A DNA stretch of 64,000 nucleotides from Echinarachnius parma (taxonomy: Eukaryota > Echinodermata > Echinoidea > Clypeasteroida > Echinarachniidae), in NCBI GenBank assembly GCA_037951105.1, contig JBAMJV010003008.1:157001-221000 (forward strand). Direction: 5' to 3'. Below are positions 1-64,000 of this stretch, piece after piece (positions within the stretch are counted from its first letter, which is position 1; every line of letters begins with the position of its first letter). The notes under the pieces were generated by a model. The model did no database searches and had not been told where the DNA came from. It saw only the letters and a program-made list of their open reading frames with translations. Both the position numbers and the translations under genes were made by a program.

Positions 1-30
1 TAAATGATTGATCATCATCTCTAAGCCAGA

Positions 31-140
31 GCTTGACACTACATGTAGATCTTGTCCTATTGCCCGGGGCAAGTAAAAATTGATGCCGGGCAAGTAACAT
101 TTAATAAATGGTCTAGTTTGTTTGCCCGATCGGGCAACTA
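31..140 (+). mobile_element. CAGGGCTCGACAC-family MITE, truncated copy
   Basis: Starts with a degenerate 'gcttgacact' end, then shows paired 'tgcccggggcaagt' and 'tgcccgatcgggcaac' blocks. The same blocks occur in copies near 10.8, 21.2, 28.8 and 60.9 kb. No second terminus is visible, so this is a fragment. No coding capacity. Confidence 0.55.
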
Positions 141-150
141 ATATTTCCAT

Positions 151-262
151 TTAAAGGGATATAGTTGAGTTTTGGGATAAGAGAGAGTACAGTTTTGGTC
201 AAACTGAATTTTAGTAACCAAAACCTGCACCATTACATTACAAACTAACAGTTATAACTCTA
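151..262 (-). mobile_element. TTAA-flanked MITE (AGGGATAGTTGAGTT type), end fragment
   Basis: Begins TTAAAGGGATATAGTTGAG and continues with 'gagtacagttttggt' and 'ttagtaaccaaaacctgca'. This is the reverse complement of the right end of the complete 563-bp copy at 56319-56881. The opposite terminus is missing. Confidence 0.6.
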
Positions 263-716
263 CTATGCGTAGATGATTATCCTCTGTATGTGAATGCATT
301 TTCCCAAGATGATGTTTATTACTTCACATACATTCACACATTTAATCTGCATACATGTACTTCTGACTTGCACATATTTCACTCCCTCGGGAGGATTCTA
401 TATAACAGTTGTCCAAGAATCCTTTACTGGTCAACAAGGCTGTAACATTAAACTTTGTGAATATCTTGAGAACATGAAGGCTTCTTCTATTAACAAACAA
501 ACAAACTGGGGTGGTCTTGGCAACAAAGCACATTTCATTATATCTAACCCCTTAAATGTCACAGGTCTTCCTTTATCAAACCCCAAATGATATTCACCCA
601 GATATATTCATTTATCAGTTTGACAGTAACTGATGGCTTTCGGTTTAGCAAATGACAGAGTTTTACAGACAGGATGAAACTCGCCATTGTAATTTGCCAA
701 AGTGAGTGACTCTTCT
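263..716. other. No gene or repeat recognised
   Basis: AT-rich sequence. The 98-codon open frame starting at 294 has no recognisable domain or biased composition and looks like a chance ORF. Confidence 0.5.
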
Positions 717-1050
717 TTAAAAGGGATCTAGTAACATAGTCCAAATCCAGTCCACAAAACTTAATTAGAAATCTAGATGTTCTCTCATACCGTGTTGTAT
801 CTTATTACCAATAGAAGCATGGACAGGTTTAGGTTTTTCATATGTTGCTTTCGTTAAAAACATACTTAGGATTGAACTGTTCAAATGTTTAACTATCCAC
901 TAGGTAGTCATAACTGTGTGCAAAGTCAGTGCATGAGTTAGGGAATATCACTTGCATTTCTGTAACATCCATTTAACATGAAATTTTCACACATTTTACA
1001 AATCCATTATTTTTTGTACATTTCAAAAAAAGTTAGTAGATCCCTTCAAT
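717..1050 (+). mobile_element. TTAA-flanked MITE (AGGGATCTAGTAAC type)
   Basis: Left end is TTAA followed by AAGGGATCTAGTAACAT. The interior has the family landmarks 'ttctctcatacc', 'accaatagaagcatgg', 'cttcgttaa', 'gtgcaaagtcagtgca' and 'gaatatcactt'. The right end 'tagatcccttcaat' is degraded. One of eight copies in the window. TTAA target duplications with an AGGG start fit the Kolobok superfamily; that class is inference because no transposase is present. Confidence 0.75.
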
Positions 1051-1660
1051 TTAGGAGTATTATTTGTATCTCATGGTACATTTTTGTTCAGTATCATAAG
1101 TGTAGAGTACAACACAAAGTTTGTGAAACATGAACAAATCTTTTTAAAAATCTAATATAGCATCTTCCCTTCTCCCAGTAATCAACACATTGTGGTTTCC
1201 TTTGATAAATCTTTAGTGGAGTTAAATGCAAAACAAATGTTTGAGTGCTGTTTCAAATAGAGTGCTATAAGAAAGTGACCCCAAAAATTATATTAGTTCT
1301 GATTGTACCCTGAATTTATGATATTGTTTAATACCACATTATTTTTACTGCCCTAGCTGTGGTAGGCAGTTATATGCCAGTGTCTCGGGTTATGTCCTTC
1401 CTTTCTTTGTTGGCAGAATTTGCCTAATAAGGTGATGATTAAAAAAAAAAGAGTGGTATGTACACGTACAGTGTACATGTACATTATATCAAAACATGAT
1501 GAGCATCTCACATGAAGAGCTGTTATTAGACACAAGTTTCCTTGACTCCATCATCTACTGTACCTGGAGGACCCATTTTACCATTTTATTTTGTCCCTGA
1601 AGTCATGCATGTATGTATGTATGTACATGGGGTAAATATCTAAATATGAGCATCCATATA
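1051..1660. other. No gene recognised
   Basis: AT-rich sequence with a short poly-A tract near 1441 and an ATGT run near 1613-1624. No exon-like frame or repeat boundary was seen. Confidence 0.45.
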
Positions 1661-1921
1661 ATGGCATGGTCCCACCGCACCGTTTCTCCTTCCGTTTCCT
1701 ATCCGTTTGACACGCGGAAGGTAACAGCAGGAACCAAAATGATTTGGAGTTGGGGACCAATTCCAGAATGGACTACATGTAGTAGGATACGTTTAATTCG
1801 GCTTCGTTTCGCGTGAAACAAAATGTCATGGAACTTCCAAATTTGTTAGATACTGACAGTTTTGCCACATTTCGGTAGGATAGGAAACGGAAGGAGAAAC
1901 AGTGCAGTGTGACTAGGCCAT
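1661..1921. mobile_element. MITE with ~43-bp terminal inverted repeats
   Basis: The left arm (atggcatggtcccaccgcac, then cgtttctccttccgtttcctatcc) is mirrored on the right by ggataggaaacggaaggag…gtgactaggccat. The interior is about 170 bp with no coding frame. No clear target duplication was identified, so the superfamily is unassigned. Confidence 0.7.
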
Positions 1922-2218
1922 AAGGAGTTATTGGACACACCTCTCTTCATTGACTCTAACTACGAGGAGTACATGACGATGATGCCTCCTGTTCTCATAA
2001 AAACCAATCCCCTCAGGCCCTCGATGGAGGAAGGGGGGGGGGGGGGGGGAGGGGGGATGTTTTCCCCCCGGGCCGCTTTTTATCTCTCTCACCGAAAATA
2101 ACATTTAAAAATCTTGTCCCTGAAATCATGCATACATGAAGATATAATACATGTTTATTGTCAGTTGAGAAGGGACATAAGTCACCCTAGGGCACCTTTT
2201 GTACTCCAGAGATAATCA
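1922..2218. repeat. Poly-G tract and flanking unique DNA
   Basis: A G-run interrupted by single A residues occupies about 2032-2056, followed by 'ccccccgggcc'. This is capable of G-quadruplex formation. Nothing else was recognised. Confidence 0.6.
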
Positions 2219-2220
2219 TG

Positions 2221-2337
2221 TTTAATGTTTAGAAGCCCTGTAGAAATCATTTGTTGATGTTTAATGTTTGGGAGCCCTGTAGAAATCAATTGTTGATGTT
2301 TAATGTTTGGGAGCCCTGTAGAAATCAATTGTTGCTG
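2221..2337. repeat. 39-bp tandem repeat, three units
   Basis: Units start at 2221, 2260 and 2299. Each contains 'tttaatgttt', 'gccctgtagaaatca' and 'ttgttg'. Units 2 and 3 are nearly identical, so the array is recent. Confidence 0.85.
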
Positions 2338-2340
2338 GGT

Positions 2341-3262
2341 TTTAATTGTTGATAAATATTTCTAAAATTGGAGATCATAATTGTTATCTGAAATGTTGGC
2401 ATTAATACATGGTGGAAGTTACAACCTACAAGATGGTATGCATAACTCAATTTTATCCAAAAAGTGACTTAATGCCCTTTTTCACTCTCACCCAACGACA
2501 TCTCAACATGAAAGGGGTGGGGTGGGGGGTATCCAAGGCCTTCATGCGTCTCACTCTCTCTCTCTCTCTCTCACTGATCTGAACTAGTTTACTCACAAGG
2601 CGAGGAATGTTGATACGGTCGCCACGGCAATAAAAAGTAATGAATGGTGCGCCGGACTTCCATCTCCACATGAATGTCAAGCCGCGGAGCCGGTATCCCA
2701 AAATAGCTGCACTGCCGCAGTGAAAAAAAAATCCCACGGGGGTTCAGGGCAATTTCGCCCCCAAAAATGCCAAAAAGCGCCCCTGAACATTTTTAAAGGA
2801 GCCCCCGTAATTAGTCATGTAGTTCTATCTATGCAAAACTTATTTAGGAATGCTATTTTTAAGACAAGCAAGCTTTAATTTTAAAAGCCCCCGAAAATGT
2901 CATGTTCCTTTTGTTCCCTGCACTTCTGGATGCCTGCCATGTGACTACATGTAGCGCTACTTTCAACATTTCCAATTACTTTTTTGTTTTCTTCACTTGA
3001 TTTTGAAGCTTCTAGCATTCTTACATACATGTAGTATAGAAGGTGTGAGGGCAAGTTTATGTCGCCCAAATTCTAGTAGGGCTATGTTTGTTTTTTTCTT
3101 AAAATATGTATGTTTGTCCTGGGACACATACATTGATGTGCATAATTATTTTGTTCAATCAGATAGATTGTGGGCAAAAAGTGGCATGTACATGTATATT
3201 TGCACGTACATGTACATACAATAAGTCTTGTTGACCTGTAGAACAATTCCCCCCATGCTGGC
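2341..3262. other. No gene recognised; weak inverted repeat and (TC)n
   Basis: Contains a CT microsatellite near 2549-2571. An imperfect inverted repeat lies around 2735-2810, with a cgggggttcagggc arm facing gcccctgaac and gcccccgt. The 94-codon minus-strand frame at 2453-2737 translates the CT tract into RERERER and is not a gene. Confidence 0.45.
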
Positions 3263-3263
3263 T

Positions 3264-3860
3264 GACGAATCAGAAATAGTAGATTGGGTTGCACCGTGAC
3301 CCCAGGGCGCTTGGCATGATGTAATCATGTTCCAGAGAGTGAGATGGGTGGGGGGGGGGGGGGATGGGGAGAAATTATGAAGGGAAGGGAGAGAAGGCAG
3401 AGAACGAATGTGATTTAAAGGCACCTGGTTTTACATCTTTGTCGTTTGAAAAAACTATAGATGTGCATGTAAGTTGAATGACGAATCAGAAATAGTAGAT
3501 TGGGTTGCACCGCGACCCCAGGGCGCTTGGCATGATGTAATCATGTTCCAGGGAGTGAGATGGGGGGGGGGGGGAGGAATTATATAGGGAATAGAAACAA
3601 GGACGGGGGAGAGAATGTGTTTTAAATGTTGTGCTAAACATCTTTGTCATTTGTAATAACCTGCATGTAATTTAGATGACGAATCAGAAAGAGTAAATGG
3701 GTTGCACCGCGTCCCCAGGGAGCTTGGCATGATGTCATCATGTTCCAGGGAGTGAGAGACATGAGAGGTAAGGAGAGGGTGGGGGGGGGGGGGGTTAGGG
3801 TTAGGATTACTGATATAAGGACTAGAGAGGGAGGTAGGGAGAGAATGTCTTTTAAGTTGA
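3264..3860. repeat. Tandem array, ~200-215-bp unit, three copies
   Basis: Copies begin with 'gacgaatcagaaa' at 3264, 3480 and 3678. They share 'gggttgcaccg', 'ggcatgatgt' and 'catgttccag' and then a poly-G tract of varying length. The G tract makes each unit a potential quadruplex site. The minus-strand frames here (3155-3424 and 3634-3900) are repeat-derived. Confidence 0.85.
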
Positions 3861-4960
3861 GATGGATAACGTGGCTACTGGACTCGAGCAAGTGCTGCAC
3901 CCCAATGTATCGGTGGACAAGAAGCTGCAGTTCAACTCTGCATGCTAGTTTTGTAGTTTTCTAGGGAGATGGTTAGAAACACATTTTGCATGGTCGACTG
4001 AACTAAGTTGTGAAACTTGACGTGCCATATATGATGATAGGATTAGATGGCCACCGGACTCGAGTGAGTAGACCACAATGTATCAACTATCAACCAATTC
4101 GAGCAGTACGTACTTTGAAAGGGATGCTTTCAAACTCATAGTTTGGTTTAATAGTAGATTGTCCTTAACACACTACTCAAAATAAATTGTTAGGGTCAGG
4201 GAAACCCGAAACGTCATATGATGAGAGGATCGGATAACCACTGGACTCGAGTGAGTTCACCACAATGTATCAACTATCAACAAATCATATTAGATTTGCA
4301 GTTGAACTTGGCATCATAAGTTAGTCAGCTGAGGGTTTAGATAAATACAACAACTGTCACCGCTAGCGAAATCCAACACTTCATGTGATGATAGGATTCA
4401 GTAGCCACAGTGTTGTAGCTTCATTGTAGCCACCACTTTGGTGAACCAATGTGTACCATACTCCGAACATGATACATGTAGACGAACTATGCATCATAGT
4501 TTGGTCAGGTGAGGGTTTAGATAAATACAACTGTCACCGCTAGCGAAACCCAATACTTCATGTGATGATAGTATTCAGTAGCCACCACTTTGTAATTGGT
4601 CAACCAATGTGTACCATACTCTGAACATGATACATTTAGTCGAACTTTGCATCATAGGTTGGTCAGGTGAGGGTTAAGATAAATACAACTGTCACCGCTA
4701 GCGAAACCCGACACTTCATGTGATGATAGGATTCAGTAGCCACCACTTTGTAATTGGTCAACCAATTTTGTACCTCTCTGCTCTGAACATGTTACATTTA
4801 GTCGAACCAGAGAGGTGGGAAGACCGACTTTGCATCATAGGTTGGTCAGTCAGGTGAGGGTTTAGATATATAAATACAACTGTCACCACTAGCGAAACCT
4901 GACACGGCCTTGTGATGATAGGATTCAGTAGCCACTGCATTGTATCGGATGTTGGCTAAC
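3861..4960. repeat. Degenerate tandem array, ~165-180-bp unit
   Basis: About six units share 'tgatgataggattcagtagcc', 'accaatgtgtacc', 'gaacatgatacat', 'gcatcatag' and 'gataaatacaactgtcacc'. The last three units (about 4380-4940) are the closest to one another. Units before 4320 are more diverged. Confidence 0.8.
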
Positions 4961-5032
4961 ATCGGCTCTCAAGCCATGTGTGTGCATTTCTCAGAAATGG
5001 ATGCATTTGAACTCCGCGCGACCTACACGGCC

Positions 5033-5960
5033 TGAAGCTAGGGGTCCGGTTGAAGAGACAGGCGCGTGATGCATCTTGACACCTGTGTAAGGGGAATCAA
5101 CCCCCTAAGGGATTGTTGAGGTGGATGGTGGTAGGGGATTGGGTATATGACCGGTGTGTTGATGGAGGGATCCAATAGAAACATATCATCTTTGGGTTAG
5201 AGTGAGAAGGGCGTTAAGTCAAAAGCTGTGGTCATTTGAAGAGACAGAATTGTGATGCTTCTTGGCACCTGTGTTAGTGGATGGTAGGGGATTGGATATA
5301 AGACTGGTGTGTTGATGGGGGGGGGGGGGGGGATCCAATAGGAACATATCGTTGGGATGTTACTAGATCCCTTTAAGCTAGGGTTCTTTGAGGAGGTGGA
5401 TGGTATGGGATTGGGTATATGACCGGTGTGTTGATAGAGGATCCAATAGCCTAGGAACATATCGTAGGGTTAGAGTCATGAGGGTGTTAAGTTGACTTTT
5501 GACAATGTTACTAGATCCCTTTAAGATAGGGGTCCGTTGAAGAGACAGATGCATGACGCATCTTGACATCTGTGTTAGGGGAATTATCCCCCTGTGGGAT
5601 TGTTGAGGTGGATGGTAGTATAGGATCTAGGATATTTGTTGATAGAGGGATCCAATAGGAACATATTGTCGGGTTAGAGTAATAAGGGCGTTGAGTTGAT
5701 TTTTTGACAAAGCTACTAGATCCCTTTAAGCTAGGGGTCCGTTAAAGAGATAGATGCGATGATGCTTCTTGACACCTGTGTTAGGGAAATTATCTCCCTA
5801 AGGGATTCTTGAGGTGGATTGTAGAGGATTGGGTATAAGACTGGTTTGTTGAACATATATTAAGGTGAGAGTGAGAAGGGTGTTGAGGCAATTGACAATG
5901 TTACTAGATCCCTTTAAGATAGCTGGAGGTTGTGATGGATGATGGAATGGGATAGCGTAT
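5033..5960. repeat. Tandem array, ~180-bp unit with TTAA-MITE-like segment
   Basis: Five or so units share 'aggggtccgttgaagagaca', 'cttgacacctgtgtta', 'ggattgggtatatgaccggt', 'gggatccaatagg' and 'ttactagatccctttaag'. The last block matches the terminus of the TTAA MITE family, which suggests that a MITE end was captured and amplified with the unit. A 17-nt G-run sits in the second unit near 5318-5334. Confidence 0.8.
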
Positions 5961-6714
5961 AAGACTGGTGTGTTGAAAAGGGGGTCTATAGGAACACGTA
6001 GTTTGTTTTCTGAATTGATACTGGGATCAGTGTTGGTTTGCCAATCTAGCGTCCCAATCGGTCCTAAAAAAATAATGCTTTTAATATATTTGTTGCCTCA
6101 ATTAATATTTTCTTTAGTTACTTTACTAAATACTCACTGGCTCCAGGGCCAGGCAAGTGTTTATAAATGTGGGGCCCTTCTGTACCCATCGCCTGCATTT
6201 TTGTTTCTCATCCCACCTTGACGGAGATAAGAAAGACCCAGACTATTATTGACTGATGTCTAATGTAGCGTGCATAATCTGTTTACCAGCAGGTGTGCTA
6301 GGCTGCTAGCATCGGTCGAAAATACACTCCACCGACGATTCTCGGTGGACGGATGGATGGATGGATGCGCATCCCGTATCGAATTCAGGTTCAGAGATGC
6401 TGAACCAGAAGATCTTTGGCAAATAGTGCTCGTGTGATTGTGCGCGGGTACATATTTAAATAAATTTGTTTTTAAAGGGGCTACTGTTCAAGCTCACAAT
6501 GTTAAAAACAATAGCAAACATTTGAATTGTTTTCTTTTTCTTTAATGCAACCCTGATGGCGAACAATGTTGACAGTAGAAAGTTGACAAATTGGCAAACA
6601 AACCATAAGGATAAGCTATCAAAGTTAGCTAATTAATAATTGATTGGCATCTTGGCTACTCACTAAAATTCCAAGTTAATGAAGTAATTAATATTTAAAC
6701 GCATAAACTGTTTT
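5961..6714. other. No gene recognised
   Basis: Low-copy looking sequence with a (GGAT)n run near 6350-6368. The 83-codon frame at 5970-6221 shows no domain or exon signals. Confidence 0.45.
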
Positions 6715-7490
6715 CCATCTACATGTAGGTTCTCTTCGATGTTGTTTTGATGTAAGAGATACTTTAATGATTTGTCAGAGGTTATGTTGCCCCTGATAAA
6801 ACGTATCCTTGTACCAACAGCCGAGAAATGGGAGAATATATAAAACAGTTCACCATCTAGGTTGTCTTCGAAGTTGTTTTGATATATATATACTGTATAT
6901 AACTAGAATTATATTAATCTTCTGTGGTAATTTTACCTCTGATAAAAAAAATTATGTCCATTTCAAAAGCTGAGACCCAAGTAAAAATCTGTAAAGTATT
7001 ATGGATGAGTGTTTTGTTTGTTTACAAGAATGATCTAGGTTACAAGAGAATAAACATATATATCCTCTTTTTTTTCTGGTTGTTTATAGGTCATTATCAG
7101 CTTGATACAAATTATGCTTGTACCGAAAGCTCAAACCATTATCTTTATTTTACTGTAATGTATCAAGGTATTTCCAGCAGTTTTTGTTTTCGAGAATGAT
7201 CTAGAGGTTAACAGAGAATGAACATATATCCTCTTTTTGCTGGGAATTGATAGGTGATTATCGGCTTGGTACAAATTATGCTTGTACCGAAAGCTGAGAT
7301 CATTAACTCTTAATTTTGAATGTAAGGTATTCAGGATGAGCATTTTTCAGCACTGCAGTGTTAGTTTTCAAGAATAATCTAGATTAGAAGAGAATAAACA
7401 TATTATCCTATTTTTTCTGGTTGTTGGTTGTTGATGCGTGATTAGCAGCTTGAGTGCTCATACGGAATACTGTGTTATTGGAGTAAAATG
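6715..7490. repeat. Degenerate tandem array, ~175-bp unit
   Basis: Successive units share 'atgatctag', 'agagaataaacatat', 'cctctttttt…tggttg', 'attatcagcttg' and 'acaaattatgcttgtaccga'. At least three units are clear from 6900 to 7490, with more diverged ones upstream. Confidence 0.75.
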
Positions 7491-7519
7491 CCTGCATGTA
7501 GTAATATCGCAGTTATTAG

Positions 7520-7860
7520 GATGAACGTACTCGTCCGATCCTCTTTGAACTTGAATTTAGATGTGAATGACCGGCATATTTTTTTTGCCAATTAGGTGAT
7601 TCGTTTCTTCTTTTTTTTCCCTCTAAGTAATAGCTCCGATCATTTCTAATAGCTTTGTCCAATCCCCTTTCAACTTGATTAAAGATGGGAATATCCGGCA
7701 TATTTTTGTTGCCAATTAGGTGATTTGTTTCTTCTTTCTTTTCTAATAGCTCAGAGCCTCCGATCATTTCTAATAGCTTTGTCCGATCCGCTTTCAACTT
7801 GATTAAAGATGGGAATGTCTGGCATATTTTTTTTGCCAGTTTTTGTTTTCTTTCTAATAG
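7520..7860. repeat. Tandem array, ~124-bp unit, about three copies
   Basis: Units share 'caacttgattaaagatggga', 'ccggcatatttttt', 'gccaattaggtgatt' and 'cgatcatttctaatagctttg'. The period is 123-124 bp (7548, 7671, 7795). The minus-strand 93-codon frame is the translated repeat. Confidence 0.85.
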
Positions 7861-7894
7861 TAATAGAGATCAAGAGATTGATTGACAATAAATG

Positions 7895-8190
7895 TGCTTT
7901 CCCCTAGTTATTGGAGTGTAGTGCCTCATTTTGAAGTAATAATGAGAAATATATTTCACTGCCTTTAATTTGCTTTTTGGGTATTTGTTTTTTCTTGATT
8001 GGACTTGAAATCTAGGTTAGATGTGAATAAACCTAATTTTTTTTGTAATTATTCCCTAGTTATTGACGTGGAATGCATCATTTTTGGGAGTAATTATGTA
8101 TGTTTATATTTCACTGCCCTAAATTTGCTTTTGATGTTTGAGTTGTTTGAGATGCAACTAGAAAATCTAGGTTAGATGTAAATATACAGG
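7895..8190. repeat. Two-copy tandem duplication, ~145-bp unit
   Basis: Both halves contain 'cccctagttattg', 'tatttcactgcc', 'aatttgctttt' and 'atctaggttagatgt'. Confidence 0.7.
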
Positions 8191-8489
8191 TACATATTTT
8201 TGGGGGACTACTAACTGCACGGTTCCTGGCTATTTGTGTGTGCATGTCTGTGTCCTGCTTATTCTGGTTTATGTTGTGACATTTAAAATTGGATGATATT
8301 GACATTGGTTAAAGAATCTGCAGACTATTTTTAACATTGCAATGTCTTTGATATTTTTTTTGTTTATTATTTTAAGAATGTCATCCATGTATGCACATTT
8401 TCAGGTCAATAAATGTTGTTTTAAAAAAAGCACAGAAATTTAATTGCAATACTTTTTGTTTGTTTTATAATATAGATACAGTATATATA

Positions 8490-8703
8490 TGTAGTTGAAT
8501 TCCTACTGTAACCCATTGACCATGGGAACCTGATGGGCCCTGTAATAACTCTATGGGAATTGTAAAATCGTGTATTAAACGTACTGGTTAATATATTAAT
8601 GTTTGAATTTCTACTTTTAACCCGTTCCCCCTCGAGATTCTGAAATCCCCATAGACTTTGTACACAGCCCACTCGGTTCCCGTAGGCAAGGGGGTAAATA
8701 GTA
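8490..8703. mobile_element. Palindromic TAACCC-type repeat
   Basis: Contains 'taacccattgaccatgggaa' and, facing it, 'acccgttccccctcgagatt' with 'catagactttgtacacagccca' and 'aagggggtaa'. The same blocks recur at 33230-33422, 50050-50191 and 54618-54720, often as head-to-head pairs. No coding capacity. This explains the 110-codon minus-strand frame. Confidence 0.65.
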
Positions 8704-9200
8704 GAAGAATGGATATTTATGATATGTTGCATTTCTACTAATAGAAGAGGCAAGTCTGCTATTTTTTTTTTTTTGCCGGAAGGTTGTGCTGTTTCGTTTC
8801 CACCTGCTTTTGAGGGGATTATTTCCCCTAAGTTACATTTTTTTTTTTCTGGGTCAAAAATCCCGAGGCAATGTGCATCATGGGCATATTTACCTAGTCA
8901 TACAAGAAGAAGTAAGGATTACCCAGTCATATCATAGACAAAAAGAACAAAAAAGATTTTTAAATATCACCGGAATTACTCCCGATACCTAGATGCTCCA
9001 AAAAATGGGTGGGTGAAGTCTGACTGCTCTAGCTTTTCGTGGCCTTTCCAAGAAATCAAACACCCATAAATGGAGGAAACGTTCCCTTGGTATATTTCAG
9101 TTGTTTGTTTGTTTTTTTAAGTATCTGATACATGTATTGTCTCAAGTTTAAATACAGTACATACATGTATGAAGTAATTGATTTCTGAGATTCAAGTGAT
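8704..9200. other. No gene recognised
   Basis: AT-rich sequence with poly-T tracts near 8761 and 8838. No boundaries or domains were recognised. Confidence 0.45.
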
Positions 9201-9584
9201 TTAAAGGTGCACCTGTTATTAAAGTGTCTAACTCCAAAAAAATTACTTTTAGCTTCCACATTTCTCTTCTACCGTGTTGTTTAGCTTATGGTAAGAGAAG
9301 AAGAAAAAAAAGGGTTAGATCTTTTGAAATGCCCCTTTAGTATGAAGATATCTATCATTGATAATCATTCAGCATAAAAGCGTCTACAGACGGTCATAAA
9401 CGTCATAAGCGTCATACTGTAATTAGTTCAAAAGCTGACGCTGTTTTAACCAGGAAAGCAGTGTTATTTTTCAATGAAACTTTCACACATCATTCAAACA
9501 TTATCTTACAATGATTTGGGTATAGAATTGTAGTCTCAAATTTCATTTTGGGCAATATCTGACACTTTACAGGTGCACCTTTAA
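9201..9584. mobile_element. TTAA-flanked MITE (AGGTGCACC type), complete
   Basis: Starts TTAAAGGTGCACCTG…aaagtgtc and ends gacactttacaggtgcaccTTTAA, so TTAA lies at both ends and the TIRs are over 20 bp. Interior landmarks are 'ttctcttctaccgtgttg' and 'ttagcttatggtaagag'. These recur in a truncated copy at 29529-29725. Probably Kolobok-like by its TTAA target duplications. Confidence 0.8.
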
Positions 9585-9639
9585 TTCGGAAATCAAACAC
9601 TGATAATGTACAACAAACATCCCACAGAGTATTTCAATT

Positions 9640-9775
9640 TAATCTGTTTAACCCAGCTACTGTAACCTTAGTTGGGAACCAGGAATTGCTTGTTGCTCAC
9701 TAAAGTGTATGATCTGAAATGGACTTAGCACGGAACTAAGGTATTAGCAGGGTTTTATGAATATGGGCCAATTTG
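9640..9775. repeat. Dispersed repeat ending in TTTTATGAATATGGGCC
   Basis: Shares 'ccttagttgggaaccagg', 'ttgttgctca' and 'atgaatatggg' with 19348-19503. The GGGCC-proximal end suggests a MITE terminus. The other end is not defined. Confidence 0.5.
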
Positions 9776-10807
9776 TTTCTGTTTACTTTGGTCGTCTTTA
9801 ATAATTAATTATTCATCTCGCCTCCATTCACATGTCTGCCTATTCATTGTCTTAATTACCATCCTGTATGGTACTTCTTTGATCATGCCTCCTTCACTCA
9901 CTCTATGACCCACACAACCCCCCTTGCTCCATGTTACATAATGTCATCTTCTTTGTGCATATTTCCCCCAATCCCAGCCTAGTCTGATAGGCCACTCACA
10001 GCCTTTTTATTGTTCCATGTCTCCGCCCCCTTTCTTAGTTGTTAACATGTGTACCTATTTGTGTATATGGTTTTTGTATGTATAATCGTCACTTATAGCC
10101 TCTGAAGAAGATTCTGCTAGGATCGAAAATTTAGGCCCTATATTGACTCTCATTTTATAACACAGGCATTATTTTAGTAGATAAGCAGTTTTCAGCAGTA
10201 TTTTTGCATCCTTTAATAATTTACTCACATATCGGTAATTGTACTTTTCAGCAGAATCACACGTACTGTACATTGTCTTTTGTTACAATATTTTATATCC
10301 TTTAACACTCTCGGTGAGAAGCCGTGAAATATAGGTTTAAATTGAACACAACATTGGTGCGCATGGTAAGGAACCTGTTTAATCGTGCAGTATTATCCAT
10401 TATATTTAATGTCAGGAACCTAAAACAGGTACCAGTCTATGTGCACTCTGGTCATGTGAATTTATAAAAATGCTGGCAGTAAATGTACAAAAAAAGAAGA
10501 AGAAATTTTAGTGTTAGAAGTGTATTTTTTCATCAGGAGATAGGTGTTATAAAGATTGATAGTTGCTTTTTAGTTATAGTGGTGCTTAGTATGAAAGTTC
10601 ATCTCTATAATTTACATTTTTTCAATATTTGAATTATTATCAAAAGTTTCACAATATTGCTACTCATAAAAAGGGTTTTGGTTCTCTTGAAATTAATCAA
10701 AGAGAAAGAACACTTTTCTGATAATTTGGTCATGTTAAGAGGTCAATCTTTGTTGAATATATATATGTTCATGTGACTACTAGGCTAGATCGTGTGCACT
10801 GCATCAA
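9776..10807. other. No gene; possible fossil retroelement tail
   Basis: Contains 'cctctgaagaagattctgct' followed by 'aggatcgaaaatttaggcc' at about 10100-10137. This type of motif is often seen near the 3' ends of invertebrate retroelements. No reverse-transcriptase frame accompanies it, so the call is weak. The rest is AT-rich and unassigned. Confidence 0.3.
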
Positions 10808-11105
10808 GCTTCCACACTAACCCTTTTTCCTACTCGCCGGTTTGGGCAAGTGAAATCATGAATTTTCAAATTTGTCTTGCCCAAACAGAAAATGTACTTA
10901 CCCTTAAAAAAAAAAAAAATAACAATTGTCCTAGGTAGCTAGATTCATTGTAAAGAATGGCATTTTTATTTCGCAGTTGAACAGAGATGTTAGTTGCCCA
11001 ATCGGGCAACCAAACTCAACCATTTATGAAATTTTACTTCAATTTACATCAATTTTTACTTGCCCTGGGTCAACAGGGCAATTAAATGCTAGTGTCGAAT
11101 CCCTG
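10808..11105 (-). mobile_element. CAGGGCTCGACAC-family MITE
   Basis: Bounded by 'tccacactaacc' on the left and 'gctagtgtcgaatccctg' on the right. The internal blocks 'gggcaagtgaaatcat', 'cttgccc', 'cccaatcgggcaacc' and 'ttgccctgggtcaacagggcaa' are arranged as in other family members. About 298 bp, non-coding. Confidence 0.7.
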
Positions 11106-11819
11106 ACTACATACATGAGCCAGTGTGTATTTTGCACACGTGTGCGGAAGGGTGTTCGCAATATATGGCACCATATCTGATTGACAAATCATCCGAACCA
11201 CCATTAAAGAAACATATTGCATTTTCTGTCGCATTTGGGATATCGATGTGACATCCATCTTTAGGAAATGGAGGTTCTTATATGCATTTATGAAACAAAG
11301 AAACACCAAGAATATTTGTCAAAGGATATATTGTATAATGTATAGTGGAGTGAGTTTCAAATTCGGAATAAGATCTAAGCCTAAGGAGAATATTAGAGCA
11401 CTGTCATTATCTGGAGTCAGGATATTGCAAAATGTAAGACTTGCCCTCCTCTTCTTTTGTTTAAAGTGATCCATTCATTTCATATTCCCCCCCCCCCCCT
11501 CCACCCAAAAGTAATACTTGAGACTTCAATCATTTACCAATTTCATTGTAAGCTTCTTGAGGATGGTAAGATTTTCATAGAAAAAGAATAATGTTTACCG
11601 AGTGAAAAAGAGAGAAGAGCAAAAAACAAAATAATGTAGTACTTGTGAAATTGAAAGATGCATCATCTAATATCGCACGAAAGATGATGGACGTACACAG
11701 GAAATGGAAAAGAGAAGGAAAAAAATGATGTAGAATCCATCAGTTTAGGGGTATTGATGTACCACCGATAACGGAGGGCAAAAGTTCAGGTTGTATATAT
11801 TGCATCTTCCCCCATAAAT
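11106..11819. other. No gene recognised
   Basis: Contains a C-run near 11486-11500. The short frames at 11082-11469 have no domain or splice context. Confidence 0.45.
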
Positions 11820-12170
11820 TCAAATGTGATGCATCCCTGTACATTTAGATGCAGATTTATCTCCGTGTATGACGTGGCTTGAAAAGATGATATCAGGCCT
11901 CGTGGGTATCGGTGTGACGCAATCCGCGCGGATTCGAGGGAATTTCAATTTTCGGAGAACGGATCGGGTGAATTGTCTTACAGCTGTCTGCTGGATACCT
12001 TTCTAGTTTCTTGCGCGTCATTCCGTTTCTTGCAGACCTGTGTATATGGCTGATGGGTTTGTAGATGGATGGGTGCGATGCGACGAGCATTAAGGGATCT
12101 TCAGGCGCTTTCTTTTTGCGAATCGTTTCAATCTCTCCTCTTAGATCGAGGTTTCTATAAATCTTGTCTG
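11820..12170. other. Low-copy, CpG-containing block upstream of the gene
   Basis: This block is noticeably richer in G+C and CpG ('gacgcaatccgcgcggattcg', 'gcgatgcgacgagc') than its surroundings and contains none of the window's repeat families. It lies about 4.7 kb upstream of exon 1. It could be a distal regulatory element or an alternative 5' exon. Neither a coding frame nor splice sites can be defended. Confidence 0.35.
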
Positions 12171-12259
12171 AATTTTTTTTTCAGAGAAATGGCTGGATGG
12201 TGGGAGTAGATGTAATGTATGTATATTGGAGGTGTGCACTATCTGGTTTATCTTGCCCT

Positions 12260-13700
12260 TCATTTTGTCCATTGCAGGTGTTGCGTAAACTTCTTAAAGA
12301 GATTTATATGGACGTAAATTTGTGACGCAGAGAGCATTTATGGGATATTTGGGCTTTGCCAATACAGTACATTTCATTTGTCTCTGTACAATCAAGATGT
12401 TCACTAATGTTAAAGAATGATAATGTAAGGAGTAACTGGGAGGTTTTTGATTTATTGTTTATTTTGTTTAACTGTCAGTTGCAGATGTTACTCAAAAGAG
12501 GTTTACAGGGATGTTTAAAGTTATGATCCAGAGAGCATGAGCAAGATATATTTAGGCTATATAACAAATCATTTCATTTTTTTCTTTAAGATCAAGATAT
12601 ACCATAATTTCAAAGAGATGATAATACTAAAGGAGTATGTTGGAGGTGTTTGATTTATTGTTTATTTTGTTTTACTGTCAGTTGCAGATGTTAATCAAAG
12701 AGGTTTAATACGGATGTATAGTTTATGACGCAGAGAGCATTATATAAACAATATATTTAGGCTTTACCAAATCATTTCAATTAAGCAAGACATCCCATAA
12801 CTTTATAAGAAAGGAAATAAGGAGTCTCTTGGATGTGGTTGATGTATTGTTCATTTTGCTAATATCATTCTGTCTGTTGCTTGTGTAACTCAAAAAGATT
12901 TATAAGGATGTTAAGTTTTGACGCACAGACACTGACGGCATTGAATAATTATGGTTTTGCAAACCATTTCTGCCTCCTGTAAGAAATGACAGGAGTATCT
13001 TTATTTTAAGGTGTCTTTTATTTATATGTATTGTTTATTTTACTCGTCATTCTGTCAGTTATATGTATTACTCAAAGAGATTTATACCGATGGAAACGTT
13101 ACTTTAATATGACACATGGAATAAGTTTTGAATATAAATATACAGGCTTTTCTGAATCATTTTCCATCTTTTCTCTATATTGTTTGTTAATCTTTTACAA
13201 AAATCAGAGAAATTACTTGATAGAGGTGGTATCCTTGAGGCATCTTAATTCTAGCTTATCTTGCTCATCTTTGTGACTGCTGGAGGTAATACTCTGTAAA
13301 TGCACAGAGTTTGACAAGTGTATTTAGACTGAAGAGAATAATTTTGATCTGCCTCTTAGATCTAGGGTCTGATCATTCCTTTTCGGAGTTTGCTGAAAAA
13401 CGATGGATATTGAGAGTATCTTTGAGGCATCTGATTTCTTATTTATCTTGCCTAGATTATTTCTTTTAGTTGCAGGCGTTAGTCAAAAAAGTTTGCATGA
13501 TTATTAAATGGTATGACGTAGAAAGCATTAAAGAGATATTGAGGCTTTAGCAATGACTCTTTCCTCAGAGGATAGATCTCTTTTAGTTGCAGGCATTACT
13601 TAAAGAAGTTTGCATGATTGTTAAACGTTATGACGTAGAAAGCATTAAAGGGATATTCGGGCTTTTGCAAGATCGGCTAAACATTTCCTCAGCGAATAGA
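12260..13700. repeat. Degenerate tandem array, ~200-bp unit
   Basis: Six or seven units share 'gttgcagatgttactcaaa', 'gaggttta', 'tatgacgcagagagcatta', 'ggctttgcaa' and 'tgatttattgtttattttgtt'. Unit starts are near 12278, 12478, 12681, 12880, 13060, 13480 and 13588. The units are diverged, so the array is old. Confidence 0.75.
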
Positions 13701-15180
13701 TCTCTTGATCCTCTCTTGTACATACTTAGTACATGTAGATGTTTGTGAAAATTTAAGTGTTTATCCACGTGCATACTGTCAAACATAAATCAGTATGGAT
13801 GGAGCCAAGGAATGGTGACTGTTGCGGGAACTTGAACGGTTGAAAGGGTCCTCAAAATGATGTCATCATGCTACAGATGTCTTCTGTGGATGTGACAATC
13901 AGCTAAAAGATGCATTTTTAGAGTGGTAAACAAAACGAGCAGTTTAAAGGTGTGTTACACTTCAACCTTCATCGTTCAAGATAGCTGATTCGCATATTTG
14001 ATGAATTGATTGTGATGAAGCAGTTGACAGAAAGGGTGCAAATTATACATTCAGGATAATAATGGACATCGTGGCCAAAAGTTGGCAGTTTGTTGCCTAT
14101 AATTATCGCTTTGTAATGATAAGAAATAAATATATTAGGAATTCTGATCAAAATTGAAGGTAGTTTTTCCTTAATTACTTTTAATGACAAGGACAATATG
14201 TAGGAATGATGGAGCCGTATTTATTTATGACCAGAGAGATCTGGCGCCAAGGACCACATCTTAACCTACACAGGACTGGTCACAAAATTTACTTGGGCTT
14301 ATAATGGTTCTATCGATGGAGAATACATGTTATAGCAAAATCAATCAGTCCTGAATGAGTTAATAATGAGTGTAGAAGCGTCCTTCATTGGTAATTTGCA
14401 CTTTGCAGGTCTCAAAAGGCTTTACGATAGATAAGTGACACATTTTGAGTGTGACCTCTCGGCAATTTTCTCATTGTTTTACTAAGTCATCAAGAATCGT
14501 TACCCCGTATTAATATGTCGTTTGAAGGTGTATTAGTGCTTAGTGTACTGCTGTTGTTATTTATAGGAACACTATCAATGTACATTTAGCTCTAGCGATG
14601 ATTATCCCACTGATTATGGCACCCACGTCTTTTTTTTTCTCTGATGAAAAGGTTTGCTAATAATTGATGCACATACATGTATTTGTGGTAATAATGGTTA
14701 TTAAAGTGCCCATGTACAACGACATGTATTATGAGGGGTCAACCTAAATGTAGGCCAGATCCATGTATTAGGGAGTTGTCTCATATCACTAAATAGCGTG
14801 AACGGACGCCCGACGGATAGAAAATTTGCAATAACAAAAATTATCCGGTGGTGAAAGTTGGCCCTTATTGCTGCATGCACAAAACTTTCCACAAGATAAA
14901 ACAACAGACATCGCTAAGCCACCATGCTCGGTTCTTATGAGTATACATATTATAATATGACAGGGTTCAAAGACTTTACTTTGCCTAATAGGCTAAAGAA
15001 ATGTATTGTGCCTTAGAAACATAGACAAACTTGTTTCAAGTTTAATATTCCCCTAGACATACCAGGACTCATGGTAGGCAATTAAGTGAGGGAAGACAAC
15101 CTTTTGGAGATTAAAGAAAAGGGTAGAGTTAATTGCACTAATTACCGTGAAGACGTGAAGAGGTGATTAACAACACATGT
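13701..15180. other. No gene or repeat array recognised
   Basis: About 1.5 kb of low-copy AT-rich sequence. The short minus-strand frames (13969-14196, 14701-14904) lack recognisable domains and splice signals. Confidence 0.45.
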
Positions 15181-15182
15181 AT

Positions 15183-15330
15183 GATCGTATTGCTACTTTC
15201 AATTAGCTCATTAAAGGGGTAGTTGAGTTTTGGTATAGAGGGCGCTACACAAAATAATTTTATGGTCGTATTGCTACTTTAAATTAGCTCATTAAACACT
15301 CTACAGAGGTGAATTACAGTTTTGGATAAT
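15183..15330. repeat. Two-copy duplication with TTAA-MITE fragment
   Basis: 'tcgtattgctacttt' and 'attagctcattaaa' occur twice with an ~81-bp period (from about 15187 and 15268). Between them is the MITE end 'ttaaaggggtagttgagttttgg' with 'agagggcgct', related to 56319-56881. Confidence 0.6.
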
Positions 15331-15370
15331 TATTCAATTTTTTTTTCCCCTTAAAATCTTACAAGTTTAG

Positions 15371-15665
15371 GTTTGTGTGCATGTGTGTGCTCCATTTGAG
15401 AATGTGTGTTTGTGTATTTTATTTCAAACCGAGTAGTATAATTGTGTGCATATTGTATTAAATGTGCGTATGTGTTTGTTTAAAGTATGTGTGTGTGTGT
15501 GTGTATGGCGCACATGTCTGTGTGTGTATGGCGCACATGTCTGTGTGTGTGTCTGTGTGTGTGTGTGTATGTGAGTGTTTGCAGGCATGTGTATGTATGT
15601 GTGTTTGTGTGTGAGTATGTTTGTGTGTTTTTTATGTAATTGTGTCTGCATTCTATGTGTGTAAA
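15371..15665. repeat. (TG)n-rich microsatellite
   Basis: About 300 bp of TG repeats with interruptions, including two copies of 'tgtgtatggcgcacatgtc'. The minus-strand frames of alternating His-Thr are translations of this tract. Potential Z-DNA. Confidence 0.9.
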
Positions 15666-16279
15666 GGACATGTAATAAAACCACAGTAATGATGTGTAAC
15701 TTACATCCAGATAATCATGTATGTTTAATACATTGGTCTAATAATATTACAAGCTTTGTTGGAATGAGGAAATAACAAACCTTATTGTTTGTTGTCAGTA
15801 GTATGACTGTAATGTGTAGTATTGCATAGTCAATGGACATTAGGGGAAAACTTTTGTTTATTCAGTTTTTTTTTATTGAAATACAAACCATAATCATCAC
15901 TGTTCCAAGAAGAGATCAATACAAAATTTTCTTTTGTGTCTGTCTTCATGTTTCAGACAGCAAATAATTAATCGTGATTAAATTGGAAAGAACACACAGA
16001 ACTGCACTGGCGGATTAATTTCTTGTAAATTTAGATATATGTTGTTCTTATATTGCTAAAGAAAATAATTAACATATACCCGACGGGCAATGTCTAATAT
16101 TCAAGATGTAGTGTGACTGTCATAAATTTGCAGTAAATGATTCAATAAGGTTTTATTCAATATCTTTGTGACTTGGTCAGATATATATGTTTATAATGTA
16201 ATGCTGATCAATGTATTCATAGTATGTTTCTCCATATATACATTTGTTCTCCCTATCCTGCAGTGACATATACATGGAG
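15666..16279. other. Upstream flank, no gene recognised
   Basis: AT-rich DNA between the TG microsatellite and the promoter block. No repeat family member or exon was identified. Confidence 0.45.
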
Positions 16280-16842
16280 TGGTGTCGGCATACAATCCTT
16301 CAGGCTTCGCTGAGTAGTACTCTGGGTCGTAAATAGGATTAGCGCGTCCGAGTCTCGGCTATGTATCGGCAAAGCGTGGACAAATGCTAACGAAGGATCG
16401 GACTGGGGGAAGGCACAAAGAGCAGGAGAAAGGGAGAGATAGTACTGTAGTAGATCGTAGTAGCGGAAGAAGTGTGCCATCCAAGCGGAAAGTCAAAATT
16501 GAATTGGAGCGTTTCCATTACGGATTTGGCAGTTTCACGCGGCACCTAAATACTTGGGTAGACGCCTCCGTGCAGCAGCGGTAGTAACGCAAAGCCAGTC
16601 ATCGTCGTACATGTAGATGGTACCAAGTGGTCTGCTTTTTTAACAAAGGATCTTACTATATTTTGAGGATTATATATATATCAACTTGCTTTGTGTCTCA
16701 GCACTCAGGGAAATTGTTTTGTTTTTTAGCGCGGTGTATCTATCTATATTCTCTTTGGATTAATTATTCGGAGCGGCAGCAGTGAGGATTTTTATAGCGA
16801 GCTGAACACCAACCCGTTTGCGGGATCCAGTCCTAAGGAGCC
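16280..16842 (+). promoter_or_regulatory. Candidate promoter and 5' leader
   Basis: Directly upstream of exon 1 the sequence becomes CpG-richer ('gcgcgtccgagtctcgg', 'tttcacgcggcac') and free of the window's repeat families. A TATATATATA run at 16671-16680 lies about 29 bp before the A of 'ctcagcact' at 16700, a spacing typical of TATA box and initiator. From 16700 to the start codon there is no ATG. An alternative reading is that 'gttttgttttttag', ending at about 16729, is a 3' splice site and that an upstream leader exon lies within 16300-16620. The sequence alone does not separate these. Confidence 0.45.
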
Positions 16843-16906
16843 ATGGCGCTGCTGTGGGATAAACTGAGTCCCAACGAGTTTGAGGTCTTGCTGGACTACG
16901 TCAGCT
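16843..16906 (+). CDS. First coding exon, probable EF-hand (type I) diacylglycerol kinase
   Basis: The ATG sits in a strong Kozak context (ggagccATGg). It is preceded in frame by TAA at 16834-16836, so it is the earliest possible start. Twenty-one codons follow, ending in one base of a split codon before GTAAGT, a consensus 5' splice site (16907). The peptide includes LSPNEFEVLLDYVS. Human DGK alpha, beta and gamma begin with a similar short stretch (L-S/T-P-x-E/D-F-x-x-L-Q-K-Y), after which the DGK N-terminal domain, EF hands, C1 domains and kinase catalytic region follow. Such enzymes phosphorylate diacylglycerol to phosphatidic acid and end its signalling. The split codon begins with T, compatible with the Tyr usual at the next position. 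No later exon was found in the window, so the gene would have a first intron of at least 47 kb. The family call rests on about 14 residues. Confidence 0.6.
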
Positions 16907-17217
16907 GTAAGTACACTCATTCATTGCATTTATTATTTTATATATGTTTTTATTCATATTATGTGACTATATTGATATTTTGTATTTATTCTTTTCCCTA
17001 CATATAGAGGTTAGTATAATTTCTAAATCTTATACCCTCTTTAAGTATACAAGTTATTAGAAAAGTACACTTGAATAGTCTTTACATGTAGTATTTATTG
17101 TGTTGTACTATACATTTTTCATAAATTACTATCATCATTTAATACATACAAGCAATTAGATAATTTGTATACAATTATGTGAATCATCATTGGTATAATA
17201 TAGCATTGTAAGTGCTT
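16907..17217 (+). other. Start of intron 1
   Basis: Begins with GTAAGTAC. AT-rich and without repeats up to the MITE at 17218. From here to the window end I see only intronic or intergenic material if exon 1 is correct. Confidence 0.5.
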
Positions 17218-17532
17218 GGGGGTGTTTCACAAAGATCCTAAGCTGAACTTAACTCAAAGTTGGACTTAGAAATTATGGAAAGCCATTAGTTACTTAGAAA
17301 CAATTTTGTAAAAAAAATGTTTGAAAGGCATAAGATGTTGATACAAATCATTGATATTTTCTATTATCAAGGGGATTTCATCTGCTTGATGTAAAATTTA
17401 TGAAAAGTCTAAAAAATACTTGCATTTTTTTCTTCGGAATACATTTTATTTCAAGGCTACAAGTGGCTTTCCATGATTTTTAAGTCCAACTTAAGAGTTA
17501 AATTCAACTTAGGATCTTTGTGAAACACCCCC
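17218..17532. mobile_element. MITE, GGGGGTGTTTCACAAAG termini, complete
   Basis: The left end gggggtgtttcacaaagatc, followed by ctaagctgaacttaactc, is mirrored by gagttaaattcaacttagga then tctttgtgaaacaccccc. Total 315 bp, with interior 'aattatggaaagccatt' facing 'aagtggctttccatgat'. A second full copy is at 52816-53124 and a truncated one at 45986-46430. Target duplications are not obvious, so the superfamily is unassigned. Confidence 0.85.
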
Positions 17533-18116
17533 ACGATCTTATGAAGATGTGAACATGTGTAACGAGCTTCGCTCACTTGTTGTATTTTACGCTGATCTTT
17601 CAGTCCTTATAACCCTTTTTATGCTTCAAGTGCCAACTGCCATGTACGCTACTAGTGTGCTTTTTGTGCATTGTAATGTGTGCATATTGTACATATTGTC
17701 ATCAATGGGTAACATAATATCTATCTTGTAACCTATTATGTGTGCTAGGTCAACAAAACTGTTTTTCTTTTCTTTTTTACACGTTAACTTACCCTGGAAA
17801 GACACATTGTAATTTAAGTAATGCTCAGCTAGGATAGCTTTAAAACGCTCATGTAAGATGATGAATGGCCACCTGTGATATGAGCAGGTTATAATGTACA
17901 CAACATTTTACACTCGGGTTTTTTATATTAATACTTGCATTTAAAACACAGTGTATAGTGAATACGCTGTGCACAATTGGCAAGCAGCATGAGTTTCATG
18001 TGATAGATACATGTACCTACTTTTGCCATATTATCTCACAAAGACACAGTCATTTACGATCATAGTCATGTAGTGAAATCCATGAAAACACTTTTACCAT
18101 AGAGCTACATTAGTTA
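17533..18116. other. No gene recognised
   Basis: AT-rich intron-like sequence. Frames at 17549-17731 and 17626-17901 have no domain evidence. Confidence 0.45.
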
Positions 18117-18806
18117 TGACATCATATCTTGCGCTTGTACTGTAGCACGTGTAGTCTCATACTGGAATGAAGTATGCCGCAAATGGCGTGGCGGGTTTCA
18201 TGCAGCCCTTCACACACAAACTATTGAGCCGGTTGTGACATCATTTTTTTTATGAATGCACTTGTAGCATGTGTAGCTACTAAGCTGGGACATCATGTAA
18301 CATACATGCTACAAATTATGGGTTTTATGTAATACCTACTTGAACATATTAAATACTAATTAAAGTATTTGTTACTTGGTACTCTGCAAAGACACATTCA
18401 ATTTTGATTTACATTATCTTTACATAGTGGAGCCAATGTTTACACTAACCATACATTCGTATATCTATAGCCAAATGTGACATCATTTTTGTATTAAATG
18501 CACTTTTAACACATGTATGTTGTATAGTTTATACTGGAATAACATAATGCATGCTGCAAATGACGTGTAGCATTGATTGGTTAGGCTACATGTGCGATAC
18601 CTAGTAGCTTTTCTAATTTGGTGTCTGCAAAGACACGTTCTCATTTACATAAATTATGCATTATAATGCACTTAAATGCACAAACTATCCATAGATAGAG
18701 CTTGATGTATGACATCATTTTTGTAATCTTGTAGCATGTGTACGTATAGTACATCTAGTTTATACTGGAATAACATGCCGCAAATGACGTGTAACATTGA
18801 TGGGCT
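18117..18806. repeat. Degenerate tandem repeats, irregular 120-240-bp spacing
   Basis: Four units share 'tgacatcat', 'tgtagcatgtgta', 'tactggaataacat', 'tgccgcaaatgacgtgta', and 'gcgatacctact'. Units start near 18117, 18237, 18478 and 18711. Confidence 0.7.
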
Positions 18807-19144
18807 ACATGCGATACCTACTCGGTCATGCCTGGGATTTTAAGTGATGACGGACATTTCCATAAGTCGACTGCGTGAAAAAATAAGCACATGTAATGTA
18901 ATGTATGCCTAGCCTCCTATCAAGGAATTAGGAAATTGTCTTAATTTTCTTGTGCAGATTTGCAGTCAAATCTTTACATGCGATACCTACTCGGTCATGC
19001 CTGGGATTTTAAGTGATGACGGACATTTCCATAAGTCGACTGCGTGAAAAAATAAGCACATGTAATGTAATGTATGCCTAGCCTCCTATCAAGGAATTAG
19101 GAAATTGTCTTAATTTTCTTGTGCAGATTTGCAGTCAAATCTTA
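18807..19144. repeat. Perfect 169-bp tandem duplication
   Basis: The segment starting 'acatgcgatacctactcgg' at 18807 repeats at 18976 with no difference that I can see, through 'cagtcaaatctt'. Perfect identity amid otherwise diverged repeats means a very recent duplication or an assembly artefact. Confidence 0.9.
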
Positions 19145-19631
19145 TATTGCGCCAATTCCAGCTCTTGTATTGACCATTTTGCTCAGGTCGCAGTTGGGAC
19201 TATCTACACAAAGCAAGAGAAGAAAAATACATATGTACATAAATATAGCCCACCTGCCTATAGTAGCCGCCGAAAGTGGTCCAACTTTAGAGAACAGCAT
19301 AGTTGTCCATTGTGGATGGCGTGGCCCAGAAGTAAACACAACATATTTTAGTTGCTAACTAGGGTTAACTTAGTGGGTACCTAAGGCTTACCCAGTTGAC
19401 CCTAGTTGGGGACTAGGAAAACTGTTTGTTGCTCAATAAACTGCACATCAAAATTACACATAGCAAGGAACTAAGCTACCTGGGTTTCATGAATATGGGG
19501 CCTGATGGACACTCTACAAACTTAATTTAAAATGTCTATTCTGATACTTGCCACTTGTCAAATGTCAGCTTTATTTGCCCTTGAAAATGGTGAGAAGAGT
19601 GATAATGAATGAGGTACTGTAGCTGAACATC
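19145..19631. repeat. Dispersed repeat fragment (19348-19503) and unassigned flank
   Basis: 19348-19503 shares 'ccctagttgggga', 'tgtttgttgctcaataaa' and 'tttcatgaatatgggg' with 9640-9775. Flanking sequence is unassigned. The overlapping 60-80-codon frames on both strands at 19119-19358 show no domain. Confidence 0.45.
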
Positions 19632-19635
19632 AAAC

Positions 19636-19970
19636 AGATCGAACACACATGTGTTACAAAAATAGCAATAATAGCACACTATGTTTGTAACATTTGATTA
19701 ATGAAATATAGAGTGAACACACATACAAAAATAGCAATAATCGCACACACGTATGTTTGTTAAAATGATCAATGAAATATATAGGGGGTCGAACAGAGTG
19801 AACACACATACAAAAATAGCAATAATTGCACACACGTATGTTTGTTAAAATGATCAATGAAATATATAGGGGGTCAGACAGAGTGAACACACACATACAA
19901 AAATAGAAATAATTGCACACATGTATGTGCATGTATGTTTGTTAAATGATCAATCAAATATTGAGGGTCT
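19636..19970. repeat. Minisatellite, ~85-bp unit, four copies
   Basis: Units share 'gaacacacatacaaaaatag', 'caataattgcacacacgtat', 'gtttgttaaaatgatcaatg' and 'aaatatatagggggtc'. Starts are near 19638, 19714, 19800 and 19884. The minus-strand 92-codon frame is the translated repeat. Confidence 0.88.
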
Positions 19971-20619
19971 AGGGATTTTCCCCGTTTGAGAAATGTAATT
20001 ACTGTTGACCTTGAAGATTGGCTAACACATATGAAACCAGGTTGGAAAACAAATCTTGTAACTTGTGGGCCCTGAAAGAAAGATCTTAATGGACACATAC
20101 TACAATATAAGTTATTTGTCCCTTTTTGATCAGTTAATAGAGAAATCACATTTGTCCCCCTTCTTTTTTCCCCTCAAAATCGCTAACGTCTAGTCTCGAC
20201 GTTTAGCGGTAGCTGCACACGTCGACCAACACACATCGTTCAATATAAAATGTAACCGGCATGTGTGTACATATATGTACGTGTCATCGATAACGATGGC
20301 ACATGTGTACATATAAGGTACGATCGAAGCTATTAAAATACTACGGAAGTAAGAGGCCGAACTATAACTTTTTTGTGTGTATCGCGGTGTAATCAGCGTA
20401 TTTGGTATTAGTATTGATTTTAAATCAAGTGCGGAATTAACTTTAACACAAGAGGGCACCCACAGACACACTTTAGTAATACAAAAATGAGAATGTGATG
20501 TTTGGTTAAAATAATTATTCAATAGAGAGATCATCAAAAACAATGTTAAAACCATTTTGGTATATTTTCAAAAATGTGTAGGATTTCTAAAAAATAAAAG
20601 TGGTCCAATGGTTAACGTT
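19971..20619. other. No gene recognised
   Basis: Includes the 121-codon minus-strand frame at 20190-20555, which has no recognisable domain, codon bias or splice context. An 'acatgtgtacatat' / 'gtgtgtacatatatgtacgtgt' cluster occurs at about 20258-20318. Confidence 0.45.
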
Positions 20620-20770
20620 TATTCCCATCAGATATATTTATGGATATTTCAGCTGTTTCTGAACCGATTTTGATAATTTTACAAAGATGATTCTACAGGT
20701 ATCTAAAATTGTGTGCTCTTCAAAATTGTATGCATAATTGTTCATTGTCTCACAAATTAATTATAAATGT
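20620..20770 (-). mobile_element. Interior fragment of TTAA MITE (AGTTGAGTTTTG type)
   Basis: 'atatttatggatatttcagc' and 'tgtttctgaaccgattttga' then 'acaaagatgatt' match the reverse complement of the interior of 56319-56881. Termini are missing. Confidence 0.6.
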
Positions 20771-21194
20771 TTTAATTTAAAGCATGTCATTAGCGTGGGG
20801 ATATATAGTTCGCAAGCTTCATTTCAGCAGAGTTCACCTATTAAGCTTGCTGCTAGCTAGTCACAAGCTAGCCGCAAGCTTGTTGCTGGCTTGCAACACA
20901 CTTAGATTTCTGTAGGGGGAATATTGAGTACTGCATTAAATACAAAAGTACACTGTACATACTGTACCAGTGGTCCATGTTTGTTATTTGAAACTGGCAT
21001 TTCAACTAATCACCCAGTGAAACTGACTCAAGGACACTTTAATCAGACTGGCTGTCATTTTCCATACTAGTTCCCTCGCAATGACCAGTTTAATTTGCTA
21101 CTTAAAGGTAATCTTTGAGTATTGGTTCTTCATACAGTATATATTTCATTATTGTTCATTGTGTCTCTTTTTGTGCATAATTGACTTAAAACAC
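20771..21194. other. No gene; short GCAAGCTT-type repeats
   Basis: Around 20812-20895, 'caagctt', 'gctagc' and 'caagctagc' palindromic words repeat several times. Otherwise unassigned AT-rich DNA. Confidence 0.45.
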
Positions 21195-21479
21195 AATTTT
21201 TGCCCATTGTGGCAAGTAAAAATTGTGAATTGTTACATTTTAATTGCGAGAAGAGAAAATTGAATTGACCCCCACAAAACAGCGTGGAAAAAAAAGAGAA
21301 AAGTTTAAATGTGCGAGGTAGCTTAAAATAATCTGCTTGTCAAATTTGTATCTTGTTTCTATATGGGATTTACATGTCAGGAATTGCATTTTCTCTCCTG
21401 GTTGAACAGAAATGTTAGTTGCCCGATCGGGCAATCAACTTGCCCCGGGTAATAGGGCAAGTGCTAGTGTCGAGCCCTG
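21195..21479. mobile_element. CAGGGCTCGACAC-family MITE
   Basis: The right end is 'gggcaagtgctagtgtcgagccctg', preceded by 'ttgcccgatcgggcaatcaa'. The left end is degraded ('tgcccattgtggcaagtaaaaa'). The family is shared with 28.8 and 60.9 kb. Confidence 0.65.
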
Positions 21480-21656
21480 CCTAAATCACTCTAAAGTTTA
21501 CGGTACTTCTTTGAATGTTGTAATTGAATAGTAGAGTAAATTGTAATTGTAAATGTAGAGTGTGTTGTGTATAATCCATCAGTATCGATGCTAAATTAGT
21601 GCGGTGATTCCACCGGCCACCCCCATCCTACACACAACCACCTCCCTTAAAGGGAC

Positions 21657-22032
21657 TTAGTAACATTGTCCAAATCCTCAAAATAAAATTGTAATTCTAG
21701 CGGTTCCCTTATACCTTGTTGTATTCGTATTAACAATAAAATCATGGGACAGGTTTCGGTTTTTCGAATTTCCCTTTCGTTACAAAGATATGTATGATTG
21801 AAGTATTCAGATAAGAAAAACTCCGGGCGAGTTTTTCTTCCGTGTACAAAGTGAGTGCAGTGAGTTACTGAATATCACTTTGCATTTTCGCTCATTACTT
21901 GGCCATACAATGTCCATTTGACTTGAAATTTTCACTCAATACCCTGTGGACATATGAGATAACAACAATATACATTGCATCAACCATTTATCACTTTTTG
22001 CACATGTCAACAAAGTTACTAGATCCCTTTAA
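21657..22032 (+). mobile_element. TTAA MITE (AGGGATCTAGTAAC type), complete
   Basis: TTAA lies at both ends. The left end reads AAGGGACTTAGTAACATTG and the right CAAAGTTACTAGATCCCTT, giving TIRs of about 18 bp. Length 376 bp. It lies at the diverged start of the satellite array. Confidence 0.85.
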
Positions 22033-24214
22033 GTTCTACCCTTTGCTATTTAAGTGAATTCATCGATGTTGATTCTGCCTGTCTGATAACCCCCTTTTTT
22101 CTTCGCATTATGCACTATATATGATCATTGCCCATCTCAAATGATCCATCAGTTATGGATGCTGAATTAATGCTATAATTCTTCCACCATCCACCCCCAT
22201 CTCACATCCATCCCCCTTCCTCAACTACAACCCCACAAAACCCATCCCACCCCCTTTAATATATGATGCTGTTTTTTTATAAATAATGTACATCCACCTC
22301 CACTACATATCTGTCCCATGTTGCTCAATAAACCCCCTTAGAACTATCTCCTATAATATGGCCTTTCTTTATGATCATTCTCATTTCTCAAAAGGTCCAT
22401 CAGTTATGGATGCTAAATTAATGCTATAATTCTTCCACCATCCACCCCTATCCAACAACCTCCTTACTCAACCACAACTCTGCAAAACCCATCCCCACCC
22501 TATCATGCTGTTTTGTATAAATAATGTCCATCCACCGCCACCACATTATCTTTCCCACGTTGCTCAATAACCCCCTTTTTATCTCCTATTATATGCTCTC
22601 TATATGAGCGTTCCCACATCTCAAATGATCCATCAGTTATGGATGCTAAATTAATGCTATAATTCTTCCACCATCCACCCCCATCCCACAACCTCCTTTC
22701 TCAACCACAACTCTGCAAAACCCATCCCCACCCTATCATGCTGTTTTGTATTTAAATAATGTACATCCACCTCCACCACATTATCTGTCCCAGGTTTTTC
22801 AATAAATCCCTTTCTTTCTCCTGTATTATATGCTCACTTTATGAGCATTCCCACATCTCAAAAGGTCCATCAGTTATGGATGCTAAATTAATGCTATAAT
22901 TCTTCCACCATCCACCCCCATCCCACAACCTCCTTTCTTAACCACAAAAAACCCATCCCCACCCTATCAAGCTGTTTTGTATAAATAATGTCCATCCACC
23001 TCCACCACATTATCTTTCCCACGTTGCTCAATAACCCCCTTTTTATCTCCTATTTTATGCTCTCTATATGAGCGTTCCCACATCTCAAAAGATCCATCAG
23101 TTATGGATGCTAAATTAATGCTATAATTCTTCTACCATCCACCCCCATCCCACAACCTCCTTTCTCAACCACAACTCTGCAAACCCATCCCCACCCTAAC
23201 ATGCTGTTTTGTATAAATAATGTTCATCCACCTCCACCACATATCTGTCCCACGTTGCTCAATAAACCCCTTTCTATCTCCTAGTATATGCTTGCTGACC
23301 ATTCCCATTTCTCAAAAGGTCCATCAGTTATGGATGCTAAATTAATGTTAATGATTCCCCCACCATCCATCCCCATCCCAAACTCCTTCCTCAACTACAA
23401 CCCCCCCCCCCCCCCCCAAACCCATCCCATATATATATATGCTGTTTTGTATAAATAATGTACATCCACCTCCACTACATATCTGTCCCACGTTGTTCAA
23501 TAACCCCCCTTTTATCTCCTAATATGCTCTATTTATGATCATTCACATTTCTCAAAAGGTCCATCAGTTATGGATGCTAAATTAATGTTAATGATTCTCC
23601 CACCATCCACCCCCATCCCACAACCTCCTTTCTAAACCACAACTCTGCAAAACACATCCCCACCCTATCATGCTGTTTTGTATAAATAATGTACATCCAC
23701 CTCCACCACATTATCTCTCCCATGTTGCTCAATAACCCCCTTTTTATCTCCTATTATATGCTCTCTATATGAGCATTCCCACATCTCAAATGATCCATCA
23801 GTTATGGATGCTAAATTAATGCTATAATTCTTCCACCATCCACCCCCATCCCACAACCTCCTTTCTTAACCACAACTTTGCAAAACCCATCCCCACCCTA
23901 TCATGCTGTTTTGTATTTAAATAATGTACATCCACCTCCTCTGTCCCACGTTTTTCAATAAACCCCTTTCTTTCTCCTGTATTATATGCTCACTTTATGA
24001 GCATTCCCACATCTCAAAAGATCCATTAGTTATTGATGCTACATTAATGCTATAATTCTTCCACCATCCACCCTTATCCCACAACCTCAACCTCAACCAC
24101 AACTCTGCAAAACCCATCTCACCCTAACATGCTGTTTTGTACAAATAATTTACATCCACCTCCACCACACTATCTGTCCCATGTTGCTCAATAAACCCCC
24201 TTCTATCTCCTATA

Positions 24215-24467
24215 TGTGACCGGCTATAGCAAAACCCGGCACTTGTCGGTAAAAATCAAAATGTAGACTTTCACACCATTAAAAAGGCCCCATCACAAGC
24301 TTTCATTTGATGCTTTGTTCGAACTAATTGGTCAATCATTGACGAAGATATGATTGTTTCAATTTTACAATCATAGGTCTTTTACGCACATTGTGTGAAC
24401 TTGAAATGCCCATTTCTTCAAAACATGAATTACCGACAAGTGCCGGGTTTTGCTACAGCCGGTCACA
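24215..24467. mobile_element. TA-flanked MITE (TGTGACCGG termini) inserted in satellite
   Basis: TIRs of about 36 bp (TGTGACCGGCTATAGCAAAA, then CCCGGCACTTGTCGGT) are mirrored on the right. TA flanks both ends. Removing the element restores 'ctcctatatgctc', the normal satellite sequence, which makes TA the target duplication and points to a Tc1/mariner-type mechanism. Length 253 bp. The sister copy is at 50949-51202. Confidence 0.88.
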
Positions 24468-24648
24468 TATGCTCGCTTTATGATCATTCCATTTCTCAAA
24501 TGGTCCATCAGTTATGGATGCTAAATTAATGTTAATGGTTCCCTCCCACCAACCATCCACCCTCCATCCCAAATCCCACAACTGGACCTCCTTGTCTCTT
24601 TCTCTCTCTCTCTCTCTCTCTCTACAGCCCCTCAAATTAATCATGTGG

Positions 24649-25135
24649 TTAAAGGGATCTAGTAACATTGTCCAATTCCACAAAACTAGTCTAGAACTCT
24701 AGTGGTTCTCTCATACCTCATCCTCATACTCGTCCGATGAAAATCAGGCGACTTTGAAAGGGGTATTAGAATCCTAGCGGTTCTCTCATACCTTGTTGTA
24801 TTTGTATTTAAACCAATATAGAAGCATGGAACAGATTGTTTTTTTCTTTTCAACTTTCACTTTCGTTAAAAAGAGATATTTCCAATTGAAGTGTTCAGAT
24901 TTTTAATTATCCACTGGAAAGTTATAACTTGCCTACAAAGTCAGTGCAATGAGTTAGTGAATATCACTTTGCATTTTCACTCATTACTCGGCCATATACC
25001 ATCCCTTTAACATGCAATTTTCACACATTGCCTTTAGTCAATTAGTGGACATATTTGATCACAACAATACACATTTTATCAAGTATTCATCACCTTTTGC
25101 ACATGTATGTAAACAAAGTTACTAAATCCCTTTAA
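24649..25135 (+). mobile_element. TTAA MITE (AGGGATCTAGTAAC type) with internal duplication
   Basis: Bounded by TTAA at both ends. It is about 100 bp longer than its relatives, partly because 'ggttctctcatacct' occurs twice, 73 bp apart, with a foreign-looking segment between. Otherwise it has standard family landmarks. Confidence 0.82.
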
Positions 25136-25500
25136 TCCCTATCCAACATCCCACAACTTGACCCCCTCCTCTTCCTCTACCTCTTCCCCTTCTCCTTCCT
25201 CTCTTTCTCTCTCCCTCTCTCTACATCACCCGTCTCCGTCTGCGAATCTACCAAGACGGGAGGCGGACGTACAGCCCCTAAAATTAATGAACCCCCTATC
25301 CAACAGCCCACAACCGGAGTTACGGACCCCCTTCTCATTCCCTTCCTCTCCCCCTTCTCCTTCTCCTCTTTCTTTTGCAGTCTTCTACTTCTCTTTCTAC
25401 TTCTCTTTCATTCTCTCTCTCTCTCCACATCACCCGTCTCCGTCTGCGAATCTATCAAGAGGCGGGCAGCCCCCCAAATTAACGTGGGTGATTGCCCACC
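25136..25500. repeat. CT-rich tandem units, ~190 bp
   Basis: Two or three units share 'atccaacagcccacaac', 'ctccttctcc', 'acatcacccgtctccgtctg' and 'cgaatcta'. A related piece lies at 24560-24640. The 207-codon plus-strand frame at 25158-25781 is Ser/Pro/Leu low complexity from this tract and is not supported as a gene. Confidence 0.75.
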
Positions 25501-26237
25501 CAATTAAAACCCGGGCCGCCGGGGGAGCTATATGTAAATGCTCGAAGGCCATTTGCCCCCGCATACATGTACATTTACATGTGCACATGTATGTTTATAC
25601 TATACATGTACATACAATGTACACGCACCAGGCACGCTCAGGCATTTTTTTCTCTCTGGCTGTAATCAGCGGCGACAGGGGGCTGGCATACGTACATGCT
25701 TGTTTGTATGTATGTACATGTATACTTATGTATTGCCGATCTGGTAATTCAATCGTTCGTTCGTTCGTTCGGCAAGGTTGAATCACCGACTAATTTCCCA
25801 AGTGGATACCCCGTTCCGGTTGGTTTGGCGAGCTAGTTAGTTTTTCCTGGAGCCCCTTTATTATATAATTTTACTTTTTTTTTTCTTCTTTATCCTCTAG
25901 ATATTTTGTGTTTAATCATACTGATCTATCTGGCAGGCAATGTCATTTCTGTATTTTGTTTTTGTTTTTGTTTGTTTTGCTCATCCTCAGTTTGTCAGTT
26001 CGTTGTGTGGTAATTTGTTTGTGTAACTGGGGTTGAACCGGACCAACATGGGGTTATATTCGCATATATATGCATCCATCGGGGAGATTTGTGTGTGAAC
26101 TATGAACTGTCCAGTGATTAGCGTGAATGGTCATAGCAAAGCCGTATCTGACTTACAGTTGGTTCTACATGTATAACTTCAATATCAAATTCAAATTCAT
26201 TCCGTTTCCAATAAAAAACAATACAGAAGTATATATA
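25501..26237. other. No gene recognised; ACATGTA-rich and (TTCG)n
   Basis: 'acatgtacat' type words are dense at 25560-25730, and a TTCG tetranucleotide run lies at about 25752-25771. No exon evidence. Confidence 0.5.
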
Positions 26238-27222
26238 CTCCGCAAAAAAAGAAACTGGACACTTGTATGAGATCAAATATTTCGTATTCATTAACAATAA
26301 AATATATGATATTGTATATCAAATTAAAGATAAAATTACCCTCTTCAATATTCGCATGAAATCCAGATGAAATCATTCATGCATGACTTGTCACGGTCAA
26401 TTAACCACACCAAGGTCTGTTTTCAAAAATAGCAAAAATGGAACATCCACTTAACCATATAAATGTTGATAAGCATAATCTAAAACGCTATATTCATGAG
26501 ATGGCATAATTTTTCATTACAAATGTGACCTTTTCTATCTTCATCTCAATAAAGAGTAAAAATGAAGAAAAATTGTGAACGTTAAAGGTGTTATTTTCAT
26601 CCAAAAGTAACAAAATGGGGAATTCCATGGCAAAGCTTTATTAGTCAAAACCACAGTTTGTGCCCTTATTTCAGCATGAAAATGGTATAAATTCTTCTCT
26701 AGAATTATACCATAGTCCAAAGATCTTCAAAACATGAAGTCACCCTTGGTCAAACATTTCGGCAGTCTTTAACATGACATTTCTCTAGGTAATTATGGTT
26801 AAAATTGCAGGGGACACATGAAATAGACAAGCTTCATGCCTGTAATACAGACCAGTATGATAATGCTCTCATAACCTGGCCCTGTTTTATTGACAAATTT
26901 GTATTTCCAGAGTTTGTTCATAACAATAAAGTTGAATAATGTCATAATTTACTTGCCCCGCTCATCTTGTTTTAAGTGAAACGCTTACTATCATTTCAGT
27001 CGAATGGTGTGGTCCTCCATTGTTTTGCTATTTTTGAAAACAGACCTTGCTAGTGTTAATTGACCATGGCATTTCATGCATGAACGATTACACATTTAAG
27101 TTATACCCTGCATGTAGAGGACTAATTTCCCTTTAATTTGATATATGATCATGTACACTTTATCGTACATTAATATGAAATATTTCAACTTATACAAGTG
27201 TCCAGTTTCTTTTTTTGCGGAG
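26238..27222. mobile_element. Tc1/mariner-like non-autonomous element, long inverted arms
   Basis: Ends are CTCCGCAAAAAAAGAAACTG with gacacttgta, and the mirrored tacaagtgtc, CAGTTTCTTTTTTTGCGGAG, flanked by TA on both sides. The inverted similarity extends inward about 210 bp: 'caaggtctgttttcaaaaat' and 'gcatgacttgtcacggtcaa' at 26380-26440 face 'tttttgaaaacagaccttg' and 'ttgaccatggcatttcatgc' near 27025-27080. The 985-bp element has no transposase frame. The superfamily is inferred from the TA duplication only. Confidence 0.85.
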
Positions 27223-27685
27223 TATATATATGCAGGTTTTACAGTTAAACATTTGTAAAAGCAAAAAAATACCATACTCTGTACTATAAACAACATTGTG
27301 CAAACAACACAGATGTATGTACATATTTTATAAGCAGTCCTAAAAAATTTGTTGTAAAAGCAGTTTCACGCATCTAAAACCAAAAATAATACTACAAAAA
27401 AATTGATTAAGGCAATTAAAGCTTGCCTGTAAACAGTTCAATAATTAGCATATCAATGGTCTCTCTAAACAAAATTAGGGTGTGTTCTGTCTGGTATTTA
27501 TTTACAGAAGACCACATAAAAAACAATCTTTGTAGTTTAACAGTTCATGAACTCAGAAATAAAATGAAATTGAATAACGAAGCCACCCACACTCTAAAAT
27601 ATTTATAATCACAAATGGATTGTTTTATTAAAATTGAATTTGACTGCGTTGTAGCTCCACCCTAACTAACGTACATGTATGTCTT
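27223..27685. other. No gene recognised
   Basis: AT-rich. The 61-codon frame at 27423-27608 has no features of note. Confidence 0.45.
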
Positions 27686-27985
27686 TTCTAATTACTGTAA
27701 CAATGCGATTATGGGCTATAATTGAGTCGCTGACCCATTGCAGTTTTGTTTGTTATGTCAGGGTTACTATATAGGCGAGCTGCAGGCTTCATTTGCCTCA
27801 TTGTGGATTGTAAATATAAAAATGGAATATTTGACTGAATCGTTCCCCCACCATGACCAAGCATTGACTAAGTACCGTAACAAAGCAATTACGGGCTATA
27901 ATTGAGTCGTTGGCCCGTTGCAGTTCTTGTTGTTGTTATTATATGCATGTAGGCGGGGGTGCATGCTTCCAGCCTCATTAAGGAG
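27686..27985. repeat. Two-copy tandem duplication, ~180-bp unit
   Basis: Both copies contain 'tgtaacaatgcgattatggg' or its variant, 'ctataattgagtcg', 'cccgttgcagtt', 'ataggcg' and 'gcttc…gcctcatt'. Divergence is moderate. Confidence 0.75.
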
Positions 27986-28235
27986 ACCTACCGCAGTGCA
28001 TTTGAAGTTCAAGATTTATCGAGGTTAATGTTATTATTTAAATTCTTTGATGACTAGTTTGTATTCCATCTACAATGTACATGTAGGCAGGCTAGCAAAC
28101 ACTAGCTTTAAAACCCCCAAAAATATACCAATGACCGATTTTTTTCTTTTTCTTCTCTTTATGGCAGAAATCAACTGAGCATTTTAGGTTTAACTGCTTA
28201 GAATATATTATAAAAGAGGTCTATATTCTATTGAA
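27986..28235. other. No gene recognised
   Basis: Short AT-rich spacer between two local duplications. Confidence 0.4.
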
Positions 28236-28665
28236 TTATTGATACATTTTCTTTATTATAATGCAAATTCTATTTTTTTAAAGAAGAAAATCTCCATCTC
28301 TTTCAGTGATCACCTCAGATCCCCCCCCCCCCCTTTTAATTCCTAGAAATTCCACTTTGATAAAGAGTGTTTAATTTATTCAACACTTTCATATTAAAGT
28401 TTTCTTTGCTAATGACTGCTATTGAAATAATTATTTTCTCAAGTGCTCTTTTGAAGTATTGATACATTTTCTTTACAATGCAAATTCTATTTTAAAAAAG
28501 AAGAAAATCTCCATCTCTTTCAGTGATCACCTCAGGTCCCCCCCCCCCCCCCTTTTTTTAATCCCTAGAAATTCCACTTTGATAATTTATTCAACACATT
28601 CATAAGTTTTCTTTGCTAATGACTGCTATTAAAACAATTATTTTCTAAAGTGCTCTTCCTTCAGC
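28236..28665. repeat. Two-copy tandem duplication, ~221-bp unit with C-runs
   Basis: Units start at 28236 and 28457 with 'tattgatacattttcttta'. They share 'tccatctctttcagtgatca', a poly-C tract of 13-15 nt and 'cctagaaattccactttgat'. High identity indicates a recent event. Confidence 0.88.
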
Positions 28666-28788
28666 AGAGGTCAAGAGGTCAACTCTGGATATTTTCTTTA
28701 TAAATACTTGCTTAGAATTCCATTCATTGCCATTTAAATGTCAGAAGGGGGGGGGGGTGTTCTACCCTAATAATTGCAATTCAGATGG

Positions 28789-29045
28789 CAGGGATCGACA
28801 CTAGCACTTGCCCGCTTGCCCGGGGCAAGTAAAAATTGGTGTCGGGCAAGTGTCTAGGTTGCTTGCTCCATCGGGCAACTGGATCATTGTTCAACTACAA
28901 GAGAACAATAATGTGTTTATCTCATCGAGAAGTAAGAGGGCAAGTACATTTTATATTGGGACAAGTAAAGTTTCAATATGTATGATTTTACTTGCCCAAT
29001 TGGGCTTATACAGGATTAAAAAGGTTAGTGTGGAGGCTTGCATAT
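28789..29045. mobile_element. CAGGGCTCGACAC-family MITE
   Basis: Left end cagggatcgacactagcact, then 'tgcccggggcaagtaaaaat', 'ccatcgggcaact', 'agagggcaagtac', 'cttgcccaattgggc' and a right end 'gttagtgtggaggc'. Very similar in layout to 60942-61160. The overlapping 101-codon frame is repeat-derived. Confidence 0.72.
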
Positions 29046-29528
29046 ATGGCTGCCAAAAGGGCATTTGGGTTTCTGACTCAGTAGGACTGGTATTTTCACC
29101 TTCCAAGGTTTAATGCAGTGATTAAGTAACTTTGTTCTTGTTTGAATAACCTTTTCGGTCAGATGTTTGGAAAGGTTACTTTGAGTAAAGTCATTACTCA
29201 GGGGAACCTTGTACAGTATGTTAAATCTACCACTTGAGGAGTACATGTATATTATGCAGTAGAGTTATATTACGAGGAAAATGGCTTTGAAAGCAAATTT
29301 TTATTTTACATCGTATTACATGTATGAATGAAGTATTGTAAATTTGCTAATCAAATGCAACTTCCTGTTTAACAATCTCTGTGTAATGTAATTTAATTTG
29401 TTCACATTAGCCAACGTTGACAATTAATTCATAGTATTCAGTAATGACGCGATTATTATTATAAAAAAAAAATTTGCTTCCTTGCTATTAAAGTGTGTTC
29501 ATATCTACTGAAGTCAGCTTTATACAAC
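29046..29528. other. No gene recognised
   Basis: AT-rich intron-like sequence with a poly-A tract near 29461. Confidence 0.45.
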
Positions 29529-29725
29529 TTAAAGGGAGGCCTGTAAAGTGTCTAACTCCACGAAAATTACTTGGAGCTTCCTCGTTTCTCTTCTACCGTG
29601 TTGTTTAGCTTATGGTAAGAGAAAAAATAAAATAGGGTTAGATTTTTTCAAATGCCCCTTTAGTATGACAATATCTATCATTCAGCTCAAAATCTATCAT
29701 TCAGCTTGACCGAGTTAATAATTAG
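29529..29725 (+). mobile_element. TTAA MITE (AGGTGCACC type), 5' half
   Basis: Begins TTAAAGGGAGGCCTGTAAAG then 'tgtctaactccacgaaaatt' and 'tctcttctaccgtgttgttt', matching 9201-9584. The right terminus is absent. Confidence 0.7.
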
Positions 29726-30281
29726 AATTCAAGATTAAACTTTACAAAATAAAACAGTTTTTTAAATTATCAACTGTGCCAAGTAAACAGCCACATTCAT
29801 ATCATAAGAAGTAACCAAAACTGACAGAGCGTTCCAGAGACGTTCTTTCTTCAAAATTTATTTTTAAATATAAATTTTCTGCTCATCACAGTCGTTGCGA
29901 GTTTTCCCCCTTACTCGTAAATTCCCCACACATAAAAAAAAACTCACACCGCAAATCACACTTAATCTCTCATTGAAACAAATCAAACGATTCAAAGGAA
30001 GAAAACAAATATTCCCTCGGCGGCCTTTAGGCGCTAACGGCTCACGCCGCCAACGCGCAATCCGTTTGCGAAGAAATCCTCTCTCCCATCTCCCCCAGCA
30101 GATAAAAGAACAAATTATGAAGAAAGAAAAAAAGGAACGTACGACTCTTGGCAACAGTGGCGTAGCTACGGGGGCCATGTGCCCCCCCCCCCCTCCTGTC
30201 CCCCCCCCCCCCCCCCAGTTAAACAATACCAAACATTGTGGGGAAATATATGTAAACAAAATAAAGAAATACATATTTAGG
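29726..30281. other. Unassigned DNA with hAT-like terminus and C-runs
   Basis: At 30156 the sequence cagtggcgtagctacggggg resembles a common hAT transposon end. Two poly-C tracts follow (30181-30193 and 30200-30216), and no matching right end is seen. 29990-30070 is locally CpG-rich ('ggcggcctttaggcgctaac'). The 156- and 136-codon frames on opposite strands overlap the poly-C tract (poly-Pro and poly-Gly) and are not supported as genes. Confidence 0.4.
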
Positions 30282-30546
30282 CAATGCTCGAAATCAGCAT
30301 TTAAGCTTGCTGGCCCAGGGCAAATTAGCTTTGGGTCACTAACAATAAAAGCTTTGAGTCACTAAATGTTATTGTTGCTTAATTACACTGGCCCGAATAG
30401 GAAACTAAATTTAACAGAATGTTTTTAATGTTTTTCTTTTTTGGGGGACACTAGACCCGGGCTTCAAGCCACTCGAGTTTGAAAAATCTTGTTTTTACTT
30501 TGCCCAACCGGGACATAAGGCAAAACAAGGTTAATTTCTAGCATTG
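30282..30546. mobile_element. CAATGCTCGAAAT-type MITE (relative of CAGGGCTCGACAC family)
   Basis: Left end caatgctcgaaatcagcatt, right end gttaatttctagcattg. Interior 'tggcccagggcaaatta' and 'tttgcccaaccgggac'. Non-coding, 265 bp. Confidence 0.65.
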
Positions 30547-31917
30547 CATAAGGTGTGCTCTCCCAATAATTCACATTCCCCCCCTCCCCCAATCAGTCTG
30601 ACCATGCTACACCTCAAGGCTGCCTAGCCTAGCCGCAGAGCGAGCGTAACGAGAGGCGAGAGGAGAATTGGAAACGAGCGAGAGAGGAAAGAGATGATGA
30701 CGTTTCGACAACAGATGCGTCCCCGGGGACCAATTTCGGACCCTTCGTCATTGTCTGCTTGCATCAGTACTGTCCTTCTCCGCTGCTGCGATCATTTTAC
30801 ACACACACCACAAAAACAAATAAACAAAATAGAGGAAGAGATTTTGTATTTTTTAAAGTGGAATAGAAACAGTGAGAGGGGAAAAAAACACAGCATTTTA
30901 AAAAGAATTTGTGAAGGAGAGGTGAGGTGAGCAGGAAATGGTTCTTGTAGAAAGTGGAAACAAAAAGTGAGTGGAGAAATAGTTTAGGCCATATTTATTT
31001 AGGTCACCAATTCTACTGTTTTTTTCAAGAAATGATGGAAAAGGTGGGGAAAAGACAGCATTCGAAGCGGAAGTAGAAAGATGAAAGGACGAAGCGAGGC
31101 AGTATTTTTTAAAAAGTTGTTCACAGAGAAATACATCAGAAGGGGAAACAGATTATAATTCAGCTCTTTTAGGATCGGAAATGCTAGTTTCCCTATAATC
31201 AAGCTGCATATCTTACAAGTCTGCTGAGTATCTGTTTTTTGTATTACTTTTCTTTTCTTTTTTATGTGAAAGTTACATAATGGTGTGTTGCTTGTTACTT
31301 GTTGCTTCATTTTATTGTATAAAAGTGTCATAATATTTTTTTTAATGGCTTTTTATGAAGTTTATGCGCAACCTATTTGCTTTTTTGTTTATTATTAGGT
31401 AGAATTTTGTAAGAATAGCTATCATAAAAACTTGGAATTCAAGTCCTCAGCGTGTCTTTTATCATGTTCTCTTAAATTATGTGAAATTGATCCAATACAT
31501 GTATTTGTGGGTTTATGATGAATTGTGTTGTAAAATGCTTGTGCTTATTACAAAAATAGAAGAAAAAAAATATAGTAAAACTTGGAATGGAATTTTTACT
31601 GAGTATATCTTTTTTTCCAACATAATTTTCTCATTTAGTTGGAAATGAGACAATACAGTACATCTACATAGTATGTATGTTTCATCATGCATTGTATTTC
31701 AAAGTGTCTTCATGTGAGAGAGACGGACAAAATTCTGTGAACTACAATCGTAGTTTATGCACGTCCCACTGACTCCCTAAATGCTGAATTCCTCGGAGGT
31801 TTAATTCGGTAGGCAGAATTTTGCGCGCCGCTAAATTGTGTCACCTGATCCGCGCCCATGATTTACATCCACCTTCCGTAATTCCTCGCACTCTGAGGCC
31901 ACATGCGAATTGCAGTT
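30547..31917. other. No gene recognised
   Basis: Starts with a purine-rich patch ('gcgagcgtaacgagaggcga' near 30644), then AT-rich sequence. The frame at 30999-31331 (minus, 110 codons) shows no domain. No repeat family member was identified. Confidence 0.4.
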
Positions 31918-32337
31918 TGACGTCACCGCCTCTGTGGTTAGGGATAAGTGTCCATGCGTCCAGGGCAAATTTAATCAAGCGATATCTGTCCAAATCACTC
32001 CGTAAATGTGTGTTTTATGTGCGTGTCATGTGTAAAGCAAGGTTTCTTGGCATACTAGTTCCGTTTGTAATAATTCAAGTTGAAATAACACACAAAAACG
32101 TTTACGTTGTATGAGTGACGTCGTCCCCGTCACTGTGACGTCATGTACATGAGTTAATGTGTTGTATGAGTGAATTACCAAGGAGGTTTACCTCCTTGGA
32201 ATTACTGTTCGTTTGATTGTCCATATGTATGTGTTTATGTCTGTATGTTTGTGTTTGCGTGTGTATGTGTGTCTCCGTGTGTATGAAGGCTCAAAAAACG
32301 GACAAAGACAAGATTTTAAACTGTCCGAATGACGTCA
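31918..32337. promoter_or_regulatory. Cluster of CRE palindromes (TGACGTCA)
   Basis: Perfect TGACGTCA octamers lie at 31918-31925, 32136-32143 and 32330-32337, with a 7/8 match TGACGTCG at 32116-32123. This octamer binds CREB/ATF bZIP factors. Three perfect copies in 420 bp is far above chance (about one per 65 kb). Whether it is a working enhancer is inference. Confidence 0.4.
32178..32199. repeat. Short perfect hairpin
   Basis: CCAAGGAGG-TTTA-CCTCCTTGG: nine-base arms and a four-base loop, lying inside the CRE cluster. It could be a MITE remnant. Confidence 0.7.
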
Positions 32338-32767
32338 CTGCCAATGATCCCTGGCTGGACACTTATCCCTGTCACACCTCCGCAACCGTTTCACTTCTCC
32401 GCTAATACAGTTACTTTGTCACTTACTGCTGCGTTCAAGCCAAAGCCTGAGCCTGACCTGTCATTCACTTATAGTGCAATTTTGTCCCTTCCTTTCCTTT
32501 TTCTTCTCCCTTATAATGTATGTTGTATGTTGTCATATCAGTACTCTTTATAAACGCCATCTCCTTCTTTCATGTTGTCCTTTCATTTGAATATTTTCTC
32601 TTTTTATTTGATATTTCCTCCTTTATGACTATAAATAATCTCTCTTTTTTATGTGTTTTTTCTTTTCCTTCTCTTTCAATATTCTCTTTCTTCCTTTCTG
32701 TCTGTTATATTCACTCTATTACGTTCTGTCATTTCTGTCTGATATGTGTGAAAAATCACATTAAATG
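32338..32767. repeat. Pyrimidine-rich tract
   Basis: About 32480-32760 is mostly T and C on the + strand ('ttcctttcctttttcttctc'). Short Phe/Ser/Leu-rich frames arise from it and are not genes. Confidence 0.6.
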
Positions 32768-33022
32768 GATGTAAAATGGCCGAGTAATGAGTGAAAATGC
32801 TACTCATTGCACTGACTTTGTACACAGTTACATAACTTTCCACCGGGTAATTAAAAATATGAAAACTTCAATCGTAAATGTCTTTCTAATGAAAGGGAAA
32901 TTTGAAAAACCTAAACCTGTTCCATGCTTCTATTGGTTATACAAATACAACAAGGTATGAGAGAACCACTAGAGTTCTAAGAAAGTTGTGTGGATTCGGA
33001 CGATGTTACTAGAGCCCTTTAA
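32768..33022 (-). mobile_element. TTAA MITE (AGGGATCTAGTAAC type), truncated
   Basis: Runs in reverse: 'atggccgagtaatgagtgaa', 'cattgcactgactttgtaca', 'aacaaggtatgagagaacca', ending 'atgttactagagcccTTTAA'. The distal third is missing. Confidence 0.75.
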
Positions 33023-33229
33023 TGATCTCATTTATTAGTAGTAACTCACCGGGGCACAATGGCTGATTATAATTAATTGAACGTGGGAAAACATACACAG
33101 AAGATGGCAATAGCTTTGTAATGAGTTCAGAATTTTAATTAAGAAAAGGCAATCATGCATGTATTAGAAGGAGATTATAATATGTGCATACAAATAGACA
33201 TAACACAAAAAGGGAGATCTTAATTCCTT
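33023..33229. other. No gene recognised
   Basis: Short AT-rich spacer between two transposon remnants. Confidence 0.4.
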
Positions 33230-33422
33230 GACTATGGGAACCGGGTGGGTTGTGTACAAAGTCTATGGGGATTTTAGAAACTCGAAGGGAAGGGATTAAG
33301 AAACAGGGCCCCCCCCTGGAGGAATTTTTAAAGGGCTTTTATTTAACCCGTTCCCTATGAGTTTATGAAATCCCTATAAGCTTTGTACACAAACCACGCG
33401 GTCCCCGTGGTCAAGGGGTTAA
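33230..33422. mobile_element. Head-to-head TAACCC-type palindromic repeat
   Basis: 'ttaattccttgactatggga' with 'ggttgtgtacaaagtctatg' on one side faces 'cgttccctatgagtttatga' with 'ctttgtacacaaacc' and 'caaggggttaa' on the other. Two ~80-bp half units are inverted around a C-rich centre. Confidence 0.75.
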
Positions 33423-34009
33423 TACAAGAACTGGAACATGTTTTAATATAGAGGTCACCTGTCTACAGTGGTTGCTAAATGTACCCATTTCCTTTTATAT
33501 ACTGAAGGCAATTCGAGAATTCAAATTTGTCATGATGTGTCCTAATAACTGTTCCTTTTCTTCCAAATTGTTCGAAATATATATTACAAAAATATCAGTA
33601 GGTATTTTTAGTTCCCAGCAATAAAGTAGTCCTGAGCAGCGTTGTCAGGGAAAAAATCTAATTAATTTGGGGGGCAATTTTTCAAGTCCACAAGACACTC
33701 TAATAGTATAGTCATGTGGAGGAAAAGTAATATTTCTTGTGGCACTTAATTTGTGGGGCTCTTTTTACAACATTTAGTGGCATTTCCCCCTCGTATCCCC
33801 TGTGTATTTTTGTCTTTTTACATAGATCTACATGTAGCCCCAGTGAGAAAAAAAAAAAATCAATACATATATATATGATGATGAACGACGACGGGGTCCA
33901 ATCAGAGAGAGAATGAAGCTTGTTTCGTGTCGTCATGAGCTCAGGCATTTAGCTTGCGGCGCTCTCGCAGATTGAATGAATCATCGGCTTACTATCTTAC
34001 ACAAACAAA
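33423..34009. other. No gene recognised
   Basis: AT-rich. 33880-33985 is less repetitive and CpG-containing ('gatgaacgacgacgg', 'gcttgcggcgctctcgc') but carries no defensible frame. Confidence 0.4.
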
Positions 34010-34505
34010 CTCGTTTCTTTTTTTTTTGTATTTCTCTCTCCCCCTCTCTCTCTCTTTCTCTCTTTGAAATGTCATATTTTCTTCCTTATCATTTATTCCC
34101 CCGCCATCTGTCTTTGAATAGTCATCATTTATATTGTTGCATTTTGCTTTGAACTTCTTTCTTTCCCTCTGTTTTAATAGACATTATACTTTCTTTCTTA
34201 TTATTTCCCCCTCCCTCTTTTCGTAGCCATCATCTATTTTCTCTATTTTGTTTTAACTTCTCTCTTCTTTTCGTTCTTTCTCTTTCTCTCTTTAGTAGCC
34301 CATTTTATTTTTAGCCATTATTTATCGCTCCTTTTTACTGTCAGTCTCTCTCTCTCTCTCTCCAAGGGATACTATTTTACTGCTGTCTTTCTCCCTTTCT
34401 CTTCGTTGTAGCCCTTATCTGTTCTTGCTCCCCCCCCCCCCCCCCCCACCTCGCTGATTTTACTTTTACTTTTATTACCTTCTCTCTCTCTTTCTGTGCG
34501 CAATC
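34010..34505. repeat. CT-rich degenerate repeat with poly-C
   Basis: About 500 bp of T/C-biased + strand with (CT)n runs (34034-34062, 34346-34362) and a poly-C tract near 34430-34448. Motifs such as 'tagtcatcattta' recur. Possible triplex-forming DNA. Confidence 0.65.
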
Positions 34506-35046
34506 TTTTTTTTTAATGTCTCCTTTATCTGGAAATGTCGAGAGGAGTTTAGATAAGCGTCAGCTGCAAAGGGGAAAAGTGATGCGCTGAGTTTGGCCCA
34601 GCGATTGTCATTTTGATTTCCCCACTCAAAGTTATTCAAACCTTGCGCACGTGCGCTGTATTGTATCAAGCTCTCTCTAGATAATCGCTACTTTCTATTT
34701 TGGGAATATATATATTCAACATGAGGGTCGTTATACTGAACGGCCTGACATGATTACGGATTACGATGTGTGCAATGCAATGTAGAAGTACACGTAGTAG
34801 CGCATACCTCGATGTCGAAATGACTCCACAATGTATTGTATGTTTGTATATAAATGTTCGCTGTATTATGTTTGTATTCATGAATTTATAGATCTATATT
34901 AATATTTATTAATATACTTCGACTTTCTTTCTACGTTAAGGAATGCTCTCTTATTCATCAGACTATATTAACGTGACATATAATATGTTTTCATGATGTC
35001 GTTTATATACTTGCCACAAGTTTGCATATAGTCATCTAAACACTTA
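34506..35046. other. No gene recognised
   Basis: Includes a short low-copy stretch at 34540-34650 ('cagctgcaaaggggaaaagt', 'cttgcgcacgtgcgctgtat') and then AT-rich sequence. No exon signals were recognised. Confidence 0.4.
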
Positions 35047-35211
35047 GGTCCTGTTGCAGAAAGAGATATAATCGATTGTAAGTTGCGATTAATCGTAAGT
35101 CAGATCACGTGTTCTAGATGCGCAAATCTGATTGGTTGAAACGCGTACATTTTCTGACTTACGATCAATCGTGACTTACAATCGATTGTATCTCTTTCTG
35201 CAACGGGGCCC
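35047..35211. mobile_element. Palindromic MITE, GTTGCAGAAAGAGATA termini
   Basis: Left 'ggtcctgttgcagaaagaga', 'taatcgattgtaagt'; right 'cttacaatcgattgtatctc', 'tttctgcaacggggccc'. Total 165 bp. A shorter relative is at 42481-42619. Confidence 0.82.
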
Positions 35212-35999
35212 ATGATATGAATTCTTCAAACTAATGATAATGTGCTTCCTTCAATCCTGAAGATTATCGCAGATGCCACGATTAGTACTGTCATGGATCA
35301 AATTTATGAACAATTGTTTTTTATTTCTATCTATATTATTTTTATAGTCATGTAAATTTGCATGTACATGTACATGGTGCAGTATTAATGTCATTAATTT
35401 ATCCTTGCACTATTTCATTACATGGAATGTAGAACATTTATTTTGAACACAATCCTATTTTTTCTTCCCCCGTTTTTTTGTTGTAGTTGTACACAGTCTT
35501 GACTCGGAAGGTATGGATGAAAATGTCAAATAATTTTTTTGTTTTTCTGAAATTTGCCAAGAACTGCACTCATCTCGGCACCGTGCACCCACCGTATGGT
35601 ATTGATTTTATTTTGTGTGCACCTCAAATATTTTAGTAGAATCTTTAATTATCTCTGCAAAAATTGTTTTGCAGTGTATCTTTCTCTCTCTCCCCCTCTC
35701 ACCATCTCTATATTTCTCTCTCCACCAGTTTCTATCTTTCTTTCTCACTCTTTTATACTCGTCTCACCTTTTCTAATATTTTCCTTAAAATTTTCTGTTT
35801 TGCTGAGATTTCTGTTTCCTCTGGGTAAATTTGCACTCCCAGTCTCCTTTTTAGCATTCAAACAGTTTGCGAATATTGATCTTCTGATAACTCCTACCAT
35901 TCCAAATGTGCAAATTTTCACACATCATAAACACGTAGTATTTGTAATACTATTGGACTACAATATATTATACACTGTGTATTGCATGAGAATTTAAAG
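35212..35999. other. No gene; pyrimidine-rich patch
   Basis: 35680-35810 is rich in TCTC/CCTC. The 147-codon frame at 35554-35997 is Ser/Leu/Phe low complexity with no domain. Confidence 0.45.
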
Positions 36000-36830
36000 G
36001 TACACATTCAGTAGGGGAGCAATACTGATATATTGCATGTACTTTACATTGTTTTTAAGGTACATTTTTACAGATTTTCAATTTATTCTATTATTAGAAA
36101 ATAAATATATATTTGCATGAATTCTTTTTGGTGATTAAACAGCTAGGTTTTAAATGAACACACGTAGTACATGTACACAATTCTTCGAGTAATATATGAT
36201 AAACCGTCTTTTAAAATCAGTCTATCGCATTATAGCAATACCAGTACATAATTGAACATGCATGTGTATATTGCATGACGGTTGGAAGAAAACAAATAGG
36301 TGTATACAAAAGAAATAAAGTTTTATTCAGGCAATATTGATCATATTATTCCAGAATTTGATATGTCCTTATTTGGCTGATAGGCCAGTATATATTGCAT
36401 GATAAAAGTAGGTTTTGTAGGTATATAAATAAAGTATAATGTGTTCGCTTTTATTAAACTGTATATATATAAGCCTCATATATGGTATATTACTAGTACA
36501 TTGCCAATAGTGTTATAAATCTATTGCCAATTTAGGGCTGTAAGATTGGTATACTGTATATTGCTTGATAGTAGTCTTGAAGTCAGGTTTTTAATAAATT
36601 GAGAATTTATTGTGTCATAGTATACGGTTCATATTGTTTAAATCTTATTGCAAATATTGGTATACTATACATGCATGAGAGTCTCAAGAATATATTATAA
36701 AGGTAGCACCGATATATACAGTATATATATTGCATGATATTGCAGAAAAGTATTCTATTATAGCTTCTATCCTGCTTATGACACAGCCAAAACAAAAAAG
36801 GTTGGATCATTACTAAAATACTACCTATAA
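36000..36830. repeat. Degenerate tandem array, ~150-bp unit
   Basis: 'tatattgcatg(a)' words recur at about 36030, 36270, 36390, 36550, 36670 and 36728, each with 'gcaatattg' or 'tagcaatacc' and a 'gtttt…ataaa' context. Highly diverged and AT-rich. Confidence 0.55.
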
Positions 36831-37849
36831 ATATTACACTTTTGTGATAAAATGTAGAGTCTAGTATATGGTTTAAGATATGTTTATATCAATTTTTATT
36901 TAAGACTTAAAAATAGTAAAATGAACAGTTAAATGTCTATATTTAAAAAAATATGTATAAAACAAGAAAATGATATGAATATTATGTACTATAACCTCCT
37001 AAACGGGTTAGATTTTCTACTGGTACGTTATTTATTCACAAGACAATTCAGACAACTTGAAATAATCTTGAAAGGCTAGATCGAGTGGCAATATTTCCCT
37101 TTTGAAACTATCTGTAGTTCTTTTGTGATGTTTTCAATAATCAATTTTAGTATTAAACCATGTAACAAAAAGGTTGTGCAATGTGCAATATGACCTATGA
37201 GCTAACAAACTATTTGTGTTACGTTAATTCTTATGTATTCTATGTAAATAATAAACCTATTTTTCTTGTTTGCCAATTGATGTGTTTTTGATAAACTTTT
37301 CTGTTTTCTGAGAAACTTAGTAGAACTTGCCACCTTATTGTTTGAAAGTTTTAATTTTATTTTAAGCATCTACTGGTCCCTCGTAGCGTAAATAATTACA
37401 ATTTATTGTACAATCAATCAACTGGCAATACATTTACAAATATGTGTATTTTACGGTTCTCCTGTGTGCCTTTGCACAACATAATTATTTACATATTTAC
37501 CCAAAATTTCACTTAATTTGTATTCTTTGGAACCATTACCAACACATTACTTAAAAGAGATTTAGAGAAAAACAAACATGTGATACATCTAGATAACATA
37601 TCCCATCCTCAGTAGAAAAGAACAAATACAATAACCTATCCTTGAAAGTACAAAAAACTGTAATCGCTCAATCAATCATGCTACAAAACGCAAATCGAGA
37701 GTGAAAACCTCAAGCACTATCATCTTCGTCATCCCCTGAACGATTGCATTCTCTTTTCTTTTTTCCCCCCTCTCCATGGTTGGGGAAAACTCCAAACTTA
37801 TCACGTGACTTTAAATAGCCTTTAGAGCTTTTGATAGCTTTGATTGCCA
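36831..37849. other. No gene recognised
   Basis: Very AT-rich low-copy sequence. Confidence 0.45.
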
Positions 37850-38290
37850 CGGTCAATATTATACGAACAAAAGCTTTGTGAATAGAAAAACAACAAAAAC
37901 AATGTGAAAGTACATTATGTATAGTACAATAAGGGAATGTCAGCTTTATAGAATAAAAAAATAAATAATGCAAAATATGCAATGTACATGTACAATGTAG
38001 GAATGTCAGAGTGGTTGTCATGGTCAATAATTATATAAAACAAAGCTTTATAAATATAACAACAAAAACAAAAGTGAAAGTACATGATGTTCATAATTAA
38101 CAATGTAGGAATGTCAGCTTTATAAAACAAAAGAAATGAAAAGCACAATGTACATATGTACAATGCAGGAATGTCAGAGTGGATGCCATGGTCTATATTG
38201 TATAAAACAAAGCTTTATAAATATAACAACAACAAAAACAGGGTGAAAGTACACAGTGTACACAATGAAGGAATGTCAGGAATCTGGGGC
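37850..38290. repeat. Tandem array, ~185-bp unit, about 2.5 copies
   Basis: Units share 'catggtcaata', 'acaaagctttataaatataa', 'caacaaaaacaaagtgaaag', 'aatgtaggaatgtcagcttt' and 'aatgtacatgtacaatg'. Minus-strand frames at 37710-38163 come from it. Confidence 0.8.
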
Positions 38291-38833
38291 GCATCCTCTT
38301 AGCTGGTTAACAATAGCATGAAAAGTACACCAGTTTCATGTTTGATACTAGACGAGCCTGCGCCTGCGAGTTAATTCACAGGATATGGTTCGTGGGACCT
38401 TTTTTGCTTGAAACCGAACCCTCCGCAAAAATGAGCGCGAGAGATAAAAAAAAAAAAAAGAGAGTTGTTTTAATATTCTTTGACATGACTTGATAGACGC
38501 CTGCGTCATTTGCCGGGAGACATTAATTAAGGAGTTTACATGAAATTAAGTTTGGGAGACCTTTTTACGCCAAGAATCTGTAATAATGCTCATGTTCTTG
38601 TAATTATAAATTGGAGTACGTGCATTTTTAACAGTATGAAATGACGAAGTGATAAGAGACGCAAAACGTGTCTCCTTGTAGCTACCCACCCTCCCCTCCC
38701 CACCAAAGCAAAATCAATGGCAGACAAATATAAACAATTAATTAATTTCGCCAACAATTATATTGCATCGTACATGTAGAATCTACAGGTACATGTATGT
38801 TCTTGTCAAAAGAAGCAATAGTTTGTACTAATC
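38291..38833. other. No gene recognised
   Basis: Low-copy, with a poly-A run near 38446. Confidence 0.4.
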
Positions 38834-39100
38834 TTAAAGGGACTTAGTAACATTGTCCAAATCCTCAAAATCCAATTTGAATTCTAGCGGTTCCCTCATA
38901 CCTTGTTGTACTGGTATTAACAATAAAATCATGGGACAGGTTTCGGTTTTTCAGATTTCCCTTTCGTTACAAAGATATATTACGATTGAAGTGTTCAGAT
39001 AAGAAAATATCCGTTGGATTTTTGAAACCGTGTACAAAGTGAGTTAGTGAATATCACTTTGCATTTTTGCTCATTACTCGGCCATGCAACGTCCCTTTAA
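38834..39100 (+). mobile_element. TTAA MITE (AGGGATCTAGTAAC type), internally deleted
   Basis: TTAA at both ends. Left AAGGGACTTAGTAACATTG. The right end jumps from 'cattactcggccatgcaacg' directly to 'tccctttaa'. At 267 bp it lacks the 'acaaagttactagat' part. Confidence 0.8.
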
Positions 39101-39340
39101 AGATCAAAGGAATACAAAAGTAAGGATTTAGCCATTTTTTCTCTTCTTTTTTCACTGTTTATCTGTTAATGCAGAAATTGTAAAACTTCATTCCCCCCCC
39201 CCCTCCTTTTTTGTTGTTGTTGTTGTGGGTTTTCAGAGGACCCACACATTTCAGTCGCAACTACATGATATATTTTGATAGTGTCAAAGAAGAAGCAACT
39301 CTTCGGTTTGTTTTTGTATTTTTTGTTTATAAATATAAAG
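39101..39340. other. No gene; C-run and (GTT)n
   Basis: A C-run lies at 39194-39205 and a short GTT run near 39213-39227. Nothing else was recognised. Confidence 0.45.
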
Positions 39341-39599
39341 CAGTGCTCAAATTTTAATAGCAGGCCCGATGGCCCGGGGCCACTATAAATAGGCTTCGAG
39401 CCACCACAAACTTTGTTGATTATCTCAAATTGCAATGGTCCAAATGGGCAACCAAGTATAGCAAAATATGTTATGTTTTTCTTTGTTTGGGACAACCCGA
39501 TTCAGGTTGGTTTGGGCCACTGGAATGGTTGAAATCCAGTTTTTACTTGCCCGACTGGGCCACAAGTAAGGGCAAACAAGGGTTAATTTCCCGCATTGT
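39341..39599. mobile_element. CAGTGCTCAAATT-type MITE
   Basis: Left end cagtgctcaaattttaatag, right end gttaatttcccgcattg. Interior 'gatggcccggggccac' and 'cttgcccgactgggcca'. Sister to 30282-30546 and 42089-42340. The overlapping minus-strand 109-codon frame is repeat-derived. Confidence 0.72.
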
Positions 39600-39913
39600 A
39601 TAATAGGAACAAAATGTGATTCAAAGACCTTTTAATGTACATGTATACAAAACATTTTGTATTTACGCACGTTCCTGCTTCTCATGGGATATGTGTATTA
39701 AGTGTCAATATATATGGTATGAGAAACAAACAGCTTCTATCTTCCCTCTTTCCCTATTATTGATGGTATAAACAGTCAATAGCTATATATTTCAACCGGA
39801 GCTATTTTTAGACTCGTGGTTGGCGTCAAAAGGAGCAATATTTTGTTGTTTTCCGTCATCATTTTCTCGAGGGAATGACACGTAATGATTATCGATATCA
39901 CTCGTCTGGATCC
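39600..39913. other. No gene recognised
   Basis: Low-copy AT-rich sequence between two MITEs. Confidence 0.4.
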
Positions 39914-40368
39914 TTAAAGGGATAGATCTCGCAACATTGTCAAAATCCATTATTTACTTAGAACTCTAGGGGTGGTTTTCAAATGTACATTGTTGTATTT
40001 GAAGTACCAATACAAGCATTGAATATTGGGTTTGGTATTTCAAATGTCTCTTTCGTTATAAAGATATTTGTGATTGTAAGTGTTCGGACTTGGGATTCTC
40101 CATGGGAGAACTTCAACCATGTGCTACATGTATGTGAGTGCAATGAGTTAGCAGATATCTTTCTACATTTTTGCTCATGAATCATTCTGCCATATGACAT
40201 TAATTTACCATGGAATGTTCACGCATCGCTCAGTGGACAAATATCAGAAATATAAATACAAAAAATATCAGAAAAATATCACAGAAATACACATTTTGCC
40301 AACCCTTTGTCATTTTTTGCACATGTACATGTGCATTGTATGTCAACAAAGTTACTAGATCCCTTTAA
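39914..40368 (+). mobile_element. TTAA MITE (AGGGATCTAGTAAC type), diverged
   Basis: TTAA at both ends. Left AAGGGATAGATCTCGCAACA, right 'aacaaagttactagatccct'. Interior 'gtctctttcgttataaagat' and 'gtgcaatgagttagcagata'. A small local duplication of 'atatcagaaa' sits near 40245-40280. Confidence 0.8.
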
Positions 40369-41410
40369 CACCGAGTGAGTAAATAATGTAGGAAATGGAA
40401 TAAGCCTTTCATCATACTTCATTGCGAGGAGGGACAAAAATAGCTCCAACATAATTTTCCCCATGATTAGAATGGTGCCATATTTATTGATGTACTCTAA
40501 TCGAGGTTGCATGAAAATGCTCAAAACAACTCTATTAATTCACACAGTTTAGAGAAACACAAAACTGCCATTTAAAGGTCAGAAGGCAGATGCTGGTTTA
40601 AAAACAAATTGAATAGTTAGAAGCAGGAGTTCATATTTTGTTTTTCACTACATGATTTGCTATCTTCGATAACATTATTGCTCAAAGATTCCTATATTTC
40701 TTCAACATTTATTTGACTTATTGACGTCCTACATTTTCAGCAAAGTTACATTATGAGACAATAAACAAACGATATATATGAGCAAAATTACTTACACACA
40801 GTTCAATTAAATTATCTAGCTTATTTTCTTCATTATTAAACAAAATATATAGAATAATGTGTAATAGATGAAATTATATCCCTCATGAGATCGTTTTACC
40901 ATTGAATTTGACAAACGATAGTTTTGGACAACTCGCAAAATAACGTGACCGGGGCGTTAGTAAAAAAATTAACTCTAAAAGTTCGTTACGCGCTCATTCC
41001 ATAGATCATGTGTTTAAGCAAAATGCACACGCGATCAAATTTGTGCAGTACTCTATGGCGCACACGTTCTAGTCACGTGATTGCCCTTGTTGGTAAAAAC
41101 TATTCACCTAGGAAGAAGAACGCCAAGACAGCCAATAAGCACATCCGTGGGAGCGCTAGCACGCATTCATCGCGTATATGCGCAACTGCCAGCGCGTTGG
41201 TGCGCACTCAGTTTTGCGTCTTTGAGATTGTATGCGCAAAATAACAATGATTTTAAGCGTATTAGATGCGCCGTGGTTCTGGAGGCTCATACTGGCTTCA
41301 TTAATGTCGATTGATTTTTATATCAAATTTACAAGCGATTTTATGAAATATTCAAGAGATTTTCACTTATTTTGCTATAAGCTGAACACAATCACTGATA
41401 TTGATGAGTG
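40369..41410. other. No gene recognised; CpG-containing patch
   Basis: 41000-41270 contains several 'gcgca', 'cgcg' and 'tgcgcac' words and a frame each of 77-78 codons in two phases. No domain or splice evidence. Otherwise AT-rich. Confidence 0.4.
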
Positions 41411-41577
41411 ATATAAAACAACTAACGAATGTGCTTGATTGTGATAGGCAATCTATTACCTCGGTGGGCTCAAAATGACTATTACCCTCAGCTACGCTTC
41501 GGGTAATAATCATTTTGAGCCCACCTCGGTAATAGATTTGACTATCACAAGAAGCCCATTCGTTAGTTGTATATAAA
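41411..41577. mobile_element. Long palindrome with ~70-bp arms
   Basis: 'acaactaacgaatg', 'gattgtgatag', 'ctattacctcggtgggctca', 'aaatgactattaccc' on the left are mirrored by 'gggtaataatcattttgagc', 'ccacctcggtaatagat', 'ctatcacaa' and 'cattcgttagttgt'. The loop is only about 13 bp. It would form a strong cruciform. Probably a hairpin-type MITE, class unassigned. Confidence 0.85.
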
Positions 41578-42088
41578 TCAAACAACATTAGGAAAAACTA
41601 TTGCGTAGATACATCTATGTCAGCTTTAAGCATTAGAGCTTCAGTGTTATATGCCATGTTTATCTAAGCTTTCCTAGCAACTACCAAGAAGCGTTCTCTC
41701 GAAAGGTCAACCAGCGGTAGAAGCGTCTATTTTTAGTTGACTGACCCACCAGAACTGATCACCATAATATTCTGACCATCATCAGACTTACATCACCGCC
41801 TTTGGACAAGGCCAGTTTGTTGGCTAAAGTATTGACCCTTCAAAAAAAAAGAGAAACATATAAGCCTTGGCCAGACTATACCCTGGCGGTGGACGACTTA
41901 CAAGTTGAGCACAGTATGACGTCAATGCAATTTGACCTCATTATACGCTCTTGGTTTTGAGTTTGCATTCTCACTTTTTGTTGTTGATTTGTTTAAATCT
42001 CTGGACATGTAATATTTAACACTTTTACTTTTGAGTTTCTCTCTCTATATAAAGTAATTCTGGATGTTAATTTACATCATACTTGTAC

Positions 42089-42340
42089 CAATGCTAGAAA
42101 TTAACTTTTTTGCCTAGTGGCCCAGTCCAGCAAGTAAAAGCAAGATTATTGTGGCCAGAAAACCGGGATCTGTCCCCAAAAAACATAACCAATTACATGT
42201 ATGTTATATTTGCTTGCCCATACGGGCCAGTGGAATGTACATGTGTATGTACAGGTAGGATCAATACAATTTGGTGGCCCTATAAGCTAATTTTTAGTAG
42301 ACCTGGGCCAGTGGGCTTGTGCTAATTAGATTGAGCACTG
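42089..42340. mobile_element. CAATGCTAGAAATT-type MITE inserted in 420-bp repeat
   Basis: Left end caatgctagaaattaac, right end gctaattagattgagcactg. Flanked by the 7-bp direct repeat CTTGTAC (42082-42088 and 42341-42347). Interior 'ggcccagtccagcaagtaaa'. 252 bp, non-coding. Confidence 0.8.
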
Positions 42341-42480
42341 CTTGTACTAGCCCCATATCTCTCAGGCTCTAGTCTAAAGTTGTCAGATTATTGCCATGTT
42401 TACTCAATTTAAACTTGTGCTTCTTAAATACCTAATAATATTTTATGCTTACACCATGCTTGTAGATCTACATGTGCCTT

Positions 42481-42619
42481 GGGCCCCATGGCAGAAAGAG
42501 ATACAATCGATTGTATAAAGTTACAATTGATTGTAAGTCAGAAAATTTGCGCATTTCAACCGATCAGATTTGCCCATTTAGAACACATGATCTGACATCT
42601 CTTTCTGCAACGGGGGCCC
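42481..42619. mobile_element. Palindromic MITE, GGCAGAAAGAGATACA termini
   Basis: gggccccatggcagaaagag with 'atacaatcgattgta' on the left; 'catctctttctgcaacgggg' with 'gccc' on the right. 139 bp. Related to 35047-35211. Confidence 0.8.
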
Positions 42620-43870
42620 TAGAGTAGAATTTATGATACTCTAATGAATGCATGCATTATTCCAAAAGTTGTCAGATTATTGCCATGTTTACTTAATTTC
42701 CATGCAACTACGAGAGACCACTCAATATACCATCACCATCTCCAAAGGTCAAGCAATGGTTAGAAACTTCTATTTTTAGTTGACTGATCCACCAGGATTG
42801 AATGATTACCATAAAATATTGATCACCACCATTCATCAAGGTCAGTTTGTTGGCTAACGGATTGACCCTTAGACAAAAGGAACCATTTAATTCTTGGTCA
42901 AGCTGCCCTGGTGGGCACGAATCACATTTTGAGCAGTTTATGACGTCAAACAGATTTGACCTCATTATTTTTGCTTATTGTTTTGAATTTGTATTTTCAC
43001 TCTTTTTTTCCCTCTTGGGTGTTAACTCCATACTTAGCCCTGGAGTAAAATTGAGAAAACTCACTCACTCAATTCAAAAAGTTAGATTATTGCCGTGTTT
43101 ACTCAATTCCCAGGGAACTACAAGGGACCACTCAATATACCATCAACTCCAATGGTCAAGCAATCGTTAAAAAACAGTTATTTTAGTCGTCTGACCCACA
43201 AGGATTGAATGATTACCATAAAATCTTGATCATCATCAGACTTACATCACCACCATCCATCCAACGAGGCCAGTTTGTTGGCTAAAGGATTGACCCTTAG
43301 ACAAAAGGAACTATTTAATTCTTGGACAAGCTGCCCTGGTGGGGACGATTCACATTTTGAGCAGTTTATGACGTCAAACAGATTTGACCTCATTATTTTT
43401 GCTTATTGTTTTGAATTTGTATTTTCACTCTTTTTTCCCCTCTTAGGTGTAAACTCCGTACTTGTAATAGCCCTGGAGTAGAATTGAAAAAAACTCACAC
43501 ACTCAATTCTAAAAGTTGTCAAGATTATTGCCAGGCAACTACAAGAGACCACTCAATATACCATCCTCTCCAATGGTCAAGCAATCGTTAGAAAACTTCT
43601 ATTTTTAGTCGTCTGACCCACCAGGATTGAATGATTACCATAATTATCTTGATCATCATCATCATCAGTCTTTACATCACCACCGTCCATCCAACATCAA
43701 GGCCAGTTTGTTGGCTAAAGGATTGACCCTTAGAAAAAAGGAAACTTATATAATTCTTGGACAAGCAAGCTGCCCTGGTGGGGACGATTTACAATTTGAG
43801 CAGGGTATGACGTCAAACCGATTTGACCTCATCATCGGCCGCTGGTGTTTGTTTGTCATCCTCATTCATT

Positions 43871-44442
43871 CTTCTTTCCCTTGTCAGTCCGTCTGTCCGT
43901 CCATCCGTCTGTCCGTCCATCCGGGGAAGGCAGATTGGGACAGGTTGAGAAAAAATCTTTTGAATATAAAAGAGGTTGAAGCTTCTAAAAATAGAGCCGT
44001 AGTTGTATAAGAGGTACTTGAAAAGGTGTCGGGGTAAATATAGAGGGACTGTAGAAGGACTGGTTAATTAATGACTCGATGTTTGTCTTGGCATTTATAA
44101 GGGGGAGAGAAAATTGGGTCAGGGAAAAAATGGTGGGAGAAAGAAAAGTTTAGGAGAATGAAACAAATTCACGAGAAGAGATATTTTGGTCGGTCGGTCG
44201 GTCGGTCGGTCGGCCGGATGGTTGGTTGGTTGGTTAACCAACCATTATAAAAGAGTTTGGTAGATGTAAATTTAGGTAGACTGGGATTAATAGTTGGGAA
44301 TACAAATAAAGGAAGGAGGAATTGGAGAGTAAATAGAAGAGAAGAGAAGAGAAGGTATCAAGTAGTTAGGCATTTAAATATAACAGTGGAAGACAGACAT
44401 GGACAGAGTAACAGAAAGTGATAAAGAGAGCTTGACCAAAGG
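43871..44442. repeat. Tetranucleotide tracts and purine-rich spacer
   Basis: (GTCC/ATCC)n at about 43888-43923, (GGTC)n at about 44190-44214 and (GGTT)n at about 44218-44237. The rest is purine-rich on the + strand ('gaagagaagagaagagaagg'). Confidence 0.75.
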
Positions 44443-44782
44443 CAGGGCTCCACACTCGCCTTTTTTGTCAGTGGCCCGGTCGGGCCAGTGAAATAATTTC
44501 TTCCCCTTTTCTTGTGGCTCGAAAGAAAATTTACTGGCCCGAAAATGTTATTTTATGAGTAAACTTTTTTTTATTCAAAATATCACTCTTTCCTAATCAA
44601 ACCTGTTATTATAGATGAAGCATATGCCTTAAAAGAAAACAATTTCTCATTTTTTCAATGTCGGGTTGAAAATCTGCTTGCCCGATCGGGCCACCAAAAT
44701 ATGACTTTTATACATTTTTGCTGGCCCCAAGTGCAATTTCACTGGCCCTGGGCCAGCGGGCCAGTGCGAGTGTCGAGCCCTG
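44443..44782. mobile_element. CAGGGCTCGACAC-family MITE, complete
   Basis: Left end cagggctccacactcgcc, right end gcgagtgtcgagccctg. Flanked by the 7-bp direct repeat CCAAAGG (44436-44442 and 44783-44789). Interior 'ggcccggtcgggccagtgaa', 'ttgcccgatcgggccacc' and 'ggccctgggccagcgggcca'. 340 bp, non-coding. Its right third recurs at 63254-63343. Confidence 0.87.
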
Positions 44783-45682
44783 CCAAAGGAACTAAAAACG
44801 GCATTGGGATTACAATTTACACAACAAATCAAAACTATTCATAATTCAGAAGTTGTTCTCAAAATGTAATACTCTGTCTTTATTATATAGAGTTTTTTCT
44901 CCTTTGGTCTGAGAATTATTTTGATTTTTTTCTTTGGAGTCTTAACCTATTCTCTTCTAGAAAGGTCCCAAAGGCAATAGGTTAAATGATTTTAGATTTG
45001 TCCTCTAGGCTGTGGAATTATTTTGAGATTGCTCCTCTAGGCCTGGTGGAATTATCTTTGATTCATCCTTTGGGCCAGCGAGTTATTTTTAGGGGTGTCC
45101 ATAATTCATCCTCGACCGGTGACAAAAGGTCTGAAGACGAACAACTGGCCAGGGGCATCATCATCGTCCAGTCCAGTTTGACTGGACTGGCCAGGGAATG
45201 TTTTATCTATGGTAGATGGTAAACAACTGATGATGACCAAGTTGACCCCGCTTATATGGGTTTGTGTATTTATTTATGAGATGTACATAACTGCTTAAAT
45301 AGTTTTGCTATTTTCTTTGGGGGCATATTGTTGACTCTTCCTATGGCCTTGTGTATTTATTATGAGATATACTGCTTATAGTTTGATTGTTTCTTCTTTT
45401 TTTGTGGGGGGGGGGGGGGGGGGGGGCGGGTGCTGGAAGAGTGTTTTTCTCTCTTTTTTTTTCTATGGTTGGGGAACTAGGAGTAGAAAGTTGTGTCCCT
45501 TGTTCAAACACTGTACATACTACATTGGTTATTGTTTTGTTTGTCTGTATGTTTGAAAGTTTCATTAAAAACTTGATTTACATTACTATGATCTACAGTA
45601 GATGGTAAACAACTCCAAAATTACATGTTGATCCATCCAGTGACTTTATGTACAAGATCTTCCTAACGTTTTTAGTACCGAT
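44783..45682. repeat. Short minisatellites and poly-G tract
   Basis: 44890-45110 holds four or so ~48-bp units ('ttgtcctctaggctgtgga', 'attattttgagattgctcct', 'ctaggcctggtggaattat'). 45205-45620 has diverged copies of 'gtagatggtaaacaact' and 'tgtatttatttatgagat'. A poly-G run lies at 45405-45426. The Gly-rich frames on the + strand and Pro-rich frame on the minus strand are artefacts of it. Confidence 0.65.
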
Positions 45683-45950
45683 CAGTGTTGGATGACTCGA
45701 GGCCGGCATTGCCTGCCTCGGCCTCGAACTCGGCCTCGGGGACCCCCGCCTCGGACTCGGACTCGCATGTTTGTCTATATGAAGTGATTCCTTTAATTAT
45801 CACTTGATTGAGTGATAGATCAATTGCCTTCAGTAAATAAAAGAAATAAATGTGAAAATGAAATAAATTTTGTTTAAAGAGTTGGACTCTGATGGTCTGG
45901 ACTCGGACTCGGACTTAGACTCCGATTGGGTGGACTCGGATACAACATTG
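45683..45950. mobile_element. CAGTGTTGGATGACTCG element rich in GACTCG words
   Basis: Left 'cagtgttggatgactcgagg', right 'tggactcggatacaacattg', an imperfect TIR pair. Subterminal arrays of 'ctcggactcgga' and 'gcctcgg' lie on both sides of an AT-rich core. The CAGTG end is hAT-like, but no clear 8-bp duplication is visible. Confidence 0.6.
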
Positions 45951-45985
45951 GAACTAATACCTTGCTAGATTCTTTGTAGGACTAG

Positions 45986-46430
45986 GGGGGTGTTTCACAA
46001 AGATTCTAAGTCGAACTTAATGGCCCGTATTCACAAAGGAGGTTTGTACAAACCCAGGTTCATACCGCGGTTTACATCTATGGAATGCCAATTGTAAACT
46101 GATGGAGAGAGAATGTGTACCCTCAACATTGTTAACAAGTAAGGAATTTACATTCTCTCTCCATCAGTTTACAATTGGCATTCCATAGATGTAAACCGCG
46201 GTTTGAACCGGGGTTTGTACAAACCTCCTTTGTGAATACGGGCCAATGTCTCTTAAGTTGGACCTAACAATTATGGAAAGCCTTTTGTAGCCTTGCAATA
46301 AAACATATATTCAAAAGCAAGTATTTGAGACTTCAAACATAAAGTATCAACTATTTCAAAGCTCCTTGATAGCAACAAATATAACTGATTTTATCAAACT
46401 ATATGCCTTTTCAAAAGAAATTAACGGCTC
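45986..46430. mobile_element. GGGGGTGTTTCACAAAG MITE, interrupted and 3'-truncated
   Basis: The left end gggggtgtttcacaaagatt runs to 'gtcgaacttaat' at 46021 and resumes at 46245 with 'aatgtctcttaagttggacc' and 'aattatggaaagcc'. The gap is filled by a different MITE. The usual right TIR is missing. Relatives are at 17218-17532 and 52816-53124. Confidence 0.8.
46022..46244. mobile_element. Palindromic MITE (GGCCCGTATTCACAAAGG) nested in another MITE
   Basis: Arms of about 90 bp: 'ggcccgtattcacaaaggag', 'gtttgtacaaacc', 'accgcggtttacatctatgg', 'aatgccaattgtaaactgat', 'ggagagagaatg' are mirrored on the right. Apparent 3-bp direct repeat AAT on each side (46019-46021, 46245-46247). Arms nearly identical, so insertion is recent. 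Confidence 0.88.
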
Positions 46431-47071
46431 TCTGTATTGTTAAGTAGTTTTAATGACTGAATACTATTCCTTATTTGGAAATGAGAGATGAATGTGCGGA
46501 GCTCCGTAATCCAGTGGATATTTAAAACCATGGTTTTAATACTATGATGCGAGTTCCAGCCTTGGGAGTTGATGAATGGTTAGCATGCAAACTAGTCCTC
46601 AACCGTTGGCGACTTTTCACGACAGACAACATGTAGTATACAAGACTCGCCCTGTGAAAGCACTTCCCCAAGATCCAAGCCTGGCTCAGGCTACTTTGGC
46701 TCGACAATAATTAACCGCAACGCAGATTAGAATCGTCATGACCGAGTTTTCGTACTAGACTCGTTCGTTAGTGACCACCAGTTGTCCTTCTGCTTGTGAA
46801 TTCAATGAGCGCGTCATCAGTATTTCTTCTGGCCGTGATCTACTTTTATTTCCCACCTTGTCTGAATCTTAAAGGGCTTGTTACGGTTTTGCAAACAGCA
46901 GTTTTATCCATCATCATGTCTGTCATTTCAATGAGCACATAGTCAGTATCTCGGTCCCTGGTCTATTTTTCCACCTTGGCCTGAATTTTAAAGTGCTTGT
47001 CAGCGTTTTGCCAGCTAAAATTGTAAAAACATAATGACCAGTGATGAGGTTCATACCATCCATGAAGCTCA
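46431..47071. repeat. Unassigned DNA with ~125-bp duplication
   Basis: 46800-47010 holds two diverged copies of 'ttcaatgagc', 'ccaccttgtctgaat', 'cttaaagggcttgtt' and 'gttttgc'. 46495-46680 ends a tRNA-like stretch with 'tgatgcgagttccagcc', a possible decayed SINE head, too degraded to call. Confidence 0.45.
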
Positions 47072-47079
47072 CGCAGTGT

Positions 47080-48131
47080 TAAGCCTGAGTCATGTCGGAA
47101 TTTTTTTGTTCCGGAATCCGCCGGTGTTGTGCCGGTCGGAATCCGGTATTCCGTTAAAAAAAACACCTGCCAATGAATGATACGGAACGAACACGCACTA
47201 GGTCTGCCATAGCTTCGGCAGCGCAGGCAGGCCCCGCGCTGCGAGACAGGCCAACTCAACTGCCTTGACCTTGCATTTTTCAAGTTGCACTCTTAAAAAG
47301 TGCCGAAAAGGAACGAAAATGTAAGATTATTACTTCTAGACTATCTCTTATTTTACTTATACGAGAACAATTACCTGCAAAAACAGCAACAACAAAAAAT
47401 GCGCTGATTATATCTCGAACATTTTCTAACTCGCTCGAACCTGCATGTGATATGAACTGAAGCTTACATCATACAACGACACGAATAAGTCAACACTAAC
47501 ACTTCACTTGTATACTTTGCGTGCAGCTTATTGGGGCTTTTTTCTTACGCGAGATATCCCTCCGCCGGGAATTGGGGAATTCCCCAATTCCCGGCGGATG
47601 GATATCTCGCGTAAGAAATGAGACCCATAACCTGCACGCAAAGTATATGAGTGATATGGCGGGCTATATCGGAGCATTAGTTTAGTACCGATAGAGGGCG
47701 GACTGGATGTCAACGTTTGAGAATCGTTTAATCCATGTGCAGTATTACGTACATGACTGTGTAGTATGCATGATACACGTACGGGTGACATGGTACGGCG
47801 CAGCTCTGACTGATAGCAGCTAGCTGCGGGGCCGGGGTAGCGCTAGTCTACGACGTCGATCGTATGCCGTACTCGCCGCACCACGCGCTAGATCGGCTGT
47901 CATAATAAACGCAGCGGATTTCTTGTCGTTGTAAGTTGCATTCGACATCGTCTTTCTTGTACTTTTTTGCCATTTGTTTTCTTCTGATAGTTTTCTACTA
48001 CAAAATATGAATTTTTGAGGAAAAAGAGGTTTTCCGCGATTTTCATCGGAATACCGGAATGGAGAAAACCAAACCGGAACACGCACACACCGGACGGATT
48101 CCGGTATTCCGTCCGTTCCGACTCAGGCTTA
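47080..48131. mobile_element. hAT-like element, 8-bp target duplication
   Basis: Terminal TAAGCCTGAGTC and GACTCAGGCTTA are flanked by CGCAGTGT on both sides (47072-47079, 48132-48139). An 8-bp duplication fits hAT, though the TIR does not start with the usual CAG/TAG. Subterminal 'ggaatccggtattccg' words occur near both ends. The interior includes a 137-bp palindrome at 47511-47647 and a CpG-rich stretch around 47820-47890. At 1052 bp, no transposase frame is evident. The 87- and 88-codon frames are within it and unrecognised. Confidence 0.82.
47511..47647. mobile_element. Palindrome inside the hAT-like element
   Basis: Arms of about 67 bp meet at ggggaattcccc (47575-47586). Left 'tatactttgcgtgcag', 'cttacgcgagatatcc', 'ccgccgggaattgggg' are mirrored exactly or with a few differences on the right. 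Could be a nested hairpin MITE or an internal fold of the host element. Confidence 0.85.
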
Positions 48132-48352
48132 CGCAGTGTTTTAAGTAAAAACTAATTATTTGTGAAATAACACTTATTTTTTGCCTGTAGTTCAGAACTT
48201 CCCGTCTATCAACATTGTATATGTTGAGAGGCATTGTTCAATCATTCACGTCAACAAATTTCCATTTGGTAAAAATTAAAATTGCCACAACTTTTTAACT
48301 TAAATGTGCCCTTCTATCTAGCTAGAGTGTTAACCAATCCCTGATAGGCCCT
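48132..48352. other. No gene recognised
   Basis: Short AT-rich spacer between the hAT-like element and a TTAA MITE. It starts with the right target duplication of the former. Confidence 0.4.
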
Positions 48353-48743
48353 TTAAAGGGCTCTAGTAACATTGTCCAAATCCACAAAATCTTGCTGAGA
48401 GCCCTAGTGGTTCTCTCATACCTTGTTGTATCTGTAATACCAATAGAATCATGGAACAGGTTTCAGCTTTTTGAACTTTCCTTTTGTTAAAAAAGATATT
48501 TAAGATTGAAGTATCCAGATTTGTAATTATCCATTGGAAAGTTATAACTGTACAAAGTCAGTGCAATGAGATAACAAATTATATCACTTTGCTTTTTTCA
48601 CTTATTATGTGGCCATATAATGTCCACTTAACGGGAAATATTCACACATTCATCAGTGGACATATCAATTCACTTTAAATGCACATTTTATCAACCATTC
48701 ATCGCTTTTTGCACATGTCAACAAAGTTACTAGATCCCTTTAA
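48353..48743 (+). mobile_element. TTAA MITE (AGGGATCTAGTAAC type), complete
   Basis: TTAA at both ends. Left AAGGGCTCTAGTAACATTGT, right 'aacaaagttactagatccct'. 391 bp. One of the best-preserved copies. Confidence 0.88.
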
Positions 48744-49440
48744 AACCAGATGAAAATTTGGGTGGGGAATTATAGAGATGGAGAGCTAATTCAGGCAAAC
48801 AAAAACAAGTGAAATTGAAAGTGACTGGAGCAATGCGACCAGTGAACTGGTTTACGGTCTTGAGAAACCATCATCAAGTCGCACACGGAGAACTCGTCAC
48901 CTTAAGGAGACTTTAAGTAGTCGACCGCACCCCACTTTCATACATGATTATATTGGAAATGACGTTGGGGGAAGGGGTAGGGGTAGGGGGGTTGGGCATT
49001 GTGAGGAGGAGAAAAACAAACTTGAAGTGTGGAAACTGAATGCAGACTACTCCACTACTAACCACTCATCATCCATGATCCATGATGATTGGGAACCTTA
49101 TCGGGGAGGGGGGGGGGGGGGGGGGGCTAGGGTATTGGGAGGTTAAAAGAAAACAACTTAAAAGGGATAGTTGAGTTTTGGTCAAACTTAATTTTAGTAA
49201 CCAAAACATGCACCATAATACAGTACAAACTAATAGTTCTCCACCATGCTCGAAAGGTATACACAATTACTAACGACTAAGTAAAAACCCTGTTATCATT
49301 CAAAAAGAGCTGTCACAACTCAAGAGGGCGCTAGGGAATTGGGAGGGTAAAAGAAAAGCAATTTAAAATGTGAAAACTAAAAACAGTCTATAAGTAGTTG
49401 CCCGCCCCCCCCCCCCCCCGCCCACCCCCATGCCATCACA
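48744..49440. repeat. G-rich degenerate repeat with TTAA MITE fragment
   Basis: Units share 'gggtattgggaggttaaaag', 'aaaacaaact…aaagtgtgaaaact' and 'tagtagtcgaccgc'. Poly-G and poly-C runs lie near 48970-48994, 49108-49126 and 49405-49420. The segment 49158-49330 is a TTAAAAGGGATAGTTGAG MITE whose insertion splits one unit. Confidence 0.6.
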
Positions 49441-49749
49441 TACCAGTCCACTAGAGTGGTGAACATGCAAATTATAGAAAATTCAAATTCAAAAGTATTT
49501 GACCACAGTCGACTGCCCCCACAATCTGATCATAATGGCAGACAATTAAATCGGTTGAGTTATATATAAAGGGCATGGTGTCCACTGTCCAGTTGGCTTA
49601 ATATCTCTCATCGCATTATAGGCATCGTGGACATTGGGGTTTGTGCACTTTTACCAAAAGGTCGGGTGCCCTACGTGTAGAGTATATATATATCCAGGTC
49701 GCCAAGAATGCAGTAAATGTCTACCTAAATGTATTGCTTATGGGAACCT
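49441..49749. other. No gene recognised
   Basis: Low-copy. The 60-codon frame at 49634-49816 (CPTC…CSKC) has four cysteines but no exon boundaries and runs into the next MITE. Confidence 0.4.
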
Positions 49750-50046
49750 GGGCCGGTATACAAATTCCAACTTAAGTCAAAGTTTAAGCAGTTTACTTAG
49801 TATTTGGCGTCATTAAATTACTTAGCCTATCAAAATTGGGATTTAATTAACTCCAACGACTGAAAATCTTACCCAAATTTTGATACCATAATAATATTGT
49901 CAAATATTACAATTTTAGATTTTGTTTTTACTGAAGTAAAAGTCTAAAATACCATTTTAAATATGAGATTTAAGTGAAGTTCTCAGCCTAGCAAAATGCT
50001 AAGTAAATTTCTTACTTAATCTAAGTATTGAATTGAATACCAGCCC
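49750..50046. mobile_element. MITE, GGGCCGGTATACAA termini
   Basis: Left gggccggtatacaaattcca with 'acttaagt'. Right 'acttaatctaagtattgaat' with 'tgaataccagccc'. Total 297 bp, AT-rich interior, superfamily unassigned. Confidence 0.65.
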
Positions 50047-50049
50047 AAA

Positions 50050-50191
50050 TGTGCTATGTACAAAGTCTATGGGGAATTTAGAATATCTAAGGAAAGGGGT
50101 TAATAAAGTTAACCCGTTCCCTTCGAGATTCTCAAATTGCCATAGACTACATAGCCCAGTCCCACTTGGTTCCTGTAAGCAACGGGTTAAG
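50050..50191. mobile_element. Head-to-head TAACCC-type palindromic repeat
   Basis: 'atgtacaaagtctatgggga' and 'aaggggttaa' face 'gttaacccgttcccttcgag' and 'aagcaacgggttaa'. Same family as 33230-33422. Confidence 0.72.
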
Positions 50192-50948
50192 TTCTGAATC
50201 TTCTACGACACTGCTGAGCACATTGTATGATGTACATACGTATGTACTTTAATTAGTAGACTTGTATATGGTTATTCAAAGTCAAACTTGTCTATAAACC
50301 CATTATAAGGAAAGAAGTATTTGAGTGGTCTTCACATTTTCTGGTAGATTTTCTGTTTGGGTCAGTGAAATAAAAAGTGAGGGTGGAGGCTTGCATAAAT
50401 GTATCTTTCACTACTTATGTAGTCAAACATGTCTATAGTGACCACCTATTTAAAAGGGATACAAGAAAAGTGACCACTGTAGAGAGGTTCCATAGCACTG
50501 TTTTTTCTCTGCAAAGGATAATTTTTGATGGCCACTAAAGGCAAGGTTGGCTGCTAAAGACAGGTGACCACTATAAGACAGGTTGGCTGCTAAAGTCAGG
50601 TGGCCACTATAAGACAGGTTGGCTGCTAGAGACAGGTGGCCACTATAAGACAGGTTTGTCTGTAGTCGATTTTGGGCATCGAGCTATTGAAATGGAGATG
50701 TGCGCCACTCAATGTGCCTGAAGGTATGGCTGGGGAAGGACTTTGACTTGACTTTGTCTAAAACAAAAAAATGATGGCAGACTCGGAATATCCATTGGGC
50801 TATACTCGTCGTTGAGTGCTTCAGGCATTTTTCTTTCTGTGAAGTAGAAAACCCAATCCCTTTGTTGCTTTCGCATATATAATACTATTTTTTCAAGCAA
50901 AGTGAGGCCGTTTACCCCGTTCCTGTCTTCCTGCCTTATCATATTATA
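50192..50948. mobile_element. AGTCAAACCTGTCTATAG-type MITE (50421-50663) and remnants
   Basis: 50421-50663 starts 'agtcaaacatgtctatagtg' and ends 'ataagacaggtttgtctgta'. It contains three tandem ~38-bp 'caggttggctgctaaagaca' 'ggtggccactataaga' units. A fragment of the same family is at about 50278-50300. The intact relative is at 61867-62063. The remaining sequence is unassigned. Confidence 0.7.
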
Positions 50949-51202
50949 TGTGACCGGTTATAGCAAAACCCGGCACTTGTCTGTAAAAATCAAAATGTTG
51001 ATTTTCTTAACCATTACAAAGGCCTTATCACAAGCTTTCGTTTGATGATTTGTTCTAACTAATTGGTCAATAATTGGCAAAGATATGATTGTTTCAATTT
51101 TACAATCATAGGTCTTTTAAACACGTTGTGTGAACTTAAAATGCCCATTTCTTCAAAACATGAATTACCAACAAGTGCCGGGTTTTGCTATAGTCGGTCA
51201 CA
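50949..51202. mobile_element. TA-flanked MITE (TGTGACCGG termini)
   Basis: Left TGTGACCGGTTATAGCAAAA with 'cccggcacttgtctgt'. Right mirrored, ending 'ctatagtcggtcaca'. TA flanks both ends. 254 bp, same family and orientation as 24215-24467, moderately diverged. Confidence 0.85.
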
Positions 51203-51332
51203 TATCATCGTGCGAGAGTGAGAAGGGCAATAAGTCCCAATTTTATGCTAAATTGAATTCTGCATCTATAGTGTCTTGCACAATGACGTCATCCTCGACC
51301 TCGAGGGACTACCTGACCTGATGTATTGTCTT

Positions 51333-52012
51333 GTAGGTCAGACAGAGCCTTCGGGCTCTATGTGGTAACAAATTTTCAGATTATATTCCTTTTTTTCTAA
51401 TTTGGGGAATATTTATCATAAAATAAATGATGTGAGCTAAACTTGGTTTTATGGGGCTCCCAAACTTAATGTTTAAATATGGATGTGGTGTGGCAAGATT
51501 GGTAGAGCGCGCGCTTTCCGATCATGAGATCCCCGAGTTCGAACCCTGCCCACCGCGTTTGTCCTTCCGCAAGACAATTTATCCACTATTGCTGCTCTCT
51601 ACCCAGGTGTATAAATGGGGACCGGTAGGAGGTGAAAGCCTTTATGAGAACGATCTTCTTGAGCCCATGAGCGCTTGGAAGGAATACTCCCCAGGGAGTG
51701 GAGATGGTGCACACAATGTGTGCTGGTTTGCATTGTATCCTATGACCGGGGTAATAATATAATTGTAAAGCGCTTAGAGATGATTATCAATCGTGATAGG
51801 CGCTATATAAATAGTGTATATTATTATTATTATTATTATTATTATTCAAAAACATGATTATCTCTGACAGAGCCTTCTCTCTATGTGGTGACAAATGTTC
51901 AGATTATATTCATTTTTTTTTTCTAATTTGGGGAATATTTATCATAAAATAAATGATGTGAGCTACACTTTGTTTCCACAGGGCTCCCAAACTTTAAAAT
52001 ACGATTATCTCT
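51333..52012. repeat. Direct duplication of ~150 bp separated by a SINE
   Basis: 'gacagagccttc', 'ctctatgtggt', 'tttcagattatattc', 'ctaatttggggaatatttat', 'cataaaataaatgatgtgag' and 'gggctcccaaactt' occur at 51333-51480 and again at 51867-52000. 'atgattatctctg' or its variant closes both units. The SINE lies within the first unit. Confidence 0.85.
51482..51848 (+). mobile_element. tRNA-derived SINE
   Basis: The head shows RNA polymerase III promoter boxes: A box 'tggcaagattgg' (51491-51502) and B box 'agttcgaaccc' (51536-51546), within a tRNA-like 75-nt region. A ~220-bp body follows. The tail 'tgtaaagcgcttagagatga', then 'tgataggcgctatataaa', ends in (ATT)n. The tail type is shared with LINE-mobilised invertebrate and vertebrate SINEs (established knowledge), so mobilisation by a LINE is inferred. 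The 103-codon frame over it is not a gene. Confidence 0.9.
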
Positions 52013-52176
52013 GAAGTACAAAAAGTGACTTAGCATTCTTCTTTTTCTCAACCAAATATATTTGAAGTTTTGTCTGTTCCCCCCACTCATCCCTTTTTCC
52101 ATGAAAATTGTTTTTCATTATTTTGTTATATTCCTATTAAGAAGGAGATGCCCTTTAGTTTGTCTTTCTGTTTGCG
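52013..52176. other. No gene recognised
   Basis: Short AT-rich spacer between the duplicated unit and a TTAA MITE. Confidence 0.4.
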
Positions 52177-52553
52177 TTAAAGGGTTCTAGTAACTTTGTT
52201 GACATGTGCCAAAAAGCGATAAATGGTTGTGATCTGATATGTCCGCTGAGTGATGTGTGAACATTCCATGGTAAATGAATGCCATATATGCCCAAGTAAT
52301 GTGCGAAAAGGCAAAGTTGTATTTGCTATTTAAACTCATTGCACTGACTTTGTACACAGTAATAATTATCCACTAGATAATATTAAATCTGAACACTTCA
52401 ATCATACATATTTTTACAAAGGAAGAGAAATATGCAATCGAAAGCTGTTTCTATTGGTAATTATGAATACAATGAGGTATACATGTATGTGAGAACCGCT
52501 AGAATTCCAAGTAAGTTTTGAAGATTTAGACAATGTATACTAGATACCTTTAA
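52177..52553 (-). mobile_element. TTAA MITE (AGGGATCTAGTAAC type), reverse orientation
   Basis: TTAA at both ends. Begins AAGGGTTCTAGTAACTTTGT and ends 'gacaatgtatactagatacc' TTTAA. Interior 'cattgcactgactttgtaca' confirms the reverse orientation. 377 bp. Confidence 0.85.
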
Positions 52554-52815
52554 TGGCAGCGTACACTACATGTATGTAGATACATGATACAGCGGGTATG
52601 GATTTACGCTGATGGCGTAAAGTGAGCAACCTTCTGCAAACGCCCCCACACTACTTTTTTTTTTTTCAATTTGCCCGTTCAAGCAAGTTAAATTATGGAT
52701 TTTAAAATTATACTTGTCCCAATGTAAAATTTACTTGCCCTCTTACTTCAAGATGAGATTTACATACATGTATGAAACTACGTTGTTCTCTTGTAGTAAA
52801 ACAATTATTTAGTTT
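52554..52815. mobile_element. CAGGGCTCGACAC-family remnant
   Basis: 'aatttgcccgttcaagcaag', 'acttgtcccaatgtaaaatt', 'acttgccctcttacttcaag' and 'gttctcttgtagtaaaacaa' match the 28.8-kb copy in reverse. No clear termini. Confidence 0.5.
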
Positions 52816-53124
52816 GTGTTTCACAAAGATCCTAAGTTGAACTTAACTCTAAGTTGGACTTTAACATGATGGAAAGCCATTTTTGTAGCCTTGGAATAAA
52901 ATATATTACAAAGCAAAATTTGCAAGTATTTTGAACTTTTCATACATTTTACATCAAGAACATGAAATTTCCTTGATAATGGAAAATATTAATGATTTGA
53001 ATCAACATTTTATGCCTTTTAAAAGAAATCTTACAAAATTGTTTCAAAGAAACGAATGGCTTTCCATAATTTCTAAGTGCATGTTAGAGTTAATTTCAAC
53101 TTAGGATCTTTGTGAAACACCCCC
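52816..53124. mobile_element. GGGGGTGTTTCACAAAG MITE, near-complete
   Basis: Left gtgtttcacaaagatcctaa (outer G residues lost), right 'ttaggatctttgtgaaacac' CCCC. Interior 'gatggaaagccattt' and 'gaatggctttccataattt'. About 309 bp. Confidence 0.85.
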
Positions 53125-54617
53125 ATGGACAGGTTAACCCATTACCTACCTACATATAGATATTCCATTTCCCATAGTGTTTATACTGTACATGGTGCAT
53201 CTGGTTCCAGTAGTGCATGTGTTAAGTCAGTTAACCCAGCCAGATTTGAGAGCTATTCCAGTGCAAAAGTGATCATTATTTCCCTGTTCAAATTGACAAG
53301 TTCTTATTTTTTGCTACCTTTTAATAACATAAAATGACCTGTGGAAAATATTTATTTTATTACAATTTAAGAAAAACATAAAGTGGTTTGCTGTGAATTA
53401 GTTGCCAATTTCAGGATTTTTCCTAAATTGCAGCAATCTACGCTCTAATCAAAATCATAACGAAATCATGAAAGCAGGTACAGTAACAACATACATGTAG
53501 GGCTCAAATAGTAGAGAGATTCATGCTCTTTCTCCTTGTACACTCTATTATATAACTTGTTTTATTCTTGCTCAAATGTAGGACTACCAAAGAACAATTA
53601 CATTGTATGTGGGCAATCGTCCTTGATGGGTTTGAATAAGGGACGTTGTTGTAGCTCTACACTCATTACCTGTATACTACATATTTCACCAAGCAATGTT
53701 TTCACAAGATGAAGTGCCATTTAAAAAGTATATCATTACATTCATTATGTGCCTTACCGTAAACGATAAATGTTAATTGTAGAGATAGCTCTATATTGAA
53801 TTATATATTGATTTTTCAGATGTTTTTTATTAAGTAAATGAACTGATTAATTGTAAATAACTGTGATATTGTGAACTCAAAACAATTATTTTTCATGGAG
53901 TTGGATCAATACAAATATTGAATTGAATTGAATGGAATATCTGGACGTAGAATTTGATACAAGCCTGGGATATATGAATGTGTCATTGCGTGGACACATA
54001 CACGCACGCATGTATGACTGGCTAATAGTAGTGGTAGAAATGCTACGCGATATACCTCCAACGTGTGCGACACCGTTTGTATTGGGGTTGGCATTTTCAT
54101 AAGCAAGCACAATGTTTACATAACGTGGGATGCAGTTCTCGATTCATCGTCTCCTGTTTCTAATCACTGGGTCCGTGTTCGGAAGCTCCATAAAATGTTA
54201 TCAGTCCGCTCCATTAGAAAAACAGATGTACGATAATCAGATGATATAAAGATGAGACCTTTTTTACGAAAATTGATACAATTGCTTCAATGCCAAATAG
54301 ATTTCAAACTGTTATCTTGAAATTTTGGATGAAGGTAAGCTAGAAAAGTAGCGACAGAAAATACAATGTTTTTTTGTTGTATATACAGTATATATGGACA
54401 CTGTTCATAACCTGCATACAACTGGTTTGAGAGCACTTTGGAAGGATAGAACAATTGAATATAATGTATTTTAATTTCATTTTGTTATTGCAACTCAGAT
54501 TTTCAGAGATCGAGACGGGTATTTGCTACAAATTGTAGCCAGGGTATCAAATGAGGTAGGTATGATTTATATAATAAATGTGAATATTAAACATCTACAT
54601 TGCAACTTTAACTAGTA
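53125..54617. other. No gene recognised
   Basis: About 1.5 kb of low-copy AT-rich DNA. 53900-54130 is somewhat CpG-containing ('acgcacgcatgtatgact', 'acgcgatatacctccaacgt'), with overlapping 68- and 74-codon minus-strand frames but no domain or splice evidence. Confidence 0.4.
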
Positions 54618-54720
54618 CGCTAACCCGTTCCCATCACGATTTGCAAAACCAATAGACTCTGTACATACAATGTACATGCAGCCCATAAGCCCACCTGGTT
54701 CCCTTAAGCAAGGGGTTAAC
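54618..54720. mobile_element. TAACCC-type palindromic repeat, single unit
   Basis: 'ctaacccgttcccatcacga' to 'cttaagcaaggggttaac', with 'aatagactctgtaca' inside. Same family as 33230-33422. Confidence 0.68.
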
Positions 54721-54779
54721 GCAGCCAGCCATCAAGCTACCATATTAGAACAATCGTCATTCCTCAATTCAACGACGCT

Positions 54780-57060
54780 CATTGTTTGTGGTCGGTCGCA
54801 GTCAAACTTCTTTTTTTAATATAGTCCACCCTCATCCTTTAGTTCCATTAGTCTTCATTACGGCTCCCATATTTTCAATGACGTTCATTCATTCACAACA
54901 TTTTCTAAACTCACTACTTCACACACACCAAAAAAAATCATTCATACCGGATGTTTATGACTGTTCAGGTGAACCTAATGAATAAAAACTCATTAGTGTC
55001 AATTTCCCGGAAAGTAATCATCAATAATAAAAGTTCATTCATTCAAGTATTTGTCGTCATGGGTCTCTTTGTTGACATTTGATGACGTTCATTCATGGAA
55101 TTTTCTAAACTCATTATCAGCAAAAGTTCATTGATATATCGGATGTTTTGACTGCCAATACCTAACAAACAGAAATTCATCAGGGAAAATTCCTGGAAAA
55201 ATCATGATTCATGAAAAAGGTTAATTCATGTCATAGTATTGTTTTGTTTTGGCTCTTGTGTCTTTAATGACGTTTATTCATGACGAAGTTGGGACTTGCA
55301 TCATTTAGCAAAAGTTCAATTATGCTGATGAACCTCATGAATTAAAGTTTATTAGTATGATTTTCTAGAAAAATAATCAACAAAAGTTAATTCACGTCGT
55401 AGTATTCGTCGTCATAGCCCTTGTGTTTTCCATGAAGACAATTCACGATTTTGGACGTCTTGATTTGCAATTTTGCATCATCAGCGAAAGTTCATTCATA
55501 ACGATGTCTTCACTGTCAAGATAAGCCTAATGAATGAAAGTTTTAATTGTGTACATTTCTTAGAAATAATCAACAAAAGTTAATTCATGTTATAGTATTC
55601 GTCGTCATAGCCCTTGTGTTTTCCATTGAAGTTGATTTTACGATTGTGGACATCTTGATTTGCATCAGCAGAAAAAAGTTAATTCGTAACGATGTCTTGA
55701 CTGTCAAGATATGAAGCCTAATGAATGAAAGTCTATAATTGTACATTTCTTGGAAATTATTAATAAAGTTTAATTTGTGGTGTAGTATTTGTCGTCATAC
55801 ATGTATGTAGCCCTCATGTCTTCCAGGAAGTTAATTCATGATTTTAGACGTCTTGATTTGCAATTTTGAATCATCAGCGAAAGTTAATTCATAAAGATGT
55901 CTTGACTCAAGATATAAAGCCTAATGAATGAAAGTTTATTAGTGTACATTTCTGGGAAATAATCAATTTTGTCGTCATAGCCCTTGTGTTTTCCATGAAG
56001 ACAATTCACGATTTTGGATGTCTTTATTTGCATCGTCAGCAAAAGTTCATTCATAAAGATGTCTTGACTATCAAGATATTAAGCCTAATGAATGAAAGTT
56101 TATTAGTGTACAGTTCTGGGAAATTATTATTAATAAAAGTTCATTCGTGTCATGATAGTATGTTGTTGCCATGGCTGTTGTGTCTTTGATGATAGATGTT
56201 CATGACGTTGGACATCTTCATGCGCATCATTGATATCGGATTGTTTTGATCGTCGAGATGAACCTAATAAAAAAACAAAAAGTTGATTTGTTTCAAATTC
56301 TGGACAATAATCATCGACTTAAAGGGAAAGTTGAGTTTTGGTAGAGAGGGCGCTAGACTACTTAATTGGTTTGTGAGGTAATGAAAAACTGAGTGTAAAA
56401 TTTGAAAGAGCATAATATTTAAACAATAAAATCATCTTTGTTTGATCAAAATCGGTTCAGAAACGGCTGAAATATCCATAAATATAACAATTTGTAATAA
56501 ACCCGGGGCCCGGGTTTATTAGAGAATTTTGAACCAGCGGTTAAAAATTCAAAATAATGCTTCCTCTTTTCAAAAAGTTACAAAATTGGTATTTAAATAG
56601 TTGTTGGTTATTTCTCTATCTAATCACTATTTCAACAAAGCATCACATGCACAATATTTTATTCAAAATGGTTGAAACCGATGAGTGTTTAGAGAGCGCC
56701 CTCTTACGTTTTAACGGCTCCTTTTGAATGATAACATGATCTTTACTACGTCATTTGTAATTTGTGTGTTCCTTTCTAGTTATAACTATTAGTTTGTAAT
56801 GTAATGATGCAGGTTTTGGTTACTAAAATTCAGTTTCACCAAAACTGTACTCTCCTTACAAGAACTCAACTATCCCTTTAAGTTAATAGCCATGTCATCA
56901 TAGTATTTGTTATCATGGCTCACGATCATGTCTTTGATTTAGTTTGTTTATGATGTTTTCTTCACTTTTATCATCAACAGAAGTTCACACCTAATGAAAT
57001 CTTGACTGTCGTAATGAACTTCCGTAGTAAACAAAAGTTCATTAGTGTTAATCATAATAA
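54780..57060. repeat. Tandem array, ~190-bp unit, about ten copies
   Basis: Units share 'gtcgtcatagcccttgtgtt', 'ttccatgaagacaattcacg', 'atttgca…catcagcgaaagttca', 'ttcataacgatgtcttgact', 'gcctaatgaatgaaagttta' and 'tagtgtacatttctggga'. The central units (55380-56110) are the most alike. Interrupted by a TTAA element at 56319-56881. Confidence 0.87.
56319..56881. mobile_element. TTAA element (AGGGAAAGTTGAGTTTTG termini), complete
   Basis: TTAA at both ends. Left AAGGGAAAGTTGAGTTTTGG with 'agagggcgct', right 'agaactcaactatccctt'. Interior 'aatcggttcagaaacggctg'. At 563 bp it is the full-length relative of the fragments at 151, 15213, 20620 and 49158. No transposase frame. TTAA duplication is consistent with Kolobok. 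Confidence 0.85.
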
Positions 57061-57642
57061 TCCTGAGTAAAAACGTAAAGGAAATGTGTGTCTTTGGTCT
57101 TCATCAACAAAAGTTCCTCATTTGCCTCAGTCATTTGATTTTCATTGTGCAAAATTGTGACTTTCTCTTGAAGCTAAATGAAATGAAAAGCAACCGAGAA
57201 TTGAGACTCTTCTCTGCAATAAATAAATTGAACAAAAATCATAATTCTATCAGTGAAAGTCATATTGTGGTGTTTTCAAAGATTAATTGTCTATTTGTGG
57301 AGTGCAAACTGGAGGGAGACATAAATTGTATCATCGTTTTGTGTTTGTGTTTGAGAAAGAAAAAAATTGTTTTCATTCTGGCATGCATCAAAGTGGTTAG
57401 ATATAAAAACGGCAACTCAAAGTCAAATAGACAATGGTTGCATTACTCATTGCACTGTACTTATATATGGCTCTGGTTTTTTTAAAGGTGCCAAAAGGCT
57501 TAATGGCACTTTGAGGGCCTGTATTTTTAAAAACATACTGAACTGAAAACTTATTTTTGTATTTTCTTATAGCATCCACCTAGATTGATCTCCCATACCT
57601 TAACAAAAATATTTGGACTTCCCTTTATATAGGTCAGATAAC
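57061..57642. other. No supported gene
   Basis: Includes most of the 146-codon plus-strand frame at 57045-57485. It has no recognisable domain, Kozak context or splice signals, and shows no obvious codon preference. In DNA this AT-rich a frame of this length is unusual but not exceptional. Confidence 0.4.
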
Positions 57643-60600
57643 CCTAAAGGGCCAATTGTTAACGGAAATTTGTCAACCAAAAATGGGTTCAATTATGTTC
57701 AGGTATAAAAAAACACTAACAGATTTTTTTGTTTTTTATTTGTTGATAATTATGAACGAGTGTGAGTTAAACTTTCAGAAAATTAACGGCGCTTAATATG
57801 TAAAGTAATATTTTGACAGTACAATGCCATCAAAATTGGTGTTTCGGACGTTACATCCTCCGTTAACAATTTAACCCCTCATTACCCCTACCAGTATCAT
57901 AATTTATTGAAATGATATCATTATGAAAATTGAACTAACAGTTTCCTCATCATATTGCCTAAACGGGAAATGACTGATTTCTTAAGCCAGCGATTAAAAA
58001 AAAACAAAACATGAAATGCACACATGCTCTCATTTTCCGTTAACAATTTTGTAACGTCCGAAACAATATTTCTTTAGAAATAATTTTTAAAAGGGGGATA
58101 CCACAAACAATTATTTATCTCAGTTTTGAAGAGACTTGATGTACCTTCCCATCACAGAAAAAAAAAAATGCAATAACTTATTGTATTATGATTATATCTT
58201 TAAAGTTAACTTTCCGTTAACATTTGTAACATCCGAAACAAATGTAACGTCCGAAACCAAAAATGTAACTTATAAGCTCATAAGTCACAGGAAAGGGCAC
58301 ATTATATGAATCAATCATCATAATATAAAATAGTATTCATTTTGAAACAAATTTACACATGAATTGGGTAATTAATTGCCAAAACAAATGTTTGAGATCA
58401 ACCAATGTAAACAAATGTGTTTCGGACGTTACATGGGGTAATTGTTAACACAAAATTGATATTTTAGTGCATTTATTTTCAAAATGATAATATATGGTTA
58501 TTATTATTCATTTAGATCATGTAAATCAAACATAATCATCAAAATACATGATGCTTTAATAACATTTAGATGCTTAGTCTGCCCCAAATCCACATTTTCA
58601 TCAATTTTTCATCGATTTTTCTCAGCTAATTTGTAACCACTAAAGATTTACAGGACACTTGATATAGTGAATGATATGACTAATCTACTTGGAACAATAA
58701 CCTTTCTTTTGTGAAACTGAAACACTACCTGCTGCAACAACTCCTGTATTTTGTTTACCATTTACAGAATATTTTGTATGGTATTGTGAGCTCGTTTCGG
58801 ACGTTACAAAATGGTGTTAACACACATTTTGATTGCACAAAAAATTCAATTTGGAACATTTAAAAAAGTATTATCTACATTTTTCATGATCTATATGCTT
58901 CCTGCTCCAAGCAAAAGTGTTTTGAAAAATAAATTATAAGTTATTTGTCTCTGGGAAGGAACTTTTATTTATAAAATGTGAGGAATTGCTATTTTTGCCC
59001 CATAATTGTTCATGTTGTAAAGTACACACAGAACTACATGTATACTGATTTTGTTTTTTTGTATCACATCAAATGCATTATTAGGTTGATTGCCTTTATA
59101 ATGTTCTATAAGAAACAAATGTTATGTCTCTGTTTCATTATTCATTTAGTGGAAATATCATAGACATTTTCATTAACAGAGCCTTTTAGTGGTATACAAA
59201 AGTACAGTATAACTATGCTAAATTTACTCAAAGTTGCAAAACATGTTTTTTTCATATACTTAAACTTGATAAGAAAATAATCTGCGTTGATCCACATGTT
59301 TTACTGACACTAATTAAAATGTTAATCATTTGTATTAAAAAAATCCACATGTTAAAACAAAAGTTAGTTTTGAAATACTATATGGCATATGCCATGTAAA
59401 CTATAGGTACAGTACATGTACACCAAGATAATTCCTTATCTCATCTTAAGGCAATTTCCAGAACATTACTGGTTTATGAACAATTACATTTTGCGCAAGT
59501 CAGCTATGTTTGAAAAATGTAACCATATCTGCTGGAACAAATATATTTTCTTGACCATAACCTTATGTGGTACATACAAGTGTACTGTACATGTGCCATT
59601 ATAACTTGAATTTGAGGTTTTGCTAATATCATATTGATCAGTAATGCATTTATGACAGTTATTCTAATTTTCGATAATAGTTTGATGAAATTAGTTTGAG
59701 CTTCATGTTTTATCAAAATAAGAAAATGGAAAATTCAAATCATATACATGTACAATGTATGTCATTGTACAATTTACATCGGAAAGTCACATCGATCATC
59801 CTTTGACTGTATATTAATAACAGTTTCTAATTGCATGTAATATTTGTACAAAATCTTGGATTTTGTCTATCAATATGGACTTCATTCACTATCCCTTTCG
59901 TTGGGAGTTCAATTAATGCACATATTTATTGGTTTTGCTTGCCAAATCGTGCAAACAAAGCGAGTTAAGATATGTTTTGAAGTGATGTTAACACCTTGTA
60001 ACGTCCGAAACAAAATAGGGTATGTCATAACATAATGCAAGTTTACTACAATAAATTACAGATCACAATTCTCAAATTGTAGTTATTGTAGTACTAGGTA
60101 CACAGTACTTCATAATTTCACTAAAACCCTTAAAATTGTCTCTACTTTGGAGATCTGAACATATAATTATATATAAATCAAGTTTACATGTACTGTACTG
60201 TACTATAATGTCTATGGTTGATAGAAGACCCCTTTCTGTGCTATGAAGTTAATTTGACCATTTCAAAGAAGAATTTGGATAGATTTACATCTAAACATAT
60301 ATTTTCTGTATTTAAATATTCCAAAATAGCAAAGATTTAAACCACAACTTTTCATAGAAGTGTAAAAAAAGGGTAAATGTTAACAATGTGTAACGTCCGA
60401 AACACATACAAGAATCAAATTTGAATTTTGTTTGCAAGTGTCTTGCTCCAATTTTATATCATGTAAATATGTCCTATCATGTATTGTTTCCATACAATAA
60501 GTTTGAACCAACAACAGTAAAAAAAATTTGCATTACAAAAACTTCAAATTGCAAAATTCAAATTTTAAGGCTATTTTTCCCTTTAAAATGACCTAAAAAC

Positions 60601-60930
60601 TAAAATTTCAGAAACAGAAGCCCCGAAATTGGCACACATGATGTCAGAAGCCCACTTTAATTATTTGTATTATTTGTAATGCCATTTGGAATAGTAGGAT
60701 TTTAGTATGGCAATGTGAAAATATATCATATTTTTCTTTTAAATATAGGAAATCCTAAATGTCCATAGATATTTCGCAGAATTGGGGATAGATTAAGCCC
60801 AGATATTTATATTTCACGAAAATATAAGTTGTGTCAATGTTAAAAAAACATGTTTGAAGTTAGTTCACTTAATTTCAATTTTGACCATGTTGGTTGACAC
60901 ATTTGGCATCTTTAAAAAAACCAGTGCCAT
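57643..60930. repeat. AT-rich stretch with eight GTAACGTCCGAAAC motifs
   Basis: The 14-mer GTAACGTCCGAAAC, or its reverse complement, occurs at 57841, 58051, 58226 (one mismatch), 58244, 58419, 58794, 59998 and 60390. A GTTAAC hexamer lies within 3-11 bp upstream (in motif orientation) of every one except 58244, which shares the 58216 site of its neighbour. Three copies are reverse (57841, 58419, 58794), five forward. Weak inverted similarity at the two ends ('tttgtcaaccaaaaatgggt' near 57669 against 'accatgttggttgacaca' near 60884) suggests one element of about 3.2 kb. No protein frame recognised. Confidence 0.7.
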
Positions 60931-60941
60931 ATATCACGGTT

Positions 60942-61160
60942 TAACACTAGTTAGCACTTGCCCACTTGCTGCCCAGGCAAATAAAAATTTTGTGTCGGGC
61001 AAGTAAAATTTGCTTGCCCCATCAGGCAACTAATTAATTGTTAAACTACAAGAGAACAATGTTCTTTCTAGAAGTAAGAGGGCAAGTTAAATGTCGAAAT
61101 TTATGATTTTACTTGTCCAAACGGACCAGTACAGAAAAAAGTGAGTGCAGAGGCTTGTAT
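60942..61160. mobile_element. CAGGGCTCGACAC-family MITE
   Basis: 'aacactagttagcacttgcc', 'gtgtcgggcaagtaaaattt', 'ccatcaggcaactaa', 'aactacaagagaacaatg', 'agaagtaagagggcaagtta', 'cttgtccaaacggac' and a right end 'gtgagtgcagaggcttg'. Co-linear with 28789-29045. Confidence 0.72.
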
Positions 61161-61379
61161 ATAAATACAATGTATATATATATATGCCACGAGTTATTGC
61201 CCTTAATTCGGCTGACACGGAAGATGCCTGCAGACGTTATGATGGCTAGACGTGCCAACGAGGCTACACTCGGAAGGATGCAGGGCCGTTGATTGCTTGT
61301 TAATTTTGGGCGGTGTGTATCATGATCCCGACAGGCACTTCCCCGCCCCCACAATCTTCCTGCCAGGAATGTCAGTGTT
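61161..61379. other. No gene recognised; short CpG-containing stretch
   Basis: 'gctgacacggaagatgcctg' and 'cgtgccaacgaggctacact' stand out from the AT-rich flanks. Frames of 88 and 102 codons overlap on opposite strands with no domain. Confidence 0.4.
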
Positions 61380-62410
61380 ATTTTTCCTTCCGCTCCTCTT
61401 CGGCTTCCTTCGTTCATTTGATTTGAATATCTTTCTTTCTGTTCTTCTTCTTCTTCTTTCCTTTCATATTTTTGTCTGTCTTTCTAATATTTGGTTTCCT
61501 TCTTATCATATCTGGTGAGCATAATTTTTCCCCTCTGTTCCCTTTTCCTTGCATCTTCCTACATAATAATAATAATAATAATGTATTTTTAATTGCATAT
61601 CACATATGTCTCTATGCGCTGTAAGAAATCGAAATAGAAGAAGGAAAGGTTCAGCATACTATACTGCGTATTAATTACAGAATGTCAATACTTTTTTCTG
61701 TGCCTCGCTTTTCCTTCATTCATTTCAATGTCTTTCTTTCTGTTCCTCTTCTTTTCCCTTCATTCCTTCTGTCACTCCTTCCTTCCTTTCTTTCTTATCT
61801 CATGATCCCCTGTTTCCTTATTCCTTTCTTTTCCCTCACTGTCCTTCTGTGTCTCTTTGTTTTATACAGTCAAACCTGTGTATAGTGACCACCTATTAAA
61901 AAGGAAACAAGAAAATTAGCCACTGTAGACAGGTGACCTACTATAGAAGGGTTCCATAACATTGTTAATCTCTGCAGGGGATCACTTTTGTTGGCCACTT
62001 TCTAAAGACAGGTTGGCTGCTATATAGACATTAGACATGCGGCCACTAAGACAGGTTTGACTGTACTGTATTTCTTCAAAAATCCAAATGTCCTTCTTTT
62101 TCTCCTTCTTTCCAACTATTTTCATCCAATTTCTTTTCTTTCCCCCCCTCCCTGCTATTCTCCTATCGATATTTCTAGTCTCTCATTCTTTTTTCATTTA
62201 TTTTCTTTCTTTCTTTTTCTCCTTCTTTCTACTGTCCTTCCCTTTTTTTAATTTCAAAAATGTCTTTCTCATCCTTTGTTTCATCCTAGTTTCTTCCACC
62301 TTTCCAAATCGCTATCATTCTCCCCTCTCCCATTTCTCCTTCTTAATCCCTCCTTCCATCCTCTTTTACCTAACCTTTTCTTTCGCCAACTGTCTGTCTT
62401 TCGTACGTTA
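61380..62410. repeat. Pyrimidine-rich strand, about 1 kb
   Basis: The + strand is dominated by TTCC, TTTC and CTTCTT words, interrupted by (AAT)n near 61567-61582 and the MITE at 61867. The plus-strand frames full of Phe, Leu, Ser and Pro (61252-62420) are translations of this tract. Confidence 0.8.
61867..62063. mobile_element. TA-flanked MITE (CAGTCAAACCTGT termini), complete
   Basis: Left CAGTCAAACCTGTGTATAGT, right 'aagACAGGTTTGACTG', with TA on each side (61865-61866, 62064-62065). 197 bp. Interior 'ggttggctgc' and 'ggccact' repeats. TA duplication points to a Tc1/mariner-type mechanism. Confidence 0.87.
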
Positions 62411-62454
62411 CCTACCATGAGCCCCGGAGACGTACGTGTATACGCCTGTCACTA

Positions 62455-62870
62455 TTGTCCAAACAATCAATTAGCAATTTTACGCGGGCCATCAGTGACT
62501 GACTGCGATGTGGCAAACCAGTATACTGTCTCAAAGGTCACGACAAGTAATTGGCAAGTTACAATCAAATGTGGACATTATAGAAATGACACGTATACAT
62601 GTCCTTGGCCATTAACAATTGTCTAAAATGCAATATGTAATTGGTAGTACGTATGTTTATAATTAATATGATGTAATTTAGGTATTTCTCTGCAATTTTT
62701 ATGACACCAAACAATCAATTAACAATTTTAATGCGGCCATCAGTGGTCGACCGATATGTGGCAATCTGCATTACAGCGGCAAAGCAGCAGACTGTCTCAA
62801 AGGTCATGGCGAGTAATTGGCAAGTTACAGTCAATTGTGGACATTACGTGTAGTTACACAGGGGCACCGG
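62455..62870. repeat. Two-copy tandem duplication, ~245-bp unit
   Basis: Both copies contain 'caaacaatcaattaacaatt', 'gcggccatcagtg', 'gatgtggcaa', 'actgtctcaaaggtca', 'gtaattggcaagttacagtc' and 'tgtggacatta'. The first extends into the 116-codon frame at 62276-62626, which is therefore suspect. Confidence 0.85.
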
Positions 62871-63253
62871 TATTATGGGGGTGGGGGGGGGGGGACATAA
62901 TAATATATATTATACTAATTATGATAATAATACAAAATAATACAATTTAATGATTTTAATGATGTTATAATAATATTTGTTCTTTTATAGCCCACTTCTC
63001 TAAAAACTTACTCAAGTCTTAACACAATTTTTTTTTTTTTAAAGCATGGGGGGGGGGGGGGGGGGATTTGAGAACAAATAATGAAATGTATATATGTCTT
63101 GTTACGTCTTCTAATCCTCCTTATAACATGTCTTACGCTTTAGTAATACATTTTGAAGTCCCAATCCTCCACTCTGACCTGATCCTGTAGCTCTCTTTTC
63201 ATTGCTCTAATTCTAGCTAGTTTGCTCCCTAGGGAGTTGAGAATGTACGCAAT
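62871..63253. repeat. Poly-G tracts and unassigned AT-rich DNA
   Basis: G-runs at about 62877-62893 and 63048-63065. 'aataatatatattatact' is between them. Nothing else recognised. Confidence 0.55.
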
Positions 63254-63343
63254 ACCAAATTATGACTTTTACACATTTTTGCTGGCCCGATGTGCAATTT
63301 CACTGGCCCTGGGCCAGCGGGCCAGTGCGAGTGTTGAGCCCTG

Positions 63344-63376
<33 letters not shown>
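63254..63376. mobile_element. CAGGGCTCGACAC-family right end plus (ATT)n
   Basis: 'ccaaattatgacttttacac' to 'gcgagtgttgagccctg' (63343) is nearly identical to the right third of 44443-44782. It is followed directly by an ATT microsatellite (63344-63376). Confidence 0.8.
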
Positions 63377-63378
<2 letters not shown>

Positions 63379-64000
63379 TTCATATTTTCGGCAGTTGTAC
63401 ATATTACGCTTCGCCATGATGGCCATGTATACATGTATCATGTCTCTTTCTCCTCCATCCTTCTTCCATCCATCCATCCATCCATTCATTCCAACTCATC
63501 TTTACTACTGTTTACATCTATAGAGCAGCATGAAGAGGTCAGTTCTCCAGGGTGACTCGAATGCAGTCAGAGAAAATAAAAGAGGCAAATTCTTTTTCCT
63601 CACTCTCTCAGTCTGAATTGCTAAGGGACAGGGTCACCGGTTTCTATTTTTAGCCCCCGTTTGACGTCATAAGGGGGGGCTAAGATAATGAGGATGCCTC
63701 TTTCTTTCTGTTTTTCTTTCTTTCTTTCTTTTCCTCTTGTGGTGCAGCTTGTAGTAGTTGTCGGGAACCAAACGCTGACATTTTTGCTTACTGAGCACTT
63801 CCGATAAATGCATCATTTGTGTTACTTCTAGTTGTGTATTTCCTCATTTTATCACTTATAATGAAAATAAGCATTGTTTTTAAGAACATTAACTGCTATG
63901 TTTTCAAATGGCACCGCATGAAACATCATGTGAGCGTGCACAAACCAAAGCGGGTTATACGTAACCACTGTTGTTGAGTCTGCTGCCATGTCGGTGGGCG
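63377..64000. other. No gene; microsatellites and short inverted repeat
   Basis: Contains (CATC)n near 63467-63486, an inverted repeat TAGCCCCC…GGGGGCTA at 63651-63682 enclosing TGACGTCA, and a (TTTC)n run at about 63702-63732. No exon recognised up to the end. Confidence 0.5.

Follow-up and report, generated by a model that had tools for sequence, protein, structure and literature searches.

An apparently young, non-autonomous TIR transposon of Echinarachnius parma with a constrained array of putative docking sites far inside its ends

In the En/Spm elements (CACTA), the accessory protein TNPA binds a short motif found in both orientations in both arms, and its sites fall within a few hundred base pairs of ends that begin with CACTA. 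Two further systems are described in the papers cited: in Ac/Ds of maize (hAT), subterminal AAACGG hexamers bind the transposase cooperatively (PMC3260210), and in Galileo of Drosophila (P superfamily), footprinting and EMSA place sites for the THAP domain at ~70, 561-577, and 701-718 bp from the end (PMC3688188). The experimental cases of transposase-binding sites compared here come from a few model elements. Here, we describe a transposon of the echinoid Echinarachnius parma in which a comparable array of short sites can be studied through the variation among its genomic copies.

The stretch of DNA analyzed, hereafter the window, comprises 64,000 nt of contig JBAMJV010003008.1. A first-pass annotation had singled out in it eight copies of the 14-mer GTAACGTCCGAAAC, one of them mismatched, five forward and three reverse, and all of these were recovered between 57841 and 60403; a ninth match in the window, at 62398, has two mismatches. 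The clustering is beyond chance, as had been held: shuffling the window 100 times yielded 0.18 matches on average and at most 2 (≤2 mismatches), which rules out a chance origin. The sites, with their positions in the window and in the consensus of the 14 copies aligned below, are as follows:

57841..57854, reverse strand: 14-mer site 1, GTTAAC 7 nt upstream in site orientation; consensus 378(-)
58051..58064, forward strand: 14-mer site 2, GTTAAC 6 nt upstream; consensus 588(+)
58226..58239, forward strand: 14-mer site 3, with one mismatch (GTAACATCCGAAAC), GTTAAC 4 nt upstream; consensus 762(+)
58244..58257, forward strand: 14-mer site 4, 18 bp after site 3 and without a GTTAAC of its own; consensus 780(+)
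58419..58432, reverse strand: 14-mer site 5, GTTAAC 11 nt upstream; consensus 955(-)
58794..58807, reverse strand: 14-mer site 6, GTTAAC 8 nt upstream; consensus 1330(-)
59998..60011, forward strand: 14-mer site 7, GTTAAC 5 nt upstream; consensus 2568(+)
60390..60403, forward strand: 14-mer site 8, GTTAAC 5 nt upstream; consensus 2960(+)
57658..57663, no strand assigned: GTTAAC without a 14-mer, within AATTGTTAACGGAAA, whose reverse complement recurs exactly at 58034-58048, next to site 2

The spacers given (7, 6, 4, 11, 8, 5, and 5 nt) were measured in the 14-copy consensus. A GTTAAC hexamer had been reported beside each site, and this stands for seven of the eight, where it lies 4-11 nt upstream in motif orientation, but not for the site at 58244, whose nearest GTTAAC is 22 nt away. 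The hexamer at 57658 is invariant in 14 of the 14 aligned copies. The mismatch in site 3 is a CpG transition common to 6 of the 14 copies (the window and 5 of the other 13); the consensus contains the 14-mer eight times, in every case without mismatch. In the consensus, the base before the 14-mer is T in 8/8 sites and the base after it is A in 7/8, and thus the extended site is close to TGTAACGTCCGAAACA. The two equal spacings of 175 bp that had been pointed out are present in the window but become 174 and 175 bp in the consensus; hence, we read no meaning into their equality. The outermost sites lie 372 bp from the left end of the element and 525 bp from the right end, and the array is lopsided, with six sites in the left arm and two in the right. 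When the consensus is compared with itself, only the TIRs, the sites, and one short inverted match (1036-1072) emerge, the longest repeat being 39 nt.

These sites belong to a cut-and-paste-type DNA transposon with 24-bp terminal inverted repeats (TIRs) and 4-bp AT-rich target site duplications (TSDs), which explains the striking word cluster in the window:

57469..60928, forward strand: whole transposon, TIR to TIR, 3460 bp (from copy-alignment breaks, end reading, TIR search, and length)
57465..57468, no strand assigned: left TSD, ATAT (from end reading and unoccupied sites)
57469..57492, forward strand: left TIR, GGCTCTGGTTTTTTTAAAGGTGCC (from end reading, TIR search, and genome count)
60905..60928, reverse strand: right TIR, GGCACTGGTTTTTTTAAAGATGCC (from end reading and TIR search)
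60929..60932, no strand assigned: right TSD, ATAT (from end reading)

Alignments of other genomic copies with the window break off a few bases from 57469 and 60928. A transposon of ~3.2 kb had been among the options initially offered; the transposon, with TIRs and TSDs, is borne out, but its size is 3.46 kb, and the start that had been stated, 57643, falls 174 bp short of the left end. The TIRs are imperfect inverted repeats that give the element the ends GG...CC (GGC), and they are present in 13 of the 14 near-full copies, the sole exception being L011, in which the left TIR is damaged. With L011 omitted, all 13 copies with both ends, the window copy included, are flanked by a 4-bp TSD identical on both sides (ATAT in seven; TTGT in two; TTAT, CTAT, TTAA, and TAAT in one each). 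The flanks in the window would also be compatible with ATATAT, and the length of 4 bp is set by the other copies. Uninterrupted, the element measures 3450-3505 bp (9 of 13 copies); the other four span 4111-4571 bp. Empty sites were recovered within the fetched loci in full for 2 of the 14 insertions queried (L020 and L021) and in part for L009, with no unoccupied site found there for the other 11. The L020 copy was inserted into a dispersed repeat that is unoccupied in L016, L011, and window 21812-22025, with a single ATAT in each, and the L021 copy into a locally repeated sequence whose closest unoccupied neighbor within L021 (97.7%) likewise has a single ATAT. These empty sites agree with the mapped ends and the 4-bp TSD.

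The dispersed family at window 21643-22037, which was the target of one transposon insertion and the source of an empty site, has partial relatives at 32857-33024, 38830-39098, and 48349-48743 and shares 75-94% similarity with parts of L011, L016, and L020. Another dispersed repeat (56319-56881) is 80-97% alike in L014, L015, and L017, where too it lies near the element and not inside it. The window further contains a tandem array of nine copies of a 233-bp unit (22109-24213), over which the GC skew is very strong (-0.61 at 22001-24000), and a perfect (100%) 169-bp tandem duplication (18806-19143).

Across the genome (1.2 Gb in 14790 contigs), a TIR pattern allowing up to two mismatches occurs at 451 places (227 forward and 224 reverse), a number that, as a count of repeats, can be a lower bound, and at none for the reversed control. 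This translates into roughly 225 copies, provided that most of them retain both ends. The 14-mer, at up to one mismatch, occurs at 1997 places as against 423 for the reversed word, so that the initial claim that it is found only here is true of the window but not of the genome. The first 100 of these 1997 places listed fall mostly into clusters of similar spacing and orientations. We fetched all 17 contigs named among these 100 places: 13 hold a near-full element, three a part of one, and one (C282) a lone 14-mer. Thus, among the matches listed, the element is present in whole or in part in 16 of the 17 contigs, and the word is not one that is common at random positions. One of the partial elements (C657) is cut by the contig end. 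The other two look truncated, as the 20 kb retrieved for either one contains only a single TIR: C399 retains only the left end (L028 5268-6327; 1061 bp, 89.8% to the consensus) and perhaps represents an older subfamily of the same transposon, and C230 only the right end (1045 bp, 96.7%). We aligned 14 copies of the ~225, namely the window and the 13 near-full ones. Their mean pairwise difference is 2.6%, and each diverges from the consensus by 1.3-2.1%, values that point to a young family that was active in the recent evolutionary past.

Stop-to-stop frames in the 14-copy consensus reach at most 76 aa. A Pfam search of 10 of the 33 frames listed for the window copy returned no match above the cut-off and two weak ones below it (E 0.07 and 0.19), and neither Rfam (gathering scores) nor a tRNA scan yielded a hit in the window. 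An open frame of 155 aa (57018-57482) spans the boundary between the flank and the left end of the transposon. Judged by its reading frames, the element has no recognizable gene and is therefore taken as non-autonomous; by the same reasoning, it would have to be moved by proteins made elsewhere. The longer TIR-to-TIR copies were considered as autonomous elements. Four aligned copies (L009, L013, L016, and L018) contain added DNA; the inserts read (those of L009 and L018 and one of the two in L016, the first, leaving out L013 and the second in L016) look, by eye, like nested unrelated repeats, and the first L016 insert matches a dispersed repeat found elsewhere. Among the long TIR pairs, that on C1092 (6.8 kb) was read and those on C1252, C2472, C2622, C1973, and C992 were left out; the C1092 pair, which holds unrelated DNA with a 156-bp tandem array in its middle, was rejected as an autonomous element. 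This nested DNA spans L043 1072-4178, with ~9 units in the array. The element copies read yielded neither an autonomous partner nor a transposase or binding protein, and viral contigs contained no exact TIR.

Fourteen copies of a young family of ~225 offer a natural test of which parts of a non-coding element are retained: apart from their CpG positions, the eight 14-mers and eight hexamers do not vary, whereas the remainder of the element drifts. In the 14 copies, none of the 123 non-CpG columns in the 14-mers and GTTAAC is variable versus 102 of 991 nearby (p = 7e-6). Counted as cells, 0 of 1706 are changed in these sites versus 211 of 13794 within 60 nt; such cell counts treat related copies as independent, and the column test lessens, though it does not remove, the effect of kinship. 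When the blocks were placed at random 20,000 times, the scaled count never fell below 1.5, and among 601 rigid shifts of the block set, zero variable columns occurred at shifts 0 and -1 only. Inside the 14-mers, 12 cells are changed, all of them CpG transitions, and the CpG cells changed number 12 of 514 in the sites versus 36 of 480 elsewhere. The case for constraint rests on setting CpG apart, a step chosen after the split had been seen; the simpler test that retained CpG, given below, was not significant (p = 0.13). The behavior of a bound site that had been attributed to the words is thus upheld outside CpG in the 14 copies, and it fits together with the transposon option. Such constraint, discerned by comparing copies, marks likely functional parts of the element but not which protein binds them.

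On balance, we favor as the more probable reading that this is a young non-autonomous TIR transposon in which the 14-mers and GTTAAC are putative docking sites for the mobilizing machinery. The docking protein might be the transposase, through its DNA-binding domain, or another DNA-binding protein belonging to the autonomous partner. As the constraint suggests, several bound sites per arm would allow such proteins to recognize and pair both ends, and copies without intact sites would leave no progeny, so that the sites would stay intact in every lineage. Because they begin 372 and 525 bp inside the ends, their role is probably in end recognition and pairing and not in cutting, as proposed for Galileo. 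Counting against this reading are the depth of the array, greater than that of the Ac/Ds subterminal sites, and the uneven distribution of sites between the arms. A more specific version, to which we give little weight, is that movement depends on a long-range two-part array (GTTAAC plus GTAACGTCCGAAAC) whose binder is distinct from the transposase that cuts the ends. The site holds three half-sites ending in AAC, namely GTTAAC, GTAAC, and GAAAC, which, given the known preference of MYB domains, could be readable by a multi-repeat MYB/SANT-type protein.

The main rival to a mobilizing protein is a host factor. Here, the sites would bind a host transcription or chromatin factor, and the element would either profit from a place in open germ-line chromatin or recruit a host factor for replication-linked copying. 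This would leave an identical constraint on the sites, and the occurrence of both orientations, the mixed spacing, and the 2.6-kb spread give the array the look of an enhancer-type cluster, with sites far from the element ends. However, an enhancer would have no gene to serve within an element that is itself non-coding, and the exact word stands apart from the element in just 1 of the 17 contigs (among the matches listed), which gives no hint of a motif in wide use by the host. Hence, we regard a host factor as unlikely, although it is the alternative to be taken most seriously.

The low variation of the sites might instead be an artefact of the choice of copies or of the alignment, the sites being ordinary transposon filler. 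The alignment has 14 copies, and the 13 added to that of the window were all first reached through exact 14-mers. However, over the range C32-C713, the places listed for the TIR and those listed for the 14-mer lead to the same 16 contigs, plus the one lone 14-mer, with exact places standing first in both lists. GTTAAC, which played no part in picking copies, shows 0 changes in 666 cells by itself, and the 12 CpG-changed cells seen inside the 14-mers indicate that changed sites were not screened out. We therefore hold an artefact to be highly improbable.

Least credible of all is that the sites have no present function and are leftovers from an older repeat structure inside the element, as decayed arms or as a copied word: consensus sites 588 and 762 are alike over 33 nt (94%), so that some sites may stem from duplication, and in a simpler test of the eight 14-mers, with CpG included and GTTAAC excluded, the 12 changed cells were not significantly fewer than in random blocks (mean 25, p = 0.13), yet leftovers are expected to change like their surroundings, the sites outside CpG do not do so in the 14 copies, the flanks of most sites are by eye unrelated beyond GTTAAC, and the suggestion of decayed repeat arms, already disfavored by the column test, thus goes unsupported.

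The invariance of the sites outside CpG in the 14 copies points, with no need of biochemistry, to likely functional parts of a non-coding element. The 14-mer together with GTTAAC furnishes a concrete bait for finding the mobilizing protein.

As to the affinities of the element, CACTA-type and TGT-type ends do not fit its GGC. Sola1 elements have TSDs of 4 bp, and those of Academ are 3-4 bp; the TSD length here would allow Sola1. The remaining comparisons draw on the papers cited. For Academ, PMC5199201 gives a TSD of 3 bp, beside the 4 bp found here. The length found would also allow CMC/Chapaev (2-4) and Ginger (4-5; PMC4482050). Assignment to Academ, Sola1, CMC, or Ginger would turn on the transposase of an autonomous relative. 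PiggyBac (PMC5199201) and Kolobok elements other than KolobokP (PMC9587614, PMC6004289) use TTAA, which is the TSD in 1 of 13 copies here and thus fits neither. The RR...YY ends of Kolobok are shared (GG...CC here; PMC9587614). In KolobokP, solo terminal repeats are flanked by TSDs of 3-5 bp with no strong target preference, and non-coding families are 1.7-3.3 kb long; however, KolobokP has long terminal direct repeats (PMC9587614), which are absent here by self-comparison of the consensus. PIF/Harbinger and other PHIS groups have TSDs of 2-3 bp (TWA, AT, ANT, CWG, and TNA) or none, and hAT elements have TSDs of 5-8 bp (PMC4482050), neither of which agrees with the 4 bp found (e.g., CTAT and TTGT). 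As the element departs from the TTAA rule of Kolobok and piggyBac, the direct repeats of KolobokP, and the TSD lengths of PIF/Harbinger and its kin and of hAT, we file it only as a non-autonomous TIR transposon, without a superfamily.

In terms of the site array, the likeness to En/Spm lies in a short motif occurring in both orientations at both arms, and the difference in sites near ends that start with CACTA, as against deeper sites and GGC here. As in Ac/Ds, where non-autonomous copies keep the TIRs and several short repeats (PMC3260210), the present copies retain both; however, the Ac/Ds hexamers lie in the terminal 200 bp, whereas here a 14-bp word is paired with GTTAAC from 372 bp inward. 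Galileo likewise has several binding sites, some of them far from the end, but the TIRs of Galileo-G are 1.2 kb long with tandem repeats, in contrast to the 24-bp TIRs and non-repeat arms of the present element (PMC3688188). The kind of element is already known, and its interest lies in the measured constraint on an array far inside the ends.
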